Below, in pieces: positions 1-38,091 of a stretch of DNA of 38,091 nt. Below the pieces are notes generated by a model. The model was not told the DNA's origin and did not search any database. It saw only the letters and a list, made by a program, of their open reading frames with translations. Each line of letters begins with the position of its first letter. The stretch's first letter is position 1. Position numbers and translations under genes: made by a program. Where the stretch lies: positions 1 to 38,091 of the forward strand of contig JAKADT010000002.1 in NCBI GenBank assembly GCA_021820245.1, read 5' to 3'. The stretch is from Thermoplasmata archaeon (GTDB lineage Archaea > Thermoplasmatota > Thermoplasmata > Thermoplasmatales > Thermoplasmataceae).

Positions 1-141
1 ACGCCCGTGGAGATCGGATCAATACCTGAAAGGGCAAATCCGGTCGTTGAAACGGGAAGCCCACGTTCTTCAGACGTGGGAGGATGTCACGAATGCATCA
101 GAAAGTCCAAGCAACCTTCCAGTGACGGCGATTGTTCCTGA
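1..141 (+). CDS. TnpB-type IS200/IS605 accessory protein, 3' end only (partial)
   Basis: The frame is open from base 1 to a TGA at 139-141. It encodes a C-terminal tail containing ETGSPRSSDVGGCHE, which matches the way archaeal IS605-family OrfB/TnpB proteins end: a Gly-Ser-Pro segment followed by a Gly-Gly-Cys-His segment, where the coding sequence runs through the right-end hairpin of the element. TnpB is an RNA-guided endonuclease of IS200/IS605 elements. The RuvC and zinc-finger domains would lie left of the window and are not visible, so activity cannot be judged. The last codons appear to be read-through into the flanking azlC gene on the other strand. The assignment rests on this short tail and on the hairpin alone. 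Confidence 0.6.
   Translation, partial: TPVEIGSIPERANPVVETGSPRSSDVGGCHECIRKSKQPSSDGDCS
56..90 (+). mobile_element. Right-end hairpin of an IS200/IS605-type element, possible 3' end of a TnpB guide RNA scaffold
   Basis: Bases 60-66 (CCCACGT) and 74-80 (ACGTGGG) form a perfect 7-bp stem with a 7-base loop, followed by AGGATGTCAC at 81-90. A hairpin followed by GGGAGGATGTCA is the usual right end of IS605/IS1341-like elements. In this family the guide (omega) RNA scaffold ends at the right end and the adjacent chromosomal bases serve as guide. If the border is at 90, the guide would begin at 91, inside azlC. The border is inferred by resemblance only. Confidence 0.6.
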
Positions 142-714
142 TATAACTGCAACCAGCAACCCTTCGACATGATTTACCTTGGGCACAAGGAGGCCGAGAA
201 ACAGTGCCGGCAAAGCAAGTGCAAACGCTCTTATCAGGTCAGATGGGACAATCTTCAGGAGAAACGTGCCGAGCAGTGTCCCAACCACCCATAAAATGTA
301 GGCGTATACAAATATTGACTGCATCCCTCTTTTCCCCAAACCAGGATGAGACACTGATATGGCGTAGGTCTCGTCAGTGAGCAGAGGACTGAGGGAAATA
401 ATGTCGGTGAACTCCAGTTCAGGTCTCTGATTCTGTATATGAGGTCCGTAAAATGTATGCCTGAGATTCAGTAAAAAAGCAGTTAAAACAAGGGAAAATG
501 GGTCTATTCCTATGGTCCAGTAACCAAGAAAAGCAGACTGAACAGCACCAGAATAAACAAATATTGAAAGAGCTGCTGTGAAATAGTACGGAACACCCAG
601 AGATTCAGCAAGGGCACCAAATGCTATTCCTGCAGAAAGATATCCCATTGTAACGGCTGCATAACTGTCGTGCATGGAAACGATATTCAAACCGGAAAAC
701 TTCCCTTCACTCAT
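70..714 (-). CDS. azlC: AzlC-family branched-chain amino acid exporter subunit, C-terminus altered by insertion
   Basis: A 214-residue hydrophobic protein with about five to six membrane segments. The N-terminal pattern MGYLSAGIAFGALAESLG and the following SGAVQSAFLGY and LLNLRHTFYG segments are typical of AzlC, the large subunit of AzlCD-type exporters of branched-chain amino acids and analogues. Its last seven residues (FVTSSHV) and its stop codon are read from the right end of the IS605-like element, so the original C-terminus is lost. The protein is somewhat shorter than the usual 230-250 residues. No azlD is visible; it may lie beyond the insertion. A weak TATA-like stretch lies near 752-762. 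The methyltransferase at 764-1345 is 49 bases upstream on the same strand. Activity without the native C-terminus and AzlD is uncertain. Confidence 0.8.
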   Translation of the reverse strand: MSEGKFSGLNIVSMHDSYAAVTMGYLSAGIAFGALAESLGVPYYFTAALSIFVYSGAVQSAFLGYWTIGIDPFSLVLTAFLLNLRHTFYGPHIQNQRPELEFTDIISLSPLLTDETYAISVSHPGLGKRGMQSIFVYAYILWVVGTLLGTFLLKIVPSDLIRAFALALPALFLGLLVPKVNHVEGLLVAVISGTIAVTGRLLGLSDAFVTSSHV

Positions 715-763
715 TCAATCCATAACCTGGAAAAAAGGTTCATCAATTATTTATGGGGTAGCA

Positions 764-1345
764 TTATTTCCTTATAAGTGTAAGCAGAGAATATCCCTTC
801 ATTACATCTGACTCCACTGAATCAGAAATTCTGAAAAGTTCCTCAATCTGATTCCTTCTCTTTTCAACAAATATATCTCCATAAAGAAATATTCCGTCGT
901 TCTCAAGTACTCTGTGTATTTCACTGATTCCACTTTGAAAGTCATTGCCGAGGTTATGATAGACAAGACTTGATGCCGCAATTCCAAAATAACAGTCATC
1001 ATAAGGTATCTTTCTCAGATCCGATCTTACAACTGTCACATTCTCACTCATGCCAAGGTGTCGAAAATTTTGAAAGGTTCGCTCCATGGAGTTGTCCTGA
1101 AGGCTTGAATCCGTAAAAATGTCGATAGCGTATATATGTGCATCCCGGAATTCACTGTAAATCAGGTAAGATATGAAACCAAGACCACAGCCTGCATCCA
1201 GGGCCCTGATTGATATTCCATCAGGCAGTTTACCTCTTATATTCTCAATGGCTTTGCTGAACATGGAAGAGATTTCTCTCCTCATTTTTTCAGATTCTTC
1301 CCTGCTGGAATGATGATAAACGCCGAAGTCCACCGTTACCTTCAT
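764..1345 (-). CDS. Class I SAM-dependent methyltransferase
   Basis: A 193-residue protein with a Rossmann-like SAM-binding fold. Motif I is LDAGCGLGFISYLI (about residues 49-62), an acidic residue ends strand 2 (AIDIF), VVRSDLRKIPYDD is motif II/III, and a late strand reads ILENDGIFLYGDIF-like. It resembles ubiquinone/menaquinone-type (Methyltransf_11/25) enzymes; the substrate cannot be read from sequence. Start choice is uncertain. The ATG at 1345 sits only about 10 bases from a strong minus-strand TATA box (1351-1360). If that box is used, transcription would begin near 1333, where an in-frame GTG could be a leaderless start, making the protein four residues shorter. It probably precedes azlC in one transcript. 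Confidence 0.82.
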   Translation of the reverse strand: MKVTVDFGVYHHSSREESEKMRREISSMFSKAIENIRGKLPDGISIRALDAGCGLGFISYLIYSEFRDAHIYAIDIFTDSSLQDNSMERTFQNFRHLGMSENVTVVRSDLRKIPYDDCYFGIAASSLVYHNLGNDFQSGISEIHRVLENDGIFLYGDIFVEKRRNQIEELFRISDSVESDVMKGYSLLTLIRK

Positions 1346-1350
1346 TCCTG

Positions 1351-1360
1351 TTTATATAAA
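1351..1360 (-). promoter_or_regulatory. TATA box upstream of the methyltransferase
   Basis: TTTATATAAA is a near-perfect archaeal TATA box. Its centre lies 22 bases before the in-frame GTG at 1333 but only about 10 before the annotated ATG at 1345, so it argues for the internal GTG start. Confidence 0.5.
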
Positions 1361-1454
1361 TTGAAAACTTAACTGTTTTCATGATTATTTCTTCAGAAAT
1401 GATATCTCCGCGCCTCCGTAGATAAGACTAGGGATTATTTACTAATAAACTAAC

Positions 1455-1462
1455 TATTTATA
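1455..1462 (+). promoter_or_regulatory. TATA box of the cytochrome P450 gene
   Basis: TATTTATA is centred about 23 bases before the ATG at 1482. This is the spacing expected for leaderless transcription and supports that ATG rather than the in-frame one at 1491. Confidence 0.6.
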
Positions 1463-1481
1463 CAGAAGATGTATTTTGTAG

Positions 1482-2633
1482 ATGATTGTTATGGAAGAAC
1501 TGAAAAGGGACCTTCTGAATCCATTCCCGTGGTATAAGGTAATGAGGTCATCAAAACCAGTATTCAGGGATACTGATTCCGGACTCTGGAATGTTTTCAG
1601 GTATTACGATGTAAAACGAGTTCTGGGAAATTTCAATGAATTCTCTTCACAGTTTGGAAAGGCTTTCAACCCGGCAGGGGGACCTATTTCGGAAAGTATA
1701 ATCAACCTTGATCCACCAAGACACACAAAACTCAGGAACATAGTGTCCAGAGCATTCACACCTAGGGCGGTGGAAAAAATGGAACCTGTCATAAGGGACA
1801 TATGTGAGAACCTTCTCTCAAAACACCAAGGTGGCAGATTTGACATTGTTAAGGAGTTCACGTCACCTTTACCTGTAACTGTTATTGCAACCATGCTCGG
1901 GATACCCATAAGTGATATGGACAAGTTCAAGAAATGGTCAGATAATGTAGTTGGTGGATCACAAAGAGATTTCGCTGAGTTTCCATCTATGATGAAAGAG
2001 ATGGTTGAATATTTCAGGAGAATGATCGCCCAGCGCAAAAGTGATCCAAAAGATGACCTGATAACGGCAATAATCAACGCGGAGGTGGATGGTGAAAATC
2101 TCACCGAACTGGAGAGCCTGGGTTTCTTCATACTGCTCCTTGTGGCTGGAAATGAGACTACTACAAATCTGATCTCCAACAGCCTGCTGTGCATTGATGA
2201 AAATCATGAAACATTCAATGAGTTAAAATCATCACCTGAACTGATACCTCAGGCAATCGAGGAAGTTTTGAGATTTAGAAGCCCTGTTCAGTCAATTTAC
2301 AGGGTAGCAAAGAAAGATACCTTGATAAATGGGACAATGGTCCCGGCAGGGAGCATTATTGTTCCATGGATTGGTTCTGCCAACAGGGATGAATCCATAT
2401 TTTCCAATGCAGATCAGTTCGACATACACCGCAAAGAAAACAGGCACATCGCTTTTGGAGAGGGAATACACTACTGCCTCGGTGCCCCACTTGCAAGGCT
2501 TGAAAGCAAAGTTGCACTGGAAATGCTGTTAAAGGAATATGATTCCATAAAGGTTGATAGGAGTATCCCCATGATTCCACAGAATAGCACAATAGTCTAT
2601 GGGTTGAGGGAACTCACAGTGAAAGTTTCCTGA
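1482..2633 (+). CDS. Cytochrome P450 monooxygenase
   Basis: A soluble 383-residue P450 of the compact prokaryotic type. Visible signatures are the I-helix oxygen-binding stretch AGNETTTN, the K-helix ExxR motif in EEVLRFRSP, and the heme loop FGEGIHYCLGAPLAR, whose Cys332 is the thiolate ligand. No membrane anchor is present. The protein is similar in size and layout to the archaeal acidophile P450s CYP119 and CYP231, which are thermostable enzymes of unknown natural substrate. No ferredoxin or reductase gene is adjacent, so the redox partner must be encoded elsewhere. The gene is monocistronic with its own TATA box and converges on the minus-strand gene ending at 2658 with a 24-base gap. Confidence 0.96.
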   Translation: MIVMEELKRDLLNPFPWYKVMRSSKPVFRDTDSGLWNVFRYYDVKRVLGNFNEFSSQFGKAFNPAGGPISESIINLDPPRHTKLRNIVSRAFTPRAVEKMEPVIRDICENLLSKHQGGRFDIVKEFTSPLPVTVIATMLGIPISDMDKFKKWSDNVVGGSQRDFAEFPSMMKEMVEYFRRMIAQRKSDPKDDLITAIINAEVDGENLTELESLGFFILLLVAGNETTTNLISNSLLCIDENHETFNELKSSPELIPQAIEEVLRFRSPVQSIYRVAKKDTLINGTMVPAGSIIVPWIGSANRDESIFSNADQFDIHRKENRHIAFGEGIHYCLGAPLARLESKVALEMLLKEYDSIKVDRSIPMIPQNSTIVYGLRELTVKVS

Positions 2634-2657
2634 ATTTTTTACAACAGGGAATCGGGT

Positions 2658-3284
2658 TCAGTCCTTCAAACCGGAGCTATCCCGTATCTCCTTAAGTGCT
2701 TCCCTGTCCCTGCAGTAGAGATAGGGTGCAAGATCCAGGCTAACGGGGGTTTTTCCAAGTTTGTGACTGTAAACATTCCTGAGGTTCATGTCGACTTCCG
2801 CGCAGTATTCCTTCCATGTGACACCTTCATGTTCCACATATTTCTTTTCAATCCCGGTTGCAATCTCATGAGCATAAGGGTACTCATAAGCATCATCTGA
2901 AAGCCATTTTTCCGGCAATTCATGATGCAGTCCTATGCTTTTTCTTGAATCTATGACCTTACTGCCAAACTTAAGCAAAATCGGAAAATGTTCGTCTAGG
3001 TAGATTGTTTTTCCATCCAGTGAATAACCCCCAGTATACTTTATGTCAAAATCAGTACTCACTCTCACGTCCTCGGCTTCCCTGTGTTCTATTACTAATC
3101 CAATATTATTTCCATTATGGTAGGCTCTTCGTTCCTGAACGCTTATAATATCACCTTTTTCCAGATTGGTATCAGATTCAACTTTCACATAGGCGGGTTC
3201 AAGAAAGCTTATGGCAGTCAGGATAAATTTTCCACCCTTACCTTTATTCTCCCTTATATGCTCCAGCACTTCAAACTCCTTCAT
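2658..3284 (-). CDS. Conserved protein of unknown function with a C-terminal His/Glu motif region
   Basis: About 208 residues, with no signal peptide or membrane segment. The N-terminal half is beta-rich (about residues 12-75). The C-terminal half carries HHELPEKWL, then YPYAHEIATGIEKKYVE and GVTWKEY. This resembles a pattern I recall from phage and bacterial hypothetical proteins (TIYLDEHFP, then HE..E, then Y..AH..AT..E...V...G..W..Y). The spaced His and Glu residues would suit a metal site, but no catalytic family can be claimed. The ATG at 3284 is preferred over the GTG at 3290 because a TATA box (3305-3312) lies about 25 bases before it. Function unknown. Confidence 0.75.
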   Translation of the reverse strand: MKEFEVLEHIRENKGKGGKFILTAISFLEPAYVKVESDTNLEKGDIISVQERRAYHNGNNIGLVIEHREAEDVRVSTDFDIKYTGGYSLDGKTIYLDEHFPILLKFGSKVIDSRKSIGLHHELPEKWLSDDAYEYPYAHEIATGIEKKYVEHEGVTWKEYCAEVDMNLRNVYSHKLGKTPVSLDLAPYLYCRDREALKEIRDSSGLKD

Positions 3285-3304
3285 GATCACATAACGATTA
3301 CCAC

Positions 3305-3312
3305 CATATAAG
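3305..3312 (-). promoter_or_regulatory. TATA box of the 2658-3284 gene
   Basis: On the minus strand this reads CTTATATG, centred about 24.5 bases before the ATG at 3284, consistent with a leaderless transcript. Confidence 0.5.
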
Positions 3313-3408
3313 CGTGAGTTGATGGTTAATGGGTTACATGGGAAAATAACAGATCATCCCACCGGACCAGAAAACCTTAAGGGATTGTAAAAATATCTAA
3401 ATGATATT

Positions 3409-5073
3409 ATGAGAAATGATTTTGGAAAGTTATTCCTGAGCAGGGGAGTTAATTATTACACAGAAGATGTGCCACTTTCATACGTTATTGATTTTCTCGG
3501 TTTTACCGGAGATAAGGATATGAAAGAACTTGGAAGTTTTGTCTCCGAACATCTTATTGAATCAGCTGACTTTATAGATCACTGGGCAAAACCAAGGCTG
3601 TACACATGGGGCATAGAGGGGAAGAGAATCGATTATGTCAGAATTTCTCCAGATCATGAGTACATGATATCAAAGCTTCAGAAGCTTGGATCTGTGAGAA
3701 AAAGTGCGTCAGGAGAACATCCGTGGATGTATCACTTCATCTCCGGTTACCTTATTTCAGATTCTGGTATATTCTGCACACTTACGCTTACTGCACAGAC
3801 AGCTTATGCCATTGGTAAATATGGTGATCGTTCCATCAGGGAAAAATACTTTTCAAAGTACATTTCCCACGACAACCCATGGCTTGGAGCAACTTTTTAC
3901 AGTGAGACACAGGGTGGAAGTGATCTTGGCGCAAATAATACAACCGCCGAAGAGAAAGAGACAGGGTGGATCATCAATGGGGCAGACAAATATTTTGCCA
4001 GTGACGCGGGATTGGCGGATGGAGCAATTGTAACCGCAAAGTTCAGACCCGGTTACGGAGTGAAAAACATAGCCCTGTTTTTTGTACCGGCATTTAAGGA
4101 TGATGGATCAATGAACTATTCCATCAGGAGGCTTAAAGAAAAACTTGGAACCATCGCAGTCCCCACAGGGGAGGTCGAGTTCCATGATTCAACTGGCTAT
4201 CTTCTGGGAGATTCCAGAAAGGGGATATATTATGGAATGGAGGTCCTTACAATATCCCGCCTGGATGATGCAATAGCCGCCGTGGGAATTGCCAGGAAAT
4301 CATTATGGGAGGCCTACATTTATGCGAATAGAAGATCAACATTCGGTAAGAAAATAATTGATCACCCTCTTCTTCTGAGGGACTTCCTGGAAATGGAATC
4401 AGAACTCGAGGCGTCACTTTATCTGTCCCTTTACGCCGCATCCAGATTCTCAACTTCGTGTTCAGATGTTCCACCCTACACTGATGATTACCATTATGCG
4501 AGACTCCTTTCCCACATCTCCAAAAACATGGCCTCATCAACATCTTCAGAAATCACAAGGTATTCAATGGAGATATTCGGTGGAAATGGGTTCCTTGAAG
4601 AATTTCCTGTGGCAAAGTTTCACAGGGATGCACTTGTCACATCGATCTGGGAAGGAACCAGCAATATCCAGGCTCTTGACATGATTGAGGTTATGAAGAG
4701 AAAGAATGCACATTCATTGCTGTTTGATGATCTTAGCCAGATGATCGGCAAAATGAATAATAAAACAGTTCAGGATAGTCTGGGCAGTTTACTTGAAAAA
4801 ACAAGAAAGAATATCGGAGAAATCATTGGTTCTGAAAACGTGGAGGTTCAGGCAAAGGAGATTCTAAAGATCCTGGGAACTCTGATCTCTGCAGTCCTCA
4901 TGTATGCCGTTACTTTTTCAGCTTCTTCGGGAAACGACACTTCCAGGTTCAATCTCCCTGATCTGTATCTGTACAGGCATTTTTCAATTGAGATAAGACC
5001 ATCTTTGGAACTGATCACAGATAAAAAGCCACTTGTGTGGATGAATGCTGGGAAGATAAAGACTGATGATTAA
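3409..5073 (+). CDS. AidB-like acyl-CoA dehydrogenase family flavoprotein
   Basis: A 554-residue protein of the acyl-CoA dehydrogenase superfamily, longer than the usual 380-residue enzymes and built like AidB. It has an extended N-terminal part (about 1-130), the FAD/substrate-loop signature TFYSETQGGSDLGANNT (about 160-177), a beta domain with GWIINGADKYFASDAG, and a helical C-terminal domain with EIFGGNGFLEEF and WEGTSNIQALD. Glu415 in WEGTSN is at the position of the catalytic base. AidB of E. coli is an alkylation-response flavoprotein with weak isovaleryl-CoA dehydrogenase activity. Archaeal relatives could be true acyl-CoA dehydrogenases or AidB-like; the sequence alone does not decide. 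No beta-oxidation genes are adjacent. Confidence 0.88.
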   Translation: MRNDFGKLFLSRGVNYYTEDVPLSYVIDFLGFTGDKDMKELGSFVSEHLIESADFIDHWAKPRLYTWGIEGKRIDYVRISPDHEYMISKLQKLGSVRKSASGEHPWMYHFISGYLISDSGIFCTLTLTAQTAYAIGKYGDRSIREKYFSKYISHDNPWLGATFYSETQGGSDLGANNTTAEEKETGWIINGADKYFASDAGLADGAIVTAKFRPGYGVKNIALFFVPAFKDDGSMNYSIRRLKEKLGTIAVPTGEVEFHDSTGYLLGDSRKGIYYGMEVLTISRLDDAIAAVGIARKSLWEAYIYANRRSTFGKKIIDHPLLLRDFLEMESELEASLYLSLYAASRFSTSCSDVPPYTDDYHYARLLSHISKNMASSTSSEITRYSMEIFGGNGFLEEFPVAKFHRDALVTSIWEGTSNIQALDMIEVMKRKNAHSLLFDDLSQMIGKMNNKTVQDSLGSLLEKTRKNIGEIIGSENVEVQAKEILKILGTLISAVLMYAVTFSASSGNDTSRFNLPDLYLYRHFSIEIRPSLELITDKKPLVWMNAGKIKTDD

Positions 5074-5151
5074 TTGGTAAAATCATATTATTTTCGGTGA
5101 TATGAAAATAAATTTATCTGATTCAATTTTATTCCGCATTTGGCAGTCACA

Positions 5152-5160
5152 TAAAATTTA
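5152..5160 (+). promoter_or_regulatory. TATA-like box of the rhodanese gene
   Basis: TAAAATTTA lies about 28-29 bases before the ATG at 5185. It supports that ATG over the TTG at 5170, which would be too close to the box to be transcribed. Confidence 0.4.
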
Positions 5161-5184
5161 ACAACCTGATTGAAATGTATTAAC

Positions 5185-5529
5185 ATGTCATTTCTTGATT
5201 ATTTCATAACTCCTGAAGGGCTGGAAGAACTTGGCCCAGAAACAGTGGAGAAAAGGTCTTCGGAGGACGGGACAGTAATTGTGGACGTCAGAACAGACAA
5301 TGAATACAGTAAGGGACATATCAGTAATTCAAAGCATATTCCCATGGGGAGTGTAAAAGATCATTTGAAACAACTTCCCAGTGATCAAAAATATATCCTC
5401 ATTTGTGCAACAGGTCACAGAAGCAGGGCAGCCGGTGCAATATTCTTGAAGAATGGTTATAAGAATGTAGCACATCTGAAAGGAGGAATGGGTTCATGGA
5501 AGAAGTCGGGAAGGAAGATAGAGAGATAA
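5185..5529 (+). CDS. Single-domain rhodanese (sulfurtransferase-like protein)
   Basis: A 114-residue one-domain rhodanese. VIVDVRTDNEYSKGHISNSKHIP is the family's N-terminal hallmark. The active-site loop CATGHRSRAA contains Cys74, which would carry a persulfide, and the domain ends with the LKGGMGSWKKSG motif. Such proteins transfer sulfane sulfur or act in redox and metal stress; the acceptor is unknown. An upstream in-frame TTG at 5170 could add five residues, but promoter spacing favours the ATG. The gene stands alone between the acyl-CoA dehydrogenase and a gene-free stretch. Confidence 0.92.
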   Translation: MSFLDYFITPEGLEELGPETVEKRSSEDGTVIVDVRTDNEYSKGHISNSKHIPMGSVKDHLKQLPSDQKYILICATGHRSRAAGAIFLKNGYKNVAHLKGGMGSWKKSGRKIER

Positions 5530-6083
5530 TATTTTCAGGGTCAGATCAAAATACTTCTTTTCATGAACGTGCGGCTTTAAACCGTTCTTCTCATCCAGCA
5601 TGATTCCCCAACCAACATCTTGCAATTGTCTTTAACCAAATTTTTCCTGCCTAAGGCACTGCACTGTGTGGAGTTTGTTCCACCATGAGATCTGGCTTCA
5701 AGATTGAATAATCGCTAAAGGTGGTGATTCCACCACGTCTCTGTACGAGGTATCGTTTGGAAATACGGCGAAGAGGTCTGTATTATTGAACCGATATTCC
5801 CACTGCATGGAAAGTATAAGTTTGAAAGCATCTGCATTGACAGGATGGAATTTTACAGGTTTCTTTCCCGAACTTCAGTAGACTGTAACACCTGAATCCA
5901 CTGACTTTTGGCTCTTCTTTAATCTTCTTGAAATTGTTATTTACTTTGGTCAACCGGTACCTTGTATTTCATGGCTCAGAGCATTAAATCGCAATATTAT
6001 GCAGTCTTCAACCTAATACAATCTCAAATTAACAAAAGTTATATAGTGTTAGATAATATCACGCACTATGAACGGAGACAAAA
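5530..6083. other. Gene-free stretch with two small hairpins and a possible gene remnant
   Basis: No intact gene is visible. A plus-strand frame ending at the TGA near 5903 is open for about 50 codons and encodes a stretch containing VWKYGEEVCIIEPIFPLHG and ICIDRMEFYRFLS. Upstream stops interrupt it and it has no start, so it looks like a decayed coding fragment of unknown family. Two short hairpins, 5668-5683 (GTGGA/TCCAC) and 5720-5734 (GGTGG/CCACC), sit about 50 bases apart. The right end (6038-6045) holds the promoter of the following operon. Confidence 0.4.
6038..6045 (+). promoter_or_regulatory. TATA box of the aromatic amino acid operon
   Basis: GTTATATA is centred near 6041.5 and predicts a transcript start near 6066. 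That leaves a short leader of about 18 bases, which contains the GGAG at 6074-6077 used for the GTG start at 6084. Confidence 0.5.
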
Positions 6084-6680
6084 GTGATTTATTTTATGAG
6101 GGATGCTACGTCAGGGTTACTGGAAAAGGTGCGGGAAGACATCCTGCAAAATACAATGGATCTTGTCCGGTTATTCAGGGAGAGAGAATCGCTTTCCAGG
6201 ATAATTGCCGATATTAAGACAAGGGAAAATGTAGAAATCAGGGACAGACGCAGAGAGGAGGCTGTTCTTAATTCGCTTGGAGATCTTAACCCAAGACAGA
6301 AAGCGATCATCAATATGATTTTCGAGTTCACAATAGCCTGCGAAAATCCCATAAGCGAAGTACCTTTTGGAGATTTACCTGGGAGAAGTCTTGAGATCAG
6401 AGGGGAAAAGTCCTTACTGGAATACGTCGCATCTGCAATGGTGAGCAGGCCAGGATCAGAGATATATTCATCAGGGGATCTCGATCCAGTATTTGTCGTT
6501 GGCGCAATAAGGAGTGGTGCACACATAATTAACGGCCACTGCGTTTCTCCTGATCTGAAGCTTGGTCATTCCGACAACCAGGAGGAGTATCATATTTCAA
6601 TACTTGAAAATGGTATCATGAAGGTAAATCCTGCGATTCTACACGTTGATTCTTCATTTTCAAAGGTTCAGGTTGATTGA
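6084..6680 (+). CDS. AroQ-type chorismate mutase with an unknown C-terminal domain
   Basis: 198 residues. Residues about 8-88 match an AroQ helical chorismate mutase: LEKVREDILQ, then LVRLFRERESLSRIIADIK, then the conserved DRRREEAVL. The domain would convert chorismate to prephenate. Residues about 95-190 form a second, mixed alpha/beta region (GDLPGRSLEIRGEK, then DLDPVFVVGAIRSGAHIING) that I do not recognise; it is neither a prephenate dehydratase nor an obvious ACT domain. The GTG at 6084 is chosen because GGAG (6074-6077) lies six bases before it; the ATG at 6096 is an alternative. It is first in a tight operon with tyrA, whose ATG begins one base after this stop, and DAHP synthase. Confidence 0.8.
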   Translation: MIYFMRDATSGLLEKVREDILQNTMDLVRLFRERESLSRIIADIKTRENVEIRDRRREEAVLNSLGDLNPRQKAIINMIFEFTIACENPISEVPFGDLPGRSLEIRGEKSLLEYVASAMVSRPGSEIYSSGDLDPVFVVGAIRSGAHIINGHCVSPDLKLGHSDNQEEYHISILENGIMKVNPAILHVDSSFSKVQVD

Positions 6681-6681
6681 G

Positions 6682-7344
6682 ATGGATATATTCATTCTGG
6701 GTAACAGGGGGAGGATGGGTGTATTTCTTACCAGTCTCTTCAGAAAAAAAGGGTTCAGTGTAAGTGGTTCGGACATATCTGACGGGAAGGGGGAAAGCAT
6801 GGGTACTGAAATGAGGAATTCCGAGGTGCTCATACTGGCAGTTCCGCAGGATCAGGCTCTTAAATTCATCAGGGAACATGACGGCTTTACAAACATTGTT
6901 GAAATTGGCTCAGTCAAATCAATATTCAGAGAATTTACTGGAAAGATAGTCAGCATACATCCACTGTTTGGTCCACTGTCGGAGGACAGGGAGATAAAAA
7001 GACGCATCATATTCATCGATGATATTTCGCCGGCGGGGAAAGAGAGCCTGGTCATGAGATTATTCGGAGACGTTGATCTGGTGAAGATGACCGCGGACAG
7101 GCATGACAGGATCATGGCTGATGTTCTCGTTGCACCTTATATTATTTCACTTATCAGTTCAAGAATCAATCCAGGCAGGGAGTTCATGACCAGATCGTCA
7201 ATGTTACTGAACTGTATCACGGACATTTCCCAAAAGGAAAGCCCCGAGGTTCTGAGAAAGACAATACTCCTGAATCCATACTCCACGTCAAAATTCAGGG
7301 AAATCCAACTTGGAATAAACGAACTGGCGGGTGAGCTCCTATGA
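6682..7344 (+). CDS. tyrA: Prephenate dehydrogenase (tyrosine branch)
   Basis: 220 residues, short for the family. The N-terminal Rossmann motif is IFILGNRGRMG (G7-x2-G10-x2-G13). AVPQDQALKFI and the motif IHPLFGP follow, with His93 corresponding to the catalytic histidine region of TyrA enzymes. A helical C-terminal dimerisation part is present but reduced. It would oxidatively decarboxylate prephenate to 4-hydroxyphenylpyruvate. The ATG at 6682 comes one base after the chorismate mutase stop, and the stop overlaps the next start (ATGA at 7341-7344), so the three genes are translationally coupled. An in-frame upstream start at 6646 lies inside the previous gene and is less likely. Confidence 0.88.
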   Translation: MDIFILGNRGRMGVFLTSLFRKKGFSVSGSDISDGKGESMGTEMRNSEVLILAVPQDQALKFIREHDGFTNIVEIGSVKSIFREFTGKIVSIHPLFGPLSEDREIKRRIIFIDDISPAGKESLVMRLFGDVDLVKMTADRHDRIMADVLVAPYIISLISSRINPGREFMTRSSMLLNCITDISQKESPEVLRKTILLNPYSTSKFREIQLGINELAGELL

Positions 7345-8321
7345 TACTGATCCCTGAAAACACTGCATATCTGGAAACGCTGAAAGATTCTGTTTCCGAC
7401 TCAAGTGACTCTTATCGCGTTGTGAATCTTTACGGAAAAAGCATCATCATCACTCCTGAAAATTCAAACCTGTCATTCAGTGTTGACGGTAAACATGTAA
7501 TCCAGGTAAAATCTGGACTTTACTCAAGAGATGCCAAGAGTGATAATACGGAGGTGGAAATTGGCAATGTCAGAATAGGAAGAAAAAAACTGGTAATTGC
7601 GGCGGGACCATGTGCAGTTGAAAGCCGGGATCAGATGTTGGAGATAGCAGAAGAGGTCAAGAAACTGGGTGCAGACATGATAAGGGGTGGAGCGTTCAAA
7701 CCGAGAACAAGTCCATACAGTTTTCAGGGCCTGGGAAAAGAGGGGATAGGTATCCTGTCCGAGGCAAAGGAGGCAACAGGCATGCCGATTGTTTCCGAGA
7801 TTATGGATATTTCAGATTACCCGTATTTTCAGGACACCATTGACATGCTCCAGATAGGATCAAGAAATTCACAGAATTTTTCAATGCTCAAATTCATAGG
7901 GGAGAAAGGTAAGCCGGTTCTACTAAAAAATGGCATGGGAAATTCAACTGATGAATGGCTGAGTTCTTCAGAATATCTTCTATCGGCCGGAAACGGAAAC
8001 GTTGTATTATGCTACAGGGGAACAAGAGGCTTTGAAAAACGCACAAGGTTCATGATGGATACGGGTTCCATAACAGTGGTAAAATCACTCAGCCACCTTC
8101 CGGTGTGTGCTGATCCAAGCCATCCATCCGGCAACAGGGATTATGTCGAATCGCTGGCATTGGCTGCTGTAGCGGCAGGGGCAGACATGCTCGAAATAGA
8201 GGTTCACAACAACCCCGAAAAGGCGCTTTCGGATCGAGATCAGCAGATCTCGTTTGAGACATTTGGAAGAATCGCAAAAAGTGCAAGAAAGATAAGAAAT
8301 CTAATTACCGGGGATATCTGA
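7341..8321 (+). CDS. aroF: 3-deoxy-D-arabino-heptulosonate 7-phosphate (DAHP) synthase with N-terminal regulatory domain
   Basis: 326 residues, matching the type Ib DAHP synthase layout known from Thermotoga and Pyrococcus. Residues about 1-70 form a small ferredoxin-like domain that in Thermotoga mediates feedback inhibition. The rest is a TIM-barrel catalytic domain. Visible signatures are AAGPCAVES (metal ligand Cys91), RGGAFKPRTSPYSFQGLG, QIGSRNSQNF, DPSHPSG, EIEVHNNPEKALSD (Glu and Asp metal ligands). It condenses phosphoenolpyruvate and erythrose 4-phosphate, the first step towards chorismate. A GGTGAG stretch precedes the ATG, and the start overlaps the tyrA stop by four bases. Confidence 0.95.
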   Translation: MILIPENTAYLETLKDSVSDSSDSYRVVNLYGKSIIITPENSNLSFSVDGKHVIQVKSGLYSRDAKSDNTEVEIGNVRIGRKKLVIAAGPCAVESRDQMLEIAEEVKKLGADMIRGGAFKPRTSPYSFQGLGKEGIGILSEAKEATGMPIVSEIMDISDYPYFQDTIDMLQIGSRNSQNFSMLKFIGEKGKPVLLKNGMGNSTDEWLSSSEYLLSAGNGNVVLCYRGTRGFEKRTRFMMDTGSITVVKSLSHLPVCADPSHPSGNRDYVESLALAAVAAGADMLEIEVHNNPEKALSDRDQQISFETFGRIAKSARKIRNLITGDI

Positions 8322-8500
8322 TGTTCCGGTAGAGTATTTCACCCTATTTTTAAATCCTCCCCAACAACTAAGTTTCTTGCAAACGGCCCGGAATAACATT
8401 CCTAATCAGTGAAAGGCCTGGATAATCTGAGTGTGGACGAGTTTGCATGAAAGCGGAAAACACATATGAACAGTGAAGACCATCATGAAAGATGAGGACC

Positions 8501-8875
8501 TCAGAACTTCTGACGCTTTAGCTGAAGTGAGTATGTCAGTATGTAGATAATGGGAAGAATGTAGAAACCAAGAACCATAGTTATGTCCGCTTCACTCAAT
8601 GGAACTGTGCTTCCGAATCTGGACAGTGCGGCAATATGTGCAGGATTGGTTGAAATAGCTATAGCCACAAACCCAAGAATAAAACCTGTGAGTTCTGCCT
8701 TATTGTTTCCGTTCAGAACAAAATAGCCAACGAGAACTATCACCACTACTGACGCATAGGTTGCAATGGTAAGCGTCAAGGGGACCAGTCCGTAAGTTCT
8801 AAGTATGTACCCGCCTGTTACAATTACGATCGCATCAATAAAGAGCAGTGTGGAAAGAAATCTGCTTCTGTTCAA
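8501..8875 (-). CDS. Small multi-pass membrane protein of unknown function
   Basis: 124 residues with four predicted membrane helices (about 8-27, 31-53, 60-77 and 95-116) joined by short loops, ending in the basic tail QLKRQKF. No family motif is recognised. A TATA-like sequence (8892-8904) lies about 21-25 bases upstream, supporting the ATG at 8875 and active transcription. The gene is isolated: 179 bases separate it from the DAHP synthase gene, which points towards it from the left. Confidence 0.65.
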   Translation of the reverse strand: MNRSRFLSTLLFIDAIVIVTGGYILRTYGLVPLTLTIATYASVVVIVLVGYFVLNGNNKAELTGFILGFVAIAISTNPAHIAALSRFGSTVPLSEADITMVLGFYILPIIYILTYSLQLKRQKF

Positions 8876-9194
8876 TCTTTTTAGATATCGCTATAAAATT
8901 TAAACATTTGCAGGGGGTATTATCTTTTTTGCAGGAGAATATATAAGCTTGAATCCTCTTGTATTACCATTCCGGTCTTGATTTGTAAACCGACAGGTTG
9001 AATTGAAAATGATTGAACATCATACAGTCTCATACCAGCCTTTGTATGCCAGAGGGTAGACTCATAGTGAAGGACAGAGTGCCTTCAGACCGATGTGAAT
9101 TCAAGCCCATGGTATCCAGGTGGCATCTGAAGTGGGAGGCGTTTTCTCGATACGGAATGAGATGACACATGTTGATCACCATTTACGATGAAAA
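8876..9194. other. 319-base stretch without a recognisable gene
   Basis: A plus-strand TATA-like GAATATATAAGC (about 8937-8948) is present, but only a 38-codon reading frame follows (ATG near 9048, stop near 9165; contains VSRWHLKWEAFSRYGMR), and I do not recognise it. It could be a small gene, a decayed mobile-element fragment or an untranslated RNA. No terminator or tRNA-like fold is evident. Confidence 0.35.
8892..8904 (-). promoter_or_regulatory. TATA region of the 8501-8875 membrane protein gene
   Basis: The minus strand reads TTTAAATTTTATA. Two overlapping TATA-like octamers are centred 20 and 25 bases before the ATG at 8875. Confidence 0.45.
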
Positions 9195-9857
9195 TCAGAA
9201 TTTGTAAAGGGTAGGCAGCAATTCTTCTTTTACATATTTTATAACGTTATCTTCGTGTTTTAACATTTCCTCGTATGCTTTAGATGGTTCTCTGCTCATT
9301 ATGGCCTGGAAAATTGATTCATGTTCTCTGGAATCCTCCATGGATACATCTGTGGCTGTAAAAAATGTCAGTCTTACAATTTTCAGTTTCCTTCTAATTT
9401 CCTGGCTATATTTCTCCATGTATTTATTTCCGCTATTTCTGCCGATGATTTCATGGAACCTATCATCAAGGTCTGCTTTTGCGTTTGCGTAAATAGCACT
9501 CTGTGAATAGGTTGCATTTACATCTAACATGAACTTTTTAAAATCAGAAAGTTGTTCCCTGTTGATTCTAAGCGCACAGAGTCTTGCACTCTCTGCCTCT
9601 ATGACTTTCCGGGCTTCGTAAAGTTCAATAAGATCTTCAGATGAGGCAATTATCACTCGATATGATCTACCCGTTTTCTCGAGAAGGCCTTCTTTGTTGA
9701 GGGCAATCAAACTCTCCCTTATTGGCGTTCGGCTAATCTTCAGCTTATTTGCTATCATTTCTTCACTTATATACTGCCCAACCCTCAATTTTCCTTGAGC
9801 TATGTTGTTATAAATATATTCATACGCACGTGAAGACAGTGTAATTTTTTGTTCCAT
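9195..9857 (-). CDS. GntR-family transcriptional regulator, FadR (FCD) subfamily
   Basis: 220 residues. The N-terminal winged helix (about 8-75) contains the GntR hallmark: LRVGQYISEEMIANKLKISR, then TPIRESLIALNKEGLLEK. Residues about 80-210 form an all-helical FCD ligand-binding domain. Its metal-ligand pattern is present: Asp and His in DLDDRFHE, His in REHESIFQAI and His in KHEDN. FCD regulators respond to small carboxylates or sugar acids. Neither neighbour is a metabolic gene, so the effector cannot be guessed. A TATA box at 9881-9888 supports a leaderless ATG at 9857. A FadR-like palindrome (9934-9942) lies about 80 bases upstream and may be an autoregulatory site. Confidence 0.92.
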   Translation of the reverse strand: MEQKITLSSRAYEYIYNNIAQGKLRVGQYISEEMIANKLKISRTPIRESLIALNKEGLLEKTGRSYRVIIASSEDLIELYEARKVIEAESARLCALRINREQLSDFKKFMLDVNATYSQSAIYANAKADLDDRFHEIIGRNSGNKYMEKYSQEIRRKLKIVRLTFFTATDVSMEDSREHESIFQAIMSREPSKAYEEMLKHEDNVIKYVKEELLPTLYKF

Positions 9858-9880
9858 AGCACTGATTTATTATATAAGTC

Positions 9881-9888
9881 TATTTAAG
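9881..9888 (-). promoter_or_regulatory. TATA box of the GntR/FadR regulator
   Basis: CTTAAATA on the minus strand is centred 27 bases before the ATG at 9857. A second AT-rich box at 9869-9878 is too close to the start to serve. Confidence 0.45.
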
Positions 9889-9933
9889 CTTTCACCACAA
9901 TGATGTAAAGATAATTATTATAAAAATGTAAAA

Positions 9934-9942
9934 TGTCCGACA
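9934..9942. promoter_or_regulatory. Possible FadR-type operator palindrome
   Basis: TGTCCGACA is a palindrome with a single central base. Its GTCCGAC core equals the core of the classical FadR operator (TGGTCCGACCA). It lies upstream of the FCD regulator gene, as an autoregulatory site would. Only nine bases match, so chance is possible. Confidence 0.3.
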
Positions 9943-10641
9943 CTTTTTCAAGATTAAACTTTACAGATTACGAATTTAAGCATTGTTGTGAGTTATATTG
10001 CAAATGAATATGTTCGTTGAAGGAGCAATCAGACGCTATTAGCGTTAAAAACCATGAGATTTTTATTAATTTTATTAATGGCATATAATAATCAATAGTT
10101 CCAGGAACTCACGCAGGTTGAGATTTTCAAGGGAAACATTCCTTTATATCTTTGTCAGCAGAATACGAATTAAGTGTAAAAATGTGTGTCTAATGTTTCC
10201 ATAAGGAATTCTCCTTTTGCAAGATAGGGTTTGAAAGTAATCGATAACAGAATATTGTTGTCAGTATATTGCTAAGTCTGCTGGGGACGGAGATGAAGGT
10301 GTCCGCATATCATACTGCTGCATGCGTTACTGTGTACGCGAGGTGGATGGTCGGAAAGAAGCACAGAGTACATTAGGGATGAGGTGAATCCAAACTCATG
10401 AGATTCCAACAGCAACCTTTAGGCAGGAAGATCAATGTGAGAGATGGGAGTGGAAGCCATCTAGTGAATATCATCCAAAGTAGTCAGATAAATGTTGTTG
10501 TATATCCACAGGTGAATATGCCAGATCTGGAATAGACCTCATGAAAATAAGAACGGATATTGCAGTTGTTCCGTTTTCTGGCAATTAATATGGTTGAAGT
10601 AATTATTTTCTGTGGAACTCTAAATTTGATTAATTTTAAAT

Positions 10642-10650
10642 AGTATAATT
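10642..10650 (+). promoter_or_regulatory. TATA box of the 10673 membrane protein gene
   Basis: AGTATAATT is centred about 26 bases before the ATG at 10673, which fits a leaderless transcript. Confidence 0.45.
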
Positions 10651-10672
10651 CCGTATAATAATCAGGTTTAAT

Positions 10673-11119
10673 ATGTCTGATGGTTCGTATTCAAAAGGAA
10701 GGATGGTAGGAATTCTGCTAGCATTGGATTTTATCTTAACAACAGTGATACTTTTCACCGATAAAAATCTCCAGACAGATTTCGGAATTGTGAAACCTTA
10801 TTTCATCCACTGGTACGGTCTACTTGTTACGGCGATAGTTGATTTAATCGGAGCAGTTATTATCATGGTTAAGCCTGAGAGGGTATTCCAGAAAGCCGGA
10901 ACTGTTGGGGCTTTATTGCTCGCAGTATTTATGGTGGCCGATCTTGCGACTTATAAAATGGTTGGATTCACAAGTGTGGGGCAGTTTGCCACATACCTCT
11001 TTGGATTTTCACATTATCCTGGGGCACTTTCATACATACCCGGGCTTTACGATGTACTTTTTGCCTTTTACATAATTACAGGTATAACTGGTGCAGTTAT
11101 CCTCAGAGGTGGGGAATAA
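10673..11119 (+). CDS. Four-helix membrane protein of unknown function
   Basis: 148 residues with a short polar N-terminus and four predicted membrane helices (about 11-29, 47-66, 76-95 and 122-143). No catalytic or transport motif is recognised. The segment between helices 3 and 4 (TSVGQFATYLFGFSHYPG) is aromatic-rich. It superficially resembles small DoxX-like or 'hypothetical integral membrane' proteins of Thermoplasmatales, but I cannot assign a family. Its own TATA box and the lack of nearby co-directional genes suggest a single-gene transcript. Confidence 0.68.
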   Translation: MSDGSYSKGRMVGILLALDFILTTVILFTDKNLQTDFGIVKPYFIHWYGLLVTAIVDLIGAVIIMVKPERVFQKAGTVGALLLAVFMVADLATYKMVGFTSVGQFATYLFGFSHYPGALSYIPGLYDVLFAFYIITGITGAVILRGGE

Positions 11120-11194
11120 TCTCTCTCTATCTTATAAATATTCATATTTATAAACGCATTTAGATATAAAAGGTTCTAGACTGAATGCATCCTC

Positions 11195-11235
11195 GAAGTT
11201 CTGTCAATCCGTTCTCAGTCAAGGACCAGAACTTC
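11195..11235. repeat. Perfect 9-bp inverted repeat with a 23-base loop
   Basis: GAAGTTCTG at 11195-11203 is exactly complementary to CAGAACTTC at 11227-11235. It lies between the membrane protein gene and the glycan island, just before the first island gene, and could be a regulatory hairpin or a border mark. No T-tract follows on either strand, so it is not a clear terminator. Confidence 0.4.
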
Positions 11236-11277
11236 CAAGAGCGTTCACTGTAACTGGTACAAATAGAAATACTTAAT

Positions 11278-11985
11278 ATGCTGAATTTATTGTTAACAAT
11301 TAGTAAAAATGCCTGGGACACGATTTTCAATGGAGAGTTTCAAATGACCTGTGAGGACAGCATAAGGGAATCAAAGATTTCTACAGCCAGGGAGTTCTCC
11401 GCCAGACTTGGGACCAGAAATCTGATCTTCTTTGGAATATCAGGATCAGTTTCCTATGAACCGGCGGCTGAGGATGATGTTGATATTTTTTTGATAACCC
11501 GTGCCGGAAAGCTCTGGTCAACCGTGATAAGAGCCATTTTAATCCGAAGATTATTCGGCTTTGACTCCATATGTCTTTCCCTTTGCCTGGATACTGTTTC
11601 TGCAGATACACTGTTCAACCAGAGTGATGATTTTATTGTTGCAAAGGATTCTCTAAACGTCATACCGCTGTATGGTAAGACTTATTATGAAAACCTTCTG
11701 AATGGAAGCCTGCTGATAAGGAAATTTTTTCCTGAAAGATTTAGGCCTACCGGTAACAATAAACAGCAGGAAAACCGATCAAGTCCCCTGGAATACCTTT
11801 TGTATATTCCATCCTCTGTATTCCTCCTTCTGAAGGGATTGGTTCACAACCACAGGTACAGGGCTCGCCTCAGTCCAGACTCCTGTTTCGAGACTGTTTT
11901 GGGATTTCACAGATTCTATCTTGATAGCGCTAAATACCAGAAATTGCGCAGGATGTATTCCGGTACGGGTGATGGGAACGAGTAG
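11278..11985 (+). CDS. Nucleotidyltransferase-fold (pol beta superfamily) protein
   Basis: 235 residues. FGISGSVSYEPAAEDDVDIFLI (about residues 58-79) carries the Gly-Ser and Asp-x-Asp elements of the pol beta/MNT nucleotidyltransferase core. Helices follow, with a hydrophobic stretch around IPSSVFLLLKGLV (about 178-190). Such domains transfer a nucleotide or act as substrate-binding relatives. Next to glycosyltransferases it might activate a sugar or modify an acceptor, but that is inference. The N-terminal 22 residues may not be translated: an ATG at 11344 preceded by GGAG gives a start closer to the fold. The 3' end overlaps the next gene by 14 bases. Confidence 0.62.
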   Translation: MLNLLLTISKNAWDTIFNGEFQMTCEDSIRESKISTAREFSARLGTRNLIFFGISGSVSYEPAAEDDVDIFLITRAGKLWSTVIRAILIRRLFGFDSICLSLCLDTVSADTLFNQSDDFIVAKDSLNVIPLYGKTYYENLLNGSLLIRKFFPERFRPTGNNKQQENRSSPLEYLLYIPSSVFLLLKGLVHNHRYRARLSPDSCFETVLGFHRFYLDSAKYQKLRRMYSGTGDGNE

Positions 11986-12859
11986 CTGCGCCATAATTTT
12001 CTCATATAATTCTCAGATGGATGTGGAATTCTATGTAAGAAATTTTGACGCACTGCAACTGGACAAAATGATTATCTGCGCTGAAGGCGATTTGGACATC
12101 TCTAAAATACGTGTTATGGCGGAAGGAAAGAACATAGATCTGATTCTCTGCAGCGAAAGGCTTGGAAAGACCAATGCGTATAACAGTGCGCTGAAACATA
12201 TGGATTGTGATCTGGCATTTCTCATATCCGGAGATGTTCGCTTTGATCCAGGTATCATCAAGAAAATTGAAAGGAAGATAGCGGGAAATGAGATCATAAT
12301 ACCCAGAGTCCTGCCTGTGCCATCAGAAAAGCTGGCCAGTAAAATTGCCAGTGTGATGTGGAATGTACATGATACGTATCTAACCAGTTCTGACGATTTT
12401 TATGTAAAATCAGGAGGAGAGTTTCAGGCAATCCCGGCGAAATTTCTTATAAATTTACCACCAGTCGTAAACGATGATGAGTTTTTGTGCCTTTCCGCCA
12501 AAAGGGATGGAGCTATGGTTCTCTACTCAGATGATTTCATAGTACATAACTGGGTACCGGAGACCTTCCACGATCTTCTTATCCAGAGGATCAGAGTAAA
12601 CTTTGGCCATATGGAGATGGAAAGACACTTTGGGAAAAGTTCCTCGCTCATTTTAAATTTTCCAAGGAATATCAAAAAATCGGTCTTGCTGATGAAAACT
12701 CATTTGAAGAGATATCCTTCTGATATAGCATTCATATTCCCAGCGATTCTAATTGAGCTTATATCTATCACATATGCTTTCTTCGACTTTAAAACTTACA
12801 GGGGTCACATGCTCTGGAAGGTAGTCAAGACCTCGAAGGATTCTGGAAACGGTACTTAA
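11972..12859 (+). CDS. Family 2 glycosyltransferase
   Basis: About 295 residues with a GT-A fold. It has the N-terminal strand CAIIFSYNS, a nucleotide-binding acidic region, LISGDVRFDPGII as the DxD-like metal site (about 90-102), and the acceptor-site signature NDDEFLC, then the family's R-rich helix LIQRIRVNFGHMEMERHFG. A hydrophobic C-terminal segment (SDIAFIFPAILIELISITYAFF) suggests membrane association. The ATG at 11972 is chosen because it starts just before strand 1; further upstream codons belong to the preceding gene's frame. It probably adds a sugar to a lipid-linked glycan or glycolipid at the cytoplasmic face. Confidence 0.82.
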   Translation: MGTSSCAIIFSYNSQMDVEFYVRNFDALQLDKMIICAEGDLDISKIRVMAEGKNIDLILCSERLGKTNAYNSALKHMDCDLAFLISGDVRFDPGIIKKIERKIAGNEIIIPRVLPVPSEKLASKIASVMWNVHDTYLTSSDDFYVKSGGEFQAIPAKFLINLPPVVNDDEFLCLSAKRDGAMVLYSDDFIVHNWVPETFHDLLIQRIRVNFGHMEMERHFGKSSSLILNFPRNIKKSVLLMKTHLKRYPSDIAFIFPAILIELISITYAFFDFKTYRGHMLWKVVKTSKDSGNGT

Positions 12860-13262
12860 TGCTACCCAGTATCATCTGTTTAGAACCTGTCAAGGTTGAT
12901 CTTAAATGTATTCGAATAGCCAATTCCAGCTGATCTTACCGTAGATTCTGTACAGACTGAAGTCACCAAAGGCAGGTGCATGTTCCGGATTGATTGAAAA
13001 CTTTTCCATGATATCGCCACATTTCTTTGGGATCTCAACAATAATTTTCCCCTGTCCTACAGTTTCAAATTCATCATTTTGTAAAGTACCAGAGGAATCT
13101 TTTCTACTCAACACTTCCCGGAAAGATCTTTTTTTTTTACCCAGTTAAGTGTGCCGGACCTTATTTCAGGCGCAGCAACATTCACCCTCATGGCACTCTT
13201 AATGTTTACATCTCGTTAACTTTCAGAGATCTGCATCCCATAACGGCACCGGCCCTGATATA
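12860..13262. other. Stretch between convergent glycosyltransferase genes
   Basis: Apart from the possible small frame at 12902-13114 and a 10-T run at 13129-13138, nothing is recognised. The T-run could end transcription from the left, since T-rich tracts terminate archaeal RNA polymerase. Confidence 0.35.
12902..13114 (-). CDS. Possible small gene or gene fragment of unknown function
   Basis: A 70-codon frame from a GTG at 13114 to a TAA. Codon choice resembles that of its neighbours, and the product (VGQGKIIVEIPKKCGD, then APAFGDFSLYRIYGK) is not low-complexity. No ATG, TATA box or clear ribosome site is present. The frame stays open upstream through a run of ten A residues (minus strand; 13129-13138), so it may be the 3' remnant of a longer gene. 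I recognise no family. Confidence 0.35.
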   Translation of the reverse strand: MLSRKDSSGTLQNDEFETVGQGKIIVEIPKKCGDIMEKFSINPEHAPAFGDFSLYRIYGKISWNWLFEYI

Positions 13263-14393
13263 TCAACTGGAATGAGTAGGCATATTTTCTGCCATTTTTT
13301 CTATCACGTCCATATGATGATTCTTTAAAACGGATTCCCAGGACCATTTACTCCTGCTACGAATATAAATAGAGTCCCTTTTGATATTGAATATTTCCAC
13401 GGATTTTGCGCAAAGATCGTCAAATGTTCCTATAAGTCCGGTTTGATAATTGTCTATCATTTCGTATATACCTGAATAAACTGGTAGGTTCAAGGCAAGT
13501 ACTGGAACTCCATAGCTTTGTGCTTCGATGATTACAATGCCCTGTGGTTCATCCCACGTCGATGTAAAGAGGAGAGCCCTGCATCTCCTCATTGTTTCAG
13601 TGAGAGTCCGTCTATCTACCTCTCCAAGGTATTCGGTAACATTGTTTAGAAAAGGCTTAACCATATTCCTGAAATATGATGCATCGGTTATCTTACCTAT
13701 TATTTTTAATGGCAACCCAATCTTCCTGGCAAGTCGAATGGCAAGATGAGGGGCCTTTAGTGGGTTGATTGTTCCAACAAAAAGCAGAAATTCTTCCGGG
13801 TTTTGAATTATTTGACCCCTATCCGGAAAATCTGTTCCATTTGGCATGTAATGGGATCTGATCCCTTTTCTTATTAGGAGTTCATTCATCCTGAGGTTAA
13901 GTGCTCCCAGATTAAGCTTCCATGAAGGTCTGAATATCATGTCTGGAACAAGGAAAAGCCTGCGCCAGTTTGGATAGATAAAGTAATAGTTCCCGTGCAG
14001 GTAGAAAAGGACCCTGTCACTTTCCATCTCCTTTGTGAGTATGAAATTGTTAAATGGGTCAATAGCAGAGGCATCAGAAAGTATGGGTGCCTCCCAGATC
14101 TCACGTTTAAGACTGGTGAAGATGGATATGTAACGAGTCCATTTTCCCGTAGCCAAGGACGCGAGCAATCGTGCTTTGCCCCCTGGATATGAGAAGATTG
14201 CATCCGGGGAAACCACGCTGTCCGCCAGACTATCATCGGTGGAATTGGCCACTAACTGCACCCTGAATCCCAATCTCCTGAGGGATCTGGCTCGTTCAAC
14301 TACTATTTTTTCCACACCTCCCCAGCCGTCTGCAGGAATCCTTCGATAGAGAGGGGCGAATATTACAACCTCCTTGGAACTCAACTTCAACAT
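13263..14393 (-). CDS. Family 4 glycosyltransferase (GT-B fold)
   Basis: About 376 residues with two Rossmann-like halves. The N-terminal acceptor side has VVIFAPLYRRIPADGWGGVEKIV, whose Gly-Gly loop is typical of GT4 enzymes. The C-terminal donor side has LFVGTINPLKAPHLAIRLA, LKIIGKI and the retaining-enzyme motif FTSTWDEPQGIVIIEAQSYGVPVL, with Glu residues spaced as E-x7-E. It would transfer a sugar from a nucleotide-sugar donor, retaining the anomeric configuration. The ATG at 14393 fits the start of strand 1; an upstream ATG at 14417 would add eight residues. It is the only GT of the island on the minus strand, opposite the methyltransferase genes. Confidence 0.88.
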   Translation of the reverse strand: MLKLSSKEVVIFAPLYRRIPADGWGGVEKIVVERARSLRRLGFRVQLVANSTDDSLADSVVSPDAIFSYPGGKARLLASLATGKWTRYISIFTSLKREIWEAPILSDASAIDPFNNFILTKEMESDRVLFYLHGNYYFIYPNWRRLFLVPDMIFRPSWKLNLGALNLRMNELLIRKGIRSHYMPNGTDFPDRGQIIQNPEEFLLFVGTINPLKAPHLAIRLARKIGLPLKIIGKITDASYFRNMVKPFLNNVTEYLGEVDRRTLTETMRRCRALLFTSTWDEPQGIVIIEAQSYGVPVLALNLPVYSGIYEMIDNYQTGLIGTFDDLCAKSVEIFNIKRDSIYIRSRSKWSWESVLKNHHMDVIEKMAENMPTHSS

Positions 14394-14584
14394 ATGGATT
14401 TCATGATATAAAGTCATTACAGTCCACTTTGCAGAGGAAATTCTCCGGCACTTTAACAGGGCGTTTTCTCAAACTATTGCTGTAAATTCAGACCAAGTGC
14501 TGGGTTTTTGGTCTTCAGGTAGTTCTTAGACCATGTCTATAATATTGGAAAAATAGTTATGGTTTAATTTTCCTTACCATAAAG

Positions 14585-15376
14585 GTGGAAGATTATTATA
14601 CTGATCTCGATCATATCTTTTCTGAAGCTGCCAGTATTTATGATAAAAAGATATTATCAAATTTCATAAACATAAACATAAGAAAAATTGAGCTGAGGAC
14701 ACTTATAAAATATACCAGGGGAAGGAACAGCATATTGGAAATAGGATGTGGAACCGCGGAAGAGGCAAGTAAATTCATACTTGAAACCGGTAAAAAAGTT
14801 ACCTGCCTGGAAGTTTCCGGCGGAATGATCGACTTTTCTACTGCAAAGATCAGGGGACTGGGAATAAGTGACAATTTCATGGCAGTTAAGGGAGCAGCGT
14901 CTACCATAAGGTCACTTGGCAGATCGTTTGATCTGATCTACTCTTTCAACGGTGCTCTAAATACTGAGCCCAAAATTAAGGAGGCTGCGGACGGAATACA
15001 TGATTCACTGAATCATAACGGGATACTGATCTTCTCGGTTAGAAACAGGAAATGTCTGGGGGAAATATTATTATACAGTATTCTTGGTAAAAAAGAAAAC
15101 ATAAAGAAACGTATGGAAGAAACAACCTACGTTGAGGTGGTTGGAAATAAGATCATGTCAACCTACTACTCCCCCCATGAAATCAGATCCATATTCAAGG
15201 AATTCACTCTGGTTAAAAAGAAGGGCCTGGCCATAATACTTCCACCATATCTTGCAGAAAGAGTGACTTCTAATTTTGCCAAACACCTGATAAACTTAAT
15301 GGGAACGTTGCTGTCGTCTATGCCACTTTTTTCTTCTCTTGGAGACGAGATACTTTATGTTTTCAAGAAAGAGTGA
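14585..15376 (+). CDS. SAM-dependent methyltransferase (glycan island, copy 1)
   Basis: 263 residues, GTG start. SAM motif I is ILEIGCGTAEEASKF (about residues 49-63), strand 2 ends in VTCLEVSGGM, and FDLIYSFNGALNTEP is the motif IV region. The C-terminal half is specific: a hydrophobic/basic helix with LGKKENIKKRMEE and ILPPYLAERV, shared with the next gene, which looks like a diverged tandem duplicate. It probably methylates a sugar or lipid made by the island. The TATA-like GGTTTAATTT at 14561-14570 fits a near-leaderless transcript. The end overlaps the next gene by 20 bases. Confidence 0.82.
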   Translation: MEDYYTDLDHIFSEAASIYDKKILSNFININIRKIELRTLIKYTRGRNSILEIGCGTAEEASKFILETGKKVTCLEVSGGMIDFSTAKIRGLGISDNFMAVKGAASTIRSLGRSFDLIYSFNGALNTEPKIKEAADGIHDSLNHNGILIFSVRNRKCLGEILLYSILGKKENIKKRMEETTYVEVVGNKIMSTYYSPHEIRSIFKEFTLVKKKGLAIILPPYLAERVTSNFAKHLINLMGTLLSSMPLFSSLGDEILYVFKKE

Positions 15377-16439
15377 ATGTTTTCTGGAGTTAAAATTACC
15401 AGAACCTTACCTTTCTACATACAGGGCAAATTATGTGGAAGAAGGAGATAGATTTTTCATCATTGTAACGGGGAAATGGGGTGGAAAACTGAGAAACTGT
15501 GGATATGCCTTTGTCCATGGAAAAGTTTATGCCGCAAAGGAAGAAATGATTGATGCGGTAATTAATCGCTTCAGGGAAAAATACGGTTCCGGTCACCTGA
15601 ATTCTCACCAGATGGATGCTGGTACAGGGTTTATCCTTGAAAGATCCGATCACGTTCAAAGAAGCAGATACGATATCTTAGGAATAGAATTTGACCAGGT
15701 ATCAAAAGATTATGATGCTTCGATCAGGAGCAATCCTGTTGAAATTTATATGCGAAGTAGAACATCCGAGGTACTATCTCTACTTGCTAGAGATGGAATG
15801 TCAATCCTTGAAATTGGCTGCGGAACTTTAGTTGAGTCCTCGACCATCAAATCAAAAGTATCCTTAACATGTGCGGAAATCTCAAACCAGATGCTGAGCA
15901 TTGCAGGCGAGAGATCCAGATCAATTGGAAACATAAGACTGGAATTACTGAAAGTTTCATCTGGAAACATCAGAACAGATCAGAAATTTGATATCATATT
16001 CACAACATATGGCTACCTCGATCTGGAAGACATGAATACTATTGAGGCCACATTAAAGGAAAATCTAAAGATTGGAGGATTATTTATTGGCGCCTACTGG
16101 AACCGGTTTGGAATTATTGACATTTTCCTTTCCATACTCCTTGGCAGATTTAAGTACGTCAGAGAAAAATTGAGGGGTCTGGTTTTACCCGACTTTTCAA
16201 GGTTTTCTACAGCAACCAGACCAAAGAAACCACTAGATTTCTCCAGACTCAGTGGATTTTCGGATGTTCAGAGGAAGGGCGTTTGCACTATGATTCCACC
16301 ATATAATTTCTTGCGCATTGTAAAACACCTCGCGAATAAACGGATGCCATTTGACCTGGACAGAGCCACATCTTCGTTGCCCATCATCAAGAATTTCGCA
16401 GATTACATAATAGTTGTACTGAGGAGAGAACATGACTGA
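15357..16439 (+). CDS. Fusion of an N-terminal split-barrel-like domain with a SAM methyltransferase (copy 2)
   Basis: About 360 residues. Residues about 1-95 form an extra domain: EEGDRFFIIVTGKWGGKLRNCGY, then AKEEMIDAVINRFREKYG, reminiscent of the pyridoxamine-oxidase-like flavin split barrel. This is a resemblance, not a secure match. Residues about 110-355 are a methyltransferase: EFDQVSKDYDASIRSNP, then ILEIGCGTLVESS and FDIIFTTYGYLDLED. Its C-terminal region parallels the previous gene, with a similar IPPYNF segment. The ATG at 15357 overlaps the preceding stop; an in-frame ATG at 15339 is less likely. The gene overlaps the next start by eight bases, so the run is translated as a unit. 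Confidence 0.75.
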   Translation: MFSRKSECFLELKLPEPYLSTYRANYVEEGDRFFIIVTGKWGGKLRNCGYAFVHGKVYAAKEEMIDAVINRFREKYGSGHLNSHQMDAGTGFILERSDHVQRSRYDILGIEFDQVSKDYDASIRSNPVEIYMRSRTSEVLSLLARDGMSILEIGCGTLVESSTIKSKVSLTCAEISNQMLSIAGERSRSIGNIRLELLKVSSGNIRTDQKFDIIFTTYGYLDLEDMNTIEATLKENLKIGGLFIGAYWNRFGIIDIFLSILLGRFKYVREKLRGLVLPDFSRFSTATRPKKPLDFSRLSGFSDVQRKGVCTMIPPYNFLRIVKHLANKRMPFDLDRATSSLPIIKNFADYIIVVLRREHD

Positions 16440-17361
16440 AAAAGCAGTCAATGAATTCAGCATAATTATACCGACACACAATAGATACGAAAAGCTTTCG
16501 GCACTGCTCAGGAGTATTGAAGATCACTATATTGACCAGATAAGGGAGATCATAATAATAGACGATTCTGATCCACCGGGCAGAATAGATTGCTGCAAGA
16601 AAATCAGGCTTATTCATGTGAAGGTGTCCTTCAGGATCTTCATTTCTCTGGCGAAGGATATAGGGGCTTTCCTTGCAACATCAGATCATCTTTTTTTCAT
16701 AGATGATGATAATATAATTGGGACGGATACTTTCTTGCCTGTTATTGAGGCATTTTCATCACAGAAAAACGTTGGAGCGGTTATGCCCTCCGTCATGTAT
16801 CTTGCAAATCCAGAATTGGTGTGGGTATATGCCACCCCATTCAAACCTGGAAAATGGAGCCATGAACTGATTGGTAGAAATAAAATACGAAAAAATGAAC
16901 TTGAAAACAGGATCTATGAAGTGGACGCTCTTCCAAATTCCAGCATGATATCCAAAAAAGCTCTTCTGGGGGTCAATGGCTTCAGTTCTCGCCTGAAGAT
17001 AAACAGCTCAGGAGATCTGGTCCTGAAATTGAAATCAGCGGGGTTTAAGGTTCTTGCCACATCATATGCCAGAATATACCATGATGTGCCCCTCCCGGGA
17101 AAATTCGGCTACTGGTCTGCTCATGGACGTGACGATCCTGATAGGGTCAGACATGAGATTTCAAACTGGTTCATTTATATGATGGAGGTTCATTCCGGTG
17201 AGAGTTTTTTCATATCCAGAGCCATTTTACATTCTCTAAGGTTCATTCTTCCAAACCTGCTAACCTACATATTACTGGGAGGGGAAAAAAAGAAAGAATT
17301 GATCTTCAATCTCTCATTGGGGCTTATTGATTCATTCCGCCAGCTTAAGCTTAAGGAATAA
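16432..17361 (+). CDS. Family 2 glycosyltransferase
   Basis: 309 residues. The GT-A core is clear: FSIIIPTHNRYEKLSALLRSI, then EIIIIDDSDPPG, the metal-binding FFIDDDNIIG (Asp-Asp-Asp), and a C-terminal hydrophobic stretch (RFILPNLLTYILLG) that may touch the membrane. The acceptor region around DALPNSSMISKKALLGVNGF is also typical. GAGGAG lies six bases before the ATG and the start overlaps the previous stop, so it is the last gene of the plus-strand run. Its 3' end overlaps the convergent methyltransferase gene by 30 bases. Confidence 0.92.
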   Translation: MTEKAVNEFSIIIPTHNRYEKLSALLRSIEDHYIDQIREIIIIDDSDPPGRIDCCKKIRLIHVKVSFRIFISLAKDIGAFLATSDHLFFIDDDNIIGTDTFLPVIEAFSSQKNVGAVMPSVMYLANPELVWVYATPFKPGKWSHELIGRNKIRKNELENRIYEVDALPNSSMISKKALLGVNGFSSRLKINSSGDLVLKLKSAGFKVLATSYARIYHDVPLPGKFGYWSAHGRDDPDRVRHEISNWFIYMMEVHSGESFFISRAILHSLRFILPNLLTYILLGGEKKKELIFNLSLGLIDSFRQLKLKE

Positions 17362-18000
17362 GTTATTTTTTAACTTCCACAGCCTTGCTGTTAAGAGGTC
17401 TATTTCGCTGAGAAAAGACATTTTATTGAACTTCCTACCGATCCTATTATCAAATAAGCCCGTTCCAAATATCCCTTCAAGTTTGAATCTCTGATCCAGG
17501 TAACGTTCGATTGGTCCAGCAAAAACTCTGTGGTGACCATTTTCATGTTCAATTTCCTCTATTTCTTTCATTTCCCTTATTTTCGACAGAGGCGAGTATG
17601 GTACAGAAACAACAACAGTTGCACCTTTCTGGCCAACTCTGCAGATTTCATTGTATACCAGTGTCGGGTTCTGTATGTGATGCATAACCCTGATCATTAC
17701 TATGAGATCAAAGAATCTGCTGCTAAAAGGGAGGTTAAAGAAATTACATTGCACCAAATTGGTTCTGGTCAATCGTTTCTTCGCCTCTGCCAGGTTTCTG
17801 GTGGAGTAGTCTACCATGTAAGTCTCTTCGCTAATTCTCTCCAGAACTGAAGTTATTCTTCCAAATCCGCCTCCAAGTTCCAGTGTTCTCTTTGGGTGAC
17901 CGGCGAGTTTTATAATCAGTTTCCTTTCAGCTAGATTCTGTATTTCTCTGCCTTTCCATTCACTCAGGTAGTCGTAATTTTCATAATCTGGAGGTTCCAC
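17332..18000 (-). CDS. SAM-dependent methyltransferase (glycan island, copy 3)
   Basis: About 222 residues. Motif I reads TLELGGGFGRITSVLE, with a Gly replacing the usual Cys or Ser. YMVDYSTRNLAEAKKRL is motif II, FFDLIVMIRVMHHIQNP motif IV, and VVVSVPYSP follows. It is closest in style to Methyltransf_11 enzymes. A strong minus-strand TATA box (18022-18032) predicts transcription from about 18000, exactly at an in-frame GTG; a TTG at 18015 is the alternative. Its last ten codons overlap the convergent glycosyltransferase gene around the palindrome CTTAAGCTTAAG. Confidence 0.85.
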   Translation of the reverse strand: MEPPDYENYDYLSEWKGREIQNLAERKLIIKLAGHPKRTLELGGGFGRITSVLERISEETYMVDYSTRNLAEAKKRLTRTNLVQCNFFNLPFSSRFFDLIVMIRVMHHIQNPTLVYNEICRVGQKGATVVVSVPYSPLSKIREMKEIEEIEHENGHHRVFAGPIERYLDQRFKLEGIFGTGLFDNRIGRKFNKMSFLSEIDLLTARLWKLKNNLFLKLKLAE

Positions 18001-18021
18001 ACTATAGAGGTACAATATAAT

Positions 18022-18032
18022 CCATATATAAA
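18022..18032 (-). promoter_or_regulatory. TATA box of the 17332-18000 methyltransferase
   Basis: The minus strand reads TTTATATATGG, centred about 27 bases before the GTG at 18000. Confidence 0.55.
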
Positions 18033-18612
18033 TATCTCAATCTCTCGTGCGGGTAAACTCTCAGTCATTAAAATCAGGTTCATCCCACTTTATTGTGGAC
18101 ATCTCATTCTAATTTCGGGAATATGTGGACGAAGACTTAGAACCAGTGTGATACATAACTCCTGACAAAGACTGCCCAGAAGAATGAAAGGAAACTGGGA
18201 AAAGCATTCCTGAAGATAAGATGATGTATTATTCAGGCCCTTAGAATATCTTCCCGACTGCAATAATGGGATGCAGTCTTGTGGATATAAAGCAGACCGG
18301 GAATACTCAAGAACATGGGAATACCTGATTACATGAAATCGGTCATGTGGACTTCCAGTGTGGCATACGAATTTGGAAAGTACCGGAAAGGATTGATGGA
18401 AGTTTCAGTCCACCCATTACCCGGGAAGAGGATTGCTGGGTTTGTGGATGAGGGTAAGAGAGATCCTGTTTCTGGAAAGCAGGGAAATGACCCACATCAG
18501 GATAACACTTTGGAAACAGCCCTCAGTGCATGGAATACAGAACCGAAACAGGGATCATTAAACGGTGTGAGGCATGACGGCCTTCTGCTGGATTAGGAGT
18601 TCGTTAGACCCA
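18033..18612. other. Gene-poor stretch with a possible pseudogene frame
   Basis: No recognised gene. A plus-strand frame (18315-18596; 93 codons, contains PLPGKRIAGFVDEGKRDPVSG) has no TATA box or ribosome site and no family I know; it may be chance or decayed coding DNA. A perfect 7-bp inverted repeat (GACTGCA at 18256-18262, TGCAGTC at 18272-18278) lies just before it. This marks the right border of the glycan island. Confidence 0.35.
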
Positions 18613-19836
18613 TCAGGATTCGGAATTTATCATCCTGTGAAGGCTCTCCTGGCATCTTTTACGGATTGCCTCCACGTCATCTCTCTTGCCGGTTAGCTTC
18701 CCATTTTTCATTACAGGACCCAGCAGGTTCTCAACCATGTTCCCACAACTGCATTCGTATTTACCGTAATTCGAGGGTTTCACAATTACAGATCCACAGG
18801 ACTGACACTTGTATACATTTTTTCCTCCGGAATATTTGCCCCTCTTTGCCAGGCTGGTTCCCTCAACCTCAACAATGTCCATTGCAAAATCATATGGCTT
18901 TGCAGATGCTATTGATGTGCCGATTCCAAAAGCCTCTGCGCCAGCTTCCTTAAGTTCCAGTATGTTTTCGGCATTGAGCCCTCCTGAGACCATTATCTTC
19001 ACGTTTCTGAAGCCTCTCAGATCAAGCTCCCACCTTACCTCCCTGATTAATGACGGGAAATTACCTCTCCGTGAAGATGGAGTATCAAGTCTGATATAAT
19101 CCACGTTGTTTATTGTTTCCGCAGCCCTGATGGCCGCAAATTTCTCGTCCATGAACGTATCTATGAGGAGCACCCTTTTCTGTCCATTGCCGTTGTCACT
19201 GGCGGAAAGTTTCCATGCTGCCTCATCACCCACAAGTATTGAAAGAGCATGAGGCATTGTGCCGACCGGTTTCTGACCGATCAGTTCTGCTCCAAGAATG
19301 CCAGAAACACCAACAGCACCGCCTATGTAAGCTGCTCTGTCGATCATAGGTGAGATTGAGGGGTGCATTCTCCTAATGCCGAAGGAATAGAATGGTGTTT
19401 CACCAAGTATCTGTTTGATCCTGGCTGAATATGTGCATATGCCCGTAGCCTGGCAGAGGAACCCAAGCAAGGAAGTTTCAAATTTACCGAATTCTGAATA
19501 TTTGCCTTCAAACCTCATTACTGGAACAGGAATGCCATTGTCATCTCTGGGTTTAACTATGGAGCCCTCTGGAATTGAATAAATATCGACATTCACCCCA
19601 TCCATGAGCGTCAGAACTTCGTCCAGGCCGCAAAAAACAAACCAGTTTCCAAGAGGGCCAGATACAGTAATCTCGGCAACTACCTTTTTATCCGAACCGG
19701 ATCTGTGGAGTTCTTCCAGTGTGCGTGTGAAGTAAATATCCGAAGCCAGACCCATTCTTATCTGTTCATCAGTAGCTGTATTGAACCTGACCTCTTTTCT
19801 GGAATCGCTTTTTGCTTCCGTTTTGACATCTTTCAT
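18613..19836 (-). CDS. pncB: Nicotinate phosphoribosyltransferase (archaeal type)
   Basis: 407 residues. It makes nicotinate mononucleotide from nicotinate and phosphoribosyl pyrophosphate in the Preiss-Handler route to NAD. An N-terminal domain is followed by a barrel with the conserved FETSLLGFLCQATGI, SFGIRRMHP, VGTMPHALSILVGDE, LDTPSSRRGNF and the phosphate-binding MVSGGLNAENI. The C-terminus carries four cysteines (YKCQSCG, then YECSCG), the zinc-knuckle feature described for the Thermoplasma acidophilum enzyme. Downstream of nicotinamidase on the same strand, with GGGGGG five bases before the ATG. The intergenic RNA may fold (see findings). Confidence 0.95.
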   Translation of the reverse strand: MKDVKTEAKSDSRKEVRFNTATDEQIRMGLASDIYFTRTLEELHRSGSDKKVVAEITVSGPLGNWFVFCGLDEVLTLMDGVNVDIYSIPEGSIVKPRDDNGIPVPVMRFEGKYSEFGKFETSLLGFLCQATGICTYSARIKQILGETPFYSFGIRRMHPSISPMIDRAAYIGGAVGVSGILGAELIGQKPVGTMPHALSILVGDEAAWKLSASDNGNGQKRVLLIDTFMDEKFAAIRAAETINNVDYIRLDTPSSRRGNFPSLIREVRWELDLRGFRNVKIMVSGGLNAENILELKEAGAEAFGIGTSIASAKPYDFAMDIVEVEGTSLAKRGKYSGGKNVYKCQSCGSVIVKPSNYGKYECSCGNMVENLLGPVMKNGKLTGKRDDVEAIRKRCQESLHRMINSES

Positions 19837-19841
19837 TTAAT

Positions 19842-19874
19842 CCCCCCAAAAAGACCTCCAGCATTAGCTGGGGG
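19842..19874 (-). promoter_or_regulatory. Hairpin and alternative pairing at the pncA-pncB junction
   Basis: On the minus strand CCAGC-TAAT-GCTGG forms a stem (19858-19871) with the pncA stop codon in its loop, and the 3' arm runs into GGAGG. A CCCCC on its 5' side (19870-19874) could instead pair with the GGGGGG (19842-19847) that acts as ribosome site for pncB. Two exclusive foldings are possible; function is unproven. Confidence 0.3.
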
Positions 19875-20445
19875 TAGTTGACGTTGATATCTCCTCTTCA
19901 AACTCTCTTGCCCTAATGATATCGGCACCATAATTCTTTCTCATGAATTCAAGTGCCATATTGTGATTTTTCTCATCTATGGAAGAGCAGAGATCTGAAA
20001 TTATTTTTATGCCAAAATACCTGAAAAAAGCCCCAGCAGCAGAATGTTGCACACATATGTCAGTACTTATTCCGCTGATATAGACATGATCCACACCTGA
20101 TGCACGAAGATATCCCTCAAGATCAGACTGGAAAAAGGAGTCAAAGTGTCTTTTCCTTATTCTCTGACCACCATACTCCTTCAGTGAACCGTAAAGTTCT
20201 GATGCGGGGGTTCCCTGAAGGCAGTGTTCACCCCAAACCCTGAATTCCGGGTCTCCGGGGATGTGGGTATCCAGGGTGAACACTATCTGAATTAATCCAT
20301 CAATTCTTTTTATAAGCTCTGCTGTCTTTACTGCCACCCTAACTGATCTTTCTGATCCGAATCTTCCAGAGACGAAATCATTCACCAGATCGACAATTAT
20401 CCATGCAGCTTTAATCCCTGATCCACCATTCAACCTGCTTTCCAT
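19864..20445 (-). CDS. pncA: Nicotinamidase (isochorismatase-like hydrolase)
   Basis: 193 residues, cysteine hydrolase of the isochorismatase superfamily. The triad is Asp19 in WIIVDLVNDF, Lys98 in RKRHFDSF and Cys131 in SGISTDICVQHSAAG. The metal-site pattern DTH plus His74 in WGEHCLQGTPASEL marks it as a nicotinamidase rather than an isochorismatase. It deamidates nicotinamide to nicotinate, the substrate of the next gene's product, so the pair completes NAD salvage. The start lies inside the cysS 3' end (35-base overlap), with GAGGTG eight bases before the ATG. Confidence 0.92.
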   Translation of the reverse strand: MESRLNGGSGIKAAWIIVDLVNDFVSGRFGSERSVRVAVKTAELIKRIDGLIQIVFTLDTHIPGDPEFRVWGEHCLQGTPASELYGSLKEYGGQRIRKRHFDSFFQSDLEGYLRASGVDHVYISGISTDICVQHSAAGAFFRYFGIKIISDLCSSIDEKNHNMALEFMRKNYGADIIRAREFEEEISTSTTPS

Positions 20446-21787
20446 TATCCTGCACCTCTATGCCAGCCTCCATTAGCCTTCCCCTTATTAGATCCGAGAG
20501 GGCATAGTTTTTCTCCTCCCTGAGTCTTCTTCTCAGATCCAGAATGAGATCTACTGCCTCTTTCAACACCCCGGAATTCTCAATGTGTACCAAAACACCT
20601 GTAAATGAGTTAAACCATTCAAAAACTGAAGAAATTTCATCAACGGACGCTTTCGAGAGATCTGGAAAATCATGATATGCCTTTCCAGCCAGATCCATGA
20701 TAATTCTGAAAGCAAGGCGAAAGTTGAAATCTCCATCCATTGCTTCCTTTATCCCATCACGGAAAGGAGTGACATCAATCTCCAGGTCTCCGTATGCACT
20801 GTTGTGGTTCTTGAGTCTTCTGTAAATGATGTCAAGATAATGTGTATTTTTTCGTGCTTCCTCCATGAGACTTTCAGAGAAATCTATGGTGCTGCGGTAG
20901 TTTCCATTTAGCATTGCAAATCTAACCTCACGGGGATTGTATCTTTTCAGAAGTTCACTAATTGTTATGAAATTACCAAGAGACTTGGACATCTTCTCCC
21001 CATTCAGGGTGACCATACCGGTATGTATCCAGTATCTTGCAAGATATTCTTTCCCTGATATCGATCTCATCTGGGCTATTTCAGCCTCATGGTGTGGAAA
21101 TATGAGGTCAGAACCGCCACCGTGTATGTCATATTCCTGTCCGAAGTAAGTCTCCGTTATTGCAGTATCCTCAATATGCCATCCAGGTCTGCCCTTTCCC
21201 CAGGGAGAATCCCATGCTGGTTCTCCCGGTTTCTGTAATTTCCACAGTGCGAAGTCTTTCTGGTCCGCTTTGTTGGTATTCTCAGAAACTCTTGTTCCGG
21301 AAACCAGATCCTCTGACCTCTGATTTGAAAGCCTTCCGTAGTCCTTAAATGATCTGACATTGAAGTAAACACCATCGCCTGCAGAATATGCATGCCCATT
21401 TTCCATGAGTCTTGATATCTGGCTTATTATTTCTTCGATATATTCTGTGGCTTTTGCATACAGGTTTATACTGTCCACACGAAGGCTGTTCATAAGGGAT
21501 AGGTATTCCATAGTGTATTTTTCAGCCACTGAAAGCGCACTTGAATCTGTTTCGTTTGCCTTCTTTATTATCTTATCATCTATATCAGTTATATTCTGAA
21601 GGTAAAATAAAGAATAGCCGGATGACACCAGATATTTTGCAATACTGTCAAAAATTATGTAGGTCCTCGCGTGCCCTATGTGGAAGCTTTCCTGTACAGT
21701 GGGGCCACATACGTACATATTGACCCTTCTGCCCCTCAGGGGGCGAAACTCCTCAATTTCCCCGGACAAACTGTTTTTGAACCTCAT
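20411..21787 (-). CDS. cysS: Cysteinyl-tRNA synthetase
   Basis: 458 residues, class I synthetase. The HIGH motif is at 36-39 (SFHIGHART) preceded by VCGPTV with zinc-ligand Cys27. The KMSKS motif is at 265-269 (GEKMSKSLGN). HGGGSDLIFPHHEAEIAQ supplies the His and Glu zinc ligands. Where many enzymes have a second zinc ligand Cys in GWHIECSAM, this one reads GWHIEDTAI with Asp207. A helical DALR-type domain and short C-terminal tail complete it. It charges tRNA-Cys in the cytoplasm. It is first of a three-gene unit with nicotinamidase and nicotinate phosphoribosyltransferase. Confidence 0.96.
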   Translation of the reverse strand: MRFKNSLSGEIEEFRPLRGRRVNMYVCGPTVQESFHIGHARTYIIFDSIAKYLVSSGYSLFYLQNITDIDDKIIKKANETDSSALSVAEKYTMEYLSLMNSLRVDSINLYAKATEYIEEIISQISRLMENGHAYSAGDGVYFNVRSFKDYGRLSNQRSEDLVSGTRVSENTNKADQKDFALWKLQKPGEPAWDSPWGKGRPGWHIEDTAITETYFGQEYDIHGGGSDLIFPHHEAEIAQMRSISGKEYLARYWIHTGMVTLNGEKMSKSLGNFITISELLKRYNPREVRFAMLNGNYRSTIDFSESLMEEARKNTHYLDIIYRRLKNHNSAYGDLEIDVTPFRDGIKEAMDGDFNFRLAFRIIMDLAGKAYHDFPDLSKASVDEISSVFEWFNSFTGVLVHIENSGVLKEAVDLILDLRRRLREEKNYALSDLIRGRLMEAGIEVQDNGKQVEWWIRD

Positions 21788-21893
21788 TTCAAGATAGTAT
21801 TATTCATTGATTCATAAACTGTTTCATTCATCCATGGATTGCCTCAATTATGAGGGAATTAGATCCAGATTGACCTTTTACTCAAATTTAGTT

Positions 21894-22466
21894 TCAAAGG
21901 GGAAATGCACGGTTAAGATTTGGTGTGACTATGAAGGAACCTATGCAAAGAACTTTTCTTTCACTCACATCTATTGCTGACATTGACGCATTCCTTATGT
22001 CGATGCCATAACTTTCCTCCTCGTTTAGATCCAGGAAACTGGAAACAGCTGCTCTTATTGGAAGTGCGTGACTCACGAGTACATAATTTCCATCATACGC
22101 ATTGAAAATCTCCTGAAAGCGATTAACATGGGACTCCCAGCTTTCCATTCCCAGTTCCCTTCTCGTCATCCCCCAAATTTCGGAAACGCTCCTGTTGTTG
22201 TAATTCCCAAGTCCGGATTCCCTGATCCTGGAATCAACAACGTAAGGTATCCCCACAAATTCGCTTATTATTTCCGCAGTCTGTCTTGTCCTGAGAATTG
22301 GACTGGATATTATTCCATCAAACTTGAAATCACAAATCTGTTCTGCGATGAATTTCGCCTGATCTCTTCCCTTTTCCGTAAGCGGGTATTTCTCAACGTC
22401 TTCCGAGATCAGGTTTTTGACATTTGCCTCACTTTCTCCGTGCCTGATAAGAATAGCAATTTTCAT
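21894..22466 (-). CDS. Histidine phosphatase (phosphoglycerate mutase-like) family protein
   Basis: 190 residues from the ATG at 22466. The catalytic RHG motif opens the protein (ILIRHGESEAN; His near residue 9), followed by ISSPILRTRQTAEII and a second catalytic His in YVLVSHALPIRAAV. The fold covers cofactor-dependent phosphoglycerate mutases and broad phosphatases such as CobC. The short length and lone context favour a phosphatase. An in-frame upstream extension to 22541 exists, but the TATA box at 22489-22496 places transcription at 22466. Confidence 0.88.
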   Translation of the reverse strand: MKIAILIRHGESEANVKNLISEDVEKYPLTEKGRDQAKFIAEQICDFKFDGIISSPILRTRQTAEIISEFVGIPYVVDSRIRESGLGNYNNRSVSEIWGMTRRELGMESWESHVNRFQEIFNAYDGNYVLVSHALPIRAAVSSFLDLNEEESYGIDIRNASMSAIDVSERKVLCIGSFIVTPNLNRAFPL

Positions 22467-22488
22467 CGTAACATGGTATTCGTTCATC

Positions 22489-22496
22489 GTATAATC
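22489..22496 (-). promoter_or_regulatory. TATA box of the histidine phosphatase gene
   Basis: Minus-strand GATTATAC is centred about 26 bases before the ATG at 22466. It rules out the longer upstream frame as start. Confidence 0.5.
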
Positions 22497-22669
22497 TTTT
22501 GATTGTGGTTGAACCTCCCAGGTTCTTCTGACATCTTTCACTCATGCGGAACAACTGATCATTCAGCACAGCTAACAGAGTACCTTTGGGCATATATCAA
22601 TTCAAGTCCATGGAGATTCTGCCGGTAACCGTTGAAATGTGGATCTGCCATTATTAGATATTAATTATG

Positions 22670-24037
22670 TTACAAAAAAGATATGGCCCATAATGTGAAA
22701 AGAGTTGCGGTCAAGACAGGAAACGCCAGGATGAACCCCGTACCCATATAATATTTCCATGATATTGTTATGCCGCTTTTCCTCTTTACGGTGTTAATCC
22801 AGATTAGGGTTGCAAGAGATCCTATTGTTGTGAATTTGGGTCCTATATCATTTGCAATTACATTTACATAAATGTACTGGATTCCGAGGTGAGATGACTT
22901 TATTGCCAGATTACCCAGCATTATTGATGGAAGGTTGTTCATCACTGCAGCCAGCGCGGACATGAAATACCCGGAAAGTATTATGTTGAAAGGACCCGGT
23001 TCTGCAGAGATTCTTACAAGAACATCAGCAACCATTGAAGCAAGACCCTGTTCAGCCAGGCCATATACAATCATGTACATGCCTATGGAAAAGAGGATTA
23101 TCTGCCATGGAGAATCTCTCAGGATTCTTCCAGTATTGATCTTATGCCCACGTCTGGCGATATACAGAATAACAATTGAAGCAGGAAATGCAAAAATAGC
23201 AACTGGGATGGAATACACACCACCTATTGAATAGACAAATGCCAGTATTGCTAGTACAGGAAAAGCCATTCTGAATACTGTCCTGTCCTTCACAGCGTCT
23301 TCAGTTCCTGATGAGTTTACAATGCTGAATTTCTCTGGTAGTGATTTTCTGTACATTAGAGTTAAAACCAGAAGGCTTGTTATAACTGCCACAATATCGG
23401 GGATTAACATGGTTTCTGCATATTGAAGAAAATGTATGTCAAAAAAACTTGTTGCCAGTATATTGGTGAGGTTGCTTATGACAAAGGGGAGGCTGGCCGT
23501 GTCTGCAATAAACCCCACAGCCATGATGTAAGGAAGGTACAGTTTCCTGGGAATATCTGTGTTCGAGAGAACCCAGTATATTATAGGTGTCAGTACCAGT
23601 GCTGCCCCATCGTTGGCAAAAAAAGCAGATACGAATGCACCAAACAGTATTATGAATACAAAAAGTTTCAACGGATTCCCGTTGGAGATCCTTCCGAGCA
23701 TGGATGCCACATACGTGAAGAAGCCTGATTCGTCGAACACCATAGTTATGATGACTATTGCGATAAAGGTCAATGTTGGATTCCATACGATGTAAAACAC
23801 ATTGATGACATCACTGAACGTGGTAACTCCAACCAGCACAGATATAATTCCACCCAGAATGGCAGAATAGCCTATTTCTATGCCCTTTGGTTTTGTGAAC
23901 ACAAGGATGAGTGTGCATGCAAATATGGATCCGGCCAGGTAAAGCAACCAGTTCAAGGAACCTTTCTCCACTATAGTTTGGCTTTTCCCTGTAGTATCAT
24001 AATCATGGCAAAAATGTAACTGTTTACTTTCTGACAT
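22670..24037 (-). CDS. arsB: ArsB-type arsenite efflux permease
   Basis: 455 residues with 11-12 predicted membrane helices. The segments GIEIGYSAILGGIISVL, VTTFSDVINVFYIVWNPTLTF, AFFANDGAALVLTPII and GFIADTASLPFVISNLTNI follow ArsB nearly position by position, including the conserved NDG and ADTASLP motifs. ArsB exports arsenite or antimonite, powered by the membrane potential or with an ArsA ATPase. No arsA, arsR or arsC is nearby. The polar N-terminal tail (about 28 residues) is longer than usual. Related Na+/H+ antiporters (NhaD) are an alternative but match less well. Confidence 0.9.
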   Translation of the reverse strand: MSESKQLHFCHDYDTTGKSQTIVEKGSLNWLLYLAGSIFACTLILVFTKPKGIEIGYSAILGGIISVLVGVTTFSDVINVFYIVWNPTLTFIAIVIITMVFDESGFFTYVASMLGRISNGNPLKLFVFIILFGAFVSAFFANDGAALVLTPIIYWVLSNTDIPRKLYLPYIMAVGFIADTASLPFVISNLTNILATSFFDIHFLQYAETMLIPDIVAVITSLLVLTLMYRKSLPEKFSIVNSSGTEDAVKDRTVFRMAFPVLAILAFVYSIGGVYSIPVAIFAFPASIVILYIARRGHKINTGRILRDSPWQIILFSIGMYMIVYGLAEQGLASMVADVLVRISAEPGPFNIILSGYFMSALAAVMNNLPSIMLGNLAIKSSHLGIQYIYVNVIANDIGPKFTTIGSLATLIWINTVKRKSGITISWKYYMGTGFILAFPVLTATLFTLWAISFL

Positions 24038-24297
24038 TTTTTACTCAATAACATTAATCTGTAACCTAGTTGGACATAAATAGCAAAATTATCCAGCTAA
24101 ACTATGATTCTTTCCAAACTCCCGCCAGGACCGGTTATTTTCAAGGAACGGTCATGGACTGGAAATCGCAGGACGAGTGCGTATAGTTTCCCCAGGATAA
24201 CTAATCTTAGAAACGAAAGGCCTTAACAATATTTTTTAACATGTTCTCAATCTTGCATCCGGACAGGAAAGCCATTAACCCTGTTGGATTGATAGCG

Positions 24298-26385
24298 ATG
24301 GAAAGTTATTCAAATAGACTCATTAACGAAAAGAGCCCGTATCTTCTTCAGCATGCTCATAACCCTGTGAACTGGTACCCATGGGGGGACGAGGCCTTCG
24401 ATGCTGCAGAACGTGAGAACAAGCTCATCTTCCTTAGTATAGGATATTCGACATGCCACTGGTGCCACGTTATGGAGAGAGAAAGCTTCACCGACAGGGA
24501 GGTGGCAGATGCCATGAATGAAACGTTCATATCAATTAAGGTTGACAGGGAAGAGAGACCTGATATTGATGACATTTATATGACAGTCTGTCAGATGACG
24601 CTTGGGGGAGGCGGATGGCCCCTCAACATAATCTTAACTCCTGATAGGCGGCCGGTGTTCGCTCTAACGTACATGCCAAAGGAGAGCAGAAGAGGCATGA
24701 TGGGCATTCTTGAGCTCTGCAGTAACCTTAAGGAATTATGGTCAAATGACCGTGAAGGTGTAGAGAAGAGGGCAAACGAGATCATGGTGCATCTGGAACG
24801 GAATGCAAGAAGGCCCAGACTTGGTGAAATCGGGAGGGGAGTCTTCAGCAATGCATTTGAAGGTTTTCTCAATTCATTCGATGAAGCAAATGGTGGTTTC
24901 GGGACCTCACCAAAATTCCCTACGCCACACAATCTTATGTTTCTTCTGAGGTACCACAGAATGACCGGGGACCACAGATCACTGCAGATGGTAACGAAGA
25001 CACTCGAGAAAATGAGAAAGGGTGGAATTTTTGACCAGATAGGTTTTGGTTTCCACCGTTATTCAACGGATGCTGCATGGGTTGTCCCCCATTTCGAGAA
25101 GATGATCTATGATCAGGCACTCCTTATAATGGCATATTCTGAAGCCTATCAGGTGACTGGAAATGATTTTTACAGGAACGTGGCGGTGGAAATCTTTGAA
25201 TTTGTTAATCGTGAACTGACAGATTCCAACGGAGGCTTTTATTCTGCTCTAGATGCAGACAGTGAGGGAATGGAGGGAAAATTCTACACGTGGACAGCTC
25301 AGGAAATAAGGTCAGTGCTGGATGAGGAAAGTTACCAGATTTTCTGCGACTATTTCAACGTCATAGAAAGTGGTAATTATGTTGAGGAATCTACTGGAAG
25401 GAGAACAGGGAGAAATCTACTCACTGTTAATTATGATGTGAAAGACTTTGCAGAACGCAACAATTTGACTGAGAATAATCTTGAAAGAATCCTTGACGAA
25501 TCACGAAAGAAGCTTCTCGCATACAGGGAAAAACGTATACGGCCACATCTTGACGACAAGATCCTCTCCGATATGAACGGTCTCATGATTGCTGCTCTTT
25601 CCTATGCAGGAAGGGTGCTGAAACTTGGATATATGGTAAAGGCTGCCGAAAGATCCGCAGAATTCATCCTTAATAATATGTACAGCAGTAATGGAACTCT
25701 CTACCACCGGTACAGGGACGGAAATGTTGCAATAGAGGGATTCCTGGACGATTATTCCTTCATGATTTACGGCCTTCTTGAGCTTTACCAGAGTACCCTG
25801 AAACCTGAATATATTGAAAAGGCACTTGATATCCAGGATTCACTTTCCAGTAAATTCAGCGATACTGAAGATGGTGGGTATTTCATGTCTTCCTCTGACA
25901 GGAAGGACCTGATTATAAGAACAAAACAGGTACATGATGGGGCAATACCATCTGGAAATTCCATAGAATTGCTAAATCTGAGCAGATTCTATCTTCTTAA
26001 ATCGGAGCCTGCCTATGAAGATCTGGCTTTCAGAACATTGAACGCATTTGGGAAGGAGATCGAGGAAAATCCAACAAACTATTCTTTCAGCCTCATGGCA
26101 GCAGACATTCTCATGAACAGGTCATACAGCCTTGTCATTGTGGGAAAGCCAAACGACAAAAAAACCGTTGAAATGCTGGAAACCATAAGGGGGGAATATC
26201 TCCCTGGGGTTGTTGTGATACTCAAGGAGCCAGATGACACACGCATTCCAGGTCTTCTTGAAAACGTATCGGCAATGACTCAGGTAAATGGAGAAACCAC
26301 AGCCTACTTATGCACTGAAAAGGTATGTCTTCCACCCATGACGGACGTGACGAAAATCATGGATACAATAAAAAATGGAAAATAA
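24298..26385 (+). CDS. DUF255/YyaL-type thioredoxin-domain protein
   Basis: 695 residues from the ATG at 24298. The N-terminal thioredoxin-like domain (about 1-165) carries the family hallmark [24 protein letters not shown] and the redox pair CHWC (Cys53, Cys56). The rest is an (alpha/alpha)6-barrel resembling N-acylglucosamine epimerase/cellobiose epimerase folds ([58 protein letters not shown]). The biochemical role is unsettled; the mammalian relative is SPATA20. An in-frame ATG at 24241 would add 19 residues that do not match the family. Confidence 0.92.
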
Positions 26386-26462
26386 TGGTATGATGTACGT
26401 ATCATTCAACTGGCTGATAAATAGATGCTGAAATGGGATTATTCAGGACCGTTTCCCTCTTC

Positions 26463-26960
26463 TCAGGTCACTGTTTTTGATGCAATAAGCCCGTTTGTTA
26501 ATGTATCTATGAACCTTAACTGAGATATGAAAGGTTCTGGATGTAAGCCTTCAGTGGAATTCAGAACTATTGCTGTTGTCGCACCGAAATAAGCATCTCC
26601 ACTGACTTTCATGGTCAGGTTGTCCCCGATAGGGATGGGTGTCTTATTGTTCAGATCACTAACCGAGAGTGTAATTGGAGGTATTATCGTATTGTTGCTC
26701 AGTGTGATCTCAATCTGCACATCGTTCAGTGAGATATTTCCCCCGAATTGCTGTACATATACGAAATAATAAGCATCCTTTGTGGCAGAGGCATTCTCCA
26801 CCTTAATTGATCCAGTTGGAGTTGATGCACCTATGAGGGTCGTATATCCACCCACAATTGTGTAAAGCGTGGCCGCAAGAACAACTGTTATGGCTACCAG
26901 CAGTATTGTTGCAATAATGGGCGATACCGCCTTATCCTTTTCTTGAAATACTCTCTTCAT
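26463..26960 (-). CDS. Archaeal type IV pilin-like secreted protein
   Basis: 165 residues. A charged N-terminus (MKRVFQEKDKA) ends in Lys-Ala, followed by VSPIIATILLVAITVVLAATLY. This is a class III signal peptide of the archaeal type IV pilin family (DUF1628-like), with a predicted prepilin peptidase cut between Ala11 and Val12. The exposed part (about 40-165) is beta-rich with several Asn-x-Ser/Thr sequons, which suits an N-glycosylated surface subunit. It would assemble into a pilus or sit as a pseudopilin on the cell surface. No assembly ATPase or platform gene is adjacent. Confidence 0.88.
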   Translation of the reverse strand: MKRVFQEKDKAVSPIIATILLVAITVVLAATLYTIVGGYTTLIGASTPTGSIKVENASATKDAYYFVYVQQFGGNISLNDVQIEITLSNNTIIPPITLSVSDLNNKTPIPIGDNLTMKVSGDAYFGATTAIVLNSTEGLHPEPFISQLRFIDTLTNGLIASKTVT

Positions 26961-27172
26961 AATACATCACATTTTATCTTGATCTACAGGTTAATGCATA
27001 CCTGTTTGTTATACTAAAATTTTTGTTTGTTGAATCGTCTGAAATGACTTTTTTAGATGAAGCAATGTCTTCTGCCAGCTCTGTATATGAAAGGGAAACT
27101 CAACATCTGTATAAAGTTATGTATGCGAAAATTTCCAAACTTCCATTAATAAAGATTTTCACTGTCGTCATG
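26961..27172. other. Short intergenic stretch (212 bases), nothing assigned
   Basis: AT-rich upstream region of the pilin-like gene. A TATA-like AGATAAAATG occurs on the minus strand near 26971-26980, a little close to the ATG. No gene is seen. Confidence 0.3.
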
Positions 27173-27700
27173 TTAATTTCCTTCGCCTTTCTTAGTGGGT
27201 AGTGTTTTAACAAACGACCTGCGGGAATTGATTATCCTGAATGATTCACCCAGAATGAGTCCAGTTGATGCTGCCAGTATTACATTAAGAGCCAATCCAA
27301 CGCTAACCGGAAGCTTTGGATCATACAGGTATATGTAAATCTCCCCAAGGAACGAAAGTGTCCATAAAATAGTGAAAGGGGCCGAACTTCTGTACCTCAA
27401 TACATCATTCTTCACATAAAAGCGATCCTTTTTTCCGTAAATTATCCCAGCAGCAAGTCCAACTATCCAGAAAAATATAATCAGCTCCTTCTGAGTAACT
27501 GATAGTCCAATATATGTGTACACGGAAAGAAGAGTATAAAGTACCGGTACCAGCATAACCCTTCCAAGAGAATACTTTCTGCCATAGAAAAGTCTGGAAA
27601 GCCTTAAAACAAGCAGTAAAACAGTCAGTGTTGCGAGAAAATCAAACTGATATCCTGCCGGGATATAGTTCTCAAATGGGAAGTTGAATATGCTTATCAA
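27173..27700 (-). CDS. Five-helix membrane protein (possibly CcdC/DUF1453-like)
   Basis: 175 residues with about five membrane helices (20-37, 48-65, 71-88, 110-125 and 133-150). The loop KKDRFYVKNDVLRYRSSAP between helices 3 and 4, with the following ILWTLSFLGEIYIY, recalls CcdC/DUF1453-type proteins, whose members carry a similar 'fyvkdg.l..r.s...' stretch; the match is weak. The basic C-terminus is cytoplasmic by the positive-inside rule. No heme or redox motif is visible. It is 34 bases from the eIF2B-like gene on the same strand and may be cotranscribed. Confidence 0.6.
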   Translation of the reverse strand: MISIFNFPFENYIPAGYQFDFLATLTVLLLVLRLSRLFYGRKYSLGRVMLVPVLYTLLSVYTYIGLSVTQKELIIFFWIVGLAAGIIYGKKDRFYVKNDVLRYRSSAPFTILWTLSFLGEIYIYLYDPKLPVSVGLALNVILAASTGLILGESFRIINSRRSFVKTLPTKKGEGN

Positions 27701-27734
27701 TTGAAATCGTTATTACTGATTCTATATTAAGGTA

Positions 27735-28556
27735 TTATGAACCAGTTTTGTGTGGTTCTATAAACCCCTTCTCGGTGATGTATGACGTTATATATCTGGC
27801 CGGGGTTATGTCAAAATATATGTTTCTAGTCTGGAAACCCAGATTTGTGATCTCAAGTGAGCTGTGCTCCATGAATTTCGGGTATGTCGCCATTGTGTAA
27901 GCCCTCTCAAACTTGAGTTCAAAACCCGTTGAATAGACGTTTTTATTGAAATGATGCATGGACATGGCAAGAGGAAAGGTTCCAGTCTTGTGGATCAGGC
28001 TGTAATCTCCAAGTATGGAATCGGACCCAATCAGGCAGAAATCTGTCTCCTGCGAGGCGTAGAATGTGGAAGCATCCACATAAATTGTGCAGGGGATTCC
28101 CGCATCCTTGAGATATCTTGCAAGATCTATTGCTTCAAGATTTGGCCTGCTTTCCAACAGCGATATCATCTTTATATGCGTGGAATTGCGCTGCAATATC
28201 TCCTTTATCATGGAACTGTTGCTTATGGTGACAAATGAAACCCTATCCTGAAAGAGGGAGTCTGCATTCTCAACCGCTTTTTCCGATGATTTTCCTATTT
28301 CTGCGAAAAGACCATGAGACATCTCCACTGGATCTTCATTCTTCCTTATTGTGGACTGCAGAATGGAGCATACGTTCCTTACCAATCCCATTCCAGAAAA
28401 TGAAACCTTCACGTTTTCCAGTTCAGACAATATTATGTTGTTATCCTCAGTTACAGATTTATTCTCCATGAAGGTCCCCAGTACGCTGTAGGCTATTATC
28501 AGGGACCCGTTGAGTCGATCCCTTCTTATCTCCTCAAGTCTTTCTGAAATTGACAT
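27735..28556 (-). CDS. eIF2B-like / sugar-phosphate isomerase family protein
   Basis: 273 residues of the ISOCOT family that includes eIF2B alpha/beta/delta, methylthioribose-1-phosphate isomerase and ribose-1,5-bisphosphate isomerase. Signatures are LLESRPNLEAIDLARYLKDAGIPCTIYVDAS, then DFCLIGSDSILGDYSLIHKTGTFPLAM and the closing YFDITPARYITSYITEKG. It is shorter than MtnA (about 340) or ribose-1,5-bisphosphate isomerase (about 320), mainly at the N-terminus. Isomerisation of a sugar 1-phosphate is plausible; a regulatory role as aIF2B-like protein is the alternative. It lies 14 bases downstream of an amidohydrolase gene. Confidence 0.85.
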   Translation of the reverse strand: MSISERLEEIRRDRLNGSLIIAYSVLGTFMENKSVTEDNNIILSELENVKVSFSGMGLVRNVCSILQSTIRKNEDPVEMSHGLFAEIGKSSEKAVENADSLFQDRVSFVTISNSSMIKEILQRNSTHIKMISLLESRPNLEAIDLARYLKDAGIPCTIYVDASTFYASQETDFCLIGSDSILGDYSLIHKTGTFPLAMSMHHFNKNVYSTGFELKFERAYTMATYPKFMEHSSLEITNLGFQTRNIYFDITPARYITSYITEKGFIEPHKTGS

Positions 28557-28570
28557 GTAGTATTCACTGT

Positions 28571-29701
28571 TCAGTCTGAATAGACTTCTTCACCCTCACC
28601 GAAAACCGCCACTGGATGAGATTCCAGTGAGAATGGGTCCCCATTCCATACTGTCAGTGATGCAAGCTTACCGGTTTCAATCATTCCCAGATCTTCAAGT
28701 CCGAGTATGGATGCAGTCTCACTGGTAAGTTTCGATATTGACTGTTCCTTTGACAGACCAAACCTGAGAAGATGCCTGAGGGTATAAAAGATTGTTCTCT
28801 GGAGTATGACGGGGTGGTCGCTCATGAGGCAAAATTTAGCACCTGATTCAAGAAGGTACTGAGTATTTCTCCACGATTCATGCTTCAGTTCAACCTTGTA
28901 CGGATGACTGTCCATGGGTCCGTATACAATTGGTATGTCGTTGCTTGCAATTCTTCTGAAAGCCCCTGTTGAATGAATGTCCACTCCATGATTCAGAACC
29001 ACCTTAAGGCCGAACTCCCTCTTCAGTCCAATGAGAAGATCCGCATCATCCTCCTTGTGCGTATGTACCATGAGCTTGTATTTACCTGAAAGAATATCCA
29101 TGAATATTTCAGTGAGAGGATCAATTTCATCCGGATCCTTCTTTCCCTTTTTAATGAGATTTGAGGCTTTCTGGGCTTTATACAGGGTTTCACGAAGAAG
29201 TGCCATTGCTCCCATCCTGGTGTTTGGTCTTGTCCCCTTCCAGTCGGTTGTACTTCTCGGGTTGTAACCAAGGGCTGCTTTTATTCCAATATCTTTAACA
29301 AAAGCGTCCTGTATGTTACCCTTAAAGTTTCTAAGCAGAGAAGCCCTACCTCCTATTGTGTTTCCACTGCCCGGAAGAACAGTCGAATATAACACTCCGT
29401 TTTCAACGGATTCACCAAATGCAGAATCGTCCATGTATACACTGTCGGCCGCCCTTACCAGAGGATAAAGGTTATCCATGTGTTCATTGGATTCATCCTC
29501 CGATGATGGTTCTCCAGCCCTGACCATTCCAATATGGCTGTGAGCGTCTATGAATCCAGGTGTGACCACCCCTTCTCCAACCATTTCACCATCACTTGGT
29601 TTCTTTTCTGTTATTTCCAGGATGTTCCTTTCGAAAGCGATGAAACAGTTTTTCCTTACACTCTTTCCATCATACAGGGTAGTGGCCTTTACATATTTCA
29701 T
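28571..29701 (-). CDS. Metal-dependent amidohydrolase (imidazolonepropionase-like)
   Basis: 376 residues, composite-domain amidohydrolase. The HxH metal motif is DAHSHIG (His54, His56). Further ligands are His in LMVHTHKEDDAD, His in VVLNHGVD and Asp in LMSDHPV. The TRMGAMALLRETLYKAQ stretch is typical of the COG1228-type group. Substrates in this group are varied cyclic amides and imides; none can be named. A TATA box (29722-29729) gives it its own leaderless promoter. The eIF2B-like gene follows after 14 bases, so the two are likely cotranscribed. Confidence 0.9.
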   Translation of the reverse strand: MKYVKATTLYDGKSVRKNCFIAFERNILEITEKKPSDGEMVGEGVVTPGFIDAHSHIGMVRAGEPSSEDESNEHMDNLYPLVRAADSVYMDDSAFGESVENGVLYSTVLPGSGNTIGGRASLLRNFKGNIQDAFVKDIGIKAALGYNPRSTTDWKGTRPNTRMGAMALLRETLYKAQKASNLIKKGKKDPDEIDPLTEIFMDILSGKYKLMVHTHKEDDADLLIGLKREFGLKVVLNHGVDIHSTGAFRRIASNDIPIVYGPMDSHPYKVELKHESWRNTQYLLESGAKFCLMSDHPVILQRTIFYTLRHLLRFGLSKEQSISKLTSETASILGLEDLGMIETGKLASLTVWNGDPFSLESHPVAVFGEGEEVYSD

Positions 29702-29721
29702 GGCTCATGATCCACAACCGA

Positions 29722-29729
29722 CAATAAAA
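29722..29729 (-). promoter_or_regulatory. TATA box of the amidohydrolase gene
   Basis: Minus-strand TTTTATTG is centred 24 bases before the ATG at 29701, just beyond the epimerase stop codon. Confidence 0.45.
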
Positions 29730-29730
29730 C

Positions 29731-30546
29731 CTATTCGATCATGGTTATTGTATACGAGCAGGTGAATTTTCCACCCGGCTCCACTGTTATGAGTCCAATT
29801 CCATTGTTGAATGAATTAGGCGCTCCGGTCATTGGTTCTATGGCTACGGATTTTCCCTCAGCGAATTCTCCATCGTAAACCTGGAAATATGGCATGTTTT
29901 TTCTCTCAATAAGGATATGATTCTTTCCGTTGTGCAGGTGGAGATCTCCACCTCCAGTGAAACAGCTGTCAAATACTGTTCCGGACCTTGCAGAGAGTTC
30001 ATGTATGGGAAAGTCCATAATTTTCCCGGTAGGAAAGTATTTATCTACACATTCCAGTTTTTTGGCTGGTTCATCTGCCGTTATATCCCAGTCTCCATGT
30101 GTCATGAAATATGGATGGGCACCCACGGTCAGCGGTGCATTTAGCTCTCCTGTATTTTCAATCTCAAATTTAGTTGAGAAGGAATCTTTATCCAGCCTGT
30201 AGATGATAACGCTGTGTAATCTGGAAGGAAACTCCGGACACGCTATTGTATAGCCAAGTTCTATAGAATCCTCATCCTTTTTCAGCACGTCCCACATGGC
30301 ATGCCTGACGAGTCCATGTATGCTGTGGTTACCGCTGTCAGCCGGGAGTGTATACACCTTCCCTTCAAAAGTAAATACGTGATCCTTCACCCTGTTGGCA
30401 AATGGTATCATTACAGCAGATCCTCCATGTGTCTCCTTTCCATCCGGCGAGGGCTTCAGGATTTCAACACCGTCAATGAATAGACTCTTAAGGTAGGATC
30501 CGGTCTGATCGATTTCCGCCAACGAATCCATAAATTTTATTTCCAT
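29731..30546 (-). CDS. Aldose 1-epimerase (mutarotase) family protein
   Basis: About 271 residues, beta-sandwich galactose-mutarotase fold. The catalytic pieces are HSIHGLVRHAMW (first His), TVGAHPYF (second His) and the base Glu in AIEPMTGAPNSF. It interconverts alpha and beta anomers of aldoses or acts on a hexose-6-phosphate. The ATG at 30546 is preferred to the TTG at 30558. It is 29 bases upstream of the amidohydrolase on the same strand and divergent from the phosphoesterase gene (84 bases apart). Confidence 0.88.
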   Translation of the reverse strand: MEIKFMDSLAEIDQTGSYLKSLFIDGVEILKPSPDGKETHGGSAVMIPFANRVKDHVFTFEGKVYTLPADSGNHSIHGLVRHAMWDVLKKDEDSIELGYTIACPEFPSRLHSVIIYRLDKDSFSTKFEIENTGELNAPLTVGAHPYFMTHGDWDITADEPAKKLECVDKYFPTGKIMDFPIHELSARSGTVFDSCFTGGGDLHLHNGKNHILIERKNMPYFQVYDGEFAEGKSVAIEPMTGAPNSFNNGIGLITVEPGGKFTCSYTITMIE

Positions 30547-30600
30547 ACACACGAACAAGGCGCGAATCGTATTTTACTTTTATGATCATGCCTCAAAAGA

Positions 30601-30608
30601 CTTAATTT
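30601..30608 (+). promoter_or_regulatory. TATA box of the phosphoesterase gene
   Basis: CTTAATTT is centred 26 bases before the TTG at 30631. The spacing supports a leaderless transcript beginning at an unusual TTG codon. Confidence 0.45.
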
Positions 30609-30630
30609 ACTGGAAAGCATTCAAAATAAG

Positions 30631-31383
30631 TTGCAGGATATACAGATTACGAAGGATGTCTTCATTTCAGACCTTTACTGTGTCTACCTGAGAGATATTT
30701 CCGCTGTTGTGGTTTCAGATCTCCATCTCGGCTTCGAAGAAGAGATGAATCTTCACGGTCTCTTTCTTCCTCGTTTTCAGCTCAACCATGTCGAGGGGCT
30801 CATTGACAGTATGGTGGAAAGGTATGATCCAGAAACTGTAATTATTAATGGTGATTTCAAGCAGGAATTTTCAAGGAATCTCTCCCAGGAATGGACAGAT
30901 ATAATTCATTTTATCGACAGATATTCTGATCATCTGAAGCTCAGATTCGTAAGGGGAAATCATGATAATTTTCTCATGACAATACTGAACAGGCGAAACC
31001 TTGATCTTCCTGAAGTCATTGAAACCGACAGATACTATATTTATCATGGGGACAGGGACAGGGGCCTGAAAAAGATCACGATTCTTGGACATGAGCATCC
31101 GTCACTTGTGCTCAGGGACCAGTTAGGTGGTGTGTTCAAGATACCTGCATTTATCTACAACAGTGAATCAGATGTGATCATCACACCCGCAATGAGCTTC
31201 TTCTCTTCCGGAACAGATGTTGCCCAATCACTCCTGAGCGAGGATCATTTCACACCTGCATTGAAGACCACCAACCCAGACCGATTCAGGGTGTATGGAA
31301 TAACCGACGAATTCGGCCTCGTGGACTTTGGCTTTATAGGGGATATAAAAACCGACACTAAAAAGAGTTTCAAAAGAAAATAG
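30631..31383 (+). CDS. Metallophosphoesterase, SbcD/Mre11-related archaeal type
   Basis: 250 residues with the complete calcineurin-like metal site: SDLHLG (Asp30, His32), INGDFKQEF (Asp75), RGNHDN (Asn110, His111), His139 and GHEHP (His154, His156). The Gly-Asp-x-Lys-x-x-Phe variation after strand 2 is typical of the TIGR00024-type archaeal phosphoesterases, often encoded next to Lhr-type helicases and thought to act on nucleic acids or nucleotides. No helicase is nearby here. TTG start: no ATG occurs until residue 39, beyond the first metal ligands. Confidence 0.9.
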   Translation: MQDIQITKDVFISDLYCVYLRDISAVVVSDLHLGFEEEMNLHGLFLPRFQLNHVEGLIDSMVERYDPETVIINGDFKQEFSRNLSQEWTDIIHFIDRYSDHLKLRFVRGNHDNFLMTILNRRNLDLPEVIETDRYYIYHGDRDRGLKKITILGHEHPSLVLRDQLGGVFKIPAFIYNSESDVIITPAMSFFSSGTDVAQSLLSEDHFTPALKTTNPDRFRVYGITDEFGLVDFGFIGDIKTDTKKSFKRK

Positions 31384-31411
31384 TTCAATATCCAATTGAC
31401 AATCATGGTGT

Positions 31412-32680
31412 ATGATTTCCAGGGAACTTTTCAGTAAATCATCCAGGCTTTTTCCCGGAGGAGTAAACTCACCGGTGAGGTATTATGATCCCTATCCAAT
31501 TTTCATGAAGATGGGAAAAGGTTCGAAAATATTTGACGTGGATGGGATGGGTTACACTGATTTCTGCCTGGCTTTCGGACCACTTATACTTGGGCACAGC
31601 CATCCTGATGTTGTAAGTTCTGTTAAATCAGCTGTCGAGAATGCAACATCATTAGGTACTCCCACGGAGAATGAGATCACGCTGGGAAGCATGATCAACC
31701 GGGCTGTACCGTCAATTGAGAAGATGAGATTCACAAACAGCGGAACAGAAGCAACAATGCATGCAATGAGACTGGCCAGGGGTTACACCGGAAGGAATAT
31801 AATTCTCAAGATGGAGGGTGGTTTCCATGGTGCGCATGATTATTCGTTAATAAAGTCCGGGAGCGGTACACTTACCTTTGGCATACCATCATCCAGGGGT
31901 GTTCCGCCAGAAGTATCAAAAACTGTGCTTGTAGGGCAGTACAACTCTCCCAGTACCATTGAAGAAATATTCAGGAAATTCGGGAAGGATATAGCGGCAG
32001 TAATAACCGAACCCATAATGGGGAATGCCGGGGTTATTAAGCCGGAGAACAATTTTCTAAAATTTCTGAGGGAGATAACAGAGAAACACGGTTCACTGCT
32101 CATTTTTGATGAGGTAATAACTGGATTCAGGTTCGGGTTCAGCGGATACCAGGACATAGTGGGTATAAAACCGGACATCACAACACTGGGGAAGATAATA
32201 GGAGGGGGGTTCCCCATAGGTCTCTTTGGTGGTAGATCTGACATAATGGACAGCATATCTCCCCTTGGACCCGTCTACGAATCCGGAACGTTTTCCGGAA
32301 ACTATGTTACAATGGCAGCGGGGATTGCCGCACTTAACAAACTTCATGATCTTGATTATTCCGACCTTGAATCAAAAACTGCCACGTTCGAAAGGACGCT
32401 CAGGGAAAATATGGGTGAAAACGAAAGAATTGTCATAAGCAGGTACGGTTCAATGTTCCAGTTATTCCTCGGTATTGAAAATGCAGGAAGTTACCAGGAT
32501 GTCATGAAGGCTGATTCCAGCAGATTCATGAGAATGTTTCGGATGCTGCTGAAAAGAGGAATCTATATGGCACCGGGACAGTTCGAAACAAATTTTGTAA
32601 GTTTTGCCCATACCAGTGAGGACCTTGAAGACGCCGCAATTAAAACATCCGGTGCATTGAAAGATTCCAGTAACAAGTGA
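31412..32680 (+). CDS. hemL: Glutamate-1-semialdehyde 2,1-aminomutase
   Basis: 422 residues, PLP-dependent fold-type I enzyme. [13 protein letters not shown] and [22 protein letters not shown] are family signatures, [10 protein letters not shown] holds the PLP-pairing Asp, and Lys261 in [13 protein letters not shown] forms the Schiff base. It converts glutamate 1-semialdehyde to 5-aminolevulinate, the second step of the C5 tetrapyrrole route. It lies 28 bases downstream of the phosphoesterase gene and converges on hemA with only seven bases between stops. Confidence 0.96.
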
Positions 32681-32687
32681 ATAATGA

Positions 32688-33917
32688 TCAGACGTTGATT
32701 ATATCGTCAAGATCTCCAATACCCTCACTGTGAATGGCGTTTTTTAGTTCGTTCAGAAACCTGTTGAGTTCCCTGGAATCTGATGTTTCAATCATTTTTT
32801 TAAACGCTGCGGTATATGGAGAGAGTACCTTCTTGGAAAGTGAATTGGCCATGGCAGCAATTGCGGTGTCAAGATCTGTTCCCTTACCGATCTCCCTCTT
32901 GAATTCCTCAGCTTCTTCTTTCTGTTTCAGGCACGAATAGCGGTACATATGTGAAATAAGGTCATCATATTCTATCTCTTTCAGTTTTCTCATTGTTCTT
33001 TCTATCTCAGCTTCCACTATGTCGTCCGCGGCCAGAATTTCCTTCCTCTTCATGGTTCTGTTTCTTTCCAGTACTGTTTCCAGGCTGCTGATATTCAGTA
33101 CATCTACGCCGTCAATGTTTTCATCCAGGCTTTCGATGTTGTCCGGTTTTGAAATATCAACATAAAATTTTGGGGTTCCGGATGAAATAATATCGTCACG
33201 TGTTATGAGAATTTCAGGTGACTTTGTTGCTGTGAGCACTATGTTGTTTTTCCTGATCTCAGTCTTCAGTGCAGAGATAGGGGAGAAGTAACTGTTCAGT
33301 ATACTCGCTGCCATGGACGCTTTCTCAGGGCTTCTTCCACATAAAGTTATGGATTCCGGGTTTTCCTTCAGCAGATATTTACCCAGAGAAACTGCCATTT
33401 TTCCGGTACCAACTATTAGTATTTTTCTTCCCTCTATACCAAATTTTGATTTCAGAACGTCTATGGCAATGGATGGGATTGATGTCTTCCCCTTTGAAAT
33501 GGAGGTCTCCTGCCTCACCCTTTTCCCTATGCTCAACGCTTTCCTGAATATGGTTGAGATTGGCTTGCTGACATGTTTTTTTACGAGGGCAATATCGTAA
33601 GTTGATTTTATCTGCCTTAATATGTCGTTTTCACCCACAGACATGGATTCCAGTCCACTGGCAACCCTGAATAGATGCCTGATCGCATCTTCTCCGGTCT
33701 TAACGACGCCACCTGTGAACGGTTCATGGTTGGTAGGATCACCGGAGAAGTAAAGCTCCACCCTATTGCATGTTACAAGAATTACGTATTTTTTAATACC
33801 CATGGCCTTAAGCGAATCTTCCCAGTATCCGTAGCCAAGCGATATCTTCTGGTCCAGATCACCTGGGGTATCCCTATAATTCCATGATATTACTGTGAAC
33901 TGTGCCACTGAAGCCAC
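32688..33917 (-). CDS. hemA: Glutamyl-tRNA reductase
   Basis: 409 residues. The catalytic Cys50 lies in VTCNRVELYFSG. LFRVASGLESMSVGENDILRQIK is the second family signature, in a variant form (commonly GLDSMVVGE-x-QILGQ). The NADPH domain has ILIVGTGKMAVSLGKYL, and a long helical dimerisation tail ends the protein. It reduces glutamyl-tRNA to glutamate 1-semialdehyde, the substrate of HemL, encoded on the opposite strand. The convergent layout means the two heme genes are expressed from separate promoters. Confidence 0.95.
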   Translation of the reverse strand: MASVAQFTVISWNYRDTPGDLDQKISLGYGYWEDSLKAMGIKKYVILVTCNRVELYFSGDPTNHEPFTGGVVKTGEDAIRHLFRVASGLESMSVGENDILRQIKSTYDIALVKKHVSKPISTIFRKALSIGKRVRQETSISKGKTSIPSIAIDVLKSKFGIEGRKILIVGTGKMAVSLGKYLLKENPESITLCGRSPEKASMAASILNSYFSPISALKTEIRKNNIVLTATKSPEILITRDDIISSGTPKFYVDISKPDNIESLDENIDGVDVLNISSLETVLERNRTMKRKEILAADDIVEAEIERTMRKLKEIEYDDLISHMYRYSCLKQKEEAEEFKREIGKGTDLDTAIAAMANSLSKKVLSPYTAAFKKMIETSDSRELNRFLNELKNAIHSEGIGDLDDIINV

Positions 33918-33984
33918 TCTCTTGTGTTAACACTTAATGGTAATCCCGTATATTCCGTTTTGCATCTCTTATGGAAATCTGAGA

Positions 33985-34212
33985 CTACCAGAAGTCGCCA
34001 CCAAGATCCCTGGCGATTCTAATTAGCATCCTTACGCCTATGTACAGGAATACCGCACCCACGATGAACAGCATTACTGATACGACCAGTTCCCCGGGGA
34101 TTCCAAGACCGACAGCCCCGGTTGAGAATAACTCAACACCCACCACAAGGAAAGCCAACCCTATGACGAGCCTTATTATCTTGTTTACAGCTGCATCACT
34201 TATTATGGACAT
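33985..34212 (-). CDS. Small two-helix membrane protein
   Basis: 75-76 residues with two strongly hydrophobic helices (about 13-33 and 43-66) and a basic C-terminal tail (LIRIARDLGGDFW). No family is recognised. A TATA box at 34232-34240 lies about 24 bases before the ATG at 34212; an adjacent ATG at 34215 is equally possible, the TTG at 34218 less so. The gene sits alone between hemA and the molybdenum hydroxylase operon. The promoter and intact hydrophobic pattern support a real gene. Confidence 0.65.
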   Translation of the reverse strand: MSIISDAAVNKIIRLVIGLAFLVVGVELFSTGAVGLGIPGELVVSVMLFIVGAVFLYIGVRMLIRIARDLGGDFW

Positions 34213-34231
34213 CATCAAAAGATTACATCTT

Positions 34232-34240
34232 CATATATTA
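34232..34240 (-). promoter_or_regulatory. TATA box of the small membrane protein gene
   Basis: Minus-strand TAATATATG at leaderless distance from the tandem ATG codons at 34215 and 34212. Confidence 0.5.
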
Positions 34241-34273
34241 ATGAATTTAACCAAAAATAAAAATTTATGGCGT

Positions 34274-36277
34274 TTAGTGTAATGATAGCTTTATGGGTGT
34301 TTCTCTTATTCTCTTTCCTGTGTAAACCTCCACTGCTCTTGCAATCGCTGAAGGTGTTCCTATGGTTGGTGCCTCACCCAGTCCTTTGGCACCGCTTGGG
34401 AGATCAGAGGGTGTTTCATCCAGTTTCACTGTGTATTTCGTAGTGATCTCTGAATTCAGAAGACCTGCCTCAGAAATTGAGCCTGTCAGAAGCTGTCCGT
34501 CATCATCGTATTCTATATTTTCACTGAGTGTCTGGCCAATACCCTGCAGGTTGCCACCAACAATCTGACCTCTTACCATCTGCCTGTTAAGTACCCTTCC
34601 AAGATCATAATAGGATCTGTCCTCGAGGACCTTAATCCTGTCGTATGAGTCCACAGATACCTTTGCAAGGTTGGAACCAAAGCTGTTGTATGAATCCTTA
34701 TAGTTGAAGAACTCATAAATATCAAATGAACCCTCCAGAAGTTTTGCCGCAGAATAAGATCCTAATTTTTTTCTGACCTGTTCCTTTAATTTACGTGCAG
34801 CTACTGTAACCGCAGAACCCCCCATCATGGCTGATCTGCTCCCCCATGCACCCACTCCGTCCTCAAGTGCATCACTGTCTCCCATTTCAAGATCAACCAG
34901 ATCTTCCCTGACACCAAGCTCCTCGTTCACAATTCTCCTGACAAATCCCTCATGTCCCTGCCCATGAACATTTCCGCCAAGCCATACTCTAATCCTGCCC
35001 CCTTCAGACTTTATTCTGGCGCTTTCACCTGGTTGTGATGCGGGGACGAGGACAAAAAGTGCAATGCCCGTGTCCTTTGTGGCATCAAAAGGTACGTATC
35101 CAAGTTCCTTTCTTGCCCTGATCATGAACGGTTTTGAGGCCCCTATTTTCATCCCCATGGGGGAAACAAAGGGCTTATCCGTGGCGTTAATAAGCCTCAC
35201 ATCAAAGGGATCCATCTTAAGCTCGTCCGCAAGCATGTCAACCATCCTTTCCGTGAAGAATGCAGCTTCTGGTCTTCCTGCTCCACGGTATGGACCCTGT
35301 GGAACCTTGTTTGTAAAGACTGAAAGTGCCCTGAAATAAGCATTTTCTATCTTATACTGGCCAGTTATCTGGTGGGTTATAAATCTGGAAGAAAACTCAC
35401 CGGTTCCACCAGCGTAAGCCCCAGAATCCACGAGAATTTCACCCTTAAGGCCGGTGATCTTTCCCGTTCTGTCGGCAAAGAGCTTCATTTTGGCCAGTGC
35501 GCCTCTTCCGGGGTGACTTGCCATGAGGTGTTCCCGCCGCGTCTCTATCCATTTTACAGGACGTTTTTCCTTCATTGCGATATATGATGCCATCACATAT
35601 TCAGGATACAGACCTCCCTTTGAACCGAAGGCACCTCCCGTGTCAGCCTGTATTATGTGGACATTTTCCGGCGATAGACCCATTGCCCCACATATTCCCT
35701 CTCTGATACTGAATACGGACTGGGTTCCGATCCAGAGAGTGAGTCTTTTCCCGTCGTAGTTTGCTATAACTCCCCGGGGTTCAATGGGATTGGTCACAAT
35801 TCTGTTGTTTCTGAAGGAATCTTCCAGGACAATTGGAGAATCCGTTTTAAAATCCTTTCCCATCCACTTCTCTGAAATAATGTTGCTTTTGAAACCACTG
35901 TGAATTGGTTCAGATGCCAGAGCCTTTTCCGGATCAATAACAGGTTTCAGGGGTTCGTAATCAACTTCCACTGAATCAATAAGATCCTCAGACTTATACG
36001 GGTCGTCTGAATAAACAGCAGCTATTGGTTCACCAAGGTAGTTCACGAAACCAGATGCAAAGACCATGTGCTGAGCCTTTTCGAAACCTGACATTGCTCC
36101 TTCTCCAACAGCTGCAAGTGAGTGATTGAAAACCCTGGCATTTATTCCTCCTTTGACCTTGAGGAGTCTTGCCCTTGCATAATCGCTTCTTACAACTGAC
36201 ATATAGAGCATGTCAGGGAACTTTATATCGTCAACAAATTGCCCCATTCCTCTTACAAATTTCTCTTCGCTCTTCAT
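34274..36277 (-). CDS. Molybdenum hydroxylase, large (molybdopterin-binding) subunit
   Basis: 667 residues from the ATG at 36277, shorter than the usual 750-780. Xanthine-dehydrogenase-family features are GQFVDDIKFPDMLYMSVVRS, DTGGAFGSKGGLYPEY, PQGPYRGAGRPEAAFF, NVHGQGHEGF and GAKGLGEAPTIGTP, with the active-site Glu (about 635) present. The CO-dehydrogenase signature Ala-Tyr-Arg-Cys-Ser-Phe-Arg is absent, so an aldehyde or N-heterocycle substrate is more likely; archaeal relatives include glyceraldehyde oxidoreductases. GGTGG lies just before the ATG at 36277, favouring it over the GTG at 36286. Last gene of the operon. Confidence 0.92.
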   Translation of the reverse strand: MKSEEKFVRGMGQFVDDIKFPDMLYMSVVRSDYARARLLKVKGGINARVFNHSLAAVGEGAMSGFEKAQHMVFASGFVNYLGEPIAAVYSDDPYKSEDLIDSVEVDYEPLKPVIDPEKALASEPIHSGFKSNIISEKWMGKDFKTDSPIVLEDSFRNNRIVTNPIEPRGVIANYDGKRLTLWIGTQSVFSIREGICGAMGLSPENVHIIQADTGGAFGSKGGLYPEYVMASYIAMKEKRPVKWIETRREHLMASHPGRGALAKMKLFADRTGKITGLKGEILVDSGAYAGGTGEFSSRFITHQITGQYKIENAYFRALSVFTNKVPQGPYRGAGRPEAAFFTERMVDMLADELKMDPFDVRLINATDKPFVSPMGMKIGASKPFMIRARKELGYVPFDATKDTGIALFVLVPASQPGESARIKSEGGRIRVWLGGNVHGQGHEGFVRRIVNEELGVREDLVDLEMGDSDALEDGVGAWGSRSAMMGGSAVTVAARKLKEQVRKKLGSYSAAKLLEGSFDIYEFFNYKDSYNSFGSNLAKVSVDSYDRIKVLEDRSYYDLGRVLNRQMVRGQIVGGNLQGIGQTLSENIEYDDDGQLLTGSISEAGLLNSEITTKYTVKLDETPSDLPSGAKGLGEAPTIGTPSAIARAVEVYTGKRIRETPIKLSLH

Positions 36278-36286
36278 GGAAACCAC

Positions 36287-36802
36287 CTATGCCTCTATGG
36301 CCTCCTCTTTCACAAGATCCCTGTTCTGTTCCGACATGATGTTCCTTGCTGCTTCCTTTACAGCTTTCACTATGTTCTCGTAACCAGTGCATCTGCAGAG
36401 GTTTCCAGAAAGAGCTTCCCTTATCTGTTTCTCGGAAGGATTCCTGTTCCTCTGCAATAGCCAGAAACTTGTCATTATCATCCCCGATGTGCAGTATCCG
36501 CATTGAAGGCCGTGTTTATCCACAAATGATTTCTGGATAGGGTGAAGTTTGCCATCCTTCGAAAGGCCCTCTACGGTGGTTATTCGCTTATTGTCGCACT
36601 GTACTGCAAGAACTGTGCAGGACTTGACGGCTTTTCCATCAAGCACCACAGTACATGCCCCACAATTTGAAGTGTCGCATCCCACGTGGGTACCGGTAAG
36701 TCCAGCCACATCTCTTATGAAATGCACAAGCAACATTCTTGGTTCAACCTTTGAGCTGTACTCCTTTCCGTTTATTGTTACAGTTACCTCTTTCTTTACC
36801 AT
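36287..36802 (-). CDS. Molybdenum hydroxylase, small (two [2Fe-2S]) subunit
   Basis: 171 residues. The N-terminal ferredoxin domain binds one cluster through Cys42, Cys47, Cys50 and Cys62 (GCDTSNCGAC). The C-terminal helical domain binds the second through Cys101, Cys104, Cys136 and Cys138 (QCGYCTSGM and LCRCTGY). It passes electrons from the molybdenum centre to FAD in the medium subunit. The ribosome site GAGGTGA overlaps the end of the medium subunit gene, and the large subunit gene follows without a gap. The C-terminal tail (about 20 residues) is longer than usual. Confidence 0.96.
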   Translation of the reverse strand: MVKKEVTVTINGKEYSSKVEPRMLLVHFIRDVAGLTGTHVGCDTSNCGACTVVLDGKAVKSCTVLAVQCDNKRITTVEGLSKDGKLHPIQKSFVDKHGLQCGYCTSGMIMTSFWLLQRNRNPSEKQIREALSGNLCRCTGYENIVKAVKEAARNIMSEQNRDLVKEEAIEA

Positions 36803-36812
36803 TTAATTCACC

Positions 36813-37676
36813 TCATAATTTCCTCAAACTTTTTCTGGCTCCTTCAATGAACATTTTCCTTACAAGATCCCTTTTCTGTTCTTCTGTTCCATTCCTGTCA
36901 GAAGCGGGACTGATTTCCCTTGCGGCAGCTTCAGAAGCATCCTCAATTATACTGGGCGTTATCTTTGTTCCAACAACCACATTTGAAGCATCCTTGAGGA
37001 AGATCGAAGTCGGTCCAACGGACGCTATGGCAGAACCAAATCTTTCACATAACCCATCCCTGTTCAGTTTTATCTGGATGGCGAGCGCCGCAACAGAAAA
37101 ATCACCGGCCGGTTTTTTGAATTTAACATATGTTCCGGAACTGCGGGATCCCCAGTCAGGAAATTGTACCTCCGTGATGATTTCGTTTCCCTTTAAAACT
37201 GTTGTATAAGAATCTATGTAAAGTTCCCTGGCGCTCACATGCCTCGATCCAGCAGGACCAGTGACAGTCACTGAACCATCAAGAGCCATAAGAACCGCCG
37301 GCAGATCATTGCCAGGATCACCATGTGCAATATTCCCTCCCACAGTGCCCATGTTTCTTATGAGCGGATCGGCTATGCTTTTCACAGCTTCTCTGAGAAT
37401 TCTAAGACTTTTTCCAAAGTTACTGTAGTTTTCCAGAGAGCTTACCTTGGTGGTGGCCCCAACCAGAATTGATCTGTCGTTTCTGGTAATGTACGCAAGA
37501 GAATATATATTTCCAATATCCACAAGGTATGGAATTGAGGTAACTCTCGACTTCAGAAGTGGAAGCAGACTTTGTCCACCCGCCAGCACTTTTGCCTCAT
37601 CGTCATACTTCTTCAGAAGCCCAACCGCCTCCTCAAGAGTACCCGGTGAAAAATAATCAAATTCAGTCGGTCTCAT
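36813..37676 (-). CDS. Molybdenum hydroxylase, medium (FAD-binding) subunit
   Basis: 287 residues of the CoxM/XdhB family. FAD-binding loops AGGQSLLPLLKSR (about 32-44) and NMGTVGGNIAHGDPGNDLP (about 108-126) are intact, followed by the C-terminal CO_deh_flav_C domain. It transfers electrons from the iron-sulfur subunit to an external acceptor. First gene of the M-S-L operon, with a TATA box (37700-37707) about 27 bases before the ATG at 37676, so the message is leaderless. Confidence 0.95.
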   Translation of the reverse strand: MRPTEFDYFSPGTLEEAVGLLKKYDDEAKVLAGGQSLLPLLKSRVTSIPYLVDIGNIYSLAYITRNDRSILVGATTKVSSLENYSNFGKSLRILREAVKSIADPLIRNMGTVGGNIAHGDPGNDLPAVLMALDGSVTVTGPAGSRHVSARELYIDSYTTVLKGNEIITEVQFPDWGSRSSGTYVKFKKPAGDFSVAALAIQIKLNRDGLCERFGSAIASVGPTSIFLKDASNVVVGTKITPSIIEDASEAAAREISPASDRNGTEEQKRDLVRKMFIEGARKSLRKL

Positions 37677-37699
37677 GGAGCCAAATAGTTATAAATTGT

Positions 37700-37707
37700 A
37701 TTTAAAA
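37700..37707 (-). promoter_or_regulatory. TATA box of the molybdenum hydroxylase operon
   Basis: Minus-strand TTTTAAAT is centred about 27 bases before the ATG at 37676. Confidence 0.5.
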
Positions 37708-37961
37708 ATTCCTGAAAACATAAAGTTTTAGCATTTGCACGAGTGAATTCTCCCCTTCATAATCTGGGATAAGATGAACATAACCGCTTCCCTCTGCAAT
37801 GCATGATCTAATATTATACATCTTCCCGCCTCATGGTACATCAAAGCTGGATGGCACACCATGGCTAACGAAATGAATTCGGGATGAATGGAATTAAGCT
37901 AGTAGGGTCAACGAAAGCAATCTTTGAATTATGAGGTTATTCAGTAAAACAGCCAGGAAGG

Positions 37962-38091
37962 TCACGAGACTTTCCTCTTATTTTTTATGATCTCAGAAAT
38001 AATACTCACAGCAATTTCAGCAGGTGTTACCGCACCTATATCCAATCCTATGGGTGAGTGGATCGATTTCACAAAATCTTCTGATATTCCC
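37962..38091 (-). CDS. XdhC/CoxI-type molybdenum hydroxylase maturation protein, C-terminal end (partial)
   Basis: The frame is open from the window edge to a TGA at 37962-37964. Its product contains IHSPIGLDIGAVTPAEIAVS, the hallmark C-terminal motif of XdhC/CoxI proteins, followed by a basic tail. XdhC binds molybdenum cofactor and helps its sulfuration and insertion into xanthine-dehydrogenase-type enzymes. Its place upstream of the molybdenum hydroxylase operon on the same strand fits that job. The N-terminal part lies outside the window. The 285 bases between it and the operon hold nothing I recognise. Confidence 0.9.
   Translation of the reverse strand, partial: GISEDFVKSIHSPIGLDIGAVTPAEIAVSIISEIIKNKRKVS

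What the first reader, a model, noticed from the sequence alone, without database searches (positions are those of the whole stretch)
1..141. IS605/TnpB right end sits inside azlC and supplies its last codons
A TnpB-type tail and a right-end hairpin followed by AGGATGTCAC end about base 90, within the azlC frame. The permease's last seven residues and stop codon come from the element. If the element makes a guide RNA, its guide would start at 91 and match the interrupted azlC site, a self-consistent insertion record. Separation from azlD may also have inactivated export.
Basis: partly seen in the sequence, partly recalled or inferred. Interest (0 to 1): 0.55.

Follow-up and report, generated by a model that had tools for sequence, protein, structure and literature searches.

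The report
Jumping-gene end truncating an archaeal transporter
An IS605-type jumping gene has landed near the end of an archaeal amino-acid exporter gene (azlC), replacing the protein's last membrane segment with six new residues and separating it from its partner azlD; both edges of the insertion can be shown, but this is an ordinary insertion by a known kind of element.

Summary
The window starts inside the right end of an IS200/IS605-type element with tnpB, and the element ends at base 90. It splits azlC. Six residues (VTSSHV) plus the TGA come from the element, not seven. The other half of the locus is the end of contig C41 of the same genome: azlD, the missing azlC 3' end, then a left end and a tnpB start. 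Rejoining the flanks (...GATTAA|GAATGCATC...) gives an in-frame 232-residue AzlC overlapping azlD; this rejoining fits all 8 relatives compared better than the alternatives. A related element's empty site in a sister species shows the same boundaries: target TTTAA, element C...TCAC, no duplication. Right-end copies share three helices supported by covariation, fitting an omega-RNA scaffold. The predicted guide (from base 91) equals the interrupted azlC strand next to ATTAA. The TnpB frame in turn takes its last 16 residues and stop from antisense azlC. The allele loses 24 residues (the last predicted transmembrane helix) and the overlap with azlD, so loss of export is likely but untested. This is a well-documented insertion by a known kind of element; guide-to-donor-site identity is generic to TnpB elements.

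The parts
1..90 (+). Right end of an IS200/IS605-type element: 3' codons of tnpB plus terminal hairpin; element ends at base 90
   Evidence: Copies in the same genome end at the same base with different flanks; relatives' copies; an empty site in a sister species fixes the ...TCAC| boundary for a related copy
1..141 (+). TnpB reading frame: 1-90 from the element, 91-138 read from antisense azlC (16 residues), stop TGA at 139-141
   Evidence: Translation
4..80 (+). Omega-RNA-like scaffold with three helices: 4-8/52-56, 15-19/38-42, and 60-65 with 75-80 continued by 67/74 and 68/73
   Evidence: 18 copies: 91.6% of 323 cells paired, 9 of 18 pairs with changes on both sides, covariation score 0.370 against 0.216 shuffled and at most 0.134 slid
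87..90 (+). Right cleavage sequence TCAC at the tip of the element
   Evidence: C88, A89, C90 invariant and T87 at least 90% in the 18-copy alignment; empty site of a related copy
91..108 (+). Right flank = predicted guide sequence (16-18 nt), identical to the interrupted azlC strand; only place in the assembly with at most 2 mismatches
   Evidence: guide position by analogy with ISDra2 (PMC8612924, passages)
91..714 (-). Native azlC codons 1-208
   Evidence: 75% identity to G001 AzlC over query residues 7-209; Pfam AzlC PF03591
70..90 (-). Last six residues VTSSHV and stop TGA of the truncated azlC, supplied by the element
764..1345 (-). Methyltransferase-domain gene, neighbour of azlC also in G001
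   Evidence: Pfam PF08241 and others; 56% identity to the G001 neighbour over 193 residues

Best explanation
An IS200/IS605-type element carrying tnpB inserted by single-strand 'peel and paste' just 3' of an ATTAA site (a variant of its usual TTTAA/TTTAT target) on the strand opposite azlC, between codons 208 and 209, without target duplication. The element's right end happens to give the azlC frame six codons and a stop. The allele therefore encodes a 214-residue AzlC without its last 24 native residues (one predicted transmembrane helix) and has lost the overlapping start of azlD, so the AzlC-AzlD exporter is probably inactive. If the element is expressed, its right-end RNA would carry the downstream azlC sequence as guide and direct TnpB to the healed donor site. 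Shown by sequence: element end, both junctions, flush empty-site reconstruction, frame restoration, covarying structure. Inferred: transposition mechanism in this copy, omega-RNA and guide use, loss of function.
For: Right-end copies with different flanks. C41 end: azlD, azlC 3' end, ATTAA, left end, tnpB start; the C41 genes match the G001 neighbours MFS (91% over 163 residues), EamA (89% over 272) and azlD (67% over 97), and the window matches its methyltransferase, in the same order. Rejoined flanks give a 232-residue AzlC overlapping azlD. Against 8 relatives the TTAA rejoining scores higher than TTAAC (frameshift) and TTAACAC (one extra residue) in 8 of 8, ungapped across the junction. 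Empty site of a related element in G036 is TTTAA| with no added base: score 200 against 191-195 for the four retentions tried. In 41 of 44 left-end rows the flank is T[TC]A[ACT] before the element's C, most often TTTAT (14) or TTTAA (13). Covariation. Published archaeal TAMs TTTAA and TTTAT (PMC10640517, passages).
Against: The middle of the azlC copy is not assembled, so its TnpB body is unseen and the pairing of C41 with C62 rests on synteny, frame and the flush join. The genome is a draft (79.56% complete, 125 contigs). The azlC target is ATTAA (3 of 44 rows) rather than the commonest TTTAA/TTTAT; 3 of 44 rows show no such motif. One TnpA query found only two broken fragments in this genome, so the source of transposase is unknown. 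G001's azlC is 75% identical and its site differs, so the exact empty site of this species was not seen, and the TTAACAC model is disfavoured rather than excluded. The second empty-site test (G020 against G002) is weak.
Confidence: 0.93

Rival explanations
1. Assembly artefact: the first 90 bases of contig C62 were extended from another copy of the repeat, and azlC is really intact.
For: The contig begins in the repeat, and its 90 bases are identical to those at C73.
Against: The other half of the same azlC is independently cut at the matching position by a left end on C41, and the two flanks rejoin without a lost or extra base in frame.
Confidence: 0.03
2. Bases 1-90 are a right-end remnant, and the left end on C41 belongs to another, later insertion or rearrangement.
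For: Short derivatives exist in the genome, e.g. a 294-bp copy in C5 and a copy with part of tnpB missing in C114; the middle of the azlC copy is not assembled.
Against: Flush rejoining with correct frame and synteny; the right end keeps the invariant positions of the 18-copy alignment, of which it is a member.
Confidence: 0.03
3. The truncated AzlC with the element-derived tail is kept as a functional variant, or the site acts as a reversible switch because excision would restore azlC-azlD exactly.
For: The frame up to codon 208 is open and azlD has no stop inside; a related copy shows insertion without duplication.
Against: The lost segment is the most hydrophobic 19-residue window of the protein and an equivalent tail is present in 8 of 8 relatives compared; no evidence of expression, and no empty allele in the assembly.
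Confidence: 0.04

Closest known systems
Sulfolobus islandicus IS200/IS605 elements with SisTnpB1 (PMC10640517, passages read)
   Same: Archaeal TnpB element; left flank TTTAA or TTTAT; putative omega-RNA gene at the 3' end of tnpB; right-end sequences conserved except for the 3' end, predicted to be the guide
   Different: Different archaeal lineage; activity of the present TnpB untested; this insertion uses ATTAA
ISDra2 TnpB of Deinococcus radiodurans (PMC8612924, passages read)
   Same: Insertion 3' of a short target without duplication; reRNA covering the 3' end of tnpB and the right end plus about 16 nt of flank
   Different: Target TTGAT instead of TTTAA/TTTAT-like; bacterial; here no transcript has been seen
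AzlC-AzlD branched-chain amino acid transport proteins (Pfam PF03591, PF05437)
   Same: azlC and azlD adjacent in relatives; Pfam matches over cut-off for the window's AzlC and for AzlC and AzlD of G001
   Different: Here azlC is cut after codon 208 and azlD lies beyond the element

Membership tests
IS200/IS605 family element | Subterminal hairpins at both ends | tested here: met
   Right-end hairpin 60-80 with covariation; left-end hairpin read by eye in C41 and other copies, not tested for covariation
IS200/IS605 family element | Insertion 3' of a short fixed target, no target duplication | tested here: met
   Empty site of a related copy; azlC rejoining; 41 of 44 left-end rows with T[TC]A[ACT] at the expected spacing, 3 without (L119, L127, L051)
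IS200/IS605 family element | TnpB gene | tested here: met
   tnpB start on C41, tail in the window; full TnpB in relative L046 matches PF07282, PF01385 and NF040570 over cut-off and holds GIDMG, FEDLN and DRDLNAA motifs (their catalytic role is recalled). The body of the azlC copy itself is unseen
IS200/IS605 family element | Y1 (HUH) TnpA transposase in the element | tested here: not met
   The C41 left end runs into a tnpB start without tnpA between; one TnpA query found two broken fragments in the incomplete genome. The related element L046 does have a Y1_Tnp gene. TnpB-only members moved in trans (IS1341 type) are recalled
TnpB omega-RNA system | Structured RNA at the right end, with guide from the flank | tested here: inconclusive
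   Structure supported by covariation; no Rfam match at gathering threshold in the window; transcription and guide use not testable
AzlC family | AzlC domain | tested here: met
   PF03591 99.9 bits against cut-off 32.1; TIGR00346 far below its equivalog cut-off (52.6 against 332.35), so the substrate is not established

The most novel reading that the evidence does not exclude
The azlC site is a reversible switch: precise excision would restore a coupled azlC-azlD exporter, while TnpB guided by the azlC flank cuts the healed site and restores the element, so the element holds the exporter off.
Probability: 0.05. Interest if true: 0.5.

Novelty: new member of a known kind. Interest (0 to 1): 0.25.

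Why it matters
It is a clean case in which both junctions, target motif, predicted guide and the disrupted gene can be read together, giving the element boundaries and likely target motif (TTTAA/TTTAT) for a TnpB-bearing element family in Thermoplasmata. It also shows two genes swapping ends: azlC takes a stop from the element and the tnpB frame takes its stop from azlC. The principle is already established for TnpB elements.

Tried and rejected
Left boundary after TTAAC: rejected for azlC because rejoining shifts the frame, and for the related copy because the empty site fits best with no retained base. Left boundary after TTAACAC: in frame but adds one residue and scores lower against 8 of 8 relatives; disfavoured, not excluded for this copy. 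Second empty-site test (G020 copy against G002, L151): right side only roughly conserved, weak support. Rfam at gathering threshold gave no match in the window. No solved structure similar by sequence to G001 AzlC up to E = 1. A genome-contig scan gave three loci: one at 75% that looks like the G001 record, and two at 53-54%. A first target tally mis-anchored 4 of its 41 motif rows; one search repeats it with fixed spacing (41 of 44). Alignment A1 used 18 of the 23 right ends printed, themselves part of those listed; L009, L011, L025, L060 and L140 were left out, and three rows kept (L035, L037, L134) differ from the others upstream of the last hairpin.

Full report
The window is bases 1-38091 of contig C62 (46804 bases) of a draft genome (1601698 bases in 125 contigs, 79.56% complete). 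The contig begins inside a repeat, which is probably why the assembly stops there.

Observation. Bases 1-90 match four other places in the genome over their full length (C73 100%, C64 and C51 94%, C114 91%) and three more in part. Read side by side, each full-length copy ends with GGATGTCAC and then diverges. A search of 41 genomes (own plus 40 relatives) shows further copies, most ending at query base 89-94 and a few at 98-104. The element therefore ends at base 90. Frame 1 is the C-terminus of TnpB: it aligns at 90% over 21 residues with a 415-residue TnpB in relative G033, which matches OrfB_IS605, Cas12f1-like_TNB and NCBIfam guided_TnpB over their cut-offs and lies beside a Y1 transposase gene.

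azlC. The minus-strand ORF 714..70 (214 residues, PF03591) is native up to base 91 (codon 208). Bases 90-70 give GTG ACA TCC TCC CAC GTC TGA, six residues and a stop, from the element. In G001 (same genus) the protein goes on with IIVPILSGLLVGVLLVKKRSAKND and overlaps azlD. Seven other relatives (L052-L056, L153, L154) have an equivalent tail, 8 of 8 with G001. In the six whose downstream frame was translated, an AzlD-like protein follows; only that of G001 was checked against Pfam.

The other half. An AzlD search of the own genome gave one hit, C41:15956-16246. The contig ends, reading outward, with azlD, the 3' end of azlC...GGGGACGATTAA, then CACAGTGAGCGGG... (left end with hairpin) and a tnpB start MIRTYKFRIYPKKHQ. 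The C41 end also encodes proteins 89% and 91% identical to the EamA and MFS neighbours of azlD in G001, and the window holds the methyltransferase on the other side of azlC (56%), so the order across C41 and C62 is that of G001 C18. Rejoining the flanks after TTAA gives one open frame of 232 residues ending ...LSDAFLIVPILSGLIVGILLTRRRGENNV, with azlD overlapping. Against the 8 relatives this model outscores TTAAC (frameshift) and TTAACAC (one more residue) each time, with no gap at the junction. The truncated form loses 24 native residues, including the most hydrophobic 19-residue window of the protein (2.24 on the Kyte-Doolittle scale).

Boundaries tested elsewhere. For a full element in G033 the sister species G036 holds the empty site at 92% identity over 258 bases. 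It reads TTTATCTTTAA|ATAGAAATAATCGC with no extra base; the four retained stretches tried lower the score from 200 to 191-195. So that element runs from C to ...TCAC and sits 3' of TTTAA without duplication. A second case (G020 against G002) is consistent but weak. Among 44 distinct left-end rows, 41 have T[TC]A[ACT] before the element's first C, most often TTTAT (14) or TTTAA (13); three do not (L119, L127, L051). The azlC site is ATTAA, seen in 3 rows.

RNA. On 18 right-end copies RNAalifold proposes three helices. 91.6% of 323 cells pair, 9 of 18 pairs have changes on both sides, and the covariation score is 0.370 against 0.216 (sd 0.017) in shuffles and at most 0.134 when slid. The weaker measures are less striking: 12 of 500 shuffles reach the number of pairs with changes on both sides, and 10 of 500 the number of further pair types. 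The terminal hairpin alone scores 0.378 against 0.205; its count of such pairs (4) is reached by 56 of 500 shuffles. The structure was derived from this same alignment, and the rows are related, so these controls are not probabilities. No Rfam family matched the window at gathering threshold. In ISDra2 the reRNA covers the 3' end of tnpB and the right end and ends with about 16 nt of flank (PMC8612924, passages). By analogy the guide here starts at base 91. That the guide equals the interrupted site is expected for any such element.

TnpB side. Eleven of the 15 copies whose frame could be anchored stop inside the terminal hairpin; the window copy, L012, L048 and L059 do not, and three more of the 18 could not be anchored.

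What is not shown: the middle of this copy, its transposase source (one TnpA query gave two broken fragments in an incomplete genome), expression of an omega-RNA, TnpB activity, and loss of AzlC-AzlD function. Literature: PMC10640517 (passages) reports TTTAA for tnpA-tnpB elements and TTTAT for solo tnpB in S. islandicus, and weak effects of most single TAM changes. PMC12558985 (abstract and section list only) reports circular omega-RNAs in archaea. A search for two or more of Thermoplasmatales, IS605 and TnpB held 134 papers; none of the 12 listed contained the word Thermoplasmatales. Other papers were seen as listings only.

Noticed in passing
L013 2270-2563 (G000:C5, 20269-20562): A short (294-bp) copy with left and right ends, inserted after TTTAT, too short for a full tnpB; copies of 259-297 bp occur in G010, G014 and G021.
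   Followed up: partly
L137, L156 (G012:C1) and L097, L157 (G014:C2): 49-bp units that fuse the left-end start, a single hairpin and the right-end tip, next to TTCAA or TTTAA; one each in 2 of 41 genomes by a pattern with up to 3 mismatches.
   Followed up: partly
G000:C114 2284-2554 (in L012): Copy in which part of tnpB seems to be missing: matches to TnpB residues 194-220 and 352-414 lie side by side.
   Followed up: no
L057 1457-2539 (G000:C79): A different 360-residue TnpB-like protein without internal stop in the same genome (PF07282 over cut-off, PF01385 just over), with a left-end-like sequence after TTTAA upstream.
   Followed up: partly
window 1482-2633: A cytochrome P450 gene (PF00067, 135.2 bits against cut-off 22.8) next to the methyltransferase gene.
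   Followed up: partly
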